Shown in pieces: positions 1-64,000 of a stretch of DNA of 64,000 bases (position 1 is its first letter; the number at the start of each line of letters is the position of its first letter). A program made the translations under genes and the position numbers. This DNA comes from Heterostelium album PN500 (Eukaryota > Evosea > Eumycetozoa > Acytosteliales > Acytosteliaceae): the NCBI RefSeq assembly GCF_000004825.1, contig NW_008805063.1:1860857-1924856 (forward strand), written 5' to 3'. The notes beneath the pieces are model-generated. The model was not told the DNA's origin. It was given only the letters and a program-made list of their open reading frames with translations, and ran no database searches.

Positions 1-355
1 GACGATCAAGACGAAGATGATATCGATATTCAATTGGAGAATAAAGTGTTCCATTCCGATAGAAAGATTACATCGTTCAAAGGAGAGGGTCATATCAACA
101 CTAAAATTACTGTAAAGAGAGGAATTGCTGTATGTTTAACTTTAATTAACCAAATAATTGTTTGAATAGAATATATTTTAACTAACAAAACATAATCAAA
201 TTACTATATATGTATAGCAACATGTTAGTAGAATTGAATATAGTGGTGTATCAAATATGATTTTATTAGTTCATACTGCTGGTATTACTTTATTCTCTGT
301 ATGTTTATTTATTTCAATCAAAATTGTAGTATACATAAATGCATTATTAACTAAC

Positions 356-391
<36 letters not shown>

Positions 392-1288
392 ATACAATCT
401 TGATAAACCATTATATAGTTCTATTTTGAAAGGATTTGGATGTTCAAGTGCAATGCCACTACCAAACAGTAATGAATGTATTATCATTGGACACAAATCA
501 CATTACTATGTTTATAATATGAAAACTGTTGCATTAAAGAAATATACACTTAGAGGTATGATAAGCATATTATTACATTTGTTAAATAATATATAATTGT
601 AGTTAACTAATTGTTGTTGTTTGTTTACTTTTTAGTTGGAGATAACTATCTTAGATTATTATGTGTTTCTAATGATTATTATGCAATCTGCGATTCATTG
701 GGTAAGATTTCGATTCTCTCGTGTAAATCAAAGACATTGGTGAAGGAAGTACAGCTGTCACAGAAAGATGTTTCACTTATGAGATTCTCGGCCGATGGCG
801 AACATCTCTATGTGGTGTCGCAAGGTTGGATCACCGTGTACGACAGCAAGAAAGACTGGCGTATCGTTCACCGTTTCAAAGACCACGGTAACGTCACATC
901 GAAATCGATTCTCTCGATTGCTTTCTCACCGAACAACAGTTACTTTGCCACCGGTTCCGAGTCGGGTATTGTCAATGTGTATGAGCGTGTCGCCTGCTTG
1001 GCCAGCGAGTCACCACAGCCACTGCACGTCATCAGCTCACTCGTCAGTCCAGTGACAGACCTCCAGTTCTCACCGAACAACGCGATGCTACTGATGAGCT
1101 CGTCGACGGACAAGGGTATCGTTCGTATTCTCTCGGTGCCAGACTTTAAGGTTGTCAGCTGGTGCGATGCCAACACCATGAAGCTCAAACTCGGTGCAGT
1201 CACATCTTCGTCGTTCACCAACGACTGTCGTGTTTTATATCTTACAAACGACAAGGGTGCTATCATCAAAGTTCGTGGTTTCAAATGA
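1..1288 (+). CDS. utp18: UTP18-like U3 snoRNP WD40 protein (3' part)
   Basis: WD40 protein of the small-subunit processome, which processes pre-18S rRNA in the nucleolus. The gene enters from the left edge, so its start is missing. Exons read 1-129, 218-298, 390-555 and 636-1288, with GTATGT/GTATGA donors and TATAG/TTTAG acceptors; the phases join in one frame. The last exon has the UTP18 signatures FATGSESGIVNVYE and RFKDHGN, then a SPVTDLQFSP repeat and a RILSVPDF strand where UTP18 has its RLVH..PS strand. The protein ends in VRGFK. The acidic Asp/Glu stretch encoded at the left edge fits the usual acidic region before the propeller. Family assignment rests on remembered conservation; another WD40 family is less likely because of the ATGSxSGIVNxY motif. 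The first three exons are A+T-rich in codon choice, while the last is clearly C/G-ending. Confidence 0.82.
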
Positions 1289-1887
1289 TCGATCATCTTT
1301 ACAAAACAATGCATTGAAAACACACATAATAAAAAACAACTTTTAAAAAGAATTATAATTATCATTTTAAATATATTTGATAAATTTTATTTATTGATAT
1401 CAAATAAAACAAAGATATCTTTAACAAAGAAATATTACAAATGGAAGAAAGTATGTTGTTTGAATTTATTAAATTTGTGAATATTGAATACCAAAGTATC
1501 TATATTGATAATAAAAGTTGATTTGTCTGTTACCATAATAAAAATGATAGATTATGAATCATCTTCACTATTACTTGTTATGAAGCTGTTGTCTGGAATC
1601 GATGACAAATTAAACATTCATTATCAAAATAGCTACTATAGTATTCAATCCAAAATTTTAATTTAAATTTATAAAGTCAAATCAAAATTTGAACTTAAAG
1701 GTTACAACTTAAAATTGTCTTTGTTATTTTTTTTTTTTAATATTCTATGAAGTATTTGAGATGGAGTCTTAATCAAATGAAAAGAGAATAGATAATTTTT
1801 TAAATAAATAAAAAAGGGTACATATTTATATTTTATTCCTCGTATAATATCTGATTTGAAATTAATGTTTTTTATAATATTTTTTAT
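1289..1887. other. intergenic, A+T-rich, 3' ends of two convergent genes
   Basis: This is the spacer between the convergent UTP18 and GH25 genes. It holds AATAAA-like signals on both strands (for example near 1328 and 1404 on the plus strand) and a T run near 1728. I see no coding region. Confidence 0.7.
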
Positions 1888-2683
1888 TTAATAATAGTTG
1901 AGATCAACACCGATTCCACAGTCACTAACAGATCCTTCATATTGTTTGGCATGTGGTTTCTTCCAACCTCCAAATGGCACGAAATCACTGAATGAAGGAT
2001 TGTTATCGTAGTGAGCATACCATAGTGGGTAGTCAGCACCTCCAGTCCATGAACCCATGATTGGTTCCCATTGTGATTCACTAGTATAGACTCCAACCTT
2101 TACACCTGCACTCTTGGCACCTGCCAACATAGAGTTAAAGAAATCACGATTCTTGGATTGGTCGCTACTCCAGTAGACACCAGGTCCTTCAATGTCAAAC
2201 CATACCATGTCAACATTAGTCTTGTATGAGTGAATGTATTTAACCATTGCCTCTACTTGACCAGCTCCATTACCACAAGAAAAACAGGGAAAGATATATG
2301 CATCGATTATACTGAATTTACCATCTAAAATGTAAAATAACAATTTAAATTTGTAAGTTTTTTTTACAAATTTCAAATTGAATACTCTATCCATACCTAT
2401 AGCATTGTAAATGGAGTGAGGACAGTTGGTATCAACACTTCCAATGGATTCATAACACTATTGTAATAAACTTATTAATTAGAAATTATAAATGATAAAC
2501 TGAAATAAAAATAGATTATTTACATACTCTAATGACTGCCCAATCATATCCTTTTGATTTCAAACATTGGAAAGCAGCAATGGTGGAGGCTTGAGAGATA
2601 TCGACACCTCTTGAAGAGAATACCAAGCTAACTTGGAATAAAAATACAAATATAGATACAACTAATAAATATGATCTAAACAT
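1888..2683 (-). CDS. secreted GH25 lysozyme-like protein
   Basis: A 217-residue protein in three exons (2683-2528, 2457-2397, 2324-1888). The N-terminus MFRSYLLVVSIFVFLFQ is a clear signal peptide ending near VFSS. It is followed by RGVDIS, the usual first strand of the GH25 barrel with its Asp, and later by VWFDIEGP, the DxE pair that carries the catalytic acid in GH25 muramidases. The family cleaves peptidoglycan, and in dictyostelids and Entamoeba its members are thought to digest bacterial food in phagosomes. The C-terminus GVDLNYY matches the family's final strand. The start is the only ATG in front of the signal peptide; the A+T-rich upstream sequence and short first exon agree. Substrate and compartment are inferred from family and signal peptide. 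Confidence 0.85.
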
Positions 2684-3860
2684 TTTACAAATTACAATAT
2701 TGATAAGAGTTTGGAGATCTCCTCTTTTTATACTTGCATTATCGCTCTTTAAAATTTAAAAGAATAAAAAAAACTAAAAAAAAATCTTAAAAATAAAAAT
2801 TGGATATTTTTTGGTACCAACGATCAAAAAAAAAAATCTTTAAAACTTGTAAAGGTCCATCTTTTTTTTATCCTGGTTGAATAAAAATCTATGAAAATTT
2901 CTGATTTTGGGAATTGAACTTAAACCAAGAACCAAATTTCTTCTATTTATAAAAATTTTAACAATCTTTAAAAAATTTAAACTATTAAAAATAATATTAG
3001 TTTAAACTCTCTTCTTTTAAATATTCCTCATCGAATAATATTATTTAAAATTGGATATGGGTATCTCCTATGCTCAACTTTATTTAATTTTCTACAATCG
3101 ATTTTTTACTTCATCTTGAATAATTTAAATTTGTATCCGTTCAAAGTTTAGACAATATTGTTAAAAATCTTTGAAACAAGATTTATTTCGGGATGACACG
3201 CTTCCAACTCATACTTCTACTACCTTCAGATAATAACCAATTGATTTAAAAGTACCATTTGGGGATTGCGGGTGTTTTATCACTATTATTTTTATTTTTT
3301 TGACAGTTCTTGCTTGTTTGATCGTCAAAACAAACATGATATAAAAATGGGTTTCGCAAATTAAAGGGTTAGAATAAAAACAGAGCATCAACATTGAATC
3401 CACAAGCAAATCATCAAACTTTTGAACTTTAAGGGTGTGCCAGAAGAGAATTGGAATACCACCTTTATCAATTTTTCAAAAAAATAGAAATCAACATTGT
3501 GACAAAAAAAAAAAAAAAAAACTTCTACAAAAAAAAATAATTAAAAAAAAACTAAAAATCAAATCTGAATTTTTGGAAATTTTTGGTGCGAATGACATCG
3601 ATGATTATGGTTTAAAAAAAATTAATTGTACTACCACCAAAGCATAAACAAAAAAAACAGACTTACAACTAGAGAAAATAATAATAATAAACAATAAGTT
3701 GTCAGGAATGCAAATAAATACATATTGATTTATATTAATCAATTTATAACTAGTTCATTTATTTAGTGTAATTACACTTTATATAAAATAATAATATCGA
3801 GATAATACAAACAAATAAATAATAATAACACATACAATCAATCAACCAACCAACCAATCA
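2684..3860. other. intergenic DNA 5' of the GH25 gene
   Basis: Very A+T-rich DNA with A and T runs (for example about 3505-3522). Short open frames here are made of lysine, asparagine and phenylalanine codons from homopolymers and have no domain, splice partner or composition shift, so I call none of them. Confidence 0.6.
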
Positions 3861-4867
3861 CATCACATCAACTCAACTCTTTTTTTTTTTTTTTTTTTTT
3901 TTCACATAGTATACAAACACTTTTTAGATTTTAGTCTATCAATGTAAGTATTTCAGAATTTTCAATGTACTATCTACGTTTAGCAATCAAATTGAAGTAG
4001 TGATCTATACATATAACTATTTTATATATGTGTGTGAGAGTTTCTTAACAAATGAAAGGACCTATCTACCTATCATTATCATTAGCAATAACAACATCAA
4101 ACACCAAAAGGGAAACACATATTACACAACCCAACCCAACCCAACAACAATCAACATCATAATAATAATAATAATCATAATATAATTCGCACGTACACAT
4201 ATACACAAATAATCATTTTTCGAATATATACATACATGTAAATAATGATACTGTAACATAATATTTCCCTCGAGAGAGACAATAACAAACAAACTGATCA
4301 CCAATCAAACAACAGTTTTCTCAATCTATTACTCACTTCACCACAACTCAAAGCTATTAAAAATAGTGTTTGTTATCACTGATCCTCCAATACAACGTGT
4401 TCATCATTATTTATTTATGTTCATTGCAATTATCAATCTGTTGTCGATAATAATATGAAAGAATAGATGATTTTCATCCACAGTCGTAAATACCAATACC
4501 AATAAAAACTACCACTACCACCACCCATCGATCAAACCCATCAACTCGACGACCCACAAACACACAAATAAATCAACCACCAACATAAAAAAATAAAAAA
4601 TAAAAATAAAAATAAAAACAAATACAACAAGGACAATAATATCTTATTGTATATTATATATGTATGTGTCAAGCAAATCAAAACATATCGTTAAATAATA
4701 ATAATTTATAATGTGTAGAGTATCATATTGTTTTTTGTATGATTGGTCGGTGTGTGCGGGTGGTGTTTATTGTTCTGTCCAATAATAATTCGTGATGAGA
4801 ATTTAATTAAATATTGGTATTTATACCGGGTCTATTTTTATAATGAACATATGAATAACACATCAAA

Positions 4868-4876
4868 CACACCCAC
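4868..4876. promoter_or_regulatory. G-box-like element CACACCCAC
   Basis: Matches the CACACCC core of the G-box that binds G-box binding factor in Dictyostelium developmental promoters. It is a single short match in a long region, so it is only a candidate. Confidence 0.3.
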
Positions 4877-7800
4877 AATTCGATTTCATTTACCACGCAA
4901 CAATAACTACAGAAGTAAACAGATCAAGTATATATAGATTATTATTGTTTTAGAGGACGATGACTTGACTTGGATGATGTTCCATCCTTTCACTAGTGAT
5001 ATCAAGACATAGAGAGAGAGCGATGTTTGTGATATCATTTAAATATCTAGGTTGGATTTGAGTGTTGGTGGTGTTATATTATATTATATTATGTGTTGTT
5101 GTTGTTGTCGCTGCTCTGTATATTATTTGTTTATTGTTTGGAGGTATTATTATTATAAATTTGAAATTAATTTCGAGTAGTCGTTGTAGTCGCGATACAG
5201 GAGGTATTTCCAAAATTTCTTGTTCTTTTCAAATATGTTGTTTATTTGTTTGGTTTGGATTGGTATTTGAGCAACTCCCTTTTATTACACGAATTTGCCC
5301 TATATATCTATCAATCTGCTCCTATCGAATAAAATCACAAAAAGCAGAGCACTTCTTAGTTTTTTGGTATTCATTTAACTTCATACACCAGCCAGACAAA
5401 ACTAATAATATCTCACACTGTCTGTTGTCTATAATTTTATATTTTTAATTATATTTTAATTAGTTCCACAAACAAACCAAATCAGAGATCAAACAATTAT
5501 AAAAATTAGGAATTCAAGCAGAGACTAGTAGTCTACTCACCAACAACATTTATTTTAAATTTTATATACATATTTATTTCTCTAAATCTCAGTTGGATCA
5601 ATCATCAATCAATCAATCATAACAACAATATTTTAATTATACAATTGGTATTGTTTGTTTGTTTGTTTGTTTGTTGGAAAAAAAGAATTTTCTTCAAAAA
5701 TAAAAATATCCTAAATATAACAAATTCATATATATTTATTATACTATACTATACTACTACAATAATATTTAGTATCTAACTGACGGCAACCAATATCCAA
5801 TAAAAAAACATATTACCCACTCATATTCACCCAATAACATTTAAAAACCAATCAAATAATTGCGTATCTAGAGTTATTAAATCATGATTTATTTCATTTG
5901 AAAAAGGAGTCAATAACAATCAATAAAATAAACAAATCATAAAACAAAAAGCAATCAATCTGTTTAAATTATCAATCGACACTTTTTAATATTTTCCATA
6001 TATATTTAATAGTTTTATTACTTAAACTTGTATCATTTAAAACTAATAGTTACAACAAATAATTCACATATTTCCTTTTAGCAGAACCTTTTATTTATTT
6101 AAATATTCAATTTGCGTAAGATTATTTTCTATCTTGATCCACAAATCCAAATTTAAACAATCAAATCAAAATCCAATTCAATCTAAAACAAAACAAAACA
6201 ACAACCATCCACACCACCACATCCCCACCACCACCACACACAAATACATTTCAAATGAAACATCTTTGATTTGAATCACGATTTTGTCAATTTTTAAATC
6301 ACAGTGTTAAAACAGGATGGAAAAACGACGATAGACTACCATTACCCTGATTAGATGTAGTTTTACTTATTGAAATCGAAAACTCTTTGACAATCGAATT
6401 TTATGTAAATCAAAAAGTTATGGTCGACAGATCCATTCAAATAACATTAGGATTAGAATTACCTGTTGTAAACATTAATGTTTCTGAATTCGAAATGGAT
6501 TGGCTTGGATTACAATTTAGAATGTTTTTTTTTTGTTTTACAAAGATATTTAGCCATCCATCAAATATACAAATATATTTACAACAATAATAATAACAAC
6601 ATCAGAAACTTAAGCCATTTTATTCATTCATTTTCAAAGCTATTTGAAAACACTACTTCAATTTACTTTTAATATTCATTTATTTTTAAAAATTGTGATT
6701 GGGCAATGCTTAATGATAACCTACTAACATACGAATTCAAATACCCATTCACCAATATAGAAAGTTAAAAAAGAATAAGAACCTTTGAAATTCAAGAGTA
6801 CAGAATTATATCACCAGTATCACCCCACAACCATCAAACTTAATTAATAACCAACAATCTCGGTTATCCATTTAATATATATAACTATTTATTATTCATA
6901 TATATATAATTATTTATTTATTAATTTTCACACACCTACACTTATACACACCATACACATACCAGTACATTAGCATAGCAAAAAAAAAAAAAAAAAAAAA
7001 CAAATATTTAACAGTAGCAACCAACCAACCAACTATTTGTTTAAGAACTTTTACATTTCTTAAAAGGTAAGTTCAATTTGATGATCATGTGAGAGAACCT
7101 TCTTGATCAAAGAATTTAAAAGAAACAACAAACATTCATCATCACAATTATCATCATCATCATAAGCATCATTTATCGAAATCCTGTTGTTGTACCATCA
7201 ACCAATCAATCTTATCAGAGTATTATACCACCCGATCTACAGCGGTATAACCTCAACAAACCAAAAAACAAAACCTAGCACCAAAAAAAAAACTTATAAA
7301 CCATTTTAGAACACCATATCTTTACACTTTTAAAATATTGGAGGGAAGTGTTTCACCCACAGTCATCTACTGTGATCAACATCATTCTACATTCTCTATT
7401 CTGTAATTCCACACTTTAATTTGGAGTGCTAAGAGATTATCATTCAAGAATCTGATTTGATTGGTACCAACATACATTCATTCTAAAGCACTGTAATTAC
7501 ATTGACATCGACAACAAATTATTACCTAACAACAATAACAATAACAACAGCAACAACACTATCCATAAATCTTAACATCCATTCATTCATCCAGTTTTTA
7601 AAAGAAATTACAATAAGAGGTAACCTCTGAGTGACACCCATCTTCCCATTTAGTTCATCTAAATTTCACAAACTCACATCCACAAATTTCAATTGGAGTT
7701 GCATCTAAACAACCAGTTTTATTGTGTGTTAGTGTGTATCGGTGGTAACTACCCCCTACACCTCGCTCTTTTATCTAGAGTACCTGCTCCGGTAACACAA

Positions 7801-8498
7801 CAAAACATATCCATTCATTTGTATTCCAACAGCAAGTATTGCTTTTATACTCACTCATTTACCCACAAGTTTTAATAGCAAGAACACCAACACAACAACA
7901 CAATTAATAATAACCATAAAACATAAAAAGGAAACCTATGAATATTTGAAACAAAAAAAAAAGTAGCTTTTGATCAAATGAGAGATATCTCTCAATTCGC
8001 TACATCATCTTGTTTGCAATTATTTACCATCTACTTTTATACTACTATGTTTTAAAACAACCAGAATTAAATAATGTTGAATATCAAGCTGATCACATGC
8101 CATTATTTTATTATTATTATTATTATATTGAAACCCCCACTTTATCAAAAACCAAAACCATCACCACCCTAACCCACCAAACCACCACCACCACTACCAC
8201 ATTATCTCTCTCTATGTAATAATAATCAATCAACAAAACAAGTAGACATATTTGATCAAAAAGTTTATATATGTTCTCTTATTAAAATGTGTATGAACAT
8301 AAATATATATTAAAATGTAAACATCCTATATAAGTTGTATTGAATTATCATCACTCTAGATGGTTTATTAATGTATGTTCCCAAATGTTGGTGGTGGTAA
8401 TGTATTAGTGTGTTTGTTTGATGGATGATGATGGTACCTATTATATTCTACTCAATATAAATTAGGGAGGTGGTCGTAATGAAAACGAGAGAAGTGTG

Positions 8499-8521
8499 AG
8501 GATCAATGCATGATTGATCCT
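8499..8521. repeat. 9-bp perfect inverted repeat followed by a T-rich stretch
   Basis: AGGATCAAT at 8499-8507 and its exact complement at 8513-8521 flank a 5-base loop (GCATG). About 10 bases further on comes CTTTTTCTTTCTT. The preceding 50 bases (from about 8462) are unusually G-rich for the area. The layout would suit the 3' end of a small RNA, but I recognise no RNA family. Confidence 0.45.
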
Positions 8522-9617
8522 ATTATCAACTCTTTTTCTTTCTTCTCTTATTTTCCTGCTATATAACAACTTTAAATAGTCACCTACAAAAATCAAATTT
8601 ATTCCTATAAGTAAAATAATAATTGTTTACTTATAAAAATAATAAATATTTTAACAACAAACAAACAACAACAACAACATCCTCATCTTCAATAACAATA
8701 TCACATAATTATTGGTTGTTTTTACCTTCCACATTCAATCTGATAATTTATTACAATACTACACTCATCTAATCAATCATATACCAAAAGAAAAACAAAA
8801 CATAAACAAAAACAAATATAAATAGTTACTAGATTCTTATAATTGATGAATGATTAAAAACAAATATTATTCAAAACTACTTTAATAATCAATCATTAAC
8901 TTCAAAAACAATCAATTTAAACATTCTATTCATTCATTTTCAATAATAATAATAATAATAATATAGATAGTTGTTATTTTAATAGGAAATCATTGTTTCT
9001 ATTAATTTTTGATTCGAATTGAAGTGCAATAATAATAGTTTCAATTAACTAATTGTATTTTAAAAATAGCATCAAATTTATATATTAGTATTAGTCAATT
9101 TCGATAGTTTTAATTCAACGGTATAACGGTATGTACCAAAACAAACAATAGATTCAAATATTTAAATTGTTATAACAATAACAACAGCAACAACAACAAC
9201 AATAATTTAAATATAAAAAAAATGTTATCTGTATCTATAAACAATGTGTTTGGAGTGCAGTGTTTTGTTTTGCTAGTTGCTGTCATAAAGTGATATTTAT
9301 AGATATTCATAAAGATAATAATAACAATAATAAGGATCATATGATTTAGAGAATTTCGCTCTCTTTAAAGAGTTGTATTCTTTTTGTTTTTATTGTAGTT
9401 GACTGTCTAGCAACGTATGAATATGGTATACCCTCTCGCTCTCATTCATCATTTTACCATTTTCACAAAACCACTCTTAACATAATACTCTTTTCGACGT
9501 TTGTCCAACCACCACCAAATAATAATCATAAATTAAAAGTGGACATCTATAACCAATATAATATGTATATTCTAAAATTGTTTTAAAATTAAAAACAACA
9601 CTCACATAATCAAAACT

Positions 9618-9626
9618 CACACCCAC
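9618..9626. promoter_or_regulatory. G-box-like element CACACCCAC
   Basis: Second copy of the same G-box-like sequence, in the A/C-rich block about 2.8 kb before the kinase ATG. It is a candidate GBF site only. Confidence 0.3.
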
Positions 9627-10150
9627 TCACACTTCTTTACCAATCTTATTTATGATTTATCTAAATGGTTTTTATATGGAATTTGCAAATATAACCCACC
9701 TACCACCAATACCACACTTAAGATTGTTATATATAAAAATTTCAAGTTGTTGAGCCAATCAAGTGGTCAGTGGTTTTTTTTTTTGGTAAATTCCATATAA
9801 AATCTTTTTTGATATATATGAAGTGTTGATCTATTCTATACCTTTAATATTAGAGATGTTACTCACTCAAATAGAGTAGTAGAAGCACACACAGTGTCAA
9901 CTTTTTATTTTATGGCACGTTCTCACTTAATCTGTCCAATTAATTTAATTATATATATAAATTATAACAATACATTTGCAGTGAGTTGTTGTTATTGTTT
10001 CTCTTGTGTGGAATCAAATTCCAATTTAACTATCAAGAATAATATTAAGCCAAACCAAATGTTGTTGTCAGCAAGAACCACCACCACCACCACTACTCAC
10101 AAGTACTTGTACTACTACTTCTATTTTCAACATACACTACACAATGGTCC

Positions 10151-10203
<53 letters not shown>
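10151..10203. repeat. (TAA)n microsatellite
   Basis: About 17-18 uninterrupted trinucleotide units. It is non-coding here, although the same repeat encodes Asn runs inside genes of this window. Confidence 0.9.
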
Positions 10204-12403
10204 TATGATGATAAATATATTTATATAAATAATAATCCTTTGGTTGTGAAGCACAACACAAATAATTCCATCCACCATCTAAACAAAAATATATAAACAC
10301 CAACACCACCATCTCAACACCAGCATCAGTAGTAGTACCATCGATCAACAAACAAACAATGTTTATGAAATTCGTTATAAAGTTTAATCTTAATATTATA
10401 TATTATTTTTAATTTAAAATAATATTTTATTTGTTGATAGTCCAAAGGTGTATTGTACTTTTTTATTATATCCAATTGTTGTACTATTAAGATTTACAAT
10501 TTTATTTTGGAGAAGATATAATAACGAATTATCAAAATCCCTCTCATACCATCAGCTTGTGATAAAATAAATTATAATCATAATCATAATTATATCAACA
10601 ACACAAAATCATCAAAACAAAAAATAATAACAATTAAATTAATTTAAATTAATCATTTTATTAATATTAGTATATAATTAGGTTAAATTAAAAAAAAAAA
10701 AAAAAAAACAAATTAAAGGATTGTAAGTATTATTATTATCAGTTAAAACACCACCAAAAAATCAATCAAAACAAAACAAAACTCAATTCAATTCAAAAAC
10801 CATCAATCAATCATCAAACACAAACCAACTTTTGTTGTACTATATCGACTTGGAATTAGAATACAAATTTTTATGGTTGGACATTGATGTTTGTTTTGTA
10901 CCTATCATTAAAATATAAAATATATATGTAGTTGAATGTATTGTTGTTAAAGTTATTGTCAATGTCAACAAAACATAAAACAAAACTTGTTTATTTTATT
11001 AAAATTTTGTAAGAATTACTTAAAGTTTATTGTTATTGTTGTTTGTTGTTATTGCTACTGTAAATCAAAGTCTATAATTAAAATTCATATCGCCAAAACG
11101 AACAATAGCAGGGAGGAAGTAAGTTCTCAAATTTATACATATTTATCCATTAATAAAAATAATACCATATTTTTATAAAATCAACAATACCAATATCATA
11201 ATCAATCAAATCATATCAAACAATCAAACAATCAGCCAATACCAATACCAAAACCAACATCAACATCATCAATCATAACGAAAACATCATCAATATCAAC
11301 ATCATCATCATCATCATACTACATTGGACCTCAACAGAACAGCAAGTCTATTCCCTCCCCCAACTCTATTAATAAAATTTCCATCACCAACAAATCACAA
11401 ACACGAGAACACACAAACCACACATAATATAAAAACAAAACAAAACTCACAACACACACACCACAGAAATCAAATATGACAATATTAAAATCAACTCGAT
11501 ATTCGAATACCTGTTTTTGAATTTACTCAAATAATTATAATTTCGCTCAACAACATCAAAACACATATACACATATTGACAAACACAAAACAATAAAATA
11601 TAAAAATAATATTATTATCTATCACAACACACACGCACATAGATATTTATTTATATAATTTCCAAAAACAAGTAATACAACAAACACACCAACAACAATC
11701 AATAAAATAAACAAATAAATAATAAGAATATAATCTATATCTATACGTAGAAATCATATATACAGATAATTATAATTATCAATTTATAAAGTAGTATTGA
11801 TAAAATTCCAAAATATTGGACAACTGTTGATTTAATAATAAATCTCTGTCTATGTATTGATTTATTTCAGTCCAACTCAATCCATTATCAGTCGGACGCA
11901 TTCAATCTAAAATTGGGTCATCGAAATAACCTGAAAAACCCTCTACAAACAATTGTTGTGATGATGAAGAAAGAACCAACCAATCATCATCCGTTAACAA
12001 AACAACAACCATATATGTTAATTCATAAATAATTATTTTTGCGCAACAACAACAACACTTTATCAAAATTGATTTTCCTGTTTGAAAATCCAATCAACAT
12101 TATCATTTTATTTATTTATATTTATTTTCATTTATCTTTTAATTTTAATATTTTTGATTTTAGTAATTCTGTCATCATTTATTATTATTATTATTAATAA
12201 AAACAATAACAACAACCAACATCATCATCATCATCATCATCAACATCACAATTTCAAAATCCCTATCTTTTATTCAACCAGTATTATTATAATAATTTAT
12301 TAACCTTAATCAATCTTTCTTCAAACATTATCTAGATTTGATAAGGAATTTCCTTTATTTTATTTTTTTCTTTTTATAAATATAATTATTCATATAAACA
12401 ACA

Positions 12404-14473
12404 ATGGAACCTGTTGATAGCCGTCATCTGTATCATCTTAATGCTGGTAAGTATTTGAAAACAAAAAAAAAAAAAAAAAAAAAAGTATACAATTTTTTTA
12501 AGAATTTTTATTAATATTATAATTATTTTAATAGATACTGAAGGTTTACCAGATGGTTCTAATGCTTTTAGAATTAATATAGATGATTTGGAATTTGGAC
12601 CTGAAATTGGAAAAGGTGCATATGGAAAAATTTTTAAAGGAGAATATTTTGGGTAAATTTTTTTTAAAATAATAATAATTTTAAATTTAAAGTTAAATAT
12701 TAATTTGATTATTTATATTATTATAGTACACCAGTTGGAATTAAAGAAATAACATTATCACCAAACAATTCACAATATAAAGATTTAGTTAAATTCATTC
12801 AGAGAGAGGTGGCAATGCTGAGATTCTCTCATCCAAATCTTGTACAATTTATTGGTGTCGCAGAGAGAGGTCAGAATTTATATATTGTAACAGAGTTTGT
12901 TTCCGGTGGCGATTTAGCATACTATTTATTTAAGAATAAGAATGACGATACCGATACCTTTATGAGTAAGAAGGTGAATATCGGTAGTAGTAGCACACCC
13001 GACTTGGACACCTCCAGCGAGCGACTGATAGCTATGAGTTGGCCGTTGCGCATCAAGATTGCCTACGACGTTGCCTGTGCCATGGCGTATCTGCATTCGC
13101 GTCATGTCATCCATCGTGACTTGAAATCGACAAACCTGCTGGTCTGTGAGAGTTGGAAGATCAAGGTGTGCGACTTTGGATTCGCGCGAACCTCCTACAC
13201 CGGACTGAGTGGTCGCGCCAAGCGAACCATGACCATTTGCGGTACCAACAACTGGATGGCACCGGAAGTAATCTTGGGCGAGGAATATAATGAGACATGC
13301 GATGTATTCTCCTATGGCATTGTGTTGTCTGAGATCATCACCCGTTTGGAAACCACCAGTTTGTTGCGTCCATGCTCTCTCAAATACGGATTGGATGTCG
13401 ACGTGCTGTTGCCACTCGTTCCCAAAGATTGTCCACCACCTTTTCTCAAGCTTGCACTGGATTGCACAGAATACGATCCAGACAATCGTCCCACTTTCAA
13501 AGAGATTACTGAGCGTCTCAAGTCGCTGACTAGACGTCTCGTTGTTTCATCTATTCTCCCACCACTCCGAGTGCTCGCTCCATCGCCCATCACATCGCCA
13601 CTGACGTCGCCACAAGTAAGTCGTCGCATTCCACGTCACGAAGAAACTCCATCGCCACTATCGATCTGCGATGACAGTGATATTGAATCCGACGATGAAA
13701 CAGAAGATAGTTTAGATGAATATAATAGTAATAATAGTAATAATATAAATAGAAATAGAAATTCAAAAAATAACAGTAGTAGTAATAATAGCAATAACCG
13801 AAAGATGGGATACATTATTAAACATACACACACAGCGGATCTCGAAGTTTCGGCAATCACTCCGATCTCTTGCAGTCCAAACAACAGATTATCTCCAATT
13901 CCTTTTTCACCTCCATCGTCGGCCACCACCTCCAAGTCACCGTCACCATCCGAGCTGTCACCCTCACTTCTCAACCTCAATGCTCTTTCCTCGACCTCCA
14001 CCGTTAGCTGTGGTCCGAAATCACCGAAACCTCACTCGCCACTGCGACACAGCACTCTGCCATCAGACTTTTTACCGATTCCAGCAAAGTCGTTGGATGG
14101 TATCAGCAACAACTGCTCGCAGCAGCAGCAACAACAAGATAAACAACAGATATCACCTCGTACTCACCAACCAATATCACCTCGTGTCCATCCTACATCT
14201 CCTCGAATACATCATCATCATCATCACCACCACCATCATCACCATATAAAAACATTTGTAAACGAAGACGACGACGATGAAGACGATGACGATGAAGACG
14301 ATGACGTTGCCAAAGAAATACAACAACTCTCTAATAATTTACATCATCATATATGGACACCAGTATCTATATCACCAAACAACTTGACATCAGTGTCACC
14401 GAATCACAAACTTATAACTCCAACTGTACATTTAACAAGTAATAATAATTTGACAAGAGCAGTTCATAGCTAA
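12404..14473 (+). CDS. LISK-like TKL protein kinase with a low-complexity tail
   Basis: A 635-residue protein in three exons (12404-12446, 12535-12652, 12727-14473). The kinase domain spans about residues 27-285. It has the glycine loop GKGAYGKIFKGEY, the ATP lysine in VGIKEI, catalytic HRDLKSTNLLV, metal-binding DFGFART and the activation-segment end GTNNWMAPEVI. The GTNNWMAPE signature and overall pattern resemble the dictyostelid LISK/TKL family, usually Ser/Thr-specific despite tyrosine-kinase-like form. After the domain comes a Ser/Pro-rich tail with many SP sites, poly-Asn, poly-Gln, a His run near residues 518-529 and an Asp/Glu run, probably disordered and phosphorylated. The start is set by the first ATG before an intron that joins in frame. 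The codon for residue 1 lies 3' of the long gene-free region, so regulation may be complex. The substrate is unknown. Confidence 0.88.
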
Positions 14474-14770
14474 CAAACAAACAAACAACAAAAAAAAAAA
14501 AAAACAAACAAACAAAACAGCAAATCATCAACAATATATAAATCTAGAAAACCCAATCAAACTGTATGTTTTTTTTATACATACTATTATATACACAACA
14601 AACAGATAAATAGAATAAAATTCAGTTTGCAAATAGTTGTTCTTTTGAATTTCTATATTTACAATTATTTTATTAAACTGATTAATTATAAATTTAAAGA
14701 AAATTTGAGTATGAAACTACTCCACATAAAATAATGAAATCATTTCTACATTTTTGATTTTTTATTTGTT

Positions 14771-15161
14771 TTAATCGGAATTGATGAATACAAAATCATC
14801 CAATGATATTGGACTTAGAAGAAATGGCTCCACTCTATCTCTGGTTTCCTTCTCTCCACCATTTGACCAATCTTCATATAGGTAGTCTACGAAATCTGCA
14901 ACTTCGAGGTAGATACCATCGACACCCAATTTATGTTTTCGACAATTTTGGTTGCATTCTGGGCAAACGCTACAAGTCGTTTATAGTCATCCAATAGTGA
15001 ATTTCTACAACCTTCAGTGCAACCATTTTGTAAAAGTAGATAGCTCTCATCCCTATCCCTATTTAATGGTACCCAACCTGGAAAAATTACTTGACCATTC
15101 CAATGTTTATCGTTTTTACGTTTATAATCGCTTGTGACGCGATGACAAGGACACTCTTTAC
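14771..15161 (-). pseudogene. decayed terminal exon of an unknown gene, copy 1
   Basis: Read on the minus strand from a TTTCAG acceptor, it encodes KECPCHRVTSDYKRKNDKHW, then a VIFPGWVPLNRD stretch. After one frame slip near 14935 it continues with KLGVDGIYLEVADFVDYLYE and ends ...FVFINSD plus stop. The two parts clearly belong together, so a single-base indel broke it. GVDGIYLE recalls the strand end of a glycosidase barrel, but I do not recognise the family. No upstream exon was found. Codon use and length are those of a true host exon. A second, worse copy lies next to it. Confidence 0.6.
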
Positions 15162-15477
15162 CTGAAATTTCTTTTTTTAATCTAAATTATATATGATTGT
15201 TAGTAAAGAGATATGTTTTTAAAAAAAAAAGTTGGTAAATTGTGAATAATAATGATTAAAATTACTGTCACTTAAAATTTAGAAAAGAATTAAATATATA
15301 TAGTAGTTGTTTTTTTTTGGAATTAATAACATAATTTAATTTTTTTTGAGTAAGAGGTTTATTTTCAGTTCACACAGATGCTTCTATAATAAAAAGAAGA
15401 TCTAGTATTCATTTATTTTAGTTGTGAGTTAGTATTTTTAAATAAAAATGTACTTTCAATTTTAAATTTTGTTTTGT

Positions 15478-15770
15478 TTTGAATTAATGAATTCAAAATC
15501 TTTTAATGATATCGGATTTATAAGATATGACTCCACATATTCTCTGGTTTCCTTCTCTCCATTTGATCAATCTTCATATAGGTAGGATACAAAATCAGAA
15601 ACTACAGAGTAGGTACGATAGACACCCAATTTATTGTTTTCAAGTATTTATGGAAAACAATTAAGTTTGGATACTATAGTATCCAAAATCAAATTTCTTC
15701 AACCTTCTTGTAAAAGGAGATAGCTCTCAATCGTATTCCTATCGAATGGTACCCAACATGGAAAAGAAAC
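15478..15770 (-). pseudogene. decayed terminal exon of the same unknown gene, copy 2
   Basis: Base-level similarity to the copy at 14771-15161 is obvious: shared CTCTGGTTTCCTTCTCTCC, CAATCTTCATATAGGTAG and ATGGTACCCAACATGG-type blocks in the same order. This copy has more changes and lost segments and has no continuous frame. Together the two look like a tandem duplication followed by loss. Upstream exons are not seen for either copy. Confidence 0.55.
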
Positions 15771-16164
15771 ATTATAACTTGCTAGATCTTAAAAGTACAT
15801 CTCAGTTGATTGCAAAGTTTAAGGAATTCAAACAGCTAAATTTGATTGAGTCCAACAAAAAGATCCAGGTTTACAATAATAATAAATTTTAAAATAAAAA
15901 TTATTATTATTTTTTCACTTATTTAATTTTGTTTGATTTTTTTTTATTTTTCTTGACAATGAATCATGATATTCAGCATTCATTGGAAACAGATCTGATC
16001 ATAAAATTTAATTTTTTTAAAAACTTTGTTTTTTATTTTTATTTTTATTTTTGGATGTTGAACAACAAACTTTTTTTGATTGTTAAAATAATCAATTATT
16101 ATAAAATATATCAAAATAGTAATTAGTAAATTATTTGGTTAATTAGTTAGTTAGTTTTTATTTA

Positions 16165-17979
16165 ATGTATAAGTCAATCACTACCTTACTTAAACAACAA
16201 CCTCAGTCTATCCTTAGAAACTATTCAACAGACAAGGTAAGCAGGATATTCGACTGTTGTGTTGTTGTCGTTCAAACAACAATGCTTAAATCATGCTTTG
16301 TTTTGTTTTTACTCTATACATTTATTTACAACTAAAACTAAACTAAACTAAAATCATATTGATTTAATTTTATCTTTACTATTTTCTTCTTTTTTTTTAC
16401 TTTAACATTTTAAACTTCTCCTTTATTTTTTTTTTCTATTTTTTTTTGATTTACTTTTATTATTTATTCTATGTTTTGTTCTGTTCTACTACCCTTCCTA
16501 TTATGATCTTTAATGTTATGTTATGAATTCATAAATGATGATTAAAAATATTTATAACCAATTCAAATTTTTATTATTTCTTATCTATTATTATAATAAT
16601 GACTAGTTTCCAAGAGGATTCAAGACTGGTACTGCTGCATGTGGACTAAAGAAAACAGGTAATAAGGATATTTGTATTATTCACTCGAGTGCACCATGTA
16701 ACGTTGCAGCGGTGTTCACCGAGAACAAAGTGAAAGCTGCACCAGTCTTGCTTAGCAAACAACTCCTCGAAACCAACAACTACAAGGGTTTCAACTCATT
16801 GGTTATCAACAGTGGTGGTGCCAATGCATGTACCGGTGAACAAGGTTTGAAAAACGCCAAAACAATGTCCAACTTGACTTCATCGCTATTGAAAGCACCA
16901 CAAGCTTCACTCGTCATGGTACGATAAATAGATATTGATAGCTATCAATATATATATTATTAATCTTTTCATATCATTCAGTCTACAGGTATCATCGGTC
17001 AACAACTCGATATGTCAAAAGTTGAAAAAGGTATTGCCGATGCCGTAACCACTCTAAATGAATCAGATTGGATTTCCGTAAGTTTTTGTTTATATTTGTC
17101 TGAATGTTTCGCTCATCCCAAAAGTTGACACATATATTCGTTTGTTTGTAGGCTGCAAGAGCAATTATGACAACAGATAAAGTACCAAAATTAGCACAAA
17201 AGAGTGTCAGTTTGAATGGTGGTGAAGTACATATCGTCGGTATTTGTAAGGGTGCCGGAATGATTCATCCAAATATGGCTACGATGTTGTGTACTGTCTG
17301 TACGGATGCATCGATCAGTGAGGATTGTCTTCGTGCTCTCTTGAAACACTCGGTTCACTACTCATTCAATTCGATCAATGTAGACGGTGACATGTCGACC
17401 AATGACACCGTGGCGATATTCGCCAATGGTTCCGCCGGCAACAAACACATCACCGATACAACATCGTCGGATTTCCTCCAGCTCCAGGAGGCGGTGCGTG
17501 AAGTAACCACTCGTCTCGCACAGATGATCGTTCGTGACGCCGAGGGTGCATCAAAGTTTGTCACCATCAAAATTCACGGTGCCGACACCGAGCAGAACGG
17601 ACACATCGTTGCCAACAGCATTTCGACATCGTCGTTGGTCAAGAGTGCGTTGTACGGTGAGGATGCCAATTGGGGTCGTGTGTTGGCTGCCGTCGGATAC
17701 AGTGGTGTCGACATCGATCCACTCAAGGTGTGCATGTGGTTCGCCAAGGGCGACGGAAAGGATGTCGGATTGGGCAAGAAGAACGATCCAGAGACTTCAA
17801 TGCAATTCCTCGAGAAAGGAACACCACTCGCCAAAGATGAAAACAAAGCTGCTCAATTGCTGAGCAACAACGACGTTGCTATCGTCGTCGAACTTGGAAT
17901 GGGTAAAGCATCGTCCACCATGTGGACTTGTGATTTAACTGAGGAATACGTTAGAGCCAACTCTCATTACAGAACATAA
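16165..17979 (+). CDS. argJ: ArgJ: glutamate N-acetyltransferase / ornithine acetyltransferase, mitochondrial
   Basis: A 435-residue enzyme in four exons (16165-16236, 16607-16918, 16982-17077, 17152-17979). ArgJ moves acetyl from N-acetylornithine to glutamate, closing the acetyl cycle of arginine synthesis. The N-terminus MYKSITTLLKQQPQSILRNYS is Arg/Ser-rich without acids, a good mitochondrial presequence that fills the first exon. NSGGANACTG and STGIIG are conserved blocks. KGAGMIHPNMATML is the autocleavage site, where the precursor splits before Thr to give alpha and beta chains with Thr as nucleophile. NVDGDMSTNDT is the next conserved block and LTEEYVRANSHYRT the family C-terminus. 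Length and motifs are complete, so the enzyme should be active. The first intron is about 370 bases, long for this window. Confidence 0.95.
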
Positions 17980-18431
17980 TTTAATTAATACCGCTTTAAA
18001 CATACAATATCAACCATATCAATCCAATAATAACAACAATTTTAATATAATATCTAATAATAATAGTAGTAGTTATATTTTTAATATATATCAAACAATC
18101 AAACTATTCAAACAAATAATGTAAACATTATAATCTACAAACCAAGTAATACCAACAAACAAACAAACCAACCATAATGATAATCAATATCAATCAATAT
18201 ACAATGATTTAAGATCAAAATCACTTTTAAAATATATAAATTTGCAATTAAATTTTTAAATACAGTATAAAATCTTGATCTACAAAATGTGTTATTACCA
18301 ATTTTCATAATTATCTATAGATATTTATTAAACAATAAATATGATAATAATATAATCAATATCATATTTATTAAAGAAAGATGATTAAATAATATTAGAT
18401 ATACAGAAAGAAAGAAAGATAGATAGAGATA
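17980..18431. other. intergenic, A+T-rich
   Basis: Contains AAT/CAA repeats and short GAAAGAAAGATAGATAGA-type runs. No gene is seen; it probably holds the ArgJ 3' end and whatever promoter the decayed gene at 18432 had. Confidence 0.6.
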
Positions 18432-19216
18432 ATGACAAAACAAACTCAATATATTCTGGTGCCTTTAGCTTACAATTTGAAAGTTAAAAGTTTCATTAAT
18501 AATATAGTTACAGGTACATTCAGAGTATTAGTTAATGATCATGAACCATTAAAAACCAAAAGAATTTAAATTTAATGTGTGGCTTAAAAAAGATCAGATG
18601 ACCAAGGCAGAAAAGATTGTAGACGAATCTTTGAAATTCGATAATCAACAATCACTTATCATCAATTGTGCAATCACAGCACCAGTTGACGATGACACTG
18701 TTATACGAATCATTGTTAGTATACTAGACTCTACAATTAGTGAACTCAATATCGGTTTGTATCTTGACAGTGATGATGTGCCCAAACTTGAAGATCACTA
18801 CAATCAAGAGAAACGATTACAATCACAAGTTGGCACAAGAGCATATAGATACCATTTGGATGTTGATAAAGTGATGGAGATGGCGAGTCATGTCTTGGTG
18901 ATTGGCCTGCCTACGATAGCTATTCAATTGAAACTCTTACCTTTCGCAACTTTGAAAGCTTTGGACAAAGCAGATCAATATTGCAACAACTTCGAAAGAA
19001 TCACTGTGAATCGAAAAGATATTGCAGACTTTGATACACATGCGCTACTGGATAACATCAAGTTATCCTACTGGATATCACCATTTGATAAATATGAATT
19101 GTGATAACGAAAAAAACTGTATTCACAATCATAATGAAATGATTAAATTTGTTTTGGATACTGAAAGTTATTCAATCAACACTTCTCATAGAATAACTTT
19201 AGATGATACTATTTAG
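18432..19216 (+). pseudogene. unknown dictyostelid gene with two apparent frame slips
   Basis: ATG at 18432 opens MTKQTQYILVPLAYNLKVK and runs to HEPLKT, where the frame stops at 18561-18575. Skipping one A in the AAAAA run at 18551-18555 leads straight into KPKEFKFNVWLKKDQ and a 180-residue open frame. This holds VRIIVSILD-like and ATLKALDKADQYC stretches and ends ISPFDKYEL. The text seems to continue in a third frame as CDNEKNCIHNHNEMIKFVLD to 19216. Composition is that of a genuine gene, so this is a young pseudogene, a sequencing error in homopolymers, or a gene using +1 shifting. I do not recognise the family. There is no signal peptide or membrane segment. Confidence 0.5.
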
Positions 19217-19444
19217 GAAGAACAAGAACAACTATTTTAACTCACCAAATTAAATGATGTAATAGAGAAAATGATAAAAATTATTTTAATACACATTATC
19301 GATTGTTAATTTGTTAAATAAAAACAATAAATTTTGATAATTATCCCTTAATATCTATTTATTAATTTACAAATGTTTAACTTAGGGTTTAAAAAAGAAA
19401 TCAATGATATAATTATTAGATCGGGATTAGTTTTGATTTATGCT

Positions 19445-19900
19445 TAACAAGTGAATTATTTCAAAGTTATTTTATCGAAAGACCACGCATAGTTTGTTTA
19501 ATTGTATTGGTAATGTTTATAGTCGAAGGACGTAGTTAGTGAAATGGTTCATTCGTGGACCTTCACTACTTCGACCCGGGTTCGAGGGTCGGTAATGACT
19601 AAGTTTCCCCGCTACCGGAACGTATATAATAAAACTGATGTCCTAAGAGCCCATGGGGCAATACATTGACACCAACTCGTGAGGAGGTGATAAAAAACAC
19701 CTCCTTAGTGCAATGGACCTAAAAAAAAAAAAAAAAAAAGTAATGTTTATTATGTCTTTGAACTTGAGCCTGATATTAACCAAACTGATTATTTCATTAT
19801 TTCATATTCAATCCTTAATGGTGAGGAAAGTGTTAGTACCCCGATGATAAATGGTGAATTATCTATTACTTTTCAAATTTTATCTTCGAGGTTCTTTTAA
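19445..19900 (+). pseudogene. fragment of the secreted-protein family, split by a SINE
   Basis: GTGAATTATTTCAAAGTTAT to GTATTGG, and after the insertion TATTATGTCTT to AATGGTGAGG, match exon 1 of the intact gene at 22286-23377 almost base for base. The signal-peptide end and everything beyond intron 1 are missing. The exon 1 donor GTAAGT is changed to GAAAGT. It is therefore an old 5'-fragment copy. The SINE at 19521-19739 sits inside it, and with one target-site copy removed the flanks realign exactly to the intact gene. Confidence 0.8.
19521..19739 (+). mobile_element. tRNA-like SINE with A tail and 11-bp target-site duplication
   Basis: The 219-base element is flanked by direct repeats GTAATGTTTAT at 19510-19520 and 19740-19750. 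Near its 5' end TAGTGAAATGG (19537-19547) fits the pol III A box TRGYNNARNNG. GGTTCGA (19579-19585) is a B-box core, and GACCC/GGGTC around it form a T-arm-like stem. CTTCAC lies where an anticodon loop would be, suggesting a tRNA-Glu or similar ancestor. The 3' part is unrelated to tRNA, has a 7-bp hairpin (GGAGGTG/CACCTCC) and ends in 19 A residues. Structure, duplication and tail are those of a LINE-mobilised SINE. Its G+C content stands out from the surroundings. I know of no named dictyostelid SINE to assign it to. Confidence 0.82.
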
Positions 19901-20116
19901 ATAGCTTTGTATATAGTAGTGGTCAGCCGTGAACGGTAGATTGGATTCCAATACCTTGGAAAAATGATTCCAACAGAATATGTAATATATATGAGAAATA
20001 AAAAGTTGTTGATTATATGATTTTATTAATTAATTAATAGCATTTTCATGTTTTAAAACTGTTCATTAATAGTGGAAAATATAATGTAATGTGTTACTTT
20101 TTGGTATAAAGTAAGT

Positions 20117-21574
20117 TTATTGAACTCTGGTGAAATTCATGGGAATTGCAGAATTGATAGTATAGGCAAAGTCATAATGAGATCCCTTTGGCATAAATTG
20201 AGTGGTGCTACCAGCTGGAGAGAGACGCCAGTTAATCTTTCCATTGGAGGCAGTAGTCGATGAGAGACCAAACATACTAATTGGAATAATGTTTGGAGTA
20301 GAAATAAAAACAGGATCGAGGATATCGATTTGACCATTGTTAGTGAATCTACCAACAATATTGGAGTAAGTTACTCCTGCTGATACCCACTGAGAGGTAA
20401 TGTTTTGTGTGAGAATTGGGAAAGTCAACGGGTTCGGGGTTGGTGATTGGGTAATGGTTGGAGTTGGGGTTGGAGAAGGAGTCATACTTGGGAGCCAACT
20501 ATCACAAAAAGTGGTTAAGTTGAAACCAAAGTATGATCTGTGGTCATACATAAAATCATTAATCGAATTGAAAATATTCCATGGCACAGATTCACCATCA
20601 CTACAGTATTTTGAATCTGGTTTGTAGCATTCAGACACTGTTCCCATAGGAGGAGGATATATTGAGGTGGAACCATTTATAAAGATTTCGGCTCCAACAT
20701 GGATGTAATTCATCGAAAATATACTTCTGAAAAGAATATGAGGGATCGGGTCGATATTATAAACAAACCTAATTGTGTTAGGTAAGATACTATCGTAGTG
20801 CTGTTCAAATTCAATATTTCCAACTCGGGGTGAACCGAAATTTTGAACTTGAATATTGTATGTACCTATGTTAATTAAATCTACCGCTGCCAAAGCTACA
20901 CATATAGTAGAAATAAATTAGAAATTTTTTTTCATTTTTAAATTAATAGATTAAATACTGACTTGCTAGAGCTGCACCTAGACTGTGACCAGTTATCATG
21001 AGATTACACTTTCTTGAGGGAATACATCCCTGTAGATTTTGAAACCAATCCATAATTTTTTGACGAACTTCCATATACGCTCCAAGGAACCCATAAGATA
21101 CTTTAGAACCAGTATACCAAATTGGAAATAAAGATTGAGCAAATAAAGATTCGAAATCATCTATTCCATTTGGAATATTAGCTGTTCCTCTAAATGTTAA
21201 GAAGTCTAAATAAAAAATAAAAAAAAAAAAAAAAAACTTATAAATATTCATATTTTAAGAAATTTCAAAGATTGCCGTCACTTACAGTTTGTTCCATTAC
21301 TGGCGATGAAGTATTGTATATCATCTCCAAATAACTCAACTATTTCGGAGTCGATGACTATGTGATTTTCTACCAAAAGAATCTTAAAGTTGGAATTGAA
21401 AAAATCTTCTGAAGCTGGTAAACTACAAATTGAGGAAGGGCATTCCCAATTTTTTATTTGATCCACTTTACAATAAGATGCATAAGACATAATTAAGTTA
21501 TTATATGGAATTGAATCTAAAGAAAAAGATAATACTAAAGGTAAAAGTATATAAAGAAAGAATAATAATTTCAT
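20117..21574 (-). CDS. secreted class 3 lipase with CBM49-type C-terminal module
   Basis: A 436-residue protein in three exons (21574-21286, 21205-20963, 20895-20117; the second donor is GTCAGT). MKLLFFLYILLPLVLSFS is a signal peptide. YFLTFRGTAN is the oxyanion strand of Lipase_3, GHSLGAALATLAAVDL holds the nucleophile Ser, NIDPIPHIL the probable acid and YIHVG the probable His. These enzymes hydrolyse acylglycerols or phospholipids. A Pro/Thr linker (TPSPTPTPTITQSPTPNP) joins a C-terminal beta module. Its NITSQWVSAGVTYSNIVG, INWRLSP and KGSHYDFAYTI blocks fit CBM49, the cellulose-binding module of many dictyostelid wall proteins. An extracellular lipase tethered to cellulose is the likely picture. 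A remnant of the same module lies at about 23490, so this gene was once duplicated. Confidence 0.88.
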
Positions 21575-22285
21575 TTTTTTTTTTTTTAATTTTAAGATAG
21601 ATAGATAGATAAAATTCTATTGATAACTAAAAACATTCTACTTTATAAAGGCTCCTATTTTAAAAAAAAAAATATATGGAACTGACCTAGAAAATTCCTA
21701 TGAGATATTTCGGAATGAAACCAGTATTACCTAACTTTTGGATGACGCTTTTCTGTACTAGACCTATCGGCAATATGGGGCAAAACTATTTTTTTTTTTT
21801 AAAAAAAAGAATTAGATATGAGATTGCAAACAGAAAAAAAATTTTAATTTCAAATAATGGCTTCTTTCCAGCCAGAAATGTAAAACAAAGGAAAATGATT
21901 GGAGTAATAAGAGAAATGATACCAAATTTTTTACTTTGGATTTTGGAAGATATTTTTTTAATAATAAGAGTATGTATTTTTTTTTTGAATTTTATTGAAA
22001 AACACACGTGTTTTTTGAAAAGGTGTTTATTCTTTTTTTTTTGCCCTTTTGGCCAAACTTTTTATCGTCTTTTTTTGATAAAACCCAATATTGGGAATTG
22101 GTGGTGATTTTTTATGTAAATATCTCTTTTTTTGCAAAATTTTTTTTTCATGTTCAATAATTTCATTCGAGGTTTCAGAAAAAATAAAAATCTGTTTCTC
22201 CAAACATAAAGCAATCAATTTAAAAACACAAAATTATTCAATTGATGAACACATAATTTAATATTAAATTATATTTTATTTAAAA
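21575..22285. other. divergent promoter region of the lipase and secreted-protein genes
   Basis: About 710 bases of A+T-rich DNA rich in T and A runs. Around 21690-21780 the base composition is more balanced and could be remnant coding, but I cannot follow a frame. Open frames on both strands here are homopolymer products. Confidence 0.5.
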
Positions 22286-23377
22286 ATGGGTCTTTCTTTT
22301 TCATTTTTAATAATATTATTGTTATCTATATTTCTATCTTTGAGAATAGATTCTACAGGTGCGCAACCAACTATACTGAGTTGTACTGAAATCAACTTCA
22401 CATCAATTAGCCTGACCACTGGTGAATTATTTCAAAGTTATTTTATCGAAAGACCACATATTGTGCATAGTTTGTATAATTGTATTGGAAATGACTATTA
22501 TGTCTTAGAGCGTGGACCTGATAATTATCAAACTGGTTATTTCAATATTTCAATCCTTAATGGTGAGGTAAGTGTTATTATCGTAATGATAACAAAATAA
22601 AAATACTAATCTCTATTCAATGATAACAATTTGAACTCATATAGACAGGTACATTTACAACCAAAGCAAGATTCTATTTACCTGAAGATCCAGACTTTGT
22701 ATATCAATACAACAGTATAGATCTTCCAAATGGATTAGCATTCGCAACTTATTGTCCTTCTAATATGTCAATACTAACAATATTTGATATGAACTCTCAA
22801 ACTGCGTAAGATAGATCGAAATACAATCACCTTAAATCAAATCCATTTTATTAATATTAACTTATTACACAGTGAAACAATAACAACAGAAAATAGTTGT
22901 GAATTATATGCTTTTGGAGCATATGATACTACAAATCAACTTTATTATCTGTATGGTTTTCAAACAGGAACACTTTCATCTTTATCATTTGGAGTGTATT
23001 CCATGATCACCAAAAAATTCACATATTATGAGATACCATTCCAAATGCAGCATTGGTCATATGTTCAAAACATTTTCGTCTATCAATCAACAGTGTATGT
23101 TGGTCTCTTCCAGAACACATACTACCAAGTTCTCATTGTTGATTTTAATACAAATTCAACACGTAGCATCTTCAAAAATGATATTGTTAACGACGACACA
23201 TATATTCAGTTTGTTTTTGATCCATCTGGATATATAGTAGTAATTGTGCCCTATGAAGAAATTTTTACGACCTATACAATCGATCTCCAGACAGAACTAT
23301 ACACCACTAAAACAATCCCAAACAATGCAAGAAAACTAGGACTCTTTTTCGGCGGTAATATGTTTTGTGCTCAATAA
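22286..23377 (+). CDS. small secreted protein of a local tandem family
   Basis: A 315-residue protein in three exons (22286-22567, 22645-22805, 22873-23377). MGLSFSFLIILLLSIFLSLR begins a signal peptide that ends near DSTGA. The mature part has few cysteines, is rich in Tyr, Phe, Thr and Ile, and has regular short strands (YYQVLIVDFNTNSTRSIF, YTIDLQTELYTT), suggesting a beta-sheet or propeller-like secreted fold. It ends NMFCAQ. I do not recognise the family. Two decayed copies flank it (19445-19900 and 24161-24878), so the unit was tandemly duplicated. It is divergent from the lipase and 711 bases from it. Intact frame and clean splice sites point to a working gene. Confidence 0.8.
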
Positions 23378-23489
23378 AAATTATTATTTGTTTATTATCA
23401 TTATTATTTAAATAAAAGTATTTTTAAAATATCATATTTATTATCAGAATATTTATAGAGAAGCTCGATTGTTTAGAATATTCAATGAG

Positions 23490-23546
23490 TCTAAACATAA
23501 TGTTTGGAGTAGAAATGAAATCTGGACCTAATCATATCGATTTTGT
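23490..23546 (-). pseudogene. remnant of the lipase CBM49 coding region
   Basis: ATAATGTTTGGAGTAGAAAT followed by the ATATCGATTT block matches the lipase gene at about 20286-20332 in order and spacing, with several substitutions. Only this short piece of a second lipase copy survives. It shows that the duplicated unit held both the lipase and the secreted-protein gene. Confidence 0.6.
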
Positions 23547-23591
23547 GGTAAAAAAACTACTGATCACTCACTAAGTGTTGGAATCGTAGTT

Positions 23592-23688
23592 CCAAGATAT
23601 CAGTCAACCGACTACTGCTAACCGATCAACATGTATTGTGTTGTGATGTATTGATCGGTTAGCAGTAGTCGGTTGACTGATATCTTGG
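23592..23688. repeat. perfect 38-bp inverted repeat (hairpin, 21-base loop)
   Basis: The arm 23592-23629, starting CCAAGATATCAGTCAACC, is the exact reverse complement of 23651-23688; the loop is 23630-23650. Base pairing stops abruptly at both ends. A smaller repeat TTGGAA/TTCCAA (23578-23595) overlaps its left end. I see no target-site duplication. It may be a foldback element or a source of double-stranded RNA. The G+C content of the arms is high for an intergenic spacer here. Confidence 0.95.
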
Positions 23689-24160
23689 CATGTATTTAAG
23701 TGCAAACAAATCAATAAACAATTCATTATATATATTATAGATATTATATTTTACCATCATCTTTAAACACATAACTATTTATTTATTATAACATCTCTAT
23801 ACTACTACACTATGTGGTTACTACCACGATTTAACAGTGTTTCTAACACTAAGTCCAAATATTCGAAAGGTAATTGAGAAAATTTTTAAAGATGCAAAAA
23901 CATCAAGGTCAAAAAAAAAAAAATATAAATATATAAACTATTGAATTAAAAAGAAATCAATGATATAACGGAATAGATTGGTTCTTTATTTTTATCTTTA
24001 CAAGTTTTATTTTTTATCCACTTTTGTTTTTTGTTTTTATAATTTTTTTTTTTTTTTTCATACAATTAATGGGCAATCAAACTATTTCAAAGTAACTTTC
24101 AAAAGTACTCAATAATGATTGTTAAATCAATTAATAACATATGAATATTATATTTAAAAA

Positions 24161-24878
24161 ATGAATCTTTCTTATTCCTTTATAATAGTATTATTGTTAT
24201 CTATATTTCTTTCTTTGAGAATAGATTCTACAAATGCTCAACCAACAATCCTAAGCTGTGCCAAAATCAACTTCACATCGATAAGTCTGGTAACTGGTGA
24301 ATTATTTCAAAGTTATTTTATCGATAGACAACATATAGTAAATTCTTTGTTTTATCGAAAGACCACATGTTGTTCTTAGTTTGTATAATTGTATTGGAAA
24401 TGACTATTATGTCTTAGAAAATGGAGGTTTTACTGATCAAACTGGTTATTTCAATCCTCAATGGTGAGGTAATTAAGTGTTATTATCTCCGATTTGGAGT
24501 GTTTTCGATGATCACCAAAAACTTCACATATTATGAGATTCCGTTTGACATGCAGCATTGGGCATATGTTGAAACTGTTTTCGTCTATCAATCAACAGTA
24601 TGTTGGTCTTTTCCAGAACACATACTATCAATTTATCACTCTTGATTTTAATACAAATTCAACACGTAGCATCTTCAAAATGATTATGTAAATGGGTATA
24701 AAGCAATAGAGTTTGTTTTTGATCAGTCTGGATATATCGTGGTAGTTACACCCAGTCGACAAGATTTTACTATCTATACAATCGATCTCAAGACGGAACA
24801 ATACACCACCCAATCAATTCCAAATCAAGCAAGAACCATTGGATTCTATTTACCTGGTAATATGTTTTGTGCTCAATG
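24161..24878 (+). pseudogene. decayed copy of the secreted-protein gene
   Basis: The signal peptide (MNLSYSFIIVLLLSIFLSLR) and the first 60 codons match the gene at 22286. Then come a partial internal duplication around TTTTATCGA/TTTTATCGAAAG and a frame loss. A deletion removes all of exon 2 and the start of exon 3. Frames slip again in the part corresponding to YYQVLIVDF and NDIVND. The end NMFCAQ is kept in sequence as GGTAATATGTTTTGTGCTC. It is a recent but dead copy. Confidence 0.85.
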
Positions 24879-25088
24879 AAAACAATAATTAAAATAAATA
24901 AATAAAACAATAATGAATTAACAAAAATATAAATATGTGTGAATATTATTAAACTCTAAAACGAGATAATAATACCACATCACATGATCAATATGTGGTA
25001 AACAAATTTTTTGCAAGTACATAAAATTTTATGATCATAAAATTTTATCTTTTTTTTGGAACATCATCATTTTAAAACAGAAACAAAA

Positions 25089-25899
25089 ATGACAACTATA
25101 AGAAGATTCGTTTGTGATGATTTATTTAGATTCAATAACATCAATTTAGATTACTTGACAGAAACAGTAACTAATCGATTCAATTAAATGTTTTTTTGAT
25201 TCATTAAATGAATAATATGATCATTAATTAACATAATCATTATAAACTATATAGTATTATTTACCTTTTTATCTTCAATATATTTCACATTGGCCAAGTT
25301 TATTATCGATTGCAGAAGATGTAAATGGAAGACCAATGGGATACAGTAACTATCATCTTATGATTACTACCAATTTAGACATCTAACTAACTAATTAACT
25401 ACCTATTACATTTAAACACCTATAACAATTGAATGACCAACTACTTATTAGTGTTGGGTAAAGCAGAAGGTGAAAAAGAGAACTGGCATGGTCATGTCAC
25501 AGCTGTCACTGTAGCACCTGAATACAGAAGAATTGGTTTAGCCGATCGTTTAATGAATACTCTTGAAGAGGTATCAGAGAAAGTGTAAGTAATTTTAATC
25601 TACTTTATTATTTATTTTCAAAAAAATAGTAAATTAGTTTATTAATGATATTAACGAAACTACTATAACTTTACTATAGTCATGATGCATATTTTGTAGA
25701 TTTATTCGTTAGAAAATCAAATACTCTGGCAATCAATATGTATACAAAGTTTGGATATACAGTGTATAGAACGGTGTTAGGATATTACTCTGGTGAAGAG
25801 GATGCATTGGATATGAGAAAAGCGCTGGCGAGAGACGTAGATAAGAAATCTATAATACCACTGCCTCATCCTGTGCTTCCCTCAGAAATAGATCAATAG
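25089..25899 (+). CDS. naa20: NAA20, catalytic subunit of NatB N-terminal acetyltransferase
   Basis: A 173-residue GNAT protein in four exons (25089-25166, 25255-25345, 25452-25584, 25680-25899); human NAA20 has 178. NatB acetylates nascent proteins that start Met-Asp, Met-Glu, Met-Asn or Met-Gln, working at the ribosome with NAA25. MTTIRRFVCDDLFRFNNINL is the family N-terminus and YYLPFYLQY the next helix. RPMGYMLGKAEG and HVTAVTVAPEYRRIGLA form the acetyl-CoA site (R-x-x-G-x-A loop). FVRKSNTLAINMYTKFGY is the conserved C-terminal block. The unspliced frame is broken by introns, so no single long open frame shows it. All junction phases agree. Confidence 0.95.
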
Positions 25900-26064
25900 C
25901 AATTAATAACAACAACAATACTAATAACGATATTAGTATTGATAATAAGTTATTGGATACAAGCATTTTATTTAAAATAAAATAATAATTCATTTACGAT
26001 ATAGTTTTGTTTGTTTGTTGGTTTGAATATACTTGAATGAAAGCGATTAAGCAAAGTCTGAAAT

Positions 26065-26219
26065 CAGTAAAATATTGAAACTTCAGGTTTGTGGTACATA
26101 TCCTGAGCTCCACTAAACTTTATAGTTAATCCTCTGTTGGTTGTAATAGCTCTATCTTGAAGAGTACTCGAGAATTCAAAATCAAATGTTACATTATGTT
26201 TCACTAAACTCTTTTGGAG
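26065..26219 (-). pseudogene. extra copy of the MITD1 last exon (distal copy)
   Basis: Starts with CTC CAA AAG AGT after a TCGTAG acceptor-like site, in the same phase as the true last exon of MITD1. It encodes LQKSLVKHNVTFDFEFSSTL, then DRAITTNRGLTIKFSGAQ, and stops after VSIFY. The final part of the exon (DLRPC...DIF) is damaged. If spliced it would give MITD1 a shortened C-terminus. Confidence 0.6.
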
Positions 26220-26381
26220 CTACGAACAATACAACAAGAATCAAATGTTAACAATACAAAGTGCGACAATATACAAATAAAAGTATATGATAAATTTATT
26301 TTACAAATATCCTGGTGCAATGTAAAAGTTAATCTATTTTAAACTTCAGTTGCGATCAGCGTAAGTTCAAAGCGTGTTTTT

Positions 26382-26604
26382 TTATTGCTTAACATATCCA
26401 TTAATGGTGTGTTTGATAGGTCTTAAATCATCGTTGTAACCTCCAATACTAACTAAACTGTCAGGTTTATAATACATGTCCAGACCTCTACTAATCTTTA
26501 TAGTTAATCCTCTGTTGGTTGTAATAACAGATGTATCCTTAATAGTACTCGTTGTAATGAATTCAAAATCAAATGATACATTATATTTCATCATACTCTT
26601 TGTG
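26382..26604 (-). pseudogene. extra copy of the MITD1 last exon (proximal copy)
   Basis: Similar to 26841-27056: SRGLDMYYKPDSLVSIGG, then DLRPIKHTINGY and stop. The acceptor TTTGTAG is kept. Just after it, a length difference against the true exon shifts the frame, so use of this acceptor would end translation early. The rest, about 65 codons, is open. The RGLxxYxKP and DLRP core is kept. Another acceptor could bring it in frame, but I see no clear one. Confidence 0.6.
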
Positions 26605-26840
26605 CTACAAAATAAATTAACAAAACTATATATATCTGTGGTGTGAATATTAAGAATCTTAAAATGAGATAATGAATACAACCGCGCGAATTTCAAATCT
26701 ATTTTTTTTTTATAATTATTCTTCCGAAATAGAGCAACAAGTTATATGGACACAATCATTTTATTTAAAATAAAAACAATAATTAATAATTAATAACAAA
26801 ATAATAAATTTTACAATATATTGTATTGTTTGTTTGTTAG

Positions 26841-28116
26841 TTAGTTCTTAAATATATCGATGGTAGTCTCTAAGCAAGGTCTTAAATCGGGGTCATGACT
26901 TCCAATACTGAATTTAGTGATAGGTTTCTGGTATATGTCCAGACCTCTACCGATCTTTATCGTTGTTCCATTGTTGACTATAATAGATCGATCGTGAAGA
27001 GTACTCGAGAATGCGAAATCAAATAATACATTATGTTCCATTAAACTTTCTTTGAGCTACAAAATACAACAACACCAAAGATTGTTAACAACATGTTGTG
27101 TTACTTCACAATAACAACTCTACTTACCATTATGAAATTAAGTTTAACTTCATCTTCTTGTGTGGTAGATTCAGAGGTTGTCACCAGTTTAACTTGTATA
27201 GGTCTACCAGAGTTTTGTGAATTCGAGCGTTTAACAATCAACTCGCAAAGCCGAATGAGATTATCGATTTGATGTCTTGCTCTGATGTATGGATCCTCTA
27301 TCATATAGATGGTAGCCGAAGCTAAATACTGTCCAAATAATGAATCGTAACTACATCCTGTCTGTCCAAACTCTATTCTTCTCGATTGCACCAATTGACC
27401 TGCTCCACCTCCTGCACTTCCTCTTTTCGGTTGTTGATGATGTTGCTGTACATTAGGTACATAGGGTGTTTCAATAATTGGTGCTGTTGGTTGAACTACA
27501 TAATCAACTATATTACAACATTAATGATTAATAACGGCTAACCAAGCAAATTGGATTAAAAATAACAAACCTGACTTACCACCACCTGGTAATGTATTTG
27601 GTACACTTGGTAATGATAATGAAGTGGTTGGAACACTCGGTAATACTAAATCACTATTTGAATTTACACAACATCTATAATTGATATAAATAAACTATTT
27701 AGATTAGATTTCATGAATTGAATAGATAACAAACAAACAAGAGACTAATCATGATTGATACAATACGGTTCAGAATGTATACCACCCTTTCGTTTCTCTA
27801 TAATCTCTTTCAATGTCTCTGCTCTATCCATATATTCATTCATCTTTTGTTTTAAAGTTGCTCTAACCTTTTCATTCTTTTCAACTAGAATATAATATAA
27901 CGAAATAAATAAAGAGTTAATCAATCAATCAATCAATCTGATTAATCTGTAACTAGTTATTATAAATATATTGTTACTCTTTAATGCAGAGACAAAACCC
28001 TCTAAACTTGTTAAATATAATCTTAAGGCTTCTTGATAGTTCCCAGTTCTATCGTGTGCAGTTGCTTGTTGCACTAACTGATATGAATGTCTTAGAAGAT
28101 TCGATGCATCTCCCAT
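26841..28116 (-). CDS. mitd1: MITD1 homologue (MIT domain plus PLD-like C-terminal domain)
   Basis: Five exons (28116-27978, 27884-27767, 27674-27580, 27507-27128, 27056-26841). MITD1 binds ESCRT-III tails through its MIT domain and helps abscission in cytokinesis; its C-terminal domain binds membranes. Residues 1-80 form the MIT helices (HSYQLVQQATAHDRTGNYQE and the AETLKEIIEKR helix). A Pro/Gln linker follows. Then comes the MIT_C domain: YDSLFGQYL, IEDPYIRARHQIDNLIRLCE, LHDRSII, KIGRGLDIYQKP and DLRPCLETTIDIFK, all very close to the animal protein. Two additional degraded copies of the last exon follow downstream. The donor of exon 2 was chosen (GAACC|GTATTG) because only it keeps the frame. 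MED22 lies 584 bases upstream on the same strand. Confidence 0.92.
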
Positions 28117-28700
28117 CTTTCTTTTTTTTTCTTTTTTACAATATTAATATAATTAAAATAAAAATAATAAAAATAATAAATATATAAAACTAGTTAAACA
28201 ATATTATAATATACAATAATAAATAAATAAAAATGTAGAATGAATGTTTAATTAATTATTAATAATCTCTTGAAAACGCAAGAAGAAGGGGCAATCAAAA
28301 TATTTAAAATTACAATTTTTTTGTTTTTTTTTTTTATTATTTTTTAATAATTATCGCATTAACATGATGGTAATTGTTTGGTTTGATTATTTTTCTTGAT
28401 TATTGAGTGTGCTGCTATCATAAGGTTGGTAACTTGTGCACATTGTCAATTGATAAACTGATCTCTTTTCATTTCCATTTAGATATGATCATATTGAAAG
28501 AGAGAGGAGTTTTGATAGATTCTGTATCTGTCATAGCTATTGCTTATATTCATATATAACTGACATTATATAATTGATTGATTTTTAACACTCTACTCTC
28601 TATGTCCATATTCTCTTTACATTATGAATGGTTGGTTGGTTGGTTGGTTGGTTGGTTGGTTGTTTGAGTTTTAATTTGATTTGTCAATTATTAGATTAGA
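28117..28700. other. spacer between MED22 and MITD1
   Basis: Contains a T-rich block (28318-28346) and a tetranucleotide repeat, but no coding region. It should hold the MED22 3' end and the MITD1 promoter. Confidence 0.6.
28629..28661. repeat. (GGTT)n microsatellite
   Basis: About eight GGTT units in the MED22 3' flank. Read on the other strand it is CCAA, which also occurs as short CCAA runs elsewhere in the window. Confidence 0.9.
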
Positions 28701-29394
28701 TTATTGTTGTGAAAGTGATTTAAATGAAAATGGTTGAATTGTTGATGATGATGTTAAATGTTGTTGTTGTTGTTGATCTTGATTTAATGTTGAATCTACC
28801 ACTACCGGTGGTGGTAATTTATAATCTGAATTATAATATTCATTCTCCAACTCTGCTATAGACCTTGAGATCTCTTCGGATATTGACTTTATCATCTTGT
28901 TGGTCTTTTCATTCTGTCTTTGATAGACCATGTTCTGAAGTCTGACCTCCTCGGTCATCGTAGAGAAATCATTCAATATTATATTCTGTTTCAACTCTTC
29001 AATGATCTTTAATAATCCTTCTGCACTATTTAACTAAAAAAATAAACAACAGAGTTAGGGTTTATTCGTGTAATTTATTTTGATTAGAGTTTAATCATCT
29101 TATTATTTAAATACCTACAATATTTGTTGTACGTGTTTCCATTTCATACATTTCACTAAAGTTCTGACTGTTTTCGTTGACCTTTGAGATCTTGATTATC
29201 GAATGAAAGTTATCCAACATTTGATTGGTCTTTGTATCGATTTGCTTTTGGAAGTACTGTTGATTTCTAAACAGTATTTCACCTCTGGTCTGTGGTTGTT
29301 GCATCTGCTGTTGTTGTTGTTGTTGTTGCTGCTGTTGTTGTTGCTGTTGCTGTTGCTGCTGCTGAGGAGCAGACATTGCACCTTTATTCATCAT
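28701..29394 (-). CDS. med22: Mediator subunit 22 (MED22/Surf5)
   Basis: A 202-residue protein in two exons (29394-29119, 29033-28701). MED22 belongs to the head module of Mediator, which links activators to RNA polymerase II. A Gln tract near the N-terminus (encoded about 29283-29364) precedes the conserved helices: NQMLDNFHSIIKISKV, RTTNIL-NSAEGLLKIIEEL-KQNIILNDF (the last parts after the intron) and ISRSIAELENEYYNSDYKLP, as in animal MED22. The C-terminus is Gln/Ser-rich. The first of two adjacent ATGs was used. It is divergent from the F-box/LRR-like gene. MED10, from the middle module, is also in the window, by chance as far as I can tell. Confidence 0.9.
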
Positions 29395-29752
29395 CCTTTA
29401 GACTATCAATTTAATTTGATCAAATCACAAATATGTCTGAATACAGGCAATTTAATTTAAAAAGGTTAAATGAAGTAAGCAGATGATAAAAACATCATAA
29501 AAATTCTTTTTTTGAAATTTGGTCAAAAAAAAATAAAAATAAAAACAATCTTCGGAAATTTTGAAAAAAAAAAAAGCAACACACAAAACTTTTGAGGGAG
29601 TGAACGATAAAATACTTTCAGACTTTTATATAGCTAAAATGGTCCATGTCGTTGTCAACAAATCAATCAATCAAACATATCAATCAATCATACCAACAAC
29701 TGTCAGTCATCATTAAAATAAAATTTTTATTTTAAGTAAACTATTTTTATAA

Positions 29753-29790
<38 letters not shown>

Positions 29791-29958
29791 CTGTACAGAT
29801 TTGTGTAGTGTATCGTTGTGTTTTGTTGTTGCACTGGTGTTCAACTTGGTTTAGATTTAAGTTTAGGTTTTGGTTTATATTAACTATATCATATTGTTCG
29901 TTCATTCATTCATCATTCTATATGTAAATATATATTTATACCCACATTTCTGTTGTTT
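29395..29958. promoter_or_regulatory. divergent promoter region with a 31-base T tract
   Basis: Separates MED22 (minus) from the F-box/LRR-like gene (plus). An uninterrupted T run covers 29756-29786, in the position and orientation typical of dictyostelid promoters, which use oligo(dT) near the start site. A-rich runs near 29527 and 29563 could serve MED22. Confidence 0.5.
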
Positions 29959-31864
29959 ATGTTTAATTCATTAAGTATTATTGATTGGAATAATGTTGAA
30001 TATAATAGTAGTAGCGTTGGGGAGACTTGTGGTAGCAGTGGTACCGCTATAGACAACTTGACAATTAGTGATAGTTCAAGTTCAAAGTATTTATATTTCT
30101 TAATTGGTCCAACTTTATTAATATATAAAAGAAGTTTTATAATGTAAGAAGATTTATGATTTTAGAAAACTAAAGAATAAATATTTATAATAATAATATT
30201 TTATTATATTTAACTATAGTTGTCAGATATATGATGAAAGTGGGGGAATTTATTTTTGTTTTTATTCAGTTAGGATCAATAGATTGTTTACAGATGAACC
30301 AAAGCTAATTAGAGTTAATAGATTCGAAATTATAGATGGTCAATGGATTTATATAAAACAATACGAATACAACTCAACTCATTATTATAAAAAAGAAATA
30401 GAATTCAACATCAATATAGAAATACCAAATTCATTAATATCATATATAAATTCGATTTTATCAAATAATATAATATCCAAATATAATAATAATAATAATA
30501 ATAATAGAAATAGAATAATTTTAAATGATGAAATTGTTGAAAGTTGGAAAGTAAATGTTTCATTTGGATCAACTGTTGGAAGTTATACAAATGGAAATGG
30601 AGAGAATAATAATAGTACAGGTAGTAGTAATTCATTGACATTACCAATACAAAAGAAGATTCTATGCTTGATTTTAAGTAATCATCAATCAACTTTTAGA
30701 TGGCAGTTGAATCCAATGACTATTTTCAATCTCTGTTTGGTTTGTAAGCGTTGGTTTTATATTATATCCAGGGAGATCTTTGTAACGATAAAAGTTCAGG
30801 AGGATTCCAATTTTTTCAATTGTCTCATTGCCAAACAACATCTGGTGCGTAACGTCAAGAAACTTGTACTCGACTCTGACTGCGATGAACTCGATCCAAG
30901 TTCCAACGCCACCTACATGAAAAGTCTGTACCAGTCGTTCTCACTGGATCACATTCGCGTGAGAGAACTGGCGCTGTTGAACACGGCAGATCGCTGGCTG
31001 ATGGATTTAATTAACGAACAATCGTTTCCCTATCTACAGAAACTGACGGTTGAAGACGTTCCATACGATTACGACGTGGGACCGTTTATCAAACGATTTC
31101 CAACGCTTCGTTCGCTCGGACTGAGGTTTGAGTATGGCGATCACCAAGTCACTCTGCTGCTGCACGACCTCGTTACGAATCACCGGAGCATCGAGAACTA
31201 CAATGTCTACAGTTTCGAAGTGGAAGTGGATTCACAGAAGAAAACACATCAGCTGTTTGAGGCGATGATCGACGGAACACACATCAGGAAGATACGCACG
31301 AATTTCGGTGTCTACAATATTGAACTTTACAATCGGTTGTTGGATTCCAATCATATTGTTAAGTTGTCGGTTCCATTCTTGGTGCATGACGACATCTCAC
31401 TTTCACTGGTGGATTTCCAGCGACTTTCGAAATCGACTTGCTCCGTGCGAAAACTTCATCTGTGGGCGGACAACATTCCCGACACCTACAACACAACGAT
31501 TCACCATTTTTCGAAAATACCCAACTTTTGCATGTCTCTGACGAAGCTGTCGCTGATGCATTTCAAGTACTTGCTGAGCCGAGAGTTCTTTGTGGCGCTC
31601 GGTCACAACAGCAGTATCATCAGCTTCAAAATCGAGAGTTCACTGACACCAGAGACAACGGTGTATCTCCAAGAGATGCTTGCAGCAAACCAATCGACCA
31701 TCAGATATCTTACACTTGGCAGCAATGAAATCAAGGACGACAGTAACAACTCTTTCTACAAAGCATTGATGTCCAATCACAAGCTAATTTCACTTACACT
31801 CTATGGTGATTTCAATGAGAGTGAACTTATACAAAATATAAAACATATAAATATTAAACAATGA
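29959..31864 (+). CDS. F-box/LRR-like protein of a dictyostelid family
   Basis: A 609-residue protein in two exons (29959-30143, 30230-31864). The central part contains LNPMTIFNLCLVCKRWFYII, which matches the second half of an F-box (LxxxCLVCKRW). It is followed by about 350 residues of leucine-rich segments (VRELALLNT, LQKLTVEDV, LRSLGLRFEYG, VRKLHLWADN, LTKLSLMHF, IRYLTLGSNEI), consistent with an irregular LRR solenoid. F-box/LRR proteins usually choose substrates for SCF ubiquitin ligases. The first 190 residues are A+T-rich in codons, with Asn runs, and unlike known domains. TTG at 29953 is in frame but ATG 29959 is the proper start. Function beyond the fold is unknown. Confidence 0.75.
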
Positions 31865-31964
31865 TAAATTTATATATTGAAAAAAATAGTAAATCATTTT
31901 CACAAACAAATTTTTACTTGGAAAGAAGATTTGTAATTTTTGATTGATTTGCTTATTCAAAAAA

Positions 31965-32260
31965 ATTAAATAGAATTTTCTTTTCTTGTTCGATCATTTG
32001 TACCACTTCACCGGTGTTTTTATCTCTTATCTTGAAGGCGTTGTATTTCCATGCAACAAAGATGTTACAGCACAACAACTTGGTTATTGATTCGCTTGCA
32101 AAGTGATTGCTACATTTGGTGCACCATCTTCGATTGTCTCTGATCAGATCCTAAGTTCACCTCGGAACTGAGATTGAAAAGATCTATCTTGGATCATCTA
32201 CGCAAATGGTCAGACATCATGAAGAACTGGGCACACGACATTAGATTCGTGGTATTAACA
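31965..32260. pseudogene. mosaic of decayed gene fragments
   Basis: Two coding-like pieces lie head to head. On the minus strand, about 32135-31970 reads IEDGAPNVAITLQANQ and, after a slip, ITKLLCCNIFVAWKYNAFKI, then RDKNTGEVVQMIEQEKK and a stop. On the plus strand, about 32151-32252 reads DPKFTSELRLKRSILDHLRK, then WSDIMKNWAHDIRF. Codon choice is gene-like, unlike the flanks. Neither has a start or splice partner. WKYNAFKIRD..TGEVV could be the end of a Tim44-like or carrier-type protein, but I am not sure. Confidence 0.4.
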
Positions 32261-32613
32261 GAGTGTTTTGTATTAGTATGATAATATTAATATAATAGCT
32301 ATATATATTTAGTTAAGTTTACAAATAATCTACAAATCAACACAAAGACTATAGACGGTCCGCAATATTGTTAATAAATTAAGCAATGAGTTATCAAATC
32401 ATCGTCATCAGGTAATTAATTAAATTGAAATAAATAAATTTGTCTGTTTAGTTTTCCTTGAAATATATTTAAATATTTTTACCTTATGTAACCTGGATGA
32501 CATTAACGATAGAATAGAATGTAGTGTGATTATCGATAACAAAATGGATAAGTATTCAAAGAGTGGGATTTGATTTGATTTTAGCTATGATATTATAATT
32601 AAATTTCTAATTT

Positions 32614-35399
32614 TTATTGTTTATTTTGATGGAAAGTACCAAACTTGTTTTCCATTTCTTGTACTTTCTCTACTGGAGTCGAAGCTCTACGTAGGGTGTT
32701 CCAATCTCTTTCGGAAATTGGAGCAGAGGTTGGTGGCTTTGGTGGGGCGTGTGGCAACAAGTGCTTTTGCAACATTTCGTAGGAGAGCAAAGTGACACCG
32801 AACTGTGGTGACGATCTGAATACACGGGCAACACAACCCTTAAAGAATGCACGGAAACCTTCTTCACGCCAGATCTTTTGAGCGCAGTCACGAATACCAT
32901 CGTAGGTTTGTTCACCACTCTTTGCCTTTACCTGGAGACGTGTCTTGATGACGTCTGCAGGTGTAACCAACGATGCAGCTGGAATACCAGCAACCATACC
33001 AGAGATAAAGAGATCCTTTGGTGCGATGTTACCGTCTTTGTCGGCGAGAAGAGTCTTCATCTTGGCGTACGCTGGGAAGTAGATGGCGGAGAATGGAATG
33101 TCACGGAGCAAACAGGCACCGGCACCCTTGTAGAGACCGGAGAATCCGAGTTCACGCACAATCTGCATGGCAGTGGCACCACCCTTACCTTGTACCTGGA
33201 GACGAATCTTTACGATCTCGAGTGGGTTGGTGAACATGACCTGTGAGGCACCAGCACCGGCACCGGCCAAGATCTCCAATGGCAAGTAGATTTCACCCTT
33301 TGATTTGTCACCAAAGAGGTTACGGAGCAAATCGTTCACTGTCAACTTGATGGCTTTCTCGGGAGCGACACCGACCAACTGTGGACCAAGTCCTCTATAT
33401 AATCCAACGAATCCTTCGTTTTTCAGCACCTTTCTGAAGCAATCCCAACTGTTGTTGTAGATACGTTGCGATGGGTCGACAGCACGTTGATTTTGCATTC
33501 TGGTCTTGACCAAATCGATTGGATAGACGGCGGTCGCTCCGATGGCACCGGCCACCGAACCGAGTGCAAAGTTCTCGATCGACTCCCAAACCTGCTTGAC
33601 GAATCCCTTACCCATGGTGCTCTTGGCAGAGGCATCGGCTGCTCTCAAGATTGGCACTATGGTTGCGGGTGTGGTCGACAATCCGGTGGCTTTCTCAAAC
33701 TCCTCCACATTCAACTTGCCGTCCTTGTTGTAGTCGAGCAAGTGGTAGATCAACTCCACCTCCATCGGTGTGATTTCAATCGAGGTTGTCTTTCTGGCTT
33801 CCTGGAGGAACTCTTCCTTGTTGATGTCGCTCTTGCTGTTTCTGAGAGCAGCAGCCTTCAAAACTCTACCGTACGATGGAATGTGCAACAACAAATCGTT
33901 GCATGCAACAAACTGTGAGTAACTGACTTCCTCTGGGTGACCAGAAGCAGCATTCAATTCAGAGACCGACTCTAATTTACTACGAATATTCTCTGGAATT
34001 CTTCTGAGTTTGACTGAACTTAAAATCTTTGCAAATTGTTCTTTTGGAATATATCCAGTTTTCTTTGAATCGTGATGTCTAAATTCTTGTCTAAAAATAA
34101 ATAAACAAAGTAACAAATATTTGTCAATAAAAAGATGATCTCATTTGTTATTTAACTAACTGTTAACATACTTGACACGTTCTTGTTGGAAATCCTTTAA
34201 AAGTTGAGTGAATTGACTGTAATTTAATTCGGATGCTCCATCTCCAAAATATAATTTCACCAATTCACAGTTAAAGTCGAATGGGATTGTTGGATCTAAA
34301 CTTGCAGATACAACGTTTTGGAAATCATCTAAAGAAATAGATATGAACATTTTACTGTATGTTAATAAATGGTTGATTCATATCGATATGGCTTGATTGA
34401 TTGATTGATTGATTGATAGATTGTAACAACTTACTCTTGGAGACAGTTCCATTTCCATCACGATCAAACAATTTGAAAGCCAAAAAGTATTCAGCTTCTG
34501 GCTTTGACATCAATTCGTCAAACATTGCGTACTCGTTGAAACTGATGTAACCAGTGTGATCGACATCTGCCATCTGGAAGAGAATCTTGAATTTATCGGC
34601 GTCGAGAGTTGCCTTTAGGAGTTGATCTCCTCTACCCTCAGTCTCTGGTGTAGTCAAAGCATTCAAGAAATCATCTGCTGTCATATATCTTTCACCTTCA
34701 ATTGACTGTCATTATAATTATTATAGTTTTCAATGTTTATAAATATATAAGTTTCATTTTCTTTCTCTTCTTCTTTTGTTGTTGTTTATGTTACTACTTA
34801 CGGCAGTGGCAAACTTGTTAAAGTTATCCTTTTGCTTTTGGAGAATGATTTGCTTTGTCTTTTGATCGTCTTCAGCTAGCATTGATCCACCAAACAAGGC
34901 AGCGAGTGAAACAGCTGCAGCAACACCTTTACCAAACATATCTATTTGTTTTTGTTGATTCAAATTAATAAAAAATGATAAATATGAGTGATCGATTAAT
35001 TTGTGATTGATTGAATTTGAGTTGTGTGATTTAAGATATATAAATTAATTAATTTTTTAATAAATATTCTTATAAGGTGGTTTTTTTTTTTTTTGTTTAA
35101 GTGTGTGGTTTGTAAAGTTATCTATAACAGGCTTTTTTTTTATCAAAAAAATGGTGAAAAAATAAAAATTTGAACTCTGAACTTAAAAAAAAATGATGAT
35201 CATTTCATGATGTGTGTGTTTAATGACACCGAAATTGATTGATCTATTGATATTATAAGATAGGATATGTTTTGTTATACATACTTTTCTTTTGTTGTTG
35301 TTGGTTCTTTGAATTGAATTTCTTGCTGTTGGAAACGAATGATCTTCTACTGTTGTTAACAACTGATTTTGAAACAGAACGAACTGATTGACTAAACAT
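32614..35399 (-). CDS. EF-hand mitochondrial carrier (aspartate/glutamate carrier type, SLC25A12/13)
   Basis: A 719-residue protein in five exons (35399-35285, 34941-34802, 34705-34435, 34328-34172, 34090-32614). The N-terminal half has EF-hand loops ([36 protein letters not shown]) as in the Ca-regulated aspartate/glutamate exchangers of the inner membrane. The C-terminal half has three carrier repeats with [24 protein letters not shown] and [12 protein letters not shown], the PxD/ExxKxR signatures. Such carriers feed the malate-aspartate shuttle. The first exon adds [20 protein letters not shown], an Arg/Ser-rich presequence followed by a Gln/Lys run. This exon was accepted because its phase joins exactly and its ATG is the nearest upstream. 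The downstream ATG at about 34939 could be an alternative start without presequence. Confidence 0.9.
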
Positions 35400-36405
35400 T
35401 ATAATAATCTTGTTGTTGTTGGCGTTTAAGTGAAAATGTTAAATAATGATACAAAGTTTGAAGAAAAAAAAATAGTAGTAGCTAATAATTGAAAAACAAG
35501 TAATAGAATAAATAGAAAAAATAATAGCTATTTAACCTAAAACTATAAAACTACCAATAAATAATTATTTATTAATTAATTATACACGTTGTAATTGAAA
35601 AGGAAAACAAAAAGAAAAAGTAAGAAAGAATCTAAGGTTTGATGTTGATTGTGCAGAAAACAAACTACTTTTTTTTTTTTTTTTTTTGTTCATTTATTTT
35701 TTTTTTTTCAAACTCTGGTTTACTTTTTTTTTTTTAAATCCAAAAATTTAGGGGTACATACTAGTGGAGGTAGGTGCACGATAATGTCCCTTCAAAATTT
35801 TTGCATATTCAAAAATTCAAGCCGAGTGAAAAATAAAATTTTACATGGTAGCGATTCAAACTTCCTTTTCTGGAAATTTAATACTCTTTCTCATTTAAAT
35901 TTCAATATCAAGTAGTAACCATCATATATATCACCACCACTTCTATATTTGTTGTTGAATTGTGATTGAAAATGAAGAGTCATTGTCGTTTCCGTTACCG
36001 ACACATTGTGCACTACTGGCACCACAAGATTTCTAAATTGAATAAAAAAGATTTTTTTTCAATTTACTATCTTATTATCAATATTTAATGTTATTTTATT
36101 TTATAATAGAGTTTTCAAACCTATTACTTTTTTCTAAAAGAACATATGGAATGGAATAATAAAATATTTATATAACATAAAATAAATGTTATTATTATTA
36201 CTATGAATATAAATATTATACCGAAGAATTGGAGCAAAGATTTGAATTTTTATTTAAATTAGATAAACCGAAATAAATTTATACAGGTGTCAACAACCTA
36301 AATTCCAAGTATTTTTTGAACTTGTTATTTTCGGTCTTTTGAATAAGTTTTTTTTTTTAAATTTTTGTGCAAATTTAAAGAATGAATTAATCTTTGTTCA
36401 TCTAG
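35400..36405. other. divergent spacer between the carrier and the acidic-protein gene
   Basis: A+T-rich, with T runs at about 35671-35688, 35699-35710 and 35726-35736. The only coding-like piece is the orphan exon at 35943-36032. Promoters of both flanking genes should lie here. Confidence 0.5.
35943..36032 (-). pseudogene. orphan terminal exon-like fragment
   Basis: After an ATTTAG acceptor, 29 codons read KSCGASSAQCVGNGNDNDSS, then FSITIQQQI and stop. The Cys-rich, G+C-richer composition differs sharply from the flanks. The sequence upstream on this strand looks like an intron, but no matching upstream exon was found. It is probably what remains of a secreted or surface protein gene. Confidence 0.35.
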
Positions 36406-37880
36406 ATGTCAACTTCAACTACAACTAGCAGCACCACTACTACTACAACAAATAACAATCGCAATAGGAGTAGGTTTAAAGAAAGAAATTACTATCATAT
36501 CAGAGTTGGAAAGAGTCATGTCGTACCTTTTCTATTGATCTTACATGATCATAGCTCATTCAATGAGTTACAATTTCAAGTATTTTATCTATCTATTTAA
36601 CTATCTATCTATCTACTATTATAAGATACTTCAATGAGGCCAACTAAAAAACTAATTAACTTAACTTAGGAATTGATGTTAGCAATTCAGAGTATACTGT
36701 CGAATCACCTTACTAGTTATGGAATGGGATCAATATCTGTAGAGTACACACCGTTGATTCATCAAAGACCGAAATTATATTGTCTAACTCAATTAAGCTA
36801 TACTTATAAATTTACACCTACATTTCCAAGATATACTGTTGTAACAAGGGTATGTTGATTGTATACATATATATAATATCGAAAAATAGTCAATAGTCAT
36901 CGCTTATTAATAATATTAAATCATTAAAATAGACTGATCTTCATATCGATAAAAAGGTTGCACCTAGAGAGAGAAGAGTATTGTACTTTGCTGGCAATCA
37001 GATGGTAGATAAAGTTGATATAGATATACCCGATGAAAACAACAATAACAAACATAATGATAAAGATGATGATAAAGATGATGATGATAAAGATAAGAAA
37101 AATAATAAGAATAAGAAAGAAAAGAAGAGTAGAAGTACTAGTAATAGTAAAAAGAGTGATGAAATAGATGTAGATATTAGTAGTAGTGATGATGAGGTTA
37201 TTGTTGACGATGTCGATGATGATGATGATAATGATGCTAGTGAAGATGATGATCATGAAGATAATGAAGATATCGATTTAGAAGATGAGGACTATCAAGA
37301 AAAGATAAAGAAAGGGAAGAAGAGAACAAGTACAGGTAGTACAAAGAAGAGTAATAACAATAGTAATAATAGTAATAGTAAAAGTAATAATAAGAAGAAT
37401 TATGATGATCATAATAATGGTTATAGTCCAAAGAAATTGATACCAGAGGAAATCATTGATTTAGATATAAAAGAGGATAAAGAATCAACGATAGTGGTTG
37501 AAAATGAAGAGATCATAGACTTGGATGAAAATAATGATAGTAATGGTAATGGCGAAGATGAGGAAGAAGAAGAACAAAAGCTTGAAAGTTTAAAGGAATA
37601 CGACGGTGGATTGTACCAAGGTCTTTCGATTACAGGTCACACTTTGATCGTTGAGACATTTCCAAGGAGAAACTATGTCGCTATTTCATCAGATCTCGGT
37701 GAGTCGCAACAATCAGTAAACAGCGAAGCATCATCGTCATCAATGAGTAGTACAACAAGCAGTTCATCAAACAAAAGTAAATCAACAACAGCAAAGAAAT
37801 CAAAAAAGTCATCAAATGCTCAGTCAAACAATATCAGTTCTTATTTTGGTCCTTCTAGCTCAAATAAATCAAAGAAATAA
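36406..37880 (+). CDS. unrecognised acidic/lysine-rich protein with PIP-box-like end
   Basis: A 433-residue protein in three exons (36406-36579, 36670-36849, 36933-37880). Residues about 24-140 form a conserved-looking folded part (RNYYHIRVGKSHVVPFLLIL, YGMGSISVEYTPLIHQRP, FPRYTVVTRTDLHIDKK). Then comes a long disordered stretch of Asp/Glu with Lys and Asn blocks, a short ordered part (YDGGLYQGLSITGHTLIVET, then FPRRNYVAIS), a Ser-rich tail and SNNISSYFGPSS. The last resembles a PCNA-interacting motif (xxxIxxYF) but with Ser in place of Gln. A nuclear, chromatin- or replication-linked protein is plausible. I do not recognise the family. The ATG directly follows TCATCTAG, so a 5' leader exon may exist. 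Confidence 0.65.
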
Positions 37881-38266
37881 AAGAAACTCTTGTTTTTGTT
37901 AATGTAATGTTATCTTATTATTTAAATTTTATAAAGTAGACCAACAACGATGGTCATCTTAATTATTTATTTGTGATGATTTGATTTGATATAATTGATT
38001 GGTTGGTTTGATTGATTTCCCTTACTATCGATGAAGAGATGATGATCCGCAGGAATAGTTTTCGATCTGATAGTTTGTGTTGAATGCTACTGATAGATGG
38101 CTAACTATGACTTGTTTCTTTTTAACCAAGTAATAAACTGATTATTGTTCTAATCTTTTTTTTTTTGTTTTTGTTCTATTTTCTGATTGTTTTTGACTGT
38201 TTTTCTTTGTTTTTCTAAAAAAATTCACCATTGAAATATTTGGAATCGGATTGAAACATTAATTTT
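37881..38266. other. 3' spacer of two convergent genes
   Basis: Lies between the acidic-protein gene and the small minus-strand gene. It is A+T-rich with a T run near 38156 and shows no gene. Confidence 0.6.
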
Positions 38267-38504
38267 CTATGTATATTTGAATGCTTTTCCGAAAGTGTTT
38301 CTTCTTCTGTATTCCTAAAATAATTTATTAGAAAAAGAAAATTAAATTATAAAATAAAATAATTATAATATTTACTTTAATAGCCATTGGTGATGGATTT
38401 ATAACTATATTTGATTTATCTTCTTCATATACAGGCTTCAGTCTAATCTTTAACGGATTATTAGTTGCAATTGATACAAATTTTAAGGGATTTAAATTCT
38501 TCAT
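38267..38504 (-). CDS. 58-residue protein encoded by two exons
   Basis: Exon 1 (38504-38376) reads MKNLNPLKFVSIATNNPLKI, then RLKPVYEEDKSNIVINPSPM and AIK. Exon 2 (38314-38267) reads EYRRRNTFGKAFKYT and stop. The GTAAAT donor and TTTTAG acceptor join in phase 0. The protein is basic and has no signal peptide or membrane segment. The exons are clearly less biased than the flanks, and an intron in so short a frame argues for a real gene. I do not recognise it. A small ribosomal, mitochondrial or RNA-binding protein is possible, but nothing in the sequence proves it. Confidence 0.55.
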
Positions 38505-39027
38505 TTTGATAATAGAAACAAATAGAAATAAATAGAAATAATATTTGAAAAATAAGTGAAATAAAATAAATAATATTTACAAAATATTTATTGTAAAAAC
38601 AATAACCTTAAACAAATTAAATTATAATTATAAGTAAATGAATAGAATAATAATTTAAATTATTGTAAAAATGACGTTGGTAATGATTCACTTAATTAAA
38701 AATCTTTGACATTGTTTGAAAAAATGTTTACGAGTTTAAAAAAAAATTCAAATTTAAATTTGTTGTTATTGGATGTGTGTTACAGGAAAGGAAAGATGTG
38801 AACCACACACTCTCTATGAATCAACAAACTGTGTGTTCAAATTTTTAAATTTATTTTTGTTTAATTTTTTTTTTTTTTTCATTTTTTTTTTTTTCATTTA
38901 TTTTGTAAAAAAAATGCTTTCGTTCGATTTTTTTTTTTCAATTTAATTTAATTTTTTAATCATTCCCATTTTTATTAAATAAAGATTTGTTTTTGTTTAT
39001 TTTTTAATTCAAAAAAAATATATATAT
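38505..39027. promoter_or_regulatory. divergent promoter region
   Basis: Separates the small gene (minus) and the RSA3-like gene (plus). T runs at about 38868-38879 and 38886-38894 lie close before the plus-strand gene, and A+T-rich repeats fill the rest. No gene is seen. Confidence 0.5.
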
Positions 39028-40502
39028 ATGGCTGTAAAAGATAAGAAGATCATTAAAGATGAGGAGTCATCAGATTCTTCAGATTCATCATCTTCGTCAT
39101 CATCATCAGAAAGTGAGAATGAATCGAAATCAAATAAGAAATCAGTATTAAAGAGAAAGAAAGGATCACCATCAAAGGACTCAAAGAGATCAGATTCATC
39201 ATCAGATTCGTCATCAGATTCTTCTTCTTCATCATCATCATCATCATCATCAGAGTCTGAGGCAGAGAAACCATCAAAAGCAAAACAACAAAAGGTAGAA
39301 GAAAAGAAATCAGATTCAGATTCAAGCAGTGAATCAGAGTCCGAGTCAGAATCAAGCAAATCAAGTGAATCGGAATCGGAATCATCAGATGTAGATATGA
39401 AAAAGGTTAATTCTGACAGTGAATCAGAATCAGATTCAGATTCAGAGTCAAGCAGTGAATCAGAAACAGAAATAAAGAATAAATCAAAAGAGTCTAAAGA
39501 ATCAAAATCAGAATCATATTCAGAGTCAGAAGATGAGAAAATGAAAGAAGATGACAGTAGTAGTAGTAGCAGAAGTAGCAGCGATGAGTCAGATAATGAA
39601 AATAGTGGCGATGAAGAAGAAAATAGAGAAACACTAGATAAACTATCGGATTCAGAAGATGAAACAGAGTACTCATTGAAGCAACTTCAACAAGAAGAAC
39701 AGGAAAGAATAAAAGAACAAAAACAAAAACAACAACAGAAGCAGAAATTCAATGCAAATCAACTTATTTCGGAATTGGAAGGATTGACTTCATTGACCAG
39801 TGTAGAATCATTAGATTATCGTATGTATAATATAAAAGCTCATTATTGATATAAATTAATTGAAGGATATTAATTAAATTTTTATATTTACTTTATCAAT
39901 CAAATAAAGCAAACAAGAGTAGAATAAATAAAAAGAATAAAGATGAGAAGAATATGTTTTTTGATAGATCTGCATCGTTGTCAACAAAGATACTGTTACT
40001 CTTGAGAAGAACATTGGCGCATCAGAACAACGAGAGACTGCCACTCTCACAACTTTTACAGCAACTTTCATTCGGTGGACTATCATACAGTGATTTGACA
40101 CTCTGGAAAGATATTTCAAAGTTTAATCATCAAACACTCTCACAAATCGATAAAATTGAATCTGTAAGTTTGAATATAATATATAAAAGATGTTACTGTT
40201 TACTAATACTAAATATTCAATATTAGAAATCAACAAATAGTAATAATAATAATAATAATAATAGAAATAGTACAAAACAACAAAATCAACAAGTTACAAA
40301 GACATTCCACGACTTTTTCATTGAGAGACTGACGGATGAGTTTGGTGATGATATCGACAAGATGAGAGGTGACACTGTTTACGATGATAAGATGTTATCG
40401 ACCATTCTAGAGGGTATGGAAGTTGGTATAGATTTATATTCACTACAAGATAAACATATGATAACAGATACACTGAAGATTAATAATAATAATAAAAAGT
40501 AA
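39028..40502 (+). CDS. Ser/Asp/Glu-rich protein with RSA3-like ribosome-assembly C-terminus
   Basis: A 440-residue protein in three exons (39028-39820, 39910-40163, 40227-40502). The first 230 residues are runs of Ser with Asp/Glu and Lys blocks, like nucleolar Nopp140-type acidic regions and likely CK2 targets. A Gln/Lys coil follows, then a helical part (LSTKILLLLRRTLAHQNNER, PLSQLLQQLSFGGLSYSD). The end, FHDFFIERLTDEFGDDIDKM, matches the VTxEFGDDLDKLR core of the RSA3 family, which helps 60S ribosome assembly in yeast. The exon 2 acceptor (AATAAAG|CAAACAAG) was picked because it alone keeps the frame. Antisense open frames over the Ser runs are artefacts. The family call rests on one motif. 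Confidence 0.65.
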
Positions 40503-41390
40503 AATAAATTAAAATAAACATATCATTATTTATGATAAAAAAGTTATTCTTTCTTCTTTTTTTTTTTTTATAGGATCATCATACATGTTGGTTAAATTAA
40601 AGATGTGAGTTGTAAGTTGTGAGGTTAATTATGTCACTTCTCATTCTTTTACTTTCACATGATTGTTCAATTTAAATCTTCACCACACTCATCATCAATT
40701 CTTTTTCCCAAATAATAATTTAATCTTATTTGATAAATCTAAAGAAAAAGTTTTGTTTTTTGTAAAATCTGTTTTTGAGAGAATGATTGTTTTTTCATTG
40801 CGATGCCCGACCATAAAACATGGTTGGTTGCAAAAAAAAACAGTGTCAACTGGCAATGAACGACCTTGTGTGGACCTTTTTTAGTTTTTCACTTATTGTC
40901 AAGCCTCCAAAACCACACACCCACAAAGTTATATAAAATTCTCAAAAATCATGATTCTTTTTAGTGGGCGAATGAATAAATAAAAAAAAAATCAATTTAA
41001 AAAAAAAAATCATTCAAAAATTAAATAAAAAAAAAAAACATATTTAAGATTAATAAGTTTATTTAGATATCAATGATTTTGTTTTAGGTCACATTACATT
41101 ACCAATATTTATCAAAATAAATATCATATTTTTTTTTAATTAAACCAACAAGAAAAATAAATTGACAAATCAAAATATTGAAATTAAATAACAATTTTTA
41201 GTTAAAGATTAACTTTTTAATAATAAAAATAATAATAATAAAAAATACTTAAAGTAAGATTTAGATAGTAGGAATACAGATACAGATATAGAAAAAGAAA
41301 GATAGAAAAATATAAACAATCAATAGTTAGATAGATATAGGGAATTGGTTTTCCCTTAGAGAGAGTCAGTCAGTCAGTCAGAGTTTGGAA
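40503..41390. other. intergenic 5' region of the PH-Galpha gene
   Basis: About 890 bases of A+T-rich DNA. A and T runs lie near 40981, 41028 and 41129, and a TCAGTCAGTCAG repeat (about 41366-41381) sits just before the start codon. I see no gene. Confidence 0.55.
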
Positions 41391-43744
41391 ATGGATTCAC
41401 CAACACCGTCCTTGTCAAAGGGTGTATTAAGAGCATATCTTTGTAAAAAAGGACATGGTAATGTTATTCTATTCAAAAAATAAAAAGTTATAAATAATTC
41501 ATATTACTAATATAAACTATATTGTAATACATACTTAAAACATAAAACCAGTTGTAAAAAATTGGAAATTACGATTATTCGTATTAAAAGTTGGTGGTAC
41601 ACATATAGAATATTTCGTTGATGAAACTGTTTGTATTCGAAAAAAAAAAAATTGTTTTTTTTTACTTTTATTTTAGTTATAACTCTTCACACACATTCAT
41701 ACTCCTTGAAAAATTATAATGGGAGAGTGAGGAATGTGTTGAGTTTTAAAAACCCTATTGTCATGACTAACCTATATTTGTGAATTTAACATGGTTGTTG
41801 TATTAACAGAAAGAGAATCAACATCAACCACAAGGAAGAATTCCATTATATAATTGTAAGGTACAGGAGTATGTACATAATAAAAACAATAATCCAAGAG
41901 AATTCTGTTTCATAGTGGAAACGAGTGAATCAAAGTCATGGATTATCTCGGCAAGCTCAAAGTCACAGCAACTTTTGTGGATCGACTCGATTCGCGAAGC
42001 CGCCAAATTCGCCGAGGAATCGGAAGAGTCGAAACAGATAAAACATCGACAGATCGAACGATCGATTCTCACCGACTCGAAGAATAGACAGCGTCTTACC
42101 ATTATCAAGCTGCTGTTGCTTGGCACCGGTGAATCGGGAAAGTCGACGGTGGTCAAGCAAATGAAGATTCTTCACTCCAATGGATTCTCGGCGGAGGAGA
42201 AAGAGTTCTACAGACAACTGGTACAGCGAAACCTGCTCGATGGTGTAACGATTCTCGCGCGGATCATCATGGAGAGCGGTAATATCGAGGTGGCTGCCGA
42301 GACACGGCTGGCGATCACCCACTTTCTCACATGGCAACAGGTTTATGAGCAGCGACGTCCCACCACTCTCCGTCTGAAAGGTGTCACCTCCGCTTCGAAC
42401 TCGCCATCAATGAGTTCACCACCCAACACTCCTCCCACCGCAGGCATCACTCTTAGTGATAGTTTCGATCTCAATCTATCGAATAATAGTATTAGATCAT
42501 CTGCCAACTATGAAAGCAGTTATAATAATAATAACAACTATAATAATAGTCACTATAATAATAATAATAATCTTACATCATCGACAAGTTCAACAAATTC
42601 TTTATATTTATCAACTGAAAGTAATATTAGTCTTAGTAATAGTTACAATCCAAACAATAATAGCAACAACCACAACAACAATAATAATAATCAAACCGAT
42701 AATGATCAACAAATTAAATTACAACAACCAGATAATATCAACTTTAGTAGCATCAACATTAGTAACAACAGTATTTATTTATCATCACCTATCAACACAA
42801 AAGGACACAGCAGAAACAACAGTGACTCAAAGAATATATATCATGTAGAGGAGAATGGAATACCACCTATCATTTCAAACTATATCACCAGTATATGGGC
42901 AGATCCAATAGTTCAAACCGAAGTATTGGCTAAAGCACAACAATATCATTTCCATGAATCAACTACATAGTATGTAAAATGTTATTATCGGTATTGATAT
43001 TTTAAATAATTACTAATAATAATGTTTGTGATTAAAAAGTTATTTAAATGAAGTTAAAAGAATTGGAAAAGCAGGATATTCACCATCGAGTCTAGATATT
43101 CTAAAGTCTAGATCACAGACCAACGGTGTGGTAGAAACCGACTTTAAGGTGATGGAAGTACTGTTTAGGATTGTTGATGTCGGTGGTCAGCGTGGAGAGC
43201 GCAAAAAGTGGATTTCATTCTTTGACGACGTCACTGCAATCGTTTTTGTGGCGGCTATCAATGAGTACGACCAAGTATTGGCTGAAGACAACTGTACAAA
43301 CCGTCTTCAAGAGTCACTCAACCTTTTCGATCAAGTCTGTAACGATCCTATCTATCCAAAGACATCTGTAATTCTATTCCTAAACAAAATCGATTTGTTC
43401 CGTGAGAAACTAAAGAGAACACCTTTACAAGTTTGTTTTCCAGATTATAATGGTAAGTTATTATTATTATTATTATTATTATTATTTTGTTTGTAATTAA
43501 CTAACCAACTAAATATAATTAATAATTTATTATCATTATTATCATTATTATAGATGATCAAACCTATGATAAGGCATCTAATTATATAAAGAATAACTTT
43601 TTAAGTAAAAAGAGAGCACACGATCATTCAAGACATATATATTATCATTTCACATGTGCAACAGATACCAAATCTTTTGAAACCGTATTCAACTCTGTAC
43701 AAGACATTATTCTATCGAAAACATTGGATCTAGCTGTCAATTAA
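41391..43744 (+). CDS. PH domain - heterotrimeric G-protein alpha subunit fusion
   Basis: A 635-residue protein in five exons (41391-41457, 41552-41628, 41810-42969, 43040-43452, 43554-43744). Residues about 8-112 form a PH domain: GVLRAYLCKKGH, NWKLRLFVLK, CFIVETSESKSWIISA and the C-terminal helix QQLLWIDSIREA with its Trp. Then comes a full G-alpha: P-loop GTGESGKST (about 153), switch I LKSRSQTNG keeping Arg and Thr (about 454), switch II DVGGQRGERKKW with the catalytic Gln (about 481), NKID and TCAT. The helical domain carries a Ser/Asn insert of about 160 residues (232-392). The usual N-terminal Gly/Cys lipid sites are absent, so the PH domain may supply membrane binding. All four introns join in phase, including two inside the PH part. 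Confidence 0.9.
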
Positions 43745-44197
43745 TAAAATCAATAGAAAATTAATTTATATCTAAAAAAAAAAAAAAACTATAGAGTTAA
43801 ATAGTTTAGATTAAGTGTATAAATAAGTCAATATTTCGAATAATGACTTAAATTTATTGTTTATTTGTTATATATTACATTGCTTAAAAAAATATTGATT
43901 AAACTTTCTTTTTTTTTTTAATTAATCAACTACAAAAGTATCGATATTATTTTTATTAAATATAAATATTTAATCATAATTATATATTAGATTAATATTA
44001 AATATTTAATAATATATATTTGTAGAGTTGATTGGTTGATCTAATTCGATTTGAATGTTTGGTCAATTATTTGAATTTTTTTAAAACAACAAGTTTAAGT
44101 TTGGGGTGTTGTGTAGCTGATGTTGTTTGGTATATATATATATGTATTGATAGGTATATTAAAAAAATATTATTATTATTATTACTATTATTATTTC
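43745..44197. other. spacer between convergent PH-Galpha and sulfotransferase genes
   Basis: A+T-rich with AAT/TAT repeats and no gene seen. Both genes end here, so it holds only 3' flanks. Confidence 0.6.
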
Positions 44198-45901
44198 TTA
44201 AGGTCTTCTATTGTTATTGAAGGATGGTTGCTTAATTAAGTTGAGTTCCTTATGAACCAAATCTCTACCAACGATATCAAGTTGTCTTTCAAACATTTTC
44301 AAAGCTTCTTGATACAATAGGATATCCATCCAATTGTATTCTCTAATGAGATCGATAACATCTTGGGGGATTGATGATAAATTGGTGGTAGCCTTTCTCT
44401 TATTGGATTTAACCTCTGTTAAATCTGTTAATCCACAATAATATTTCATCAATACAATTGATTCTGTAAATCTCTCTGTAATTCCAACAAATTTCATCCT
44501 AATAAACATAAATATTTAAAAGAAACAATTAATAAACAATAATAACAAATATAATAAACAAATACTACCTACTTTCTTAAATGATATAAAGCTTGTCTAA
44601 ATGATTCATTTGTTACAAGTGGTTCGGCCTCAACAGAGATACCAGCCAATACTCTAGTTTGTTCATTTTGTCCTCTTGGTGATTTTTTAATCCATTCCTA
44701 ATAAAATAATTAATAAACAAATTAAATTAAAAATACAAATTATCTTTTTAAACAACTTACTTTAAAATCTAATTGCATTGCCAATTGATGACCTTCATCA
44801 TTGATTTGTTCTCTATGATAATAGTAATGAGAGATAACTCTATCAATTGGATCTCTCAACATTGTCATATATGAATAGGTTTGTTGTTCTTCTTTATTCA
44901 AATAGGAATGAATACCATAATTGTAATGACCCACTACTGCTTTCCTTCCACTCACTACATTTCTATCAATATAACCTAATAGTAGAAATTAAAGTTAGAA
45001 TATTATTACTTAATGTTCTTTTAATAGTTAACTACTTACTTGGATGAATCCACTGTTGATAAGCTTTGACACTACCAAATGTCTTTCTAAAGAGATATAT
45101 AATAGAGTTTCCACCTGTCTTTGGTACATGAAGATATAGATATGGTGCAGAGATCAATGGTTTGGGATAGATCGATTTCAGTGGCATCTCCAGCATTGGT
45201 CTTGGCAATATGTTGAGATCCAGAGATTTCTTGGCCTTTTCAATACGATCTAAATTCTCTTCATACTCGTAGAAATCATTGGTGATCTCTGCTTCCAGTC
45301 TTCTTCTCTCGACGAAATTGATTCTGTCAGTGATTTTGCTATCTCTTTCACCTTGCATTAGATGATCGATTTCACGAGCCAACAAATCCATGGATCCAAC
45401 CGAGGGATTGGAAAAACCACGTGCAGGAATCTCCTTAAAATCGGTTTGGTTATATTTGAAAAATGATGGTGACTCGATTGTTACATTCGAATATAAATGA
45501 TAATAATATAAATAGTTGATAAACACTGGATATTGATCTTCATTATTGACTGGTGCTTGTGTTACCTCTTTTACTTCAAGCGGTTTCATATAATTTACAT
45601 TATTTTCATTGTTATCATTTTTATTATTTATATTATGATTATCATTATTAATATTATTATTATTATTATTATTGTTATTATTATTTTGAGATAAAGGTAC
45701 AAGATTATTATTTTCTAAATTATTATTATTACTATTACTATTAAAATTATTGTTTTTTAAACTATTGGAATTACTATTATCTAAACAAGATGTATTTTCT
45801 ATTCTAAATAAAAATACTATACTCAAACACAAGGCCATCACCATTATGAAAACTACTTTTCCAAATGAGACCCTAGAAATTTTACCACTATTGTACTTCA
45901 T
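44198..45901 (-). CDS. type II membrane sulfotransferase (Sulfotransfer_2-like)
   Basis: A 500-residue protein in four exons (45901-45040, 44975-44761, 44697-44573, 44498-44198). One membrane segment near the N-terminus (VVFIMVMALCLSIVFLF) gives a Golgi type II topology. An Asn-rich stem follows. YLYLHVPKTGGNSIIYLFRK is the 5'-phosphosulfate loop, and TMLRDPIDRVISHYYYHR is the 3'-phosphate motif of PAPS-dependent heparan/chondroitin-type 2-O-sulfotransferases. KFVGITERFTESI is the usual C-terminal block. It should sulfate a glycan in the Golgi. The acceptor is unknown, since classic glycosaminoglycans are not known from dictyostelids. The start is the ATG just before the membrane segment. Confidence 0.88.
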
Positions 45902-46998
45902 TTTTATAAATATATATGTATATATTATTAAATTACAAAAACATAAAATGTAAAGTATTTATATAAATTCTCTACTTCTTTGAATTTTCTTTTTAAAAAA
46001 TTATAAAAAAAATATTATTATTTATAAGAAATATCTCTATGAACTTGTAAATGAAATTAAATGGTTTATGATTAGAGTTAAGTAAGAATTAATGAAATAA
46101 TAAGTGAACTGATCTCTAGTCTATTTTCTGTCTTTGGTTGGTTGTAGGTATGAATTTGACTTGTATGTTCGAAAAATAAAGTTTCGTTAATTGTACAATT
46201 ATTACTAATAAAGCTGAATCAGCCAATATGAAATATTGGAGTTGTTGGTGATGTCGTACTTGTGGATGGCGGTCTAAATTTACATTTTGTCTCCAAAGTA
46301 CTATCATTCACCAAATTTCATTATTAACATAAAAGAGTATTCAAACTACAACAGCAACATCAATAACAATATTTCTGTTTATTGAGAAAAACAGTAATTC
46401 TACCCCTCTTAATGATATTCATCAATTTCATTTTTATGAGAATCATATGATGGTAGCAACTGAGACAAACTTTACAAAAAAAAATTAAAATACAAACTCC
46501 TATGTACCAAATTGAAAGTCATTCAATTAAATACAACAAACGCATCTGGCAACATGCAAAATTGGTGCTTGCCAGAAAAAAAAACATGTTTTTTTCGGCA
46601 GATACCTTATGAAATGAATAATGTTCTTTCTCAATAACAATACCAAAGGGGTTGTACAAATTGAGGAAAACACCAAAAATTAAAGTTCGTCATCTAAAAT
46701 TGAAAAAATGTCAAAAAAAAAAATCAGATTTTTCATTTTATTTTTGATTTATTTTTTAAATATTTTTAATTTTTTTTGATAGTGGTTCAAAATTAATTAC
46801 ATCTTTAAAAAAATCACAAGGTAAGAATTTTTGTGAGTGATCGAAAACGCAAAGTTTCTTTTCAAAAACGAAAAAAAAACAAAAAAAAAAAATCGTACCA
46901 ACCCTACATGGCAACATTGAACAAAAAATTTGTAATTCATTTTATTTATGGCTTTTTCAAAAGGTAACGATTCATGTCTATTTATAATTTTAGACTTT

Positions 46999-47033
<35 letters not shown>

Positions 47034-47946
47034 GACTAAAAAGTTAATTATATGTAATATCTAACTGGTTGGTTGTGGTCGAAAAGTGCGAGATTAATTC
47101 AGAGTAGTGATAACATTTGCATGGTGTCACAATTGTTGACAGTGGTCAACAATAATGACACATCAGTTCCAAAACTTTTATTTATTTGTTACTGATTTAG
47201 ATAATACTACTTTTTTGTGCACATCATCAAGTGATCTTATATCTGTATCTGTGTGTTTGTTTAATCAAAAAGTCAAAATCAGACTATTACATATTTCTTC
47301 CCATTGCATTACTTAAACTAATAATAAATAGACTTTGAATTAAAAATAATGACCCCAACATTTTTAAACACATTTTTATTTTTTTGTTTTTAACAAATTA
47401 GACAAACTGATTGTTTTAATTGTATTAAAGTATCATAATTTTTTTCATTGGTGCACTATTATACTAAAAAAAAACAACTTCCCAATGCAATATAATTACA
47501 ACAATAAGATAATTATGAAGAAACAATAAGGGAGTAATACTAAAAAAAAAAATTTTCAATAATTAAATGTTTTATCTTGATATTCTGTAAATTGATATTC
47601 CTAATATTTATTGATTGTATTATTTGTTTTATCAGTAAGTTGTAAAAATATGCGCTATTATGAGGCTTATAGTAATAGAAAATACTTGAATTTGTTTAAA
47701 TTACTCTGAAAGATCGAGCTAAAGAATACAAATGTTAAATATTGTGTATTTGGTAAAGTATAATCCCTAACTGCATTCATGATGATGTTTTGCTTTTTTT
47801 ATTGTATGATCAATAGAAAATTCTATGACCAGAAAAATTTTTCTGATTATCAAAAAATGATCTTTTAGTTTTGCAATCAAAATTTTTTTGTTTCATTAAT
47901 TAAAGTAAAATTTATTATTTTTAAAGTTATATAGATTCATATAAAG
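45902..47946. other. 2-kb divergent spacer, no clear gene
   Basis: A+T-rich, with A runs near 46475, 46715 and 46870 and a T run at 47001-47031. Around 46120-46320 the composition is more balanced. On the minus strand a short stretch (ETKCKFRPPSTSTTSPTTP) looks coding but has no start or splice partner. The COMMD2 promoter should be at the right end. Confidence 0.5.
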
Positions 47947-48837
47947 ATGATTATTGTGTTAGATTCACATCATACAGAGGATCTACAATTCCTCAAAACA
48001 GTTGAAAACGATGGTTAGTATTTTATATTTATCAGAGTTAACAGGTCAAACAACAAACAAATGAAAACTAAACTTATCATCTCATCTTCATTATCAATTT
48101 GATTTACAGTTATTAGAGAGTTCTGTAATATTTCATTAGAGTTTATAAGAAAAGGTGACAATAAGAAGTTATATATTGCTGCATCGAGTATGTATTCTAG
48201 AAATGCTTATTGCAATCAAGTTTATTTCGATTAAAATTAATCAATTTCATCTTTTATTTCATTTATTTAAAGAGAAACTAAATGTATCACCAGATGTCAT
48301 TGAAAATGTAGTCAAAGGTTTATCACATCTATTTGTAGAATGTTCTAGATTCATGTTGAACGATGCTGATTTTAAAGATTCTCTATCGATTTTAAAGTTT
48401 GAAAATGAATTGGTTGATTTATTAAAAGAGGTAACTAACATTATTCATTATTCACAATCAGTGAGATATCAATAGAGCAATTTTACTAATAAAACAACTA
48501 ATCAATAAAAAAAAAACAAATAATATTATAGGTTTATTTAGAACAAAGAAATGAAATTAGAATTATCTTACAGGAATTATACCCTCATTTCGATCATTAT
48601 TCAAACTTGGAGTGGAGATTGGATGTACAGGTTGCCAATAGAAGTTTGCGTGGACAAACAATCAACCCAATCTATTTGTTAAAGTTGACCACACAATCTG
48701 GTGGAACTCAAGAAAAGAAAGAACATATACTTCAAACCGATCCAAATAATCTTAAACATCTTTGCAATGAATTGGAGGCTGCATTAATGGAGATTCGTTC
48801 AAACGATTGTCGTCGTATCATGAGAAATATTAAATAG
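47947..48837 (+). CDS. commd2: COMM domain-containing protein 2
   Basis: A 202-residue protein in four exons (47947-48013, 48110-48187, 48273-48430, 48532-48837); human COMMD2 has 199. The helical N-terminal domain is present ([48 protein letters not shown]). The C-terminal COMM domain follows ([38 protein letters not shown]), ending CRRIMRNIK as in animals. COMMD proteins assemble into the Commander complex with CCDC22/CCDC93 and retriever, which recycles membrane proteins from endosomes. Every intron joins in phase. The long middle frame begins inside intron 2, which hides the true third exon start. Confidence 0.95.
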
Positions 48838-49189
48838 AATCAAAATTATTCTCATTTAAAATAACTTAACATAACACTTTTTCAAAATTAACAAATAAAT
48901 TAATAATACATGTAAAATAAATTAAAAAATATGACAAAAATTGTATTTGATATTTTCATACCAGTACTGGTATTTTTATACTGACAAAAACCAATTCGGA
49001 ATTACACCAATCAGTGTAAGTGTGTGGTTTTTAAAAAAAAAAAAATTTTACAAAAAAAAAAAAAAAAAAAAAACTGGCTTATCATTTTTAATATTAAAGA
49101 AAGTAGCTCCTATAACCCACATGATGTGAAATTTCATTTAATCAAATATTTATATACTACTATTTTTGGTTATTATAATTGTAATAAAA
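48838..49189. other. spacer between COMMD2 and the transporter gene
   Basis: A+T-rich, with an A run at about 49053-49072. No gene is seen. It holds the COMMD2 3' end and the transporter promoter. Confidence 0.6.
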
Positions 49190-51254
49190 ATGATTGAAAA
49201 TAATGTATATGGTATAGACGAAGATGATAATCTAAATTCTTCACCTACTAGTAGCAGCAGCAGTAATAATAATAATGGAAGTAGTAGTAGAAAGAATCAC
49301 ATTCCCGATAGATATTTAAATGATAGTCAGATGTTAATGTCGTCTATCGATGGTTTGGTTAAAGATAAAAAGTTGACGGAAGCTGAAAATAACGATGGCT
49401 ACGATGAGGATGTAATGGCCGACGACGCCGATGCTCATCAAGAGGAAAGCAAAAAGTTTTATAGACCTCCACTACCAAGTTTTCTAGACAACAACGATGA
49501 CCTCATGAGAAAGATCACTTTGGTGCTGGGTGTCCTAACAATGTTAGTCTCTGGTACACTCTATGGTTTCGCAGTGATTTCAGTAGATGTCAAAGAAATA
49601 TTGGATTTCGATCAAACTGAAATTAGTAATGCAATTTCAATTGGTGATGTTGGAATGTATGTATTTTTACAATAGTTATTAATATAGATGTTAATATTAA
49701 TATTTTCTTATTAATTTAATTGATAATTAGATATTTTGGATTGACAGTCGGATATATATATGATTTGTATGGACCGTTCATTACCAGTTTGATATCAACA
49801 TGCTTTTATTTGCTTGGCTATTTCGGATTCTATGGAATGATTAAAGGTAGTTTGCCAGCCAATGCTTATCTGCTGAGTTTCTTTTTGTTCTTGGTTGGAC
49901 AGGCATCACATGCATCGTTTACAGCATCGATTATCTCGAATATCCATAACTTCTCACTGAAGCATCGTGGTAAAGTTAGTGGTGCACTCGTTGGTTTATT
50001 TGCAACATCATCTGGTGTCTTTGGTATCATCTATAGACATACATTCAGCAAGACACACGACGTACAAGGTTATCTTTTATTCTTGGCAATCCTTTGTTCG
50101 ACCATTGCATTCATTGGTGCATTTTTAATTAGATTCATTGTAAATATTAAGTTAGTTAATCATATCTATACTCTATATTAATATTTTCAATTTTATTATT
50201 TTATTATATATTTTTAGGGACCAAAAGTACCAGATAGTGTAATAAAACAATCTGGTTCTGGAAGTGAATTGGAAGAGGTTTCAGATACAGTTAAAGTCGA
50301 TGAAAAAGAAAAGCAATATAATCTATTGGAAAAAGATAACACTGACGAAGAAACAAAAGAATATAGTTTAGAATCGAGAAGTAATCCAAACTATCTTGAT
50401 GGTAAAAGAGATATTACTGGATTACAATTATTGAAAACAGAAGAGTTTTGGTTATTATTTATTATTTATTTCTTTGTTGCTGGTGTATGTATCAATATTA
50501 TTAATATTTTCATTTTTAATATGAATATTAATCTTTTCTATTGTATTTATAAAAAATAGACATGTTTAATGTTTTTAAATAATATAGGATCAGTTGGAAA
50601 AGCAAATGGAAAATCATCTGATCTTCGTACTGATTTGGTAATTGTATTTGCTGCTTGCAATTTAACAGGAAGATCATCCTTTGGATTATTATCAGATTTA
50701 TTGTATGTTGACTTTTTTCAGAATATTATAGCAATTAGTTATATTTACATTTACCATTTATCTTATTAAAAAACTTTTAGTTCAAGAAAGATTTCAAGAT
50801 TTTGGTTTTTGGCTATTTCAGCTACCATTATCTCTATTACACATTTATTATATGCATTCTTTACATCAGATTTTTATATTCTTGCAACCATTTTGACAGG
50901 TGTTGGATATGGTGGTTTAGTTAGTACGATGGTACTTTTAACTAGTGTTAGATTCGGTGTTAGAAGATTTGGTTTAAATTTTGGAATGGTATGTAATTAT
51001 TAGTATACAGATATTTATTTTAATACTTATATATTTTTAATTAAAATAACTAGCTTGCTATTGCATCAGCAGCAGGATCATTATCATTTGGATTCTTAAG
51101 TGGAAAACTCTATGATGACCATGCAGATGAAGAGGATGAATGCTATGGTGAAAAGTGTTTCCGAACCGCTTTTATTTTAAGTGCGGTTTTCAATGCAATG
51201 TGTATAGGTGTCATTCTTTTCTTGATCCACAGATCAAAAAGACATACATATTAA
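49190..51254 (+). CDS. major facilitator superfamily transporter
   Basis: A 564-residue protein in six exons (49190-49656, 49731-50139, 50218-50484, 50560-50702, 50781-50988, 51054-51254). After a Ser/Asn/Asp-rich cytoplasmic N-terminus of about 105 residues come twelve probable membrane segments in two halves, split by an acidic loop (ELEEVSDTVKVDEKEKQYNL and following). Visible segments include ITLVLGVLTMLVSGTLYGFA, TSLISTCFYLLGYFGFYGM, FWLLFIIYFFVAG, FLAISATIISITHLLYAFFT and TAFILSAVFNAMCIGVILFL. The pattern YGFAVISVDVKEILDFDQTE resembles nodulin-like/monocarboxylate-type MFS proteins. The substrate is unknown. Phases of all junctions agree (exon 3 donor GCTGGT|GTATGT). ATG 49190 is preferred to an upstream TTG in frame. 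Confidence 0.88.
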
Positions 51255-51447
51255 AATAAAATATTAAATTATTTTATATTTTTTTCAGGAAATTAAATTA
51301 TATAAACTATGTGTAGATGATTTTTAATACTTTTTTTCCAAAATATTTATATTATTGTTTGTTAGAGATAAAATAAAATGATAATGAAAGAGAATGTATT
51401 ATATATTATATTATCGATCTTTATTTATTTACAAAGTTTAATAACCT

Positions 51448-52434
51448 TTAATAGTTATTCTTATCTCTGAACTCTTGGTATGATTCACCAGTCCATTTGG
51501 TGGTTTCAAGGAATTGTCTCCAATTCAATTGTTTTGGATTGATCTCGTTGGAGAGATTAGTGTTACGGTGTTTGTAGTAGTAACCATACTTTGCAGTGGA
51601 ATCCCAGATCTCAAAGAGACGATTACCCAACAATTCCAACTCTGGTGCTGCGTTTAAACCACCGGCTTCAATATAAGCTTGACGATCCAATGATCTGAAA
51701 GTGGTTTTAATTCCAGTGACCTCTTGGAAGATCTCTGCCAACTGGATACCAGTCAAATACTCGGCAACCACTGGTACTACAGCACGGTTGTATTGGTATG
51801 GATGTTTGAGAAACTCTGAAACAATAGGGCCGGTTGCAGTGTAGGTATCGATGTATGGCAACGAGTCATTCGGTTGCAATGGCAATGCCAACTCGGCTGA
51901 ACCATCTTCGTTTCTAATGAGTGGAATGAATTCGATTTGATTGGAGTAGAAAAAGGCGAGATTGAAAGTGCTGACATACTTGAATGGCAGTGATTCAATG
52001 TATTGTTGAACGATGGTTCTGCAAGTGAGAATATCGAATTTGAATTCGGCACGGTGAGCATCGGTCAAGACTGGAGAGTCGACCGACGAGAAGATGACAT
52101 GCTCCAATTTCTCTTCGAGAGCGGCATCGGCTTGGTACTTGACGTATTCAATTTCCTTTTTGAAGTAGTCTGGATCGGTGTAGCTGATGGCTGGTGTCAT
52201 TAAGAATGCTGATTGGGCACCCTTGAAAACCCTATTGAAATCCGATTTCTTAGTGGAATCCACTTGGAAAACTTCAACACCCCTCTCCTTCAACTTTAAA
52301 GCTGCTGGGGTATCTACAGGACGAGTGGTAGTAGCACGGATATGATAGTTACCTTCTTCAACCAAAGTATTAATAATACTGATACCTTGTTTGGAGAAAG
52401 CATTTACAACAACGAAAATTGGTTTGGATGACAT
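51448..52434 (-). CDS. NmrA-like NAD(P)-binding protein, copy A
   Basis: A single-exon 328-residue protein. PIFVVVNAFSKQGISIINTL is the first strand, turn and helix of an NmrA-type Rossmann fold, with NAFSKQG where a classical Gly-x-x-Gly-x-x-Gly loop would be. HIRATTTRP follows, the position of the Arg-rich NADP-discriminating loop. Conserved blocks FLMTPAISYTDP, HVIFSSVDSP and YIDTYTATGPIVSEFLKHP are present. NmrA-like proteins sense or use NAD(P)H; some are regulators without activity. A close paralogue lies on the other strand at 57938-58918, about 5.5 kb away. It shares a bidirectional spacer with the methyltransferase gene. Confidence 0.88.
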   Translation of the reverse strand: MSSKPIFVVVNAFSKQGISIINTLVEEGNYHIRATTTRPVDTPAALKLKERGVEVFQVDSTKKSDFNRVFKGAQSAFLMTPAISYTDPDYFKKEIEYVKYQADAALEEKLEHVIFSSVDSPVLTDAHRAEFKFDILTCRTIVQQYIESLPFKYVSTFNLAFFYSNQIEFIPLIRNEDGSAELALPLQPNDSLPYIDTYTATGPIVSEFLKHPYQYNRAVVPVVAEYLTGIQLAEIFQEVTGIKTTFRSLDRQAYIEAGGLNAAPELELLGNRLFEIWDSTAKYGYYYKHRNTNLSNEINPKQLNWRQFLETTKWTGESYQEFRDKNNY

Positions 52435-53121
52435 GATTGAATTTGAATAATATTAATAAAATTTTGAATTTGAAAGTTTACAAATAATAATAGATTTGTT
52501 TATATATATTTAAGAGTTGGTTGATTGTTTATTTTAATAATGATTTTTCCTAACCATGAATCATTTATATTTATAGTTGGTAGATTTCATTAATTTAACG
52601 ATAGATTAGATATTAATTTAAAAATAAACTTTGGTGTGACATGTTTGGTTGTTGTGTTATGCTCGAATTGCCATTCGAATACATTCGTATGTTCTTCACA
52701 GGACAAGTCATTCGAATGACCTGTGGTTATACTAAACTCATCTTGTTTATTAAAGTATTTAAAAATCTTGTAAATTAATTTGTTGATTATGCAAATATAT
52801 AACCTTCGTTAAATTAATAACAAACCCCAAAGAACACCCACATCTTTAAATATATAACCCAGATAGGGATTTGTGTGTTTTTTTTTGGGTCATGATGTTT
52901 GTGTTCTTCTCCAAAAACATTCTTTTAAAATGAAATTTTCACTAATTTTCATTTGATTTTTTCAAAACCAAAAAAACAGACTGGTAACGTTTTTGATTCT
53001 TTCGATATTTTTTTTACAAAAGAACCTTTTTTGACTTTTTTTTTTTTTTTCTACCAGAGATGTCGATTCAATAATAATATATTACATACAATAAAAAAAT
53101 AAAATAAACTTAACAAAAAAA
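52435..53121. promoter_or_regulatory. bidirectional promoter region (NmrA-like A / methyltransferase)
   Basis: A 687-base divergent spacer. It contains two CATTCGAAT elements (about 52673 and 52709), the palindrome noted separately, and T runs near 53008 and 53039-53050 just before the plus-strand gene. No coding region. Confidence 0.5.
52697..52725. repeat. palindrome GTCATTCGAATGAC inside CACAGG...CCTGTG
   Basis: A perfect 14-bp palindrome (52707-52720) lies within a broader imperfect inverted repeat, CACAGG at 52697-52702 and CCTGTG at 52720-52725. Dyad symmetry in a divergent promoter suggests a binding site for a dimeric factor. I do not recognise the factor. Confidence 0.6.
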
Positions 53122-53389
53122 ATGAATGATAATTACAGTGATTTGCAGTATAGAGATGAATTAGATTTAATAAACAGATTCATTCATAAATTAAAATGTC
53201 TATATCATCAAATGACACCTTTGACAAAACTGTTGGAGTTACTTAGATCTGAATTTCCTCAGATGTTCAATCTAAACAATGATTTAATACTCAACCAAAA
53301 TTTACAACAATTGATTTATGCAAATGTAGATATACATAAATGATTTATATTCTTTATTAAAAAAAGATTAAATTTTTATTCAATATCTA

Positions 53390-53420
<31 letters not shown>

Positions 53421-54436
53421 TCTTTTATTAATATTATTGTGAAATTAATAAATATTAGGTTGTAAAAGATAGAGATAGACCAACAAAACAATATTGTTCT
53501 AAATTTATAAAGTTACTCATTGAAATATTGGAGAGATATGATAAGGAGATAAATGAAGAACTATTGGATCTATTGATGTCCGATTATGTCGGTGGTGGAG
53601 CATCAGAACACAATGATGATGACGACGATGATAATGATAAAAAAGAATATATATACAAGTCATACTATATCGACAATCAAAAGTGGGTAACTCTTAAGAA
53701 TGAAGCAATCTACAACTTGGTTGGAATGACCACATGGGGTGCTGCTTATCTACTTTCCGATTTCATATTGGCAAACAAACAACTATTTAATGAAAAGACT
53801 ATTTTGGAGTTGGGTGCTGGAACCGGTTTGATTGGACTTGTGTTGGATCAAGTCAATTCAAAATCTGTACTTCTAACTGACTACTCTCCAGTTGTTTTAG
53901 ATAATTTAAAATATAATATTGAAAATAGTATGTATATTTAATAATTATGATAATAATATTTATTTCTAATTAATTTTTTTATTGTTATTATTGTTATTAA
54001 TAAAAAAGATGGAATTAAAATTCAAGATTTAATTAATGTTGAATATGGAGATGAACAACTACAACAAAATCTGGAAAATGGAGATGATACTAAATTTAAA
54101 GTTATGACATTCGATTGGGAAGCAAATTTGGATGATAAACAATGTGAAGCATTTCAATCCGATATTATATTGGGTGCGGATATTGTCTATGATCCATCGC
54201 TGTGTAAATATTTGGTAGCAGTACTTCACCGATTGTGTATGAAGAATCCGTCGACCGTCGCCTACATTGCATCTACAATTAGAAATCAACAAACATTCAG
54301 CACTTTCCAACAGGAGCTACAATCACACAACTTCAACATCACAGAAATCAATTATACACCCGACAATTTCGTTCATCCATCACCATATATCTACGATTAT
54401 ACACAAATAGTTTTATATAAAATAACATTAAAATAA
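53122..54436 (+). CDS. FAM86/EEF2KMT-type protein lysine methyltransferase
   Basis: A 366-residue protein in three exons (53122-53325, 53459-53927, 54009-54436). The N-terminal helical region (about 1-95) fits the extra domain found only in the FAM86 branch, which methylates elongation factor 2 on lysine. The seven-strand methyltransferase core has MTTWGAAYLLSDFIL, SAM-binding LELGAGTGLIGLVL, the second-strand acid in VLLTDYSP, and GADIVYDPSL, the post-II motif of family 16 lysine methyltransferases. An Asp-rich run (DDDDDDND) interrupts the region before the core. The link to eEF2 is by family only. It is divergent from NmrA-like copy A. Confidence 0.82.
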
Positions 54437-55241
54437 CAATACTAGATACATTATTATATATTTAATCAAATTTGAAGTTCAATACACTTCAGATCCAAAA
54501 AAAGCAAAAGGTTAATCGATTTTTAAATTTTGAATTTAAAAAAATTCTGCACAATCAGTGTATGGTTTTTGGTTTGGCGCCAATTTCCAATAATCAAAAA
54601 AATGTGATTATTTTTTTTTTTTTATAATTTTTTTCACCAATTTTTTTTACTAGTTTGAACTTGAGCCAAAACAGTTCAATTTTTTAAAAAAAAAAAACAA
54701 GATTCTACTTTTTGGTATTTTTTTTTTTTTACTAGTTTGTTTTTCTTCTTTAACTGTTAAAGTTCTATTTAAATTTCAAGATATTTATTTATATTCAAAC
54801 AACAATTGTTAAAAACAACCACTATTTTAGTAGTATTTTAACAAGTAAGTATTAAAATTATTTTTTTTTAACACAGATTTATATGTGTTTGTTTTTATAT
54901 TTTTATTATTATTTTTTCTTTCGTGTTCATATTTTTTAATCAACAACATTTATCAAAATAAAACAAATTATTAACTCAACTCTCAAACAAGTTCAAAAAA
55001 GTCAATAGTTTTCAAAAAAAAACAAAAAAAAATTTTGGAACAGCCGAACGAATTATTAATTTAGAAAGATTCATAATTAAAGATTTGTTTTATTTAAAGA
55101 GTTAGCAACACACACAAACATTTCAGGATTTGAACTTGCATGCAGCATTTTTGGGTGTGATACATTAATTAAAACAAAACAATAATAGCAACAATAGAAT
55201 TAGATAAACAGAAATAGATAAATATAGTAGATAGAATAATA
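54437..55241. promoter_or_regulatory. upstream region of the lamin gene
   Basis: About 800 bases with several A and T runs. TTTGGCGCCAAT (54573-54584) is noted separately. T-rich tracts near 54613, 54720 and 54863 may be promoter elements. No gene is seen. Confidence 0.45.
54573..54584. promoter_or_regulatory. E2F-like palindrome TTTGGCGCCAAT
   Basis: TTTGGCGCC fits the E2F consensus TTTSSCGC on one strand, and TTGGCGCCAA is a perfect palindrome. It is a lone G+C island in A+T-rich DNA, 660 bases before the lamin start. Dictyostelids have E2F, DP and Rb genes, so cell-cycle control is possible. Confidence 0.4.
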
Positions 55242-57609
55242 ATGAGTGAAACAACATCAGCATCAAAGAAGAAATCTTCTTCAAAGTCAAAGCGTTCCTC
55301 GGAGAAGGAGAAGGAGAAGGAATTGAGCAGTAGCGTTATCAACACCAGCAACGACGGTGACGAAGAAATGAGCGAACCATCCACTCCAACCATCGAAAAG
55401 AAAGAAAAGGAGAGAAAGAAAAAGAGCAGCAGCAGCAGCAGCAGCAGCTCCAAGACTAGAGCCGAGCGTGGAGATAAAAGTGGTGCTGACAAGTCGACCA
55501 CCGTCACCAGCAGCACATCGAGTACAACCACCTCTGAAAAGGATACCGGCGCTGGACATATCTCCAGTATGCAAGTCGAAGAGTCAACTCAATCCGTCAC
55601 CACATCCTCAAACCTCAACAACAATAATGTCAGTAAAACACCAACACACTCCAATGCCAATGGTAGTGGTATCACTGCTTCATCATTGCCAATGACCCCA
55701 CTCACCAAGATGTTTGGACTTGGAAGCATTGGAACTCCATTGCAGTCACCATCGCGTCTATCTATCAATCGTATGAAGGAGAAGGAGGAGTTGACAGAGG
55801 TAACAAAGAAACTCTCAAAGATCCTCACCATTTTGGAGGAGCGTAACAATGAGATCGTGCGTTTAAAGGCTGAGCTCAACGACTCGAACAAGAGCTCCAG
55901 TGTCGAAGTGTCGGCATTGCGTACACGTCTCGATGAGACCGAAAATCGTCTCACTCAGGAGATCAAGCAACGTGCCGAAGCAGCATCGACCCTCGAACTG
56001 ACCTTGGCCGACCTCAAGAATAAAGAGGATCTCTACATGCACGACCGTAACACCTTTGACGCACGTCTCGAAGATACGATCTCCTCGATCACCAAAGAGC
56101 ACTCTGCCCAGCTGACAGTGCTCAGAACCGACCTCAACAAACGTCTCCACGAGATCGAACAACTCAAGGGTGACATTAAGCTCTTGAACGCCGACCTCCT
56201 CACAAAGTCAAAGGAACAAGACGAGAGAACCCACAGATTATTGGATGCCGAGTACAAGAGAATGAAACAAAAGGAAGACGAACTATTAAATCTCATTTCA
56301 CAAAAGGATGATGATATTAAAAAAGTTAAACTTACTCTTAAAGAAAAGGTAAATAGCTAATCAAAATGATATCAAACTAACTAAGTTTTTATAATCAATA
56401 TATATTAATCATTCCATCTTTTTTTTTTTTTCCAATCTTTTTTTTCTAATCTTATTATAGGAGAAAATTATTATTGCCAATCAAAGAAAAGAAGCAGAAT
56501 TAAATCAAACTGTTGAAGCATTTGAAAGACAAGTCGAAGACATTAGAGATAGTATTAATAGAGAATGGGAGATTAAGGTTGCCGAAGCTATCGAGGAACA
56601 AACATCAAAGTATGCATCGTTGGAGATGACCGCCAAGTCATTCGACTTTGAGAGAGAGACTTTCCGTAATCAGATCGCTGTCATTCAACAACAGACCGAA
56701 GATCTCAATGTAAAGAACCACGAGTTGAGCGATCGTATCCTCGATCTCAGTAATGAACTTCGCAATAAGGAGCAACAGATCATCACCCTCACCGCCGAGC
56801 AAGAGGAACTCAAGAAGAACCTACGTCGTTCACAGGCAGAGCTCAAGAGTAAAGACGGCAAGCTTTCGTTGCTCCAAGACGAGATCAGCTCCAAGGAGAT
56901 CAAGTTCCAGCAGTACCAATCGGAGATGCACACTCTCAAGAAAGAGTTGCACTCGGCTAACAATCAGAGCATGGACCCAGAGATCCCAATCGGTGACGAG
57001 ATCAGACGTATAAAGGAACTGGTCAACACATTGACTCATCAATCCCGACCACACAAGAGACAAAGATCAGGAGAATACAGCGGTGAAAACAACAACAACA
57101 ACGGCAACGAGTTGGCTGCCAACCACGAAGAGGAAATGTCAGATGCCGAACAACAATCACCATCGTCAACATCCAACTCTGTAGAGCCAGCCGCTTCCAC
57201 TCTTAAATTAAATACAATGTGCATCCTGAGCATCGACACCACCAAGGAGACCATTCGTCTCAATGCCAGCGGTGACCATGTCAACGGAATGACCATCACC
57301 GATTGGAAGATCATCGTTAACAAGCCCGATGGATTCAAGTACGGTTTCCAATTCCCAGCCAATATCACCCCACTCAAGGGTATCAATGTTATCACTTTAC
57401 ACACCGGTCGTTCAAGAGCCTTGAACACCACCGCCGCCGAAAACGAGTTTTATTGGTCGAGAACCGGAATTTGGGATTCGCCAGAGGGTACCACCATCCA
57501 ATTAGTTTCACCAAAAGAAGTTCTTCAAGAGTCTGTTAGTTTAACCAATGGTGCCTATGTTAGAGAGGAAAGCAACCCCAAAGAACAAGGTAATTGTTTG
57601 ATTATGTAA
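55242..57609 (+). CDS. lamin NE81 orthologue
   Basis: A 751-residue protein in two exons (55242-56348, 56461-57609); Dictyostelium NE81, from memory, is of similar size. A Ser/Thr/Lys-rich head ends in IGTPLQSPSRLS (about 163-173), a likely CDK1 site as in lamin heads. A long coiled coil follows (about 178-520; heptads such as ILTILEERNNEIVRLKAEL). Next come a nuclear localisation motif (PHKRQRS, about 565) and the Ig-like lamin tail domain (about 600-735; MTITDWKIIVNKPDGFKYGF). The last residues CLIM form a CaaX box for farnesylation. The protein should assemble at the inner nuclear envelope and anchor centrosome and chromatin. The large antisense frames over the coiled coil are codon artefacts. 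Codon use is strongly C/G-ending. Confidence 0.95.
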
Positions 57610-57937
57610 TTAAAAAAAATAAAACTAAAAAAAACCTTAAAAACCTTAAACAAAATAAAAAATAAATATTTCTTATATTAAAATTCTTAATGTGTCAACA
57701 CTTCTACATTCAATCAATGCATTCCATTACTAATTTTGGAGATGAACATCAAAATGGAACAATTTCATATTATAACCCCACCCCCCAATTTTTGACACCT
57801 AAACATTTAATTAAATCAAAAATGAAGAATGAAGAATGAAGATGGTTATTCTTATTATCAAGTTTATTAAATAATATACATATAAATATCATTTAATAAT
57901 TATTCTTTATTTCTACAAATATATATATTGTAAATAA
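57610..57937. other. spacer between lamin and NmrA-like copy B
   Basis: A+T-rich, with a C run at about 57780-57786 and A-rich polyadenylation-like signals after the lamin stop. No gene is seen. Confidence 0.6.
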
Positions 57938-58918
57938 ATGACTAAACCAATTTTTGTTGTTATCTCTGCATTTTCTAAACAAGGATATAGTATTATTAAT
58001 ACTTTGGTTGCAGAAGGTAACTATCATATCCGTGCTACTACCACTCGTGCTGTTGATAATACCCCAGCAGCTTTAAAGTTGAAGGAGAGAGGTGTTGAAG
58101 TTGTTAGAGCAGATCCAACCAAGAAAGAGGATTTACACAAGGTATTCAAGGGTGCAAAAGCAGCGTTTCTACTCACTCCAAACATTGACTTGTCCGATCC
58201 AAATTTTAATCAGAGGGAAGCGGAATATGTCAGTCTACAAGCAGATATTGCTTTGGAGGAGAAGGTCGAACATGTCATCTTCTCATCGGTCGATGTTCCC
58301 ACTGCAGAACAACTAAAAGAATTCAAACACGATATTCTATCCGGTAAGAACAAAGCTCAGAAGTACATTGAGTCACTGCCATTAAAGTATGTCAGTACTT
58401 TCAATCTAGCATATTTCTACTCCAATCAAATCGAGTTTTTCCCGCTGATTAAGAACTCCGATGGATCGTTTGAGCTTTCAATGCCTTTGGGTGCCGATGT
58501 AGAGCAACCGTATGTCGATACCTACACTGCCACCGGTCCGATTGTTTCAGAGTTTCTCGCACATCCAGAGAAATATAACCGTGCGGTCGTGCCGGTTGTC
58601 TCTGAGTTCTTGACAGGCAGACAAATGGCTCAAACCTTCCAAGAGGTCACAGGAATCAAGACTACCTACAAAGAGTTGAGTCGTGAACAATATCTGGAAC
58701 AATATAGTTTCAATGGTTCGCCGGAGCAACAACTGGTTGGCAATAGATTGTTTGAAGTATGGGATGAAACATCGAAATGTGGATACTACAATCATGATAG
58801 AGATGTTACACTCTCAAAGAAAATCAATCCAAAACAATTGACTTGGAGACAATTCCTAGAGACCACCAAGTGGAGAGGTGAATCATTCCAAGAGTTTAGA
58901 GATAAAAATGGTTATTAA
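57938..58918 (+). CDS. NmrA-like NAD(P)-binding protein, copy B
   Basis: A single-exon 326-residue protein, clearly paralogous to 51448-52434 along its whole length: PIFVVISAFSKQGYSIINTL, HIRATTTRAVDNTPAALKLK, HVIFSSVDVP, KYVSTFNLAYFYSNQIEFFP and TWRQFLETTKWRGESFQEFR. The first loop again lacks the classical glycines (SAFSKQG). Cofactor binding is probable, but the reaction is unknown. The two copies are in opposite orientation and separated by two unrelated genes. Confidence 0.88.
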   Translation: MTKPIFVVISAFSKQGYSIINTLVAEGNYHIRATTTRAVDNTPAALKLKERGVEVVRADPTKKEDLHKVFKGAKAAFLLTPNIDLSDPNFNQREAEYVSLQADIALEEKVEHVIFSSVDVPTAEQLKEFKHDILSGKNKAQKYIESLPLKYVSTFNLAYFYSNQIEFFPLIKNSDGSFELSMPLGADVEQPYVDTYTATGPIVSEFLAHPEKYNRAVVPVVSEFLTGRQMAQTFQEVTGIKTTYKELSREQYLEQYSFNGSPEQQLVGNRLFEVWDETSKCGYYNHDRDVTLSKKINPKQLTWRQFLETTKWRGESFQEFRDKNGY

Positions 58919-59086
58919 AATAATAATAATAAACTATCATTCATATATATAATAAAAAAACATATAAAATAAAAGTAAAAAAAACATTCAATGTTATTTT
59001 CAAATTTTTGTTTTTTTTTTTTAAGATTAAATTAGTGTTGTACTAATCAACAAAATATAAATAGATACACAGAATTTGAAGAATAA

Positions 59087-59754
59087 ATGGATGAAATAAA
59101 CAATAATCAACAACAGCAACAACAACAAAATGATGTTGTAATGCCAGGCATACCAGACGATAGTACAAAGAATAACCCACAAGAACTTATGTTAACTGTT
59201 GAGGAGTTAGTAGAGGAATTGAGAAAGACAATCATTGTTGTAGAAGAGTTTCAAACACAGAGTCAATCTTTATTGTTTGAGAAGTTGTAAGTAGTTGATT
59301 GCTACTAAAAACTAATCAACTATCTAACTGATCATCGATTTATTTTTTTAAAGAGGTAAAATCATTTCATTATATAGAAAGGTAGAGAATCAAAAGAATC
59401 TATTCGATAATTTAGAGATACCACTAGAGATATTTAGAGTTATAGATCAAAGCAAAAATCCTGATTTATATGTTAAAGAGACTTTACAAAATTGTTTAGC
59501 TGCAAATGAAAGAACTAAAGGAAAAATTGAATCTATAAAAGTTTGTATTAGTTATTATTATATTTTATTGACGTTTTTATTAATACTAATAGTACTACTC
59601 TTCACTCTATTGTTATTATTATTGTTGTTGTTGTTGTGTTTGTCAAATTAATTCGATCAAATAGAGTTTTAAAGATGAATTGGATGGTCATATTGCAAAT
59701 GCTTATCCGGATGAATATAAAGTGTATTTAGAACAAAAGAATAAAAATCCATAA
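59087..59754 (+). CDS. med10: Mediator subunit 10 (MED10/NUT2)
   Basis: A 150-residue protein in three exons (59087-59286, 59378-59540, 59665-59754). After a Gln-rich start come LTVEELVEELRKTIIVVEEF (the conserved first helix), IPLEIFRVIDQSKNPDLYVK and NCLAANERTKGKIESIKSFK, then DELDGHIANAYPDEYKVYL. The IDxxKNPDxY...KGK core is the MED10 signature. MED10 sits in the middle module of Mediator and contacts MED14 and MED7. Size fits the family (about 135-160). Gene ends on the opposite strand from SSRP1, 139 bases away. Confidence 0.92.
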
Positions 59755-59893
59755 GTTTAAACATTGTGATTTGTACATATATAATACATAACATTACAAT
59801 CAATCAAAGTCTCACTTTTATTATTAGATAAATGATTCAATTACAATTCAATTACAACTGTAATTGATCGATTTATTGATTAATCAGTTTTAT

Positions 59894-61947
59894 TTATTCC
59901 TTCTTTTGTTTCTTCTTTGATTTCTTCTCTGCTTCAGATTCCTCTTCTTCCTCTTCATCAGATGATCTAATAATAAATAATAAACAATAATAATTAGTAA
60001 GATTTAATATCTTTCTATATCTTTCTATATACATACTCATCCTCTGAAGATGGTTCATAATCTTCATCGTCAGAATCATCATCCTGAGCATCCATCATAC
60101 GCATATTTGAAACCTATAACATATTAAAAATATAATTAGTAATCAACAAACAAATAACAGTTGCATTATGTTCGAATTACTTACATTCTGTTCTGGTGTA
60201 GCGATCTTAATTTGCTTGTTTTGAATAAAGTTAAACAATAAACTGTATTCTTCCCTGTTTGTTTGTTTGTTTTTTATTAGATTAATGATGGTTAGTTTAT
60301 CAACATTGTCGTTATCATATATGAATGATTACTTACTTTAATATATTTGTAAATTGAATGGTAGTTGAATCTTTCAATGTGATGTTCAAATCGAAAGTAC
60401 GACTGTTTGATGTATTTCTCGAACCAAAGGCAACCGGAGCACGAGAGAATTCGACAATCTGGATATCAGTGTATTTAATAAGAGTTGGTGGTTTGTGAAT
60501 GAAAAAGAACGATCTGTCCAATGGGTAAAGATATCCCTCGTTCGCTTTCAGTGAGCATTTAATAGAGTTTGATTGATTACATGATTGGAAGTTTCCTGGT
60601 ACAATGATCTTGTTCTCAGTCAACGATGTTAGAATTCTACGAACAATAACATACAATGTACCCTCCATAGTTGGTGATAGTTTTTCTTTATATTTCTCTT
60701 CTGCCTCGCTATTCATCGATAAAGAATTGTTGTAACAACTCTAATTAGTACCTACCGATACTAGTAATAAAAAGTAAACTATTATTATTGTACTTACGGT
60801 GATAAATTGAGATGCAAGACATTGTTATTTTCTTTTGATAGTTGAGTGTCTTTGGAGAGTTGAATGACGAGATGATTGTATTTGGTTTTACCTTGACGAA
60901 CGGGTGGATCGAGTGAGATGACAAAGAACATGTGACTCTGGTCTTGTCTTGGTAGCTGGAAGAGCTTGGAGATGGTGTCGTACGACACCTTGTAGTCGTG
61001 AGTCTTACCGTGAAGACGCAGGAATGTTGGATACATCTCGATATCGAAACGACCTCTCGGTGTGAGGAAGTGAATGTCGTTGAGCACAACAATGCTCTTT
61101 CCGACGTTGGAGATGTCCGATTTACGCAGTAGAGTGTCTTGGAAGTCCTGAATGGGATCGTCTGTCTCTTCGTGTTCGTCTCCCTCCTTGGTCTGACGAG
61201 TCGGTGCAAAGAAACGAAGCTCCACAATCGATTCGTCGACTTCGTCCAGAGTGGAATCATGAAGAAACTCGATGGTCAACTCGTTCTTGTTGTTCGCATT
61301 GATGATCGATTGACTGACATCAGAGATTGGGAATTCGAATGCTGTCTTCTTATCGATTTGGAATGATACCATCGAACTGGTAACTTTTGCAATTCCAAAA
61401 TTCGATCCTTTAGTCGAGAGCTCTTTAACTGCCAATTCAATCTTGTAATTCTCTGAAATGAATTTCTTTAAGAAATCATAATCCTGTTATTGTTATTGTT
61501 ATTGTTATTGTTAATCAAAGTTTTTTGATTAGTTTCAATGTCAATTCGTTATCATACTAATAAATTGCTTGTCAATTACAAACCTGTTCTCTGAATCCAT
61601 CGAATTTAACTTGAGTACCACCTTTAACAGCAAGATTGAGTTGATACAACTTTGGAGTTACTCTAATCCAACTTGCATTTTGAATGTCTTCAGAGGTAAC
61701 TGTTTCACTTCTACCTGCTTCCGATTTCCATGCCAAACCAGATACGTTTATCTTTAATACACCTCTTGTCTAAAAAAATCAAAAAGTTAATATTGTTACT
61801 ACTAATACTTTGAAAATCAATTAAAATCTAAAAGTTTTTTGTTCAAATACATACACCACCAATTCTACCACCAAGAGATATATGATTGAATTGATGTATT
61901 GCAGAGTTTGTTGTAGTAGTTGTAGTTGTGGCTGTTGCAACTGACAT
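59894..61947 (-). CDS. ssrp1: FACT complex subunit SSRP1/Pob3
   Basis: Minus-strand gene of about seven exons. The first (61947 downward) reads MSVATATTTTTTTNSAIHQF and HISLGGRIGG. The second has LKINVSGLAWKSEAG and VKFDGFREQ, the N-terminal SSRP1 fold with the KFDGFRE motif. The large third exon (to about 60797) holds EFPISDVSQSI, DIHFLTPRGRFDIEMYPTFL and KLFQLPRQDQSHMFFVISLD. The next exon, from about 60716, holds the Rtt106-like PH domain (KANEGYLYPLDRSFFFIHKP, IQIVEFSRAP). The C-terminus is acidic (DDDSDDEDYEPSSEDE) and then Lys-rich, with no HMG box, as in yeast Pob3. With Spt16 it forms FACT, which loosens H2A-H2B during transcription and replication. Confidence 0.93.
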
Positions 61948-62824
61948 TGTTTTCAATATATATATAATTTATCTATCTATCTTTAAATATTTATCTATTT
62001 AAATGATTTTATTTGAACAAAACTAACAAAACTAATAAACTAGTAATAAATATGTAATAACAAGTAAAAAATAAGATAAATATTTAGATTATAGATTTTA
62101 ACAATAATGAATTAAAATTATGAACAAATGGTAGTTTAATTGAGGATCGCGCCGTTTTTTTAGAATTTCCAAACATTAAAAAGTGAACTTTCAAAAAAAA
62201 AAAAAAACAATTTAATTAATTATTTTTAAAATGGTTTTGATCGACAAACAACAAACAAAATTATTTTTAATTTATTATAATATTATTTTTAATTTAATAA
62301 AAAAATTATTGTTGATTGATTCAAATATAGTTTAATCTTCAAAGCTATAAGAGATAGATATTGAAGAAAAACAATATAAATCTAATGTTTGTTAGAGTAG
62401 TTTCTCAAGGTTGTGAGTAACATTCTTTGATTAAAACATTAACATATGCTCAGTATGTGGTGGGTGTTTGTGTTTTGTGAGAAGCGTGGAAAGTGGGATC
62501 AACAAAAAACCAAAAGAAATTTGAATATTTTTAAAATCTTTGCTAACAATTTTTTTTTTAAATTAAAAATTCTGATTATTTTTTATAAAGACCTGTTTTT
62601 TTTTTGTCTATTTTTAAAAGATTTCTTTAACAAAAACACAGATATTCCGGCTACAAAAAAATATACAAATAACACAATAAATATATTATAATATAAAAAT
62701 AAAATAAAATTACAAAAAAAAAGTAATATTTCAAATTTGCAAATATTTACATTTTAAAGTAGTAGTGTGATAACTCTTATATCAGCTGTTTAAAGGAGAA
62801 GTTGTGTGTTCTACCGAAGAGAGA
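61948..62824. promoter_or_regulatory. divergent promoter region (SSRP1 / DENN-domain gene)
   Basis: An 877-base A+T-rich spacer. GGATCGCGCCG (about 62144-62154) is a lone G+C island about 200 bases before SSRP1; read on the minus strand it contains CGGCGCG, a weak E2F-like core. A run of A lies near 62192. No gene is seen. Confidence 0.45.
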
Positions 62825-64000
62825 ATGAGTGAGCAATGTGTTACATCATCATCAGCATCATCATCAGAGAGTGAACAAGTCACTACTAATCATAATCATC
62901 AACAACCTACTGTCGATGACCAACATCTCAAAGAGTTAGTGACCGATCAACAACTTCCAGATAAAGAAGAAGAAGAAGTATTAGAAGAGGTAGAAGTATT
63001 AAAAGAAGAAGTAGAAGTATTAGAAGAAGATGATAATAACAAGTTAGAAAAACTTAAAATAGTAGAAGATGAAGAGAAAGTGGTAGACGAAATCAAGGTA
63101 GTAGATGAAGAGAAAGTAGTGGAAGAAATCAAGGTAATAAATGAAGTGGTAGATGAGGAGAAAGCAGAGGAAGAAGAAGAAAAAGTAGTAGAGAAACAAC
63201 AAAAGCAGATGGAAGAATCGTCTCCAGTGATTTCATTGAGATCGAAAACCAATAATTTAGCTACCACTCTTGGAAAGTGTAACCTTGATGATCCAATAGA
63301 GAAATCACCCCCACCCTTGATTCATAATTCACATTCAGCACCAAACACTACCAATAACAGTCTACAGTGTTCACCTACATCCATAGCAGAGAATGCACCG
63401 CTCAAATCAAACAACAACAACGACAATAACAACAACAACAATGATATTCCATTGTTTTCAGTAACACCATCAACACCTCCTTCCACTTCACCAACACCGA
63501 CCTCACCATCACCATCACCACTGAAAACCAGTAAATCCAACGAAAACGATACACATCCACCGATGCTACCGATCTCACTCTCAAGATCTGCACCGAATCT
63601 CTCAATGCTCTTATCTGAATCACAACGTCAAAATCTTAATAATAGAGTTATAAGTAGTAATCTAAATAGCAATAATAATAACAATAATAATAATAATAAT
63701 GCAGGTGTATTAGATCCATTAAAACAACATCAATTACAACAACAACAGCAACAACAAAATGAACAAAAACAAATGTTGGAAGCAGTGCAGTTGCAGATGA
63801 AACAACAGGAAGAGAAGAAATCGAGTTTGAGAGACGCTCTAAGGGAGTCGGTACCACCGATCACTCTTGGCAATGTCACTGGTGAGTTGAAGAATGAACA
63901 CGAGAGTAACGGTGCTGGTCCGTTGGTTGGTGGAGTCAGACCTTCGCGAGTCGGTGCAGTCTTTGATCATTTCATCGTGGTTGGACTGCCCTCGACCATC
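62825..64000 (+). CDS. DENN-domain protein, N-terminal part (runs off the window)
   Basis: ATG 62825 opens a frame without stop to the right edge (392 codons). The first 340 residues are low-complexity: Ser-rich, then Glu/Val/Lys repeats (EEVEVLKEEVEVLEED), Asn and Gln runs, and SP/TP-rich stretches with PISLSRSAPNLSMLL, a possible 14-3-3 or kinase site. The last visible residues, RPSRVGAVFDHFIVVGLPST, match the start of the uDENN module (FDxFxVVGLP). DENN proteins are exchange factors for Rab GTPases in membrane traffic. The target Rab cannot be told from this part. Asp/Glu-rich segments may be mis-scored as coiled coil. Confidence 0.75.
   Translation, partial: MSEQCVTSSSASSSESEQVTTNHNHQQPTVDDQHLKELVTDQQLPDKEEEEVLEEVEVLKEEVEVLEEDDNNKLEKLKIVEDEEKVVDEIKVVDEEKVVEEIKVINEVVDEEKAEEEEEKVVEKQQKQMEESSPVISLRSKTNNLATTLGKCNLDDPIEKSPPPLIHNSHSAPNTTNNSLQCSPTSIAENAPLKSNNNNDNNNNNNDIPLFSVTPSTPPSTSPTPTSPSPSPLKTSKSNENDTHPPMLPISLSRSAPNLSMLLSESQRQNLNNRVISSNLNSNNNNNNNNNNAGVLDPLKQHQLQQQQQQQNEQKQMLEAVQLQMKQQEEKKSSLRDALRESVPPITLGNVTGELKNEHESNGAGPLVGGVRPSRVGAVFDHFIVVGLPSTI

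Follow-up and report, generated by a model that had tools for sequence, protein, structure and literature searches.

tRNA-derived poly(A) SINEs of the rodent B2/ID type combine a tRNA-like head containing a B box with an unrelated body, a poly(A) end and target-site duplications (TSDs), and they insert at loose TT/AAAA sites. SINEs are usually thought to scatter widely. Some LINEs of social amoebae behave otherwise. Targeting of the TRE3 type places insertions in sense orientation 40-150 bp behind tRNA genes (PMC5911963). For Heterostelium album the accessible part of the table of PMC5006619 has only two TRE3 rows, Pp_TRE3-A (4515 bp, 10 copies, 26-138 bp downstream of tRNA genes) and Pp_TRE3-B (4741 bp, 11 copies, 57-151 bp downstream of tRNA genes). 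Skipper-2 LTR elements occupy the same tRNA-downstream niche (PMC5006619). An amoebozoan LINE-SINE pair with TSDs, EhSINE1/EhLINE1, has been described in Entamoeba histolytica (PMC2996970). RepeatMasker 'SINEs' have been tabulated for Dictyostelium discoideum (88) and D. purpureum (57) and are not described in the accessible part of that source (PMC4683709), so we do not claim that no SINE was ever reported in dictyostelids. The literature searched, from which Repbase and most subscription journals were absent, contained no description of the family reported below or of any pol III-gene-targeted SINE, and the accessible main text of PMC5006619 contains no word beginning with 'sine'.

The element studied here lies in a 64-kb stretch of H. 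album DNA (the window), which gave no Rfam match at gathering cut-offs. Its parts are listed in Table 1. A first-pass annotation made from the letters alone had described an 11-bp direct repeat, a T-arm-like stem, a 3' hairpin and a tail of 19 A, and all of these are present in the window copy. The repeat is exact, and none of 300 random placements within the locus reached 11 bp, the best attaining 10 bp; the T-arm stem contains one mismatch. An A box and a B box had been placed about 42 bases apart. Both blocks were found, the A-box-like one by eye and inside the stretch aligned to the D-arm region of tRNA-Glu, and the distance between them is 46 bases from start to start. At 219 bp, the element is too short for an APE or RT domain and is no TRE3 element itself. 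The copy at G000:C17:1165355, which is associated with a tRNA-Leu gene, is 99% identical to it.

Table 1. Features of the window copy and its empty site (window positions), and neighbourhoods of the other SINE copies and of LINE pieces
Feature	Position, distance or locus	Strand or orientation	Basis or remark
Gene fossil hit by the insertion, aligned portion	19451..19850	+	alignment to paralogue
Full-length SINE copy	19521..19739	+	219 bp including A tail
TSD, 5' copy, GTAATGTTTAT, 11 bp	19510..19520	+	exact repeat
A-box-like block TAGTTAGTGAAATGG	19533..19547 (about)	+	by eye; putative pol III promoter
B box GGTTCGAGGGT (GGTTCGAGGCT elsewhere in the family)	19579..19589	+	inside T-arm-like hairpin 19576-19592
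3' hairpin AGGAGGTG-N8-CACCTCCT, directly before the tail	19682..19705	+	sequence, folding
A tail, 19 A	19721..19739	+	sequence
TSD, 3' copy, GTAATGTTTAT	19740..19750	+	exact repeat
Uninterrupted paralogue segment (empty site)	22422..22592	+	alignment to fossil
tRNA-Leu end to SINE	77 bp	sense	
tRNA-Val end to SINE	65 bp	sense	
tRNA-Lys end to SINE	57 bp	sense	
tRNA-Glu end to SINE	77 bp	sense	
Intron-bearing tRNA end to SINE	71 bp	sense	anticodon GTA by eye, read as Tyr
tRNA-SeC end to SINE	79 bp	sense	
tRNA-Gly end to SINE	59 bp	sense	
RNase P RNA end to SINE	49 bp	sense	
Class I RNA ends to SINE, four loci	44, 31, 22, 60 bp	sense	
SINE loci without a detected sense pol III gene within 160 bp upstream, eight	window, C30:584809, C12:320458, C16:183281, C10:1921569, C27:165150, C11:1476372, C7:250455		
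LINE pieces behind tRNA genes	L030, L039, L041, L042, L047, L050, L051, L055	sense	

A search of the organism's own 32.9-Mb genome with the window SINE gave 23 matches of 79-100% identity. These correspond to 21 loci on 13 contigs, as each of two pairs of matches (C30:231799 with C30:232198, and C30:372580 with C30:372665) comes from a single SINE. Every locus was examined with its flanks, read in element orientation. The number is a lower bound, as old diverged copies may be missed; no additional locus emerged when the genome was queried twice more, once with an old copy and once with just the SINE head. Five other loci are 97-100% identical to the window copy over at least 136 bases, and other copies have older differences in common. 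Exact TSDs of 11-18 bp, all different, were found in seven of the eight copies tested, and each of them surpassed all 300 random placements. The eighth, the SINE at L014, has a 7-bp TSD that is no better than chance (15 of 300 random placements). A scripted TSD search found none for L012, L015, L017 and L019-L024 (L025-L027 lay outside that run); at L019 an imperfect TSD is likely by eye. Truncated copies begin at about positions 45, 58, 81-87 and 119 of the element.

Because flanks, TSDs, tails and 5' truncation differ among the 21 loci, this dispersed unit of about 200 nt plus tail, devoid of coding capacity, is a SINE family, and the window element is confirmed as a member of a low-copy SINE family of H. 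album (Polysphondylium pallidum). The first-pass annotation had proposed a SINE in a dictyostelid and, as a check, a genome search for scattered copies that end in A tails and are flanked by duplications of their own; both the proposal and the check were borne out. A single-copy curiosity is ruled out by the 23 genome matches, and a duplication of tRNA regions by the different tRNAs and the different TSDs. At L011 (1551-1566, minus strand) the SINE ends in GCGGTCCATTGCGCTC and not in GCAATGGACCT; this short inversion of the 3' end is of the kind that a template slip would leave.

With the rodent B2/ID type the family shares the tRNA-like B-box head, the unrelated body, the poly(A) end and the TSDs; it differs in its low copy number (21 loci found) and in being strongly site-directed. 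EhSINE1 is unlike it, being 500-600 bp long with internal repeats, and pol III gene targeting is not reported for it in the accessible part of PMC2996970. The TRE3 elements (Pp_TRE3-A and Pp_TRE3-B, and TRE3-A of D. discoideum) resemble it in their sense niche behind tRNA genes, their A tail and their TSDs, and the two Pp_TRE3 elements reside in the same genome; full-length TRE3 elements measure several kb and contain ORFs (PMC5006619), against about 200 nt for the SINE, and no common sequence was found. Skipper-2, an LTR chromovirus, has the same niche and a different copying route (PMC5006619).

The description of the element as tRNA-like was upheld in a weaker form. Against 28 tRNA sequences of H. 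album (part of the full tRNA set, several being near-duplicates), the SINE head matched tRNA-Glu(UUC) best, with a score of 45.5, and none of 1000 dinucleotide shuffles scored as high (maximum 44.0); in a smaller comparison with 22 tRNA sequences its score of 41 equalled the maximum of 300 shuffles (41). Most of this likeness is carried by the T-arm, as the head without it was not significant (178 of 1000 shuffles), and the Rfam tRNA model gave no match on copy L009 even at E 10. These comparisons support a relationship of the head to tRNA, at a modest level. An ordinary tRNA pseudogene is ruled out by the lack of any ARAGORN or Rfam tRNA call. In seven other copies the B box in the T-arm-like hairpin reads GGGTTCGAGGCTCGG, and seven copies match GGGTTCGANNCCCGG with one mismatch. 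The SINE contains no internal TTTT, which is uninformative since 613 of 2552 200-nt stretches of the window also lack it. The 3' body of L009 folds better than its shuffles (z -3.36, 0/200), mainly owing to the hairpin before the tail; three SINE heads fold at z -1.95, -0.98 and -0.52. An RNAalifold consensus of 18 copies comprised 11 pairs, none with a compensatory change, so that variation among the copies does not test the pairing.

The window copy interrupts a gene fossil whose uninterrupted paralogue lies in the same window. When the element and one repeat were removed from the fossil, no gap was left at the junction, and the alignment score was 232.5, versus 130 with the element kept. 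The alignment had been called exact, which is too strong: three of the 11 repeat bases differ in the paralogue, and gaps of 7 bp and 6 bp lie about 23 bp upstream and about 60 bp downstream, respectively. The proposed relative date stands, since the paralogue is without the element and its empty site aligns; the SINE insertion is thus younger than the gene duplication.

Genes upstream of the SINE copies were searched with ARAGORN and Rfam on 20 fetched stretches, some of which were also searched with Rfam at permissive thresholds. Twelve of the 21 loci, 11 of them firm, have a known or probable pol III gene ahead of the SINE in the same orientation, with 22-79 bp between the two; these genes encode seven tRNAs, the RNase P RNA and four class I RNAs (Table 1). 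Assuming 3000 pol III genes, the probability of finding at least 10 of 21 copies within 100 bp is 1.3e-18. Among the examined loci no copy was found within 100 bp of a pol III gene in any other arrangement. A thirteenth copy is separated from an upstream class I gene by 157 bp that include a LINE-1 end. The remaining eight loci had no sense upstream pol III gene within 160 bp, seven being searched to E 10 and C16:183281 at gathering cut-offs only; divergent tRNA genes have their 5' ends 205 bp from C16:183281 and 697 bp from C27:165150. The seven tRNA-linked copies, at 57-79 bp, fall within the TRE3-like range of 40-150 bp sense downstream. The SINE had at first been set apart from the TRE elements that target tRNA genes, and this must be revised for the family, 12 of whose 21 copies occupy the TRE3 niche. 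The window copy does not; as an off-target insertion of recent date within a decayed gene, it is an exception to the pol III-gene niche.

Class I RNA genes 'may be' pol III genes (PMC7919456). Clear class I genes have a CCATAA promoter motif 65-67 nt upstream, and the motif is present at three of the four class I genes hit by the SINE; in the background it occurs in 16 of 4266 30-mers from both window strands. The 22-bp case scores 38.2 bits, below the Rfam cut-off, yet has CCATAA 66 nt upstream, and the 60-bp case (L027), at 32 bits and without the motif, is weak. Four class I RNA genes lie within 9.3 kb at L026, each with ACCATAA beginning at -67 or -68. At L025 (1696-2026, minus strand) the H. 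album RNase P RNA gene (99.7 bits) is followed by a SINE head and then by a LINE-1 fragment.

At the seven tRNA targets a B box with 0-2 mismatches lies 79-101 nt before the SINE. At each of the four class I targets, nothing in sense within the 250 nt before the SINE comes closer to the B box than 4 mismatches in 9 positions. This is within the background, since among 1000 stretches the best match has 3 mismatches in 521 cases and 4 in 398. The RNase P target has a match with 2 mismatches, and 66 of 1000 background stretches have 2 or fewer. Because the class I targets are no better than background, a B box is not needed at these sites, and the simplest reading is that targets are recognised via TFIIIB or pol III. 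That SINEs also sit behind RNase P RNA and class I RNA genes suggests the pol III machinery, rather than the B box of tRNA genes, as the cue. These hits also support pol III transcription of the class I RNAs, which the wording of PMC7919456 ('may be'), in its accessible part, leaves open.

Candidate partner LINEs were collected by an RVT_1 search, and 30 of its 40 matches were compared by nucleotide sequence. They include LINE-1 (six copies), LINE-2 (two long copies and fragments) and LINE-3. LINE-1 is about 4517 bp long here, and its ORF2 matches PPL_10798 of H. album PN500 at 100% identity over 97%; a second H. album protein match, 'Pol', has 50% identity. One LINE-2 copy, L077, lies on C27, and the one on C11 begins about 55 bp behind a tRNA-Lys gene. 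Judging by length and position, LINE-1 is probably Pp_TRE3-A and LINE-2 Pp_TRE3-B. TSDs were also seen around four LINE insertions, three of LINE-1 and one of LINE-2, whose flanks have 12-19 bp in common, with A-tail letters included in some. Long LINE-1 copies are 97-99.9% similar, the long LINE-2 pair 99.2% and the single long LINE-3 pair compared 91%; short LINE-1 and LINE-2 pieces are also diverged (86-100% in own-family matches).

We further inspected 30 tRNA-centred loci. They are the top tRNA matches by score, chosen regardless of LINEs, and Lys, Asn and Thr tRNAs predominate among them. Eight of them have a LINE-1, LINE-2 or LINE-3 piece in sense beginning 47-75 bp downstream (Table 1), and further LINE pieces lie at other distances. 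Antisense LINE ends occur at +38 (L044) and +57 (L032), and SINEs at +58 (L052) and far upstream in antisense (L058). The truncated copies of LINE-3 (L075) at L039, L042 and L047 begin about +47 to +57 behind the tRNA genes.

A BLAST comparison of the SINE with the fetched LINE loci gave no match at E 1 and no 3' sequence in common, and on this ground the idea that the SINE took its tail from that of a LINE is rejected. As no such match links the two, the partner has to be deduced from position, the A tail and one fusion. Nor does the niche alone name the machinery, because Skipper-2 LTR elements use it too; an LTR route for the SINE is disfavoured by its A tails and by the 5' truncation of its copies. 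The earlier suggestion of a LINE that accepts poly(A) as the likely partner agrees with the A tails, the TSDs and the TRE3-type niche, through which mobilisation by such a LINE may be deduced.

The fusion was found at L023, where a LINE-2 3' UTR (90% identity) is joined directly to SINE positions 93-219 and an A tail, with no LINE-2 directly after the SINE part. A TSD of the fusion was looked for and not found. The arrangement is as expected if target-primed synthesis began on SINE RNA and then changed to LINE-2 RNA as template; an insertion followed by a deletion could also have produced it.

Several loci combine SINE and LINE by nesting. At L016 a SINE 71 bp behind a tRNA gene, with the TSD AACCTTTTGACTCT, contains a LINE-3 end, accompanied by an 8-bp repeat that was noted by eye, and at L026 a LINE-2 end lies within a SINE behind a class I gene; in both cases the host SINE is itself behind a pol III gene. 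At L014 the SINE tail is followed within 50 bp by the start of a full-length LINE-1, whose own TSD begins 34 bp behind the tail, and no other sense pol III gene was found near this pair. A LINE-1 end abuts SINE position 190 at L020, in antisense. These cases suggest without proving it that the SINE itself is a landing site. At L016 a 349-bp stretch (1550-1898) that splits the SINE has no match among the other fetched loci.

We consider it highly probable that a pol III-transcribed SINE is mobilised by proteins of TRE3-type LINEs and thereby inherits their targeting of pol III genes. The unit of about 200 nt would comprise a tRNA-Glu-like internal pol III promoter, a 3' hairpin and a poly(A) end, and pol III would make from it an RNA of about 200 nt starting at GTCGAAGG. 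This RNA would be reverse transcribed at the target by proteins of LINE-1 and/or LINE-2, acting in trans. TRE3 proteins may home on pol III genes, tethered via the pol III machinery, and the SINE would land 22-79 bp behind these genes in sense because TRE3-type proteins home there. If so, a SINE passenger borrows the safe-site strategy of a LINE beside pol III genes in a compact haploid genome, and offers a short natural RNA for learning what TRE3 proteins recognise. More tentatively, the SINE could both sense and add to the pol III landscape, following assembled pol III/TFIIIB, while each SINE becomes a landing pad for the partner LINE; as class I genes are hit like tRNA genes, targeting would be by pol III/TFIIIB and not by the B box.

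The partner might instead be another LINE of the same niche, for example LINE-3, alone or together with TRE3, which we regard as unlikely. LINE-3 pieces begin at +47, +54 and +57 behind three of the 30 tRNA genes, and one LINE-3 end sits inside the SINE of L016. The sole fusion found, however, is with LINE-2, and the long LINE-3 pair is 91% similar as opposed to 97-99.9% for LINE-1, 99.2% for LINE-2 and 97-100% for the SINE, a comparison that makes a weak argument. It is less likely still that the SINE was moved by a LINE without target choice, its tie to pol III genes reflecting the survival of harmless insertions in a compact genome. Such survival would account for the eight of 21 copies, including the window copy, that are not adjacent to a detected pol III gene; it would preserve copies between genes irrespective of strand or distance, whereas the 12 adjacent copies all lie in sense, 22-79 bp away, none within 100 bp is otherwise arranged, and pieces of LINE-1, LINE-2 and LINE-3 occupy the same interval. 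The internal B box of the unit and its vicinity to tRNA genes might suggest a dispersed family of pol III RNA genes, or a duplicated block from the flanks of tRNA genes, in place of a retroelement, but this is scarcely credible in view of the different TSDs, the A tails, the graded 5' truncation, the varied neighbours and the empty site in the paralogue.

Two further observations concern the surroundings of the tRNA genes. Recurrent sequences starting with TGTGGAAC or TGTAACAAGAT were seen at L009, L010, L024, L037, L038, L040 and L049, mostly downstream of tRNAs; they look like LTR ends by eye and are Skipper-2-like by position, and some SINEs lie in or at them. In addition, 26 of the 30 best-scoring tRNA genes (L029-L058) have a palindrome or a near variant 21-37 bp downstream, with a GCGCGC or GCATGC core (CCGGATGCGG, CGCTTGCGG). 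The two strict cores were present downstream of 23 of the 30 tRNA genes, upstream of none of the 30, and in 1 of 1066 60-mers of the window; this palindrome is possibly an external pol III element or a boundary element.
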